In this document: positions 1-13,990 of the stretch, one piece after another
How the letters are laid out: the number at the start of each line of letters is the position of its first letter
How positions within the stretch are numbered: position 1 is the first letter of the stretch
Origin: Nitrospiraceae bacterium
Lineage (GTDB): Bacteria > Nitrospirota > Nitrospiria > Nitrospirales > Nitrospiraceae
Direction of reading: 5' to 3'
Assembly (NCBI GenBank): GCA_014534095.1
Contig: JACVSD010000040.1
Coordinates: 1 to 13,990 of the forward strand
DNA: 13,990 bases
Position numbers and translations under genes: made by a program
Notes under the pieces: model-generated
Database searches by the model: none
What the model saw: the letters and a program-made list of their open reading frames with translations, nothing else
What the model was told of the DNA's origin: nothing

Positions 1-196
1 ATCCCACCGCGAGCGCCAGGGCAATCTTGACGAAGGTGCTGCGACGGGCGATGACGCGTTCAAGCAGAAGACCGTAGCGGTCGCGAAAGCGATTGAAGCC
101 TAGTTCAAACCGCTTCTGAAAGCGGACAAAGACGTTCGGAGAGGCTTCGCCGCCGGGCGGCTCCCGATGGTCCTGCGGCTCATGTGGCGGCGACAT
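1..196 (-). CDS. RND efflux permease, C-terminal half (partial, runs off left edge)
   Basis: This frame continues the RND permease encoded just upstream, offset by one base. It is open from about position 202 to the window edge. It holds the charged linker between the two permease halves (including FVRFQKRFELGFNRFRDRY), then the start of a hydrophobic segment (STFVKIALALAVG) that fits transmembrane helix 7. An ATG at 196-194 begins MSPPHEPQDH and is preceded by GGAG with a 5-base spacer. It could therefore be a real start, translationally coupled to the upstream frame, whose stop is at 182-180. The alternative is a one-base frameshift (mutation or assembly error) in one gene of roughly 1,000 codons. 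That this is permease sequence is fairly sure; whether it is a separate protein is open. Confidence 0.6.
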   Translation of the reverse strand, partial: MSPPHEPQDHREPPGGEASPNVFVRFQKRFELGFNRFRDRYGLLLERVIARRSTFVKIALALAVG

Positions 197-1679
197 GGTG
201 ACTCCGCAACATATATTTCGCCATGGTCGGGACCAACGTGCGAGAGAAGATAAAGGAGGCCAGCATTGCAATGATGACCGCCTCGGCCATGGGCTTGAAG
301 AGAAACCCGGAGACGCCGCTCAGCTCGAAGAGCGGCAGCCACACGATCGCGATGCAGAGCGTGGCTACGAGGGTTGGCGTGACGATCTGATTGGCCGCGT
401 CGATGATCGCGGTCTCCACGGGCTTGCCCATTTCGAGATGGCGATCGATATTCTCGATCATCACGGTCGCATCGTCGACCAGGATGCCGACAGCCAGTGC
501 CAAGCCGCCCAACGTCATGACATTGATCGTCTCGTGGAGCCAATGCAGACCGATCAGGGCCGTCAGGATGGACAGCGGGATCGAGGTCCACACGATGACG
601 GTGGCTTTCCATGAGCCGAGCAGCAGCAGCACGATGATGCCCACCAGCGCACCCGCGGTCAGCATTTCGACCACGACGTCCTCGATCGAATCTTTCACGA
701 AGGTCGACGCGTCGTCGAGGAGCCTGATCTTCACGCCCTCCGGGACGACCTGTTCGGCGCGCGGGATCATCTTCTTGATGCCGTCGACCACGGACAAGGT
801 CGAGGCCTCCGTGCTCTTCATCACGATGATGACGACGGTCTGCTTGCCTTTTACGAGCACCGCGTTCTGTTGCACCCGGCCCATGAGGCGCACGGTGGCG
901 ACGTCGCGTAGATGAATGAACGCGTTGCCCTCCCGCTTGATGGGGATCTCGCCGAAATGATCGATGCGCATCGGCGACGCGTTGGTCTGGACGATCCAGT
1001 CGGTTTGTTTGATCTTGATGTCGCCGGACGGGATGACCAGGTATTGGCGCATGAGGGCATTGTGCACGTCCGACGGAGTGAGATTACGGGCCAGCAATTT
1101 TTGCTGATCCAGGTTGACCATGACCTGCATGTCCTGGCCGCCGTACGGGTGCGGCAGGATCGCGCCATTAACCGTGACGAGCAGCGGACGGATTCGCATG
1201 TAGGCAAGATTGTAGAGCTCAGCCGGCGTCAAATGATCCGAGCTCACCTCGAGCATGGCCACCGGTATGGAGGAGGGGGCGAGGCGCATGATCATGGGTG
1301 GGGAGATATCAGGAGGCAGGGCTTTGACGACGTTCTGCGCAATGGCCGTAATATCCGCTTCTGCTCGGCCGACGTCCACTCCGTCCTGCAGATAGATATT
1401 GGTAATGCTGCTGCCATAGTACGAGTGACTATGGATGTACTTGATGCCTTCGACCGTCGAGGTCAGGAACCGTTCGAACAGATAGGTGATGCGCCCTTCG
1501 ACGTTCTGGGGCAGTAGGCCGTTGTAGATCCAGACCACGGAGGTGACGGGAATATCGATATTCGGGAAGACGTCCGTCGGCATGTGCAGCACCGTCAGCG
1601 TGCCTAAAAGCACGATGAGGATGGACATGACGACGAAGGTGTATGGACGCCGGAGCGCGATCAGGACGATCTGGTTCAT
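180..1679 (-). CDS. RND-family efflux permease, N-terminal half (499 aa, frame ends early)
   Basis: Inner-membrane proton-driven permease of the AcrB/HAE1 type, which normally works with a periplasmic adaptor and an outer-membrane channel. Residues 10-32 form TM1, 35-330 the periplasmic porter region, and about 335-490 TM2-TM6. TM4 carries the GILVDDATVMIEN motif with the paired aspartates D402 and D403, equivalent to the proton-relay aspartates of AcrB. The ATG start has a strong GGGAGGAG ribosome site 4 bases upstream. The family is about 1,030-1,060 residues, but this frame stops after TM6 and the rest follows in an overlapping frame. No adaptor or channel gene lies upstream; any partner would be beyond the left edge. 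Substrate cannot be read from the sequence. The two frames may be one frameshifted gene or two coupled halves. Confidence 0.88.
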   Translation of the reverse strand: MNQIVLIALRRPYTFVVMSILIVLLGTLTVLHMPTDVFPNIDIPVTSVVWIYNGLLPQNVEGRITYLFERFLTSTVEGIKYIHSHSYYGSSITNIYLQDGVDVGRAEADITAIAQNVVKALPPDISPPMIMRLAPSSIPVAMLEVSSDHLTPAELYNLAYMRIRPLLVTVNGAILPHPYGGQDMQVMVNLDQQKLLARNLTPSDVHNALMRQYLVIPSGDIKIKQTDWIVQTNASPMRIDHFGEIPIKREGNAFIHLRDVATVRLMGRVQQNAVLVKGKQTVVIIVMKSTEASTLSVVDGIKKMIPRAEQVVPEGVKIRLLDDASTFVKDSIEDVVVEMLTAGALVGIIVLLLLGSWKATVIVWTSIPLSILTALIGLHWLHETINVMTLGGLALAVGILVDDATVMIENIDRHLEMGKPVETAIIDAANQIVTPTLVATLCIAIVWLPLFELSGVSGFLFKPMAEAVIIAMLASFIFSRTLVPTMAKYMLRSHHVAAT

Positions 1680-2176
1680 CGGCTCCTCCCGAGCGAACTT
1701 GGCAGTTCAGCTCTGTGGTGGGATAAGCGGCATGAGGGGTGAAAGGGCATACCTTACATAGAGACCCGGTTCATTACGTGGGGCAGCGCGAGTAGCAGCG
1801 GGTTACATAGCAAGTGGCTTACCTGAAATGGGACCGCTTTGGTAAAGACCGAGACGGGTTCAGCAATGTCGCGGAATTGTCATCATAATCCGGCGGCAAG
1901 GTCGTTTCATTCCCGATTTGTGCGGCGCGCGGGCGGCATGCACATCTTCCGGTTGCGCGGTTGAGCACCGAGTCCACTGTGCGGAATCGCGCGATCAGCC
2001 ACTGTGGGTTCCGGTACGGCGTCGGTCGTCTGGAAGCGAAGAGTGAAGGAGGCCTGAGATTAAGGCTGGTTAGCTCGGTGCGGGCGAATCGTGGCCGCTC
2101 TGCCGCACTTGGTATTGATCTTGCGGTACAGGAGTGTGTTCCCTGGAAGCGTACTTTTATTCGAAGAGGAGCAGCA
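1680..2176. other. 497-bp intergenic region between divergent RND permease and modA
   Basis: This stretch separates two divergent genes and must hold the promoters of both, but I found no convincing -35/-10 pair on either strand. A TTG-initiated extension of modA is open back to 1961, but its composition does not look like a conserved protein and the good ribosome site lies at 2177. The 3' part (about 1930-2130) is GC-rich with several short complementary stretches and could be a structured leader. I could not match it to a known riboswitch. Confidence 0.5.
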
Positions 2177-2959
2177 ATGGCGGTTATTCAGAAATGGGCG
2201 ATGACGATGGTGTTGCTAGGCGGCCTCACAGGTGTCCTGGCATCAGGAGCGCATGCTGAAGCTGAAGCCTTGAGGATTGGGGCAAGCCATAGCCTGAAGC
2301 CGGCATTTGAAGAAATCCTCCCGATGTTCGAGCGTGAATACGGGGTGCCTGTGCGGGTGGTGTATGGACCGTCCCAGACCCTCCGCCGGCAGATCGAACA
2401 GGGCGCTGCAGTCGATGTATTTCTCCCGGAGTCGGTTGAGGAGGTCGACAGGCTCGCGAGAAAAGGATTGACCCTCGGCGGAGGGACGCGGGTCTATGCA
2501 GCGAGCTCTCTCGTGCTGGTCATGTCAGCGGCGTCGCGCGCAACGCCGATTTCCTTGCCGAACCGTGGAGCCCGCATTGCCGTCGCAGATCCAAAGACAT
2601 CCGCATTGGGCGATGTGACCGTCCGCGGCCTTATTAAAGCCAATGCAGCCTATAAGACCGGATCGAACCTGGTCTATGGGCAGCATAGCGAAGACGTGAT
2701 GCGTCTGGTGGAGTCGGGCAAGGCCGATGCAGGAATCGTCCATCGCGTGGACGCCATCGGCAGCGCCGAGATGCGGATCATTGACGAAATACCGGCCGGA
2801 AGGCATATCGCTGTTCAATTCGGCGGAGCGATCGTTTCGACTTGTCGAGAGGCCTCTCTTCCTGCGGCGGAGCAGTTTCTCGATTTCATGACGAGTCCCT
2901 TGATACAAAAACTCCTGCTCAAATATGGTTTCGATCAAGTGCCATCGTCAAACGGATAG
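2177..2959 (+). CDS. modA: ModA-like molybdate/oxyanion periplasmic binding protein
   Basis: Likely the substrate-binding subunit of an ABC importer for molybdate or a related oxyanion, 260 aa. Residues 1-27 form a signal peptide ending AHA, so the protein is exported. The mature part follows the ModA pattern: ASHSLKPAF near 36-44 (first ligand loop), GPSQTLRRQIEQGAAVDVF at 64-82, VADPKTSALGD at 136-146, and GKADAGIV at 181-188. The position usually held by a ligand Tyr in ModA (IVY-x-x-DA) is His189 here, so the ligand should be stated with care. The ATG at 2177 has AGAGGAG about 5 bases upstream; the frame is open further upstream but without support. No modB or modC lies nearby, so its permease is encoded elsewhere or it is an orphan. 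It converges on the GlnE-type gene, with a hairpin between them. Confidence 0.8.
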   Translation: MAVIQKWAMTMVLLGGLTGVLASGAHAEAEALRIGASHSLKPAFEEILPMFEREYGVPVRVVYGPSQTLRRQIEQGAAVDVFLPESVEEVDRLARKGLTLGGGTRVYAASSLVLVMSAASRATPISLPNRGARIAVADPKTSALGDVTVRGLIKANAAYKTGSNLVYGQHSEDVMRLVESGKADAGIVHRVDAIGSAEMRIIDEIPAGRHIAVQFGGAIVSTCREASLPAAEQFLDFMTSPLIQKLLLKYGFDQVPSSNG

Positions 2960-2979
2960 CCGGTGGGCCTAAATACCGA

Positions 2980-3024
2980 GTGAAAAGACAAACGGTAGAG
3001 AGATTCCCTCCACTGTCTTTTCAC
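2980..3024. terminator. bidirectional terminator hairpin between modA and the ACT-GlnE gene
   Basis: A perfect 11-base inverted repeat, GTGAAAAGACA at 2980-2990 and TGTCTTTTCAC at 3014-3024, encloses a partly paired inner stem (GTAGAGAG with CCCTCCAC). It lies in the short gap between two convergent stop codons, so it can serve both genes. There is no long T-run after the stem on either strand; the A/T-rich part is inside the arms. Confidence 0.6.
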
Positions 3025-3031
3025 CAGGTCC

Positions 3032-5290
3032 TCACAACGTTCCAAAGGTCCGTTCAAAAAACCGTTTCGTCTCAGTCATGTGCTGCTCAATGTCCGTCTG
3101 CAAGTGCCTCGCTCCCGCTTGCCAATCGTCGGTCGTGTAGCCCACGCGGCGGGCCAGGAAGATGAACTCGTCCGAGTCGGCTGGCGGCAGCACCAGATCC
3201 TTCGCGTTGCCGCGCACCATCCGTAATCCGTCGATCAGCATCCGAATGAATAAATAGGCTTTGCGCAACTGCTCGCCGTCCTGCCTCGCGATAAGTTGGA
3301 TATCCACCAATCCGGCGAGCGCTTGCATGGTATTCGGGGTGCGCAAGATCTGCTGCTGGTGGCCATGCATGACTTGCAGATATTGGACGGCATATTCGAT
3401 ATCGACGAGGCCGCCGGCGCCGTGTTTCACATTGATCGTGCCGGGCTCGACCAATTGTTTCAATTGTTGCCGCCGTAAATCCAAGGCGGTGCCGATGTCC
3501 CAGGGCTCGCCGCTATACACGTAGCGGTCGCGATGGGCTTCCACCTGCTTCCCGAGTGCCGCATCTCCCGCGACCGCCCGGAGTTTGATCAACGATTGGC
3601 GCTCGAACGGCGCCGCCGACCCGGTCGCGCTGTAGTAGCTGTGTATTTCTTCGAGCGGATTGGACAGGGAGCCCTTGCCGCCATGCGGGCGGAGCCGGAC
3701 GTCAAGGTGGAAGATCCCTTCCTGCTTGGTCTCGATCCACTGCAGCAGCTCCTGGACGAGCCGCTCAAAGTACTCGCTGTTTTCAATGGGCTGTTTCCCA
3801 GTGGTCCGGCCGGCCCCGCCGTAGACGAACAGAACTTCGATATCGGAGGCGTATCCCAATTCGCGTCCGCCGAATTTGCCCATCCCGAGGATGGCAAAAG
3901 GGCAGGGCTTGCGGTTTTCCAGGCGCGGTGCGCCGTAGAGCTTCTCCACCTTGGTTTGGCAGTCGCGCAGGCTGCGGCTCATGATGGCTTCGGCGAGGTC
4001 GGTCAAGGCCACGGAAAAATCGGCCACACTGGACGATTCCACCATGTGCTTCATGTCGATCCTGAACAGTTCCTGATCCTTGAATCGGTTCAAGGCCTCC
4101 TTGCGGGCCTGTTCCGTCTTGGCGCGGTCCACCACGCGGTCGAGTTCTTTCCTGAGTGCCGCCCGCGGCTTGATCAGCGGCGCGTCGCGATAGTCTTGTA
4201 ACAACGGCAAGAGATTGCCGTGCTGCCGGCGTAAAAAGTCTTCCCAGAGGAAGTCGCTGGTGCCGAGCAGGCGCGCAAGCAGAGGGAATGTCTTTTTGTC
4301 GCTGAGGAACGCGAGGGCCTGGGCCTGCTCTTTTCCCTTGGTGCCTTGCACCGTCATGTCGAGGAACTGATCGAAGGCCTCCAGGGCCTTGGCCGGGTCG
4401 GGCGCCCAGGTCAGGGCATGGGTGAATTGCTTGATCAGGACAGCGGTGAGCCGCAGATGCTGCTGATCCAGTGGATTCAGCAGCTTCTGTCCGTGGCGGT
4501 TCCGGACGTAAAACCGGTCGTGCAGTTTGCCTTTGTCAATTTCGAATTGCGCCTTCGTGATGTAGATATTTCGCATGGCCAACGCATTGGCGAAGGCGTA
4601 GAGAAAGGCCGGTGTGTCGTCGGACCGGATGTCCATGATGGTATCGGTCGGGGACTGGCTGTTGTCGAACGTAATCTGGACGGTATGCAGCAGCCCGCTG
4701 AATGAGCCGCGGCGTCTCCCGAGCTGCTCGACCAGGAGCCGGTTGACGGCCTGTCGCGCTTCGTCCACCTGCCCTGTATCGAGGAGCCGGATCATGCGGC
4801 TAAGCTCCGCATCAAGGCGCCGATGATCTTCCGGACCGAATGGTATACCGCGCCCCGGCTGCACCCTGAACAGGTCGACGATTTTTTTCCGCGTCAATCC
4901 TGGCCTGCCCTTCGGGCGAGCGCGCGAGTTTCCCCCGAGGGCCGTCCGAGCGGCCGGGGACGCACTTTCCACGAAAGTGTAGATCTGTCCTTCCTCGATG
5001 TTGAGTCCGAAGGCCGAGAGGAGGCCGCAGATGATCGCAAATTCCGAAAAATAGTCGTAAGCCACCAGCGTCAGTTCGAAATGCTGATCCGGCTGCTCGG
5101 TGATTGAGAGCTCACACGGATGATCCGGTGTCAGCCGCGCGGCCAAGCCGATATGGTGGCCAATCACGGCCGGGCTGAACCGGCGGAAATACTCCTGGTC
5201 CATCCGGCTGACAAAGTCCTGCACGATGTCGGGCGCGATGTCCTGACAGTGCGGGGAGAGGAGTGTCAATGTTTCCTCGGCGGTCATCAT
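3032..5290 (-). CDS. ACT-ACT-GlnE: glutamine synthetase adenylyltransferase-like protein with GlnD-type ACT domains
   Basis: Predicted cytoplasmic regulator, 752 aa, that would add AMP to glutamine synthetase. Two ACT-like modules at about 68-160 and 203-292 resemble the C-terminal ACT pair of GlnD (FELTLVAYDYFSEFAIICG; then IRSDDTPAFLYAFANALA and FYVRNRHGQKL). A GlnE helical segment follows (LLARLLGTSDFL, 338-348). The nucleotidyltransferase core is GMGKFGGRELGYASDIEVLF at 469-488, with D483, E485 and D530 (HLDVRLRP) as metal ligands. The C-terminal helical part contains GAGGLVDIEYAVQYLQV. ELGYASD and DIEYAVQYL fit the adenylyltransferase (C-terminal) half of classical GlnE better than the removase half. 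A second ATG at 5287 has better spacing from GGGAG than the first. The gene is divergent from the removase-like gene. GlnD has the opposite order (transferase first, ACT last). Which half it represents is inferred from motifs only. Confidence 0.82.
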   Translation of the reverse strand: MMTAEETLTLLSPHCQDIAPDIVQDFVSRMDQEYFRRFSPAVIGHHIGLAARLTPDHPCELSITEQPDQHFELTLVAYDYFSEFAIICGLLSAFGLNIEEGQIYTFVESASPAARTALGGNSRARPKGRPGLTRKKIVDLFRVQPGRGIPFGPEDHRRLDAELSRMIRLLDTGQVDEARQAVNRLLVEQLGRRRGSFSGLLHTVQITFDNSQSPTDTIMDIRSDDTPAFLYAFANALAMRNIYITKAQFEIDKGKLHDRFYVRNRHGQKLLNPLDQQHLRLTAVLIKQFTHALTWAPDPAKALEAFDQFLDMTVQGTKGKEQAQALAFLSDKKTFPLLARLLGTSDFLWEDFLRRQHGNLLPLLQDYRDAPLIKPRAALRKELDRVVDRAKTEQARKEALNRFKDQELFRIDMKHMVESSSVADFSVALTDLAEAIMSRSLRDCQTKVEKLYGAPRLENRKPCPFAILGMGKFGGRELGYASDIEVLFVYGGAGRTTGKQPIENSEYFERLVQELLQWIETKQEGIFHLDVRLRPHGGKGSLSNPLEEIHSYYSATGSAAPFERQSLIKLRAVAGDAALGKQVEAHRDRYVYSGEPWDIGTALDLRRQQLKQLVEPGTINVKHGAGGLVDIEYAVQYLQVMHGHQQQILRTPNTMQALAGLVDIQLIARQDGEQLRKAYLFIRMLIDGLRMVRGNAKDLVLPPADSDEFIFLARRVGYTTDDWQAGARHLQTDIEQHMTETKRFFERTFGTL

Positions 5291-5301
5291 TCTCCCGGCT
5301 T

Positions 5302-5343
5302 TCAGCTTTCAGCTCTCACCTTCAGTTCCCTGCTGAATGCTGA
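5302..5343. repeat. imperfect inverted repeat in the leader of the ACT-GlnE gene
   Basis: TCAGCTTTCAGC at 5302-5313 and GCTGAATGCTGA at 5332-5343 pair at 11 of 12 positions across an 18-base loop. On the minus strand the structure would sit a few bases upstream of the GGGAG ribosome site of the ACT-GlnE gene, so it could affect translation. The motif also looks like a dispersed intergenic repeat. Confidence 0.5.
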
Positions 5344-5378
5344 CAGCTGATTGCCGATCACTTCTTGCGATGGCCGCC

Positions 5379-5384
5379 AGTATA
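5379..5384 (-). promoter_or_regulatory. candidate -10 (TATACT) for the ACT-GlnE gene
   Basis: TATACT on the minus strand matches the sigma-70 -10 consensus at 5 of 6 bases. It would start a transcript with a leader of roughly 80 bases containing the inverted repeat. No good -35 is present at 16-18 bases, and that region coincides with the -10 of the opposite promoter, so the two could interfere. Confidence 0.3.
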
Positions 5385-5403
5385 CCGGAACCCTTTCCCT
5401 CAG

Positions 5404-5409
5404 TATAAT
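5404..5409 (+). promoter_or_regulatory. consensus -10 (TATAAT) for the removase-like glnE gene
   Basis: A perfect TATAAT ends 8 bases before the ATG at 5418, so transcription would begin at or next to the start codon and give a leaderless mRNA. The -35 position (about 5381-5386, TATACC) is poor. No ribosome site precedes this ATG, in agreement with leaderless translation. Confidence 0.45.
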
Positions 5410-5417
5410 GCCGCGGC

Positions 5418-7154
5418 ATGACGCGCCGTTCGAAATCCCCGCACTCTCATCGACGCTCCGCATCGGTCCTACCGAATTCATCCAAGCCGGACCCTAGGCC
5501 CGTGCTGCTGGGGACCGAGCGCAAGACCGGTCGAGTTGCCGGGATTCTCTCGGCCTATGGGCTGCGGGACATCGAGCAGGCCGACCGCAATCTGCAAGCC
5601 ATGGCCGGGGAGCCGCATCATCGGCGTCAATTGGCAGAGGTCCTGCCGACGCTCCTGGAGTCGATCGCTCGGACGGCCGATCCCGATCAGGCGTTGAACC
5701 ATTGGGAACGACTCTTGGAGAATGTCACTCGCGCTTCATTCCTGGATTATCTGCACAGCTCGCCGCGCATGCTGGATCTTCTCTGCACGATCTTCGGCAA
5801 CAGCGACGCCCTGGCCTTCACCGTGATACGTGATCCGATGTTGGTCTATTGGTTGGCGGACGAAGGGGTGTTGTCGAAGGCGCCTACGCGGAACGGGCTT
5901 GAACGAGCGTTGCGGAGCAGCCTGGATCATCTCACGGTGAAGGAATTGAAATTGGACGCGCTGCGGCGGTTCAGACGCCGGGAAATGTTGAGGATCGGCG
6001 TGCGGGATCTTCTGCGCCTGGCCCCCGTGCCCGAGACGACAGCCGCGCTTTCCGATATGGCGGGCCTGCTCATTCAGTCCGCGTATGAAATCGTCGATGC
6101 CGATTTGCGCCGGCAGTATGGAGTGCCCATGCACAAGAACCGGAACGGCCGGTGGGTGGAAACGGGCTTTGCCGTAATGGGCATGGGCAAACTCGGTGGG
6201 CATGAACTGAATTACAGTTCCGACGTGGATGTGATTTATGTCTATGGCTCGCACGACGGCGAGACCAGGCAACCTCCGGGGAGGGGCAAGGACCGGCCGT
6301 CGTCCGCTGCTGTCGGCATTTCGAATGAAGAGTACTTCGAACTCCTTTCCCGTGAGCTGACGAAAGCGCTCACCGAGCAGACGAAGGAAGGGTACGTGTT
6401 CCGCGTGGATTTGCGCCTCCGGGCGGAGGGCTCGGTCGGGCAGTTGGCACGGTCGCTGGAGGACTATCGGAAATACTATGCGTCACGCGGCCAGGGTTGG
6501 GAACGGCTGGCGCTGCTCAAGGCCTGGCCGGTAGCCGGTTCGATGGAGGTCGGGACGGCCTTCCTCAAGATGGTACAGCCGTTCATCTTTGGAGCCGCCA
6601 AGACCGCGCCGGATCGGGCGCGCGCGCTTCGCGTGGTGGAAGAAGTCCGCACGGTAAAGGAACTTATCGATGCCAAAATGGCCGATCGGGGACACGAGCG
6701 CCGGAATGTGAAGCTGGGCACCGGAGGCATCAGGGAGATCGAATTTCTGGTGCAGACGGTTCAGGTTCTGGCGGGAAAGCAGGTGCCGGGCCTCTTAGAC
6801 CGGAGCACCATGGGGGCCCTGGATCGATTGGTGCGATACAAGCTGCTCTTGCCGGAGGAGCGCGATCAGCTGACGGCCGCCTATCTGTTCTTGCGCGATA
6901 TCGAACACAAGTTGCAAATGGTGCACGATCTCCAGACCCATTCGCTTCCGGAAAGCGGAGAGGAACTGGAGCGTTGTGCGATTCGGGCCGGCTATGAGGC
7001 CGAGAATCGGGCCATGAGCGCCGCCCGCTTCCATGCCGATCATCAGCGGTATACGCAGGTCGTCAACCGCTGGTTTCGATCCGTCTTTTATGAGCCCATG
7101 ACGTCGGCACTCCTCAAGGCCACCCTCCGGCTGAGCGGTGTGCGCCGTGGATGA
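5418..7154 (+). CDS. glnE: GlnE N-terminal-half protein: glutamine synthetase adenylyl removase-like
   Basis: Predicted cytoplasmic enzyme, 578 aa, that would remove AMP from glutamine synthetase by phosphorolysis. Residues 35-235 match the GlnE N-terminal helical region (RTADPDQALNHWERLL). The nucleotidyltransferase core is GMGKLGGHELNYSSDVDVIY at 255-274, with D269 and D271; D331 lies in RVDLRLRAEG. Then come WERLALLKAWPVAG and VKLGTGGIREIEFLVQ (431-446). NYSSDVD, KLGTGGIREIEF and the ending LQTHSLP are typical of the adenylyl-removing half of E. coli GlnE (946 aa in total). The second transferase unit is missing here and is replaced by the separate divergent gene. The conserved N-terminal region rules out the next internal ATG (codon 62). 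It ends 19 bases from the convergent kinase gene, with no visible terminator. Assignment to the family is firm; removase rather than transferase activity is inferred. Confidence 0.88.
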   Translation: MTRRSKSPHSHRRSASVLPNSSKPDPRPVLLGTERKTGRVAGILSAYGLRDIEQADRNLQAMAGEPHHRRQLAEVLPTLLESIARTADPDQALNHWERLLENVTRASFLDYLHSSPRMLDLLCTIFGNSDALAFTVIRDPMLVYWLADEGVLSKAPTRNGLERALRSSLDHLTVKELKLDALRRFRRREMLRIGVRDLLRLAPVPETTAALSDMAGLLIQSAYEIVDADLRRQYGVPMHKNRNGRWVETGFAVMGMGKLGGHELNYSSDVDVIYVYGSHDGETRQPPGRGKDRPSSAAVGISNEEYFELLSRELTKALTEQTKEGYVFRVDLRLRAEGSVGQLARSLEDYRKYYASRGQGWERLALLKAWPVAGSMEVGTAFLKMVQPFIFGAAKTAPDRARALRVVEEVRTVKELIDAKMADRGHERRNVKLGTGGIREIEFLVQTVQVLAGKQVPGLLDRSTMGALDRLVRYKLLLPEERDQLTAAYLFLRDIEHKLQMVHDLQTHSLPESGEELERCAIRAGYEAENRAMSAARFHADHQRYTQVVNRWFRSVFYEPMTSALLKATLRLSGVRRG

Positions 7155-7173
7155 CGCCGGGTGATCGAGCGCG

Positions 7174-8814
7174 CTACTTGGCGTGGAGGATGGCGTCGTG
7201 CAGATGACTCGCCGCGCGGTCCTTCCTCAGGAAGGTCGTCGCCCCCGCCGACATCATCGCCTGCTCGACCTGATTCGACTCCTGTATCGAGATGCCGATG
7301 ACGGCGGTCGACGGACGATCATGCTTGATTTGGCGGGTGGCGGCAATGCCGTCCAGCCGCGGCATGTTGATATCCATGACGACGACGTCGGGGTGGCGTG
7401 TGCGCGCCAGCTTGACCGCTTCAATCCCATCGCCGGCCTCGCCGACCACTTCCAGATCCTGGTACCCCTCCAGGATGCTGCGGAGACCCTCCCGGACCAT
7501 GGCATGGTCGTCCACGAGCAGCACGCGTAGCCGGGGCGCGGTGGTCGGATGGCCGTTGTTGGGGGCCTTCTCGGTAGCGGCCGGCGCCGCTGCCGGAACG
7601 ACAAGGGTGACTTTCGTCCCCTGATGGGGGAGTGAGCGGATGTCCATCCGGCCGTTCAGCATGACCATGCGTTCCCGGATGCCGAAGAGTCCGAAGCGCC
7701 GATGCGGCTCGCCGGTTTCCAGGTCCTGCGGCTCAAATCCCTGTCCCGCATCTTCCACGGACACCAGCAAGTGGCCCGTCGGTTCATAGGCCACCGTGAC
7801 GGACGCACGTTTCGTGGCAGCATGTTTCAGGACGTTGGAGAGCAGTTCGCGCACCGAGTGAAACAGTAAAATGGCTTGATTGCCATTGAGGATGGGCGGT
7901 TTCGACGGCAGACGTAATGCGACGGTGAGACCGTCCTTCTCCATGCGCGCGGCCAGCCATTGGAGCGCCGGTTGAAACCCCTGTTCGTGCAGCACCGGTG
8001 GGGTAAGGTCGCCGGCGAACGCTCCTGTAAATTTGACCGCTCGATCCATCACTTCGTCGATGTCCTGTAAGAGCGCGCTGATGCTTGCCGTGGTCGTTTG
8101 GCGAATCACATGGCCCAGTTTCATCCGGCCCAAGGCGAGAGGGCGGCTAAGATGATCCTCGAGTTCCCGGGCGATCTGACGACGCGCCTGCTCCTCGGCC
8201 ACTGTGTGTTGGGCGGCCAGTGAACGAAGTTTCGTTAACGCCGGGGCGAGTGGCTGTCCGGCTTGACGAACGGGCCGTTGGTCGGTAGCGGTAGAGTCGG
8301 TGCCGAGCGCGGAGGCGCAGCACTGGCTGATGATCCGGAGCAGGAGACGGGCGTCGTCGCCCCAGCCGCCTGAGCGGCGCGTCGCGAATGACATTGCACC
8401 GAGGAGCTGATCACGATGCACAAGCGGAAAGCAGGCATAGTCCGTGATCCCGAGTTCGGACAACGGCACGACGGCTGCCTCATCCGGTCGCTGAAAGTCG
8501 GACAGGATCGGCTGACGATCCCGAATGGCCTGGCGCGCGATGACGGCTCCGGGGCTAGGCTTGGTCAGCGAGGCCGCCGGCTCGCCGACAGGCTCCGTGA
8601 TCCCCCGAGAAGCAATCACAGCCGGCTCTTGCTTGTCATTGATCGCGTACCATTCGTAGCCGGCCAGCTCGATCAGTCGAGCCAGTTCCGGAAAGCGGGC
8701 GTCCAGCACGGTGCAGGGATCTTCCGAGGCCAGGAAGTCGGGCGTCGCCTCAGCGAGAAACGCGAGATGCGCGGCCATGCGGTGTGTGCTGTCTTCGGTG
8801 TGCACGCTGTTCAT
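7174..8814 (-). CDS. GAF / HisKA_3-type kinase / receiver hybrid sensor protein lacking the usual phospho-His
   Basis: Soluble two-component signalling protein, 546 aa, with no membrane segment. Residues about 30-170 form a GAF-like sensor domain. A NarL-type dimerisation helix (HisKA_3) spans 205-270. The HATPase is at 300-408, with the N-box ELLSNVLKHA (N327), DAGQGF at 355-360 and GLFGIRER at 375-382. A receiver domain fills 429-546, with D435, D436, phospho-acceptor D481, S509 and K531. There is no DNA-binding domain. The H-box reads RRQIARELEDHLSR, whereas the family has ELHD: the acceptor His is Glu219 (GAG), although the ATP-binding boxes are intact. It may act as a pseudokinase, a phosphatase, or a scaffold fed by another kinase; His221 is two residues off register. 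The start has no clear ribosome site. The signal is unknown. It is convergent with glnE. Confidence 0.85.
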   Translation of the reverse strand: MNSVHTEDSTHRMAAHLAFLAEATPDFLASEDPCTVLDARFPELARLIELAGYEWYAINDKQEPAVIASRGITEPVGEPAASLTKPSPGAVIARQAIRDRQPILSDFQRPDEAAVVPLSELGITDYACFPLVHRDQLLGAMSFATRRSGGWGDDARLLLRIISQCCASALGTDSTATDQRPVRQAGQPLAPALTKLRSLAAQHTVAEEQARRQIARELEDHLSRPLALGRMKLGHVIRQTTTASISALLQDIDEVMDRAVKFTGAFAGDLTPPVLHEQGFQPALQWLAARMEKDGLTVALRLPSKPPILNGNQAILLFHSVRELLSNVLKHAATKRASVTVAYEPTGHLLVSVEDAGQGFEPQDLETGEPHRRFGLFGIRERMVMLNGRMDIRSLPHQGTKVTLVVPAAAPAATEKAPNNGHPTTAPRLRVLLVDDHAMVREGLRSILEGYQDLEVVGEAGDGIEAVKLARTRHPDVVVMDINMPRLDGIAATRQIKHDRPSTAVIGISIQESNQVEQAMMSAGATTFLRKDRAASHLHDAILHAK

Positions 8815-8912
8815 CGTACTGAGGTGGCTCAGGAAAGATCCAGATGAGGAAAGACGCTACTGAGAAGCCCTCAAAAGGCTTGCGGCGACAGCTCTTACAA
8901 GGCAGGCTCCCC

Positions 8913-9272
8913 CTACTCGTCTTCATAGCGGAGATCATGATCGCTGGCCAGCACGAGATACGCGTCCCCCCACTGATGATCGTTGGCCAGGCTCCATGGC
9001 TCGTCGGGATGGACAGGTTTTAGCCGCAGGCCGTGGATGCCGCCGTAGACGAGCCGCGCCAGCCCGGAGCCCGAGTCTTCCACGAGCCGGGCATAGGCGG
9101 GACAGGCGGGCGCCTTCTCGTCGTCGCTCCACCCGGTGATGCGGTACCATTCTCCGGCCGGGTTGCGGTCAAAGAGCCGCACTTGAAAAACGGGGCGGGC
9201 GGGCCCGGCTTCTTTGAACCGTGCGAACACGCTCATGTCGCAATTCTGGTTTGGCTCAACCTCGACAATCAC
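8913..9272 (-). CDS. small protein of unknown function (119 aa)
   Basis: I do not recognise this family. The GTG start is supported by GAGGTGA 6 bases upstream, and a TACAAT -10 lies just beyond. The protein is soluble and acidic at its end (DHDLRYEDE), has no signal peptide or membrane helix, and is rich in aromatic residues (FQVRLFDRNPAGEWYRITGW; DHQWGDAYLVLASD), suggesting a compact beta-rich fold. It lies between the groEL terminator and the hybrid kinase on the same strand, 98 bases from the kinase start, so it could be co-transcribed with the kinase. An ATG at codon 13 is possible but has no ribosome site. Confidence 0.65.
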   Translation of the reverse strand: MIVEVEPNQNCDMSVFARFKEAGPARPVFQVRLFDRNPAGEWYRITGWSDDEKAPACPAYARLVEDSGSGLARLVYGGIHGLRLKPVHPDEPWSLANDHQWGDAYLVLASDHDLRYEDE

Positions 9273-9293
9273 GCCGGGTCACCTCGCGACACT

Positions 9294-9299
9294 ATTGTA
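9294..9299 (-). promoter_or_regulatory. candidate -10 (TACAAT) for the small unknown gene
   Basis: TACAAT on the minus strand matches the -10 consensus at 5 of 6 bases and lies about 20 bases upstream of the GTG start, past the groEL terminator. The -35 is weak and would overlap the T-rich tail of that terminator. Confidence 0.35.
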
Positions 9300-9321
9300 C
9301 AGGCACGAAGGCCGCAAAACA

Positions 9322-9355
9322 CAAAGGGCCCGGCGGTGTCCCGCCGGGCCCTTTG
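9322..9355 (-). terminator. intrinsic terminator of the groESL operon
   Basis: Perfect 15-base stem CAAAGGGCCCGGCGG / CCGCCGGGCCCTTTG with a 4-base loop, 28 bases past the groEL stop. On the minus strand it is followed by TGTTTTG, a short T-rich tail. It is the strongest hairpin I found in the window. Confidence 0.9.
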
Positions 9356-9383
9356 CAGAAAGCTGATCGCTTTCGAGCCTGTC

Positions 9384-11066
<1,683 letters not shown>

Positions 11067-11070
11067 TCAA

Positions 11071-11370
11071 TTAGCTGGTGAAGATCCCGAGGACATCTTC
11101 TTCCTTAAGGATCAAGCATTCCTCGTCCTCAATGCGGAGCTTGCTGCCCGAGTACTTGTCGAAGAGGACTTGGTCACCGACCTTGACGTTCTCGACCTTC
11201 TTGCCCACGGCTTGAACGATGCCCCGTTGCGGCTTTTCCTTGGCGGAATCCGGCACATAGATGCCTCCGGCGGTGCGTTCCAATTCCTCGGTATAGGTCA
11301 CGAACAGGCGATCACCGAGGGGCTGAAAGCCCTTGGCAACGTTCTTCTTTTCCTTCGCGGCTGTGCTCAT
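11071..11370 (-). CDS. groES: 10 kDa co-chaperonin GroES
   Basis: Heptameric lid of the GroEL chamber, 99 aa. The core starts at FQPLGDRLFV (residues 15-24). The mobile-loop region TEELERTAGGIYVPDSA is present, followed by GIVQAVGKKV, VKVGDQVLFDKYSG and the C-terminal LILKEEDVLGIF. About 13 charged residues (MSTAAKEKKNVAKG) precede the usual start of the fold, a short extension. The ATG has GAGGAGGG 6 bases upstream. It is the first gene of the groESL operon, 225 bases downstream of rpoH. Confidence 0.97.
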   Translation of the reverse strand: MSTAAKEKKNVAKGFQPLGDRLFVTYTEELERTAGGIYVPDSAKEKPQRGIVQAVGKKVENVKVGDQVLFDKYSGSKLRIEDEECLILKEEDVLGIFTS

Positions 11371-11491
11371 AACTGACCCTCCTCGTGCTGAAGTTAATAC
11401 GGATCTGACGATGTCTAACGGGTTCGCACTCGATGGCGAAAGCGATACTTCCGACGAGCAGAAGCCCTATTCCGTTAAGCTTGTGCTGAGA

Positions 11492-11543
11492 GAGATAGCC
11501 TCCGCCGCATCCGAGTCAAGGGCGGCAGATAAAAAAATATTTT
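11492..11543 (-). promoter_or_regulatory. candidate groESL promoter with UP-like element
   Basis: On the minus strand, TTGACT (11519-11514) is a good -35. A weak -10, TATCTC (11497-11492), follows 16 bases later. About 12 bases upstream of the -35 is an A/T block that fits the UP-element core AAAWWTWTTTT. No CIRCE inverted repeat (TTAGCACTC/GAGTGCTAA) was found in the rpoH-groES gap, and no clear sigma-32 promoter. The T-run could instead belong to an rpoH terminator, but no stable stem sits directly before it. Confidence 0.4.
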
Positions 11544-11595
11544 CGTATGGTGAGTCCAAGGGAGGCGGCTGATTCGGAGTGAGACCAGCCCGGAG

Positions 11596-12600
11596 TTATG
11601 CCCTCAAGCGGTCGAAATCCTTTACATCTTTCTTCATGAAGTCGCGGAGGCGCGTAATGATGCGCGCTTCGATCTGACGGGTCCGTTCTTTCGTAATGCC
11701 GTATTTCTCGCCAAGATCATCCAATGTCAGAGGAGTTTCGGACAGTAGCCGGTTGCGGAGGATGTCTTCTTCACGTTCATCAAGGGTTTTGGTAAATTCC
11801 ACCAGCTTTTGTCTGAAAAGCACACGCAGTTCGTTGTCCGCAATCACCTCGTCGGCCGCGGTCTGTTGGGATGGCAGGATGTCGAGGAGGGTGCTGTCCT
11901 GCTCTTCTCCGATGGGCTGATCCAGCGACAGTTCCCAATTCCCCAGCCGTTGGTCCATCTCGATGACATCGCGCTCGCGGACATGGAGACGGTCGGCCAG
12001 CAGCTTGGTATCCGGCACATATCCTTCGCGTTCGAGCTTGGACTTTTCTTTTTTCAGGTTATAGAAGAGCTTCCGCTGATCCTGCGTGGTGCCGATTTTC
12101 ACGAGTCTGAAATTATTGAGCAGGTATCGCAGGATATAGGCGCGGGACCACCAGGCGGCATAGGCGTAGAACCGCACGTTTTTCGATGGATCGAACTTCT
12201 TGATGGCCTGCATGAGCCCGATATTGCCTTCTTGAATCAAGTCCATATGGTCGGCGCCCGTATGCAGGTATTCGCTAGCGATGGCCACGGAGACGCGGAG
12301 GTTCGCCATGATTAATTTCACGGCCGCTTCGCGGCTGCCTTCTGTTTGATATTCGTGGAAGAGCAGGATTTCTTCTTCTTTGGACAGATACGGATACCGC
12401 CGGACTTCTGCAAGGTACTGCTGTAGACCCGTAACCGGGGCAACGGCATTTGTATGGGCTTTGGCTTGACCGTCGGCATTCACGTCGATGACCGGCGTGT
12501 CTGCCGTCATCTCAACGACGAGATCATTCTCGGATGGTTCGAGGATCTCGGGCTCGATGGGAACGACGGGCTTTTTCTTGTCGCGGACGCGCTTGGCCAT
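11596..12600 (-). CDS. rpoH: RNA polymerase heat-shock sigma factor (sigma-32 / RpoH)
   Basis: Directs RNA polymerase to heat-shock promoters, 334 aa from the ATG at 12600. After a 55-residue acidic, low-complexity N-terminus come region 1.2/2 (LQQYLAEVRRYPYLSKEEE; HMDLIQEGNIGLMQAIKKFDP, 118-138; FYAYAAWWSRAYILRYLLNN, 144-163), the RpoH box QRKLFYNL (175-182), region 3, and region 4 with the helix-turn-helix LTLDDLGEKYGITKERTRQI (291-310). The QRKLF(F/Y)NL box separates RpoH from RpoD-type factors. E. coli RpoH is 284 aa, so the N-terminus is unusually long. The frame extends to a GTG at 12657, but a TGCTATAGT extended -10 lies between the two starts and favours the ATG. There is no ribosome site. 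It lies just upstream of groESL, likely members of its regulon. Confidence 0.9.
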   Translation of the reverse strand: MAKRVRDKKKPVVPIEPEILEPSENDLVVEMTADTPVIDVNADGQAKAHTNAVAPVTGLQQYLAEVRRYPYLSKEEEILLFHEYQTEGSREAAVKLIMANLRVSVAIASEYLHTGADHMDLIQEGNIGLMQAIKKFDPSKNVRFYAYAAWWSRAYILRYLLNNFRLVKIGTTQDQRKLFYNLKKEKSKLEREGYVPDTKLLADRLHVRERDVIEMDQRLGNWELSLDQPIGEEQDSTLLDILPSQQTAADEVIADNELRVLFRQKLVEFTKTLDEREEDILRNRLLSETPLTLDDLGEKYGITKERTRQIEARIITRLRDFMKKDVKDFDRLRA

Positions 12601-12612
12601 GGCAGATGTGTG

Positions 12613-12621
12613 ACTATAGCA
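12613..12621 (-). promoter_or_regulatory. extended -10 promoter of rpoH
   Basis: TGCTATAGT on the minus strand matches TGnTATAAT at all but one base. It ends 12 bases before the rpoH ATG, so the leader would be only about 6 bases and has no ribosome site. Possible -35 hexamers (TTGAGG at 15, TTGCTT at 19 bases) are off the ideal spacing, as extended -10 promoters tolerate. Confidence 0.5.
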
Positions 12622-12847
12622 GAAGGTCCCGTGCCTCAAGCAAGCGAGGCGCGTCACGCTCCAGCGGTTGCGTGGATGAAAGACCCTCCCCTATGATGCG
12701 CGTACTTCGAACAAGATGGACTGGACGGGGTGCGTGACGCGTCCGTGATGAGCAAATACATGAGACCAACCGGATAAGCCAGATAGACCGCGAAGACGTG
12801 ATGCGTGATGGGTGCAAATCGACGAGATCAACCAGACCTAACCAAAC

Positions 12848-12881
12848 AGACCAGACAGACAAGATAGACCAGACAGACAAG
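12848..12881 (+). repeat. two tandem 18-bp repeats upstream of the narK-like gene
   Basis: AGACCAGACAGACAAG occurs at 12848-12863 and again at 12866-12881, a period of 18 bases, with degenerate CAGACC/TAGAC copies on both sides. The second copy ends 5 bases before the ATG at 12887. The rest of the 12601-12886 gap, beyond the rpoH promoter, contains repeated GCGTGATG/GTGACGCG words (about 12730-12812) and no gene I can support. A clear narK promoter was not found. Confidence 0.65.
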
Positions 12882-12886
12882 TAGAC

Positions 12887-13990
12887 ATGACCCTATTCAC
12901 CGCGCTCAAGAGCGGACATTGGCCCTCGCTGATCGGAGGGTGGCTCCATTTGACGGTCAGCTTCATGGTGTGGCTGTTGATGGGAGCCTTGAGTATTGCC
13001 CTGGCCGCCGACCTCAGGCTGACGGACCAACAGATGGCCTGGCTCGTCTCAACGCCGCTGTTGGGCGGGGCGGTGTTGAGGGTCATCGCCGGGTGGAGCG
13101 CCGACTGGATCGGGGCCAGACCCACGGCGGTCGGTATTTTGCTGACCGAATTGCTCGTCCTGCTCTGGGGATGGCTGGGAGTGAGCGACTATCCCGAAGC
13201 TCTGGCCTTTGCGCTGTTGCTCGGAGTGGCCGGGGCCAGTTTTGCGGTGGCATTACCGATTGCCGGCCGCGCATACCCGCGCTCCGCGCAAGGGTTCGTG
13301 TTAGGGCTGGCGGCGTCCGGGAACGTCGGAACCGTACTTGTGCTCTTTTTCGCGCCGCGCTGGGCCGCATGGCTCAATTGGCATGACGTCTGCGGCCTCA
13401 TGGCCGCCCTGGTTCTCGTCACGCTGGTGGCATTCTCGGGCCTGGTCCCCCGCGAGAAACGAGAGCCTCATGTCGTGCAGTGGTGGCACAATGTCGCGAC
13501 GCTCGTCCGCCGTCCCGCTGCCTACTGGCTCTGCTTTCTCTATGCGGTGACGTTCGGGGGATTCGTCGGACTCTGCAGCCTCCTGCCCTTGCTCCTCCAT
13601 CAGACTTATGCGGTCGATGCCGTCCTCGCGGGCTCGCTAGCGGCGGTCTGCGGACTCATCGGCAGCCTGATTCGCCCGTTCGGGGGATATGTCGCCGATC
13701 GGCAGGGCGGCCTGCGGGCCCTCCATTATGTATTGCCTGTCATGGCGGGAGCGGTGGTGGCGGTCACCAGTCCCTCGTTCGCGCTTGCGGTAACGATGAT
13801 GATGGTGGCGGCCGGCGCCATGGGCTTCGGCAACGGTGTCGTTTTCCAACTCGTCGCCGAGTGGTTCCCGAAAGATATTGGTCTTGTCTCGGGCGTAGTG
13901 GGAGCGGCCGGAGGATTGGGTGGATTTCTTTTCCCTCTGCTGGTCGGAACGCTGAAGGGCGTGACCGGCGATTTCGCGCTCGGCCTCTGG
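12887..13990 (+). CDS. narK: NarK-type nitrate/nitrite transporter (MFS), 3' end beyond window
   Basis: Inner-membrane major-facilitator carrier for nitrate and/or nitrite; 368 codons are seen, open to the right edge. The N-terminus GHWPSLIGGWLHLTVSFMVW is typical of the family. Two substrate arginines appear in their usual contexts: R65 (GGAVLRVIAGWSADW, TM2) and R263 (SLIRPFGGYVADR, TM8). Nitrate signature 1 is at 113-149 (GVAGASFAVALP to GNVGT) and signature 2 at 313-350 (GFGNGVVFQLVAEWFP, then GAAGGLGGFLFP). About ten helices are visible. No ribosome site precedes the ATG; the upstream bases are the GACAAG repeat. It is divergent from rpoH. Whether it imports, exports or exchanges cannot be read from the sequence. 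Confidence 0.9.
   Translation, partial: MTLFTALKSGHWPSLIGGWLHLTVSFMVWLLMGALSIALAADLRLTDQQMAWLVSTPLLGGAVLRVIAGWSADWIGARPTAVGILLTELLVLLWGWLGVSDYPEALAFALLLGVAGASFAVALPIAGRAYPRSAQGFVLGLAASGNVGTVLVLFFAPRWAAWLNWHDVCGLMAALVLVTLVAFSGLVPREKREPHVVQWWHNVATLVRRPAAYWLCFLYAVTFGGFVGLCSLLPLLLHQTYAVDAVLAGSLAAVCGLIGSLIRPFGGYVADRQGGLRALHYVLPVMAGAVVAVTSPSFALAVTMMMVAAGAMGFGNGVVFQLVAEWFPKDIGLVSGVVGAAGGLGGFLFPLLVGTLKGVTGDFALGLW

Follow-up and report, generated by a model that had tools for sequence, protein, structure and literature searches.

The window, a stretch of 13,990 nucleotides from a Nitrospiraceae genome, holds two divergent genes that each encode one GlnE half-domain (Table 1); we refer to the first as ACT-AT and to its neighbour as the AR half. 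By profiles and predicted models, residues 1-300 of ACT-AT are a GlnD-type piece composed of helices, ACT1 and ACT2. This bears out the original prediction of a GlnD-type ACT pair ahead of a GlnE transferase, and the residues D483, E485 and D530, which had been said to be in place, are indeed so and do not vary among 98 rows. An ACT fold was seen for both modules in the predicted models, which left the claim standing at the point where a structure prediction could have contradicted it. The pre-ACT helices and the ACT pair align with the GlnD C-terminus. Residues 1-58 were aligned with the C-termini of six Nitrospira GlnD proteins (two of the six alignments start within that stretch), and the match to TIGR01693 begins at residue 18 and spans only model positions 615-842. 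In contrast to GlnD, the ACT pair is N-terminal, loop residues are changed, the GlnD transferase was not found (TIGR01693 covers the ACT part only), and no HD domain appeared among the Pfam matches to E 1. Residues 2-310 had no match below E 1 among PDB sequences.

Table 1. Coordinates of the two GlnE half genes and of the parts of ACT-AT in the window.
Feature	Position	Strand	Evidence
ACT-AT gene, GlnD-type ACT pair fused to one GlnE half, 752 aa	3032..5290	-	profiles, predicted models
Pre-ACT helical piece, residues 1-58, homologous to the GlnD stretch before ACT1	5117..5290	-	GlnD alignment, TIGR01693
Predicted ACT1, about residues 67-171, with low-confidence insertion	4778..5092	-	predicted models
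Predicted ACT2, about residues 203-295	4406..4684	-	PF24931 at 205-280, just under cut-off; predicted models
GlnE half-domain, residues 296-752	3035..4405	-	tree: with adenylylating (AT) halves
Catalytic pair D483-I-E485	3836..3844	-	D483 and E485 invariant in 98/98
Third carboxylate D530	3701..3703	-	invariant in 98/98
Intergenic stretch between both divergent genes	5291..5417	.	without firm promoter motif
Probable AR half, single GlnE half-domain without ACT, 578 aa	5418..7154	+	PF03710 at 121-384, E 5.7e-60; tree; motifs ELNYSSDVD, GGIREIEF

In E. coli GlnE the AT and AR halves are joined by a regulatory domain, whereas here both halves are neighbouring genes. PF03710 and PF08335 are present in each of them above the Pfam cut-offs and the catalytic carboxylates are kept, as in GlnE; what differs is the distribution over two divergent genes and the ACT pair, which on the putative AT half replaces the AR and central regulatory parts. 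The initial designation as a GlnE adenylyltransferase therefore held in part: a GlnE transferase is present, but the chain is one half only (its top NCBIfam equivalog match reaches 209 bits, where 625 are required), and the opposing half is the divergent neighbour. The arrangement was followed through 81 loci, namely the window and L001-L080, the latter fetched via ACT patterns and thus a biased sample. The full ACT1-ACT2-AT chain was found in 80 of the 81 loci and both GlnE halves in 79, divergent in every one of these 79, and three AR motifs were kept in 78/80 AR-half frames. One of the 81 loci (L033) starts at a contig edge. Locus L079 (Nitrospira sp. isolate RSF11) carries a copy without ACT1, with no AR half found within its 21.9 kb, and represents either a rearrangement or an assembly fault. 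Among the 17 loci entering the half-domain tree described below, the partner AR half was seen in 16; for L143 no partner half was found within the stretch fetched. In other Nitrospirota GlnE is fused; the frames read there included ones of 1039, 1076 and 1230 aa. Between the ACT-AT and AR genes a strict sigma-54 pattern was found in none of 79 loci, and a looser pattern gave a single match, which lies on the minus strand of the window.

The C half of E. coli GlnE adenylylates and the N half deadenylylates (PMC12409994). In a tree of half-domains (54 rows), one side of a branch (96/94) comprised all 17 ACT-AT rows, 7 of 8 canonical C-terminal halves and L155, the C-position half of a pair in two frames. 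On the other side were the 16 solo neighbours, all 8 canonical N-terminal halves and four unlabelled rows; the actinobacterial C half L157 fell on this AR side, on a long branch. Forcing the ACT-AT and solo rows into one clade was rejected (p-AU 0.008). Where the patterns were readable, the ACT-AT motifs ELGYASD, FERQAL and GGxxD[IV]EY resembled C halves and the neighbour motifs ELNYSSD and GGIREIEF resembled N halves. Plain similarity did not favour AT for ACT-AT and was neutral or leaned to AR: the best PDB sequence match was the AR half 1v4a (118 bits) ahead of the AT half 3k7d (113 bits), structure comparison likewise leaned to the AR half over the AT half, and the NCBIfam matches fell on the N half of the models. 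Together, the tree placement and the roles of the E. coli halves indicate an AT role for ACT-AT and an AR role for its neighbour as the most likely assignment, the presumed AT activity being read from sequence comparison.

A survey across genomes, suggested with the original prediction, found the architecture conserved. While 232 of 295 Nitrospirota genomes matched the profile at E 0.001, scores above 500 bits were reached in 101 of the 295 among the matches listed, the next rows having at most 230 bits; a few of these 101 carriers are pieces. At least 120 protein relatives were obtained, all with PF03710 and PF08335 and most also with PF24931 among the matches listed. Scanning of contigs confirmed 135 relatives, and the best 80 of the 135 were titled Nitrospira, Nitrospiraceae, Nitrospirae or Nitrospirota except for one Nitrosospira, the scan patterns being close to Nitrospira, so that distant forms elsewhere could escape. 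The protein names of two relatives read Bryobacteraceae and Terriglobales, and a plasmid collection held no record with 80 % cover of ACT-AT. The ACT-AT trait is thus conserved and spread through a large part of the Nitrospirota. A record titled uncultured Nitrosospira sp. isolate CMX (L034), whose ACT-AT is 74 % identical, is probably a mislabelled Nitrospira bin. The relatives P0179 and P0201 are named '[protein-PII] uridylyltransferase family protein' by NCBI. GlnD models matched only the ACT part in the ACT-AT family members scanned, and our results suggest that the public gene names (bifunctional GlnE, PII uridylyltransferase family) are misleading. No description of such an ACT-AT protein was found in the literature searched, which left most subscription journals uncovered.

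The nearest sequence relatives of the ACT pair are GlnD ACT domains, which are considered glutamine sensors (PMC3173338), and because of this kinship glutamine is our best guess for the ligand. Sensing of another amino acid or metabolite, by which GS would be coupled to a different pool, appears improbable to us in view of the same kinship, even though ACT proteins whose structures contain isoleucine, lysine or arginine are among the structure neighbours of the predicted ACT pair and the loops of ACT-AT differ from those of GlnD. The glycine of the beta1-alpha1 ligand loop, which is described as matching the serine site of PGDH in position (PMC3173338), is replaced in ACT1 of all 98 rows (S in 87, A in 9, Y in 2) and in ACT2 of 88 of the 98 (A in 82, F in 3, V in 3; G in the other 10). 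An Asp in each loop, D79 and D225, is invariant in 98/98. This glycine is also missing in ACT1 of GlnD from E. coli, Sinorhizobium, L178 and L185 and in ACT2 of Qipengyuania GlnD, so that its replacement neither proves nor excludes glutamine.

The replaced glycine would also suit a pair that binds no amino acid and serves for dimer formation or for docking to PII, the AR half or GS, with glutamine and PII acting elsewhere on the chain as in E. coli. The E. coli AT/AR enzyme, which according to PMC5448240 answers to glutamine through a site of its own, and the very long stem (1.8) on which the ACT-AT pair sits in the ACT-pair tree point in the same direction. Such a role is nevertheless unlikely in our estimation, given the two invariant aspartates and the GlnD ACT domains that lack the glycine as well. 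Derivation of the pair from Nitrospirota GlnD was considered but found no support, as the tree sets ACT-AT apart from GlnD on that stem; L097 and L098 had been dropped from this tree (no GlnD frame met the filter) and L197 was not entered. ACT1 is two residues shorter only in comparison with Nitrospira-type GlnD, and many other GlnD share the short form.

GlnD, PII and GlnA were all present in the six Nitrospira genomes first checked, each with the order glnB-glnD-glnA by coordinates; in G004, glnB-glnD-glnA-ACT-AT-AR stand in one row of about 9 kb. GlnA of all six contains the GS site KDLYDL, the tyrosine of which we take to be the E. coli Tyr397 site. GlnD was then evaluated in 80 of the 101 carriers with matches cut at E 1e-10, a limit that leaves out weak ones. 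It lay above the cut-off in 52 of the 80, and G075 had a partial GlnD (503 bits). In 27 of the 80 GlnD was not found, only the ACT part of ACT-AT being matched. With GlnD of N. moscoviensis as the query, these 27 genomes returned only ACT2 of ACT-AT (25 genomes) or nothing (2 genomes). Additional GlnD-like matches of ~25-27 bits in 726-727-aa frames of four GlnD-less genomes (G033, G042, G049 and G056) are probably RelA/SpoT ACT domains. In three GlnD-less genomes glnB/glnA lie on contigs of 4.13, 4.54 and 4.69 Mb, and the absence of GlnD is therefore not explained by assembly gaps.

No genome searched for PII lacked it, the 27 without GlnD included, and among the latter glnB stands directly ahead of glnA in the 24 that were readable (spacing 57-78 nt in 23 genomes, 242 nt in G220). 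The site KDLYDL is intact in 26 of the 27 GlnD-less loci and occurs also in G197, within a broken GlnA frame. In that GlnD-less bin (L232, 2129-3783) GlnA is spread over two overlapping frames, reflecting sequencing error or damage. The GlnD-less genome G278 (L230) has a full AR frame beside ACT-AT. The PII loop RGQEY, including the modifiable tyrosine, is kept in 27/27 GlnD-less genomes, so that PII may still play a part there. Together with the uridylyltransferase name of two relatives, this loop might be taken to mean that ACT-AT modifies PII at Tyr51 in place of GlnD, instead of or besides GS. We judge this highly improbable: the catalytic half belongs to GlnE and not to GlnD, TIGR01693 lies on the ACT part only and an HD domain is absent among the Pfam matches, and GlnD is also present in the 52 carriers mentioned. 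Moreover, cyanobacterial PII retains Tyr51 yet is not uridylylated (PMC6243067).

In the ACT-AT tree, which was built by a quick method and came with long-branch warnings, GlnD presence requires two changes, G075 being left out of the count. Of the GlnD-less carriers 26 form a single clade, and the remaining one, G220, stands by itself on a branch that was marked as long. Two independent losses of GlnD were not upheld, since this branch is long and the placement of G220 unsure. G075 is nested deep in the GlnD-less clade, and a mixed bin might account for its partial GlnD. The eight other rows in the smallest starred set holding the window all have GlnD. An AMO-family gene was found in 21 of the 27 GlnD-less genomes (comammox-type), in 4 of the 52 with GlnD, and in G075; to our knowledge PF02461 alone does not separate ammonia from methane oxygenases. 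AMO as the exact partner of GlnD absence was rejected, as it needs 9 changes on the tree, perhaps due to gaps in metagenome-assembled genomes. Comammox clade A is described as having Rh-type transporters, and clade B and canonical Nitrospira as having Amt-type transporters (PMC6311188). The legend of Fig. 3 in the same review lists GlnA, GlnB, GlnD and NadE, this being the one place in its text where GlnD is named, and that figure may already show that GlnD is absent.

In the GlnD-less comammox-type clade the ACT-AT pair is the sole GlnD-type ACT pair found. D79, D225, D483, E485 and D530 are invariant in the 27 GlnD-less rows as well as in 54/54 others (the window and 53 genomes). The ratio of mean amino-acid difference, ACT part to AT part, was 1.38 in the GlnD-less clade, compared with 1.33 and 1.66 in two GlnD-bearing groups, and the median dN/dS within the GlnD-less clade was 0.081 for the ACT part and 0.053 for the AT part (46 usable pairs of a sample). 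These data indicate that the ACT part is under purifying selection where GlnD is absent, with no sign of relaxation. Selection there argues against a mere docking module, although docking would explain it too.

The GS/PII/GlnD/GlnE cascade, the bicyclic switch of the textbooks, is split and rewired in these nitrite-oxidising and complete-ammonia-oxidising bacteria. On balance we think it probable that ACT-AT is the AT subunit of a split GlnE whose GlnD-type module senses an amino acid, most likely glutamine, and thereby switches AMP transfer on. At high glutamine, the ligand would bind the ACT pair, which stands where fused GlnE would have its AR and central regulatory parts, and transfer of AMP to the GlnA tyrosine would be turned on. 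At low glutamine AT would be idle and the separate AR subunit would strip AMP from GlnA, while unmodified PII might still act on either subunit. In most carriers the ACT-AT sensor would work beside GlnD and PII.

The proposal that this chain dispenses with a PII relay was too strong in general, considering that PII is never missing from the genomes searched and that GlnD accompanied it in those first checked. For the GlnD-less clade, given the 27 of 80 tested carriers in which GlnD is absent, the lack of a PII-UMP relay is credible, even though PII itself is kept throughout. As GlnD is absent there, AR in these genomes cannot depend on PII-UMP made by GlnD. It is conceivable, and we propose it tentatively, that in comammox-type Nitrospira the cascade has collapsed to one tier, GlnD having been lost, the ACT pair reading glutamine and AR working without PII-UMP. 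If so, the sensor would have shifted from the PII modifier to the GS modifier. The GlnD-less clade provides a natural experiment for asking if the enzyme that modifies GS can take over glutamine sensing. The contrast originally drawn with GlnE, which was said to receive the glutamine signal through PII, was too sharp, as E. coli AT/AR is also under allosteric glutamine control at a third site, besides PII (PMC5448240). Owing to that site, direct control of GlnE by glutamine has precedent in itself; what would be new is an ACT sensor dedicated to it. ACT-AT is thus a candidate single-protein glutamine-to-GS switch that can be tested directly, and with AT apart from AR each may be assayed alone.

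Among other proteins, the plant ACR family (PF24931; ACR11) has similar GlnD-like ACT repeats, but its members lack a transferase; in Arabidopsis, ACR11 and a gene for glutamine synthetase show coexpression (PMC3173338). The large glutamate dehydrogenase L-GDH180 of M. smegmatis carries another catalytic domain and is only a remote parallel.

Elsewhere in the window, a chain combining GAF, a histidine-kinase-type ATPase and a receiver domain (7174-8814, minus strand) is encoded convergently to the AR half. A frame of 545 aa at 9384-11021 (minus strand) was read by eye as GroEL, and the 658-aa open frame antisense to it (9033-11009, plus strand) probably arose by chance in coding DNA. At one edge of the window two overlapping RND-type transporter frames lie on the minus strand (2-271 and 180-1679); the 499-aa frame terminates at a stop and matches no more than 4-494 of the 1021 positions of its family model, roughly the first half. 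A major-facilitator transporter (12887-13990, plus strand) is cut by the window end.
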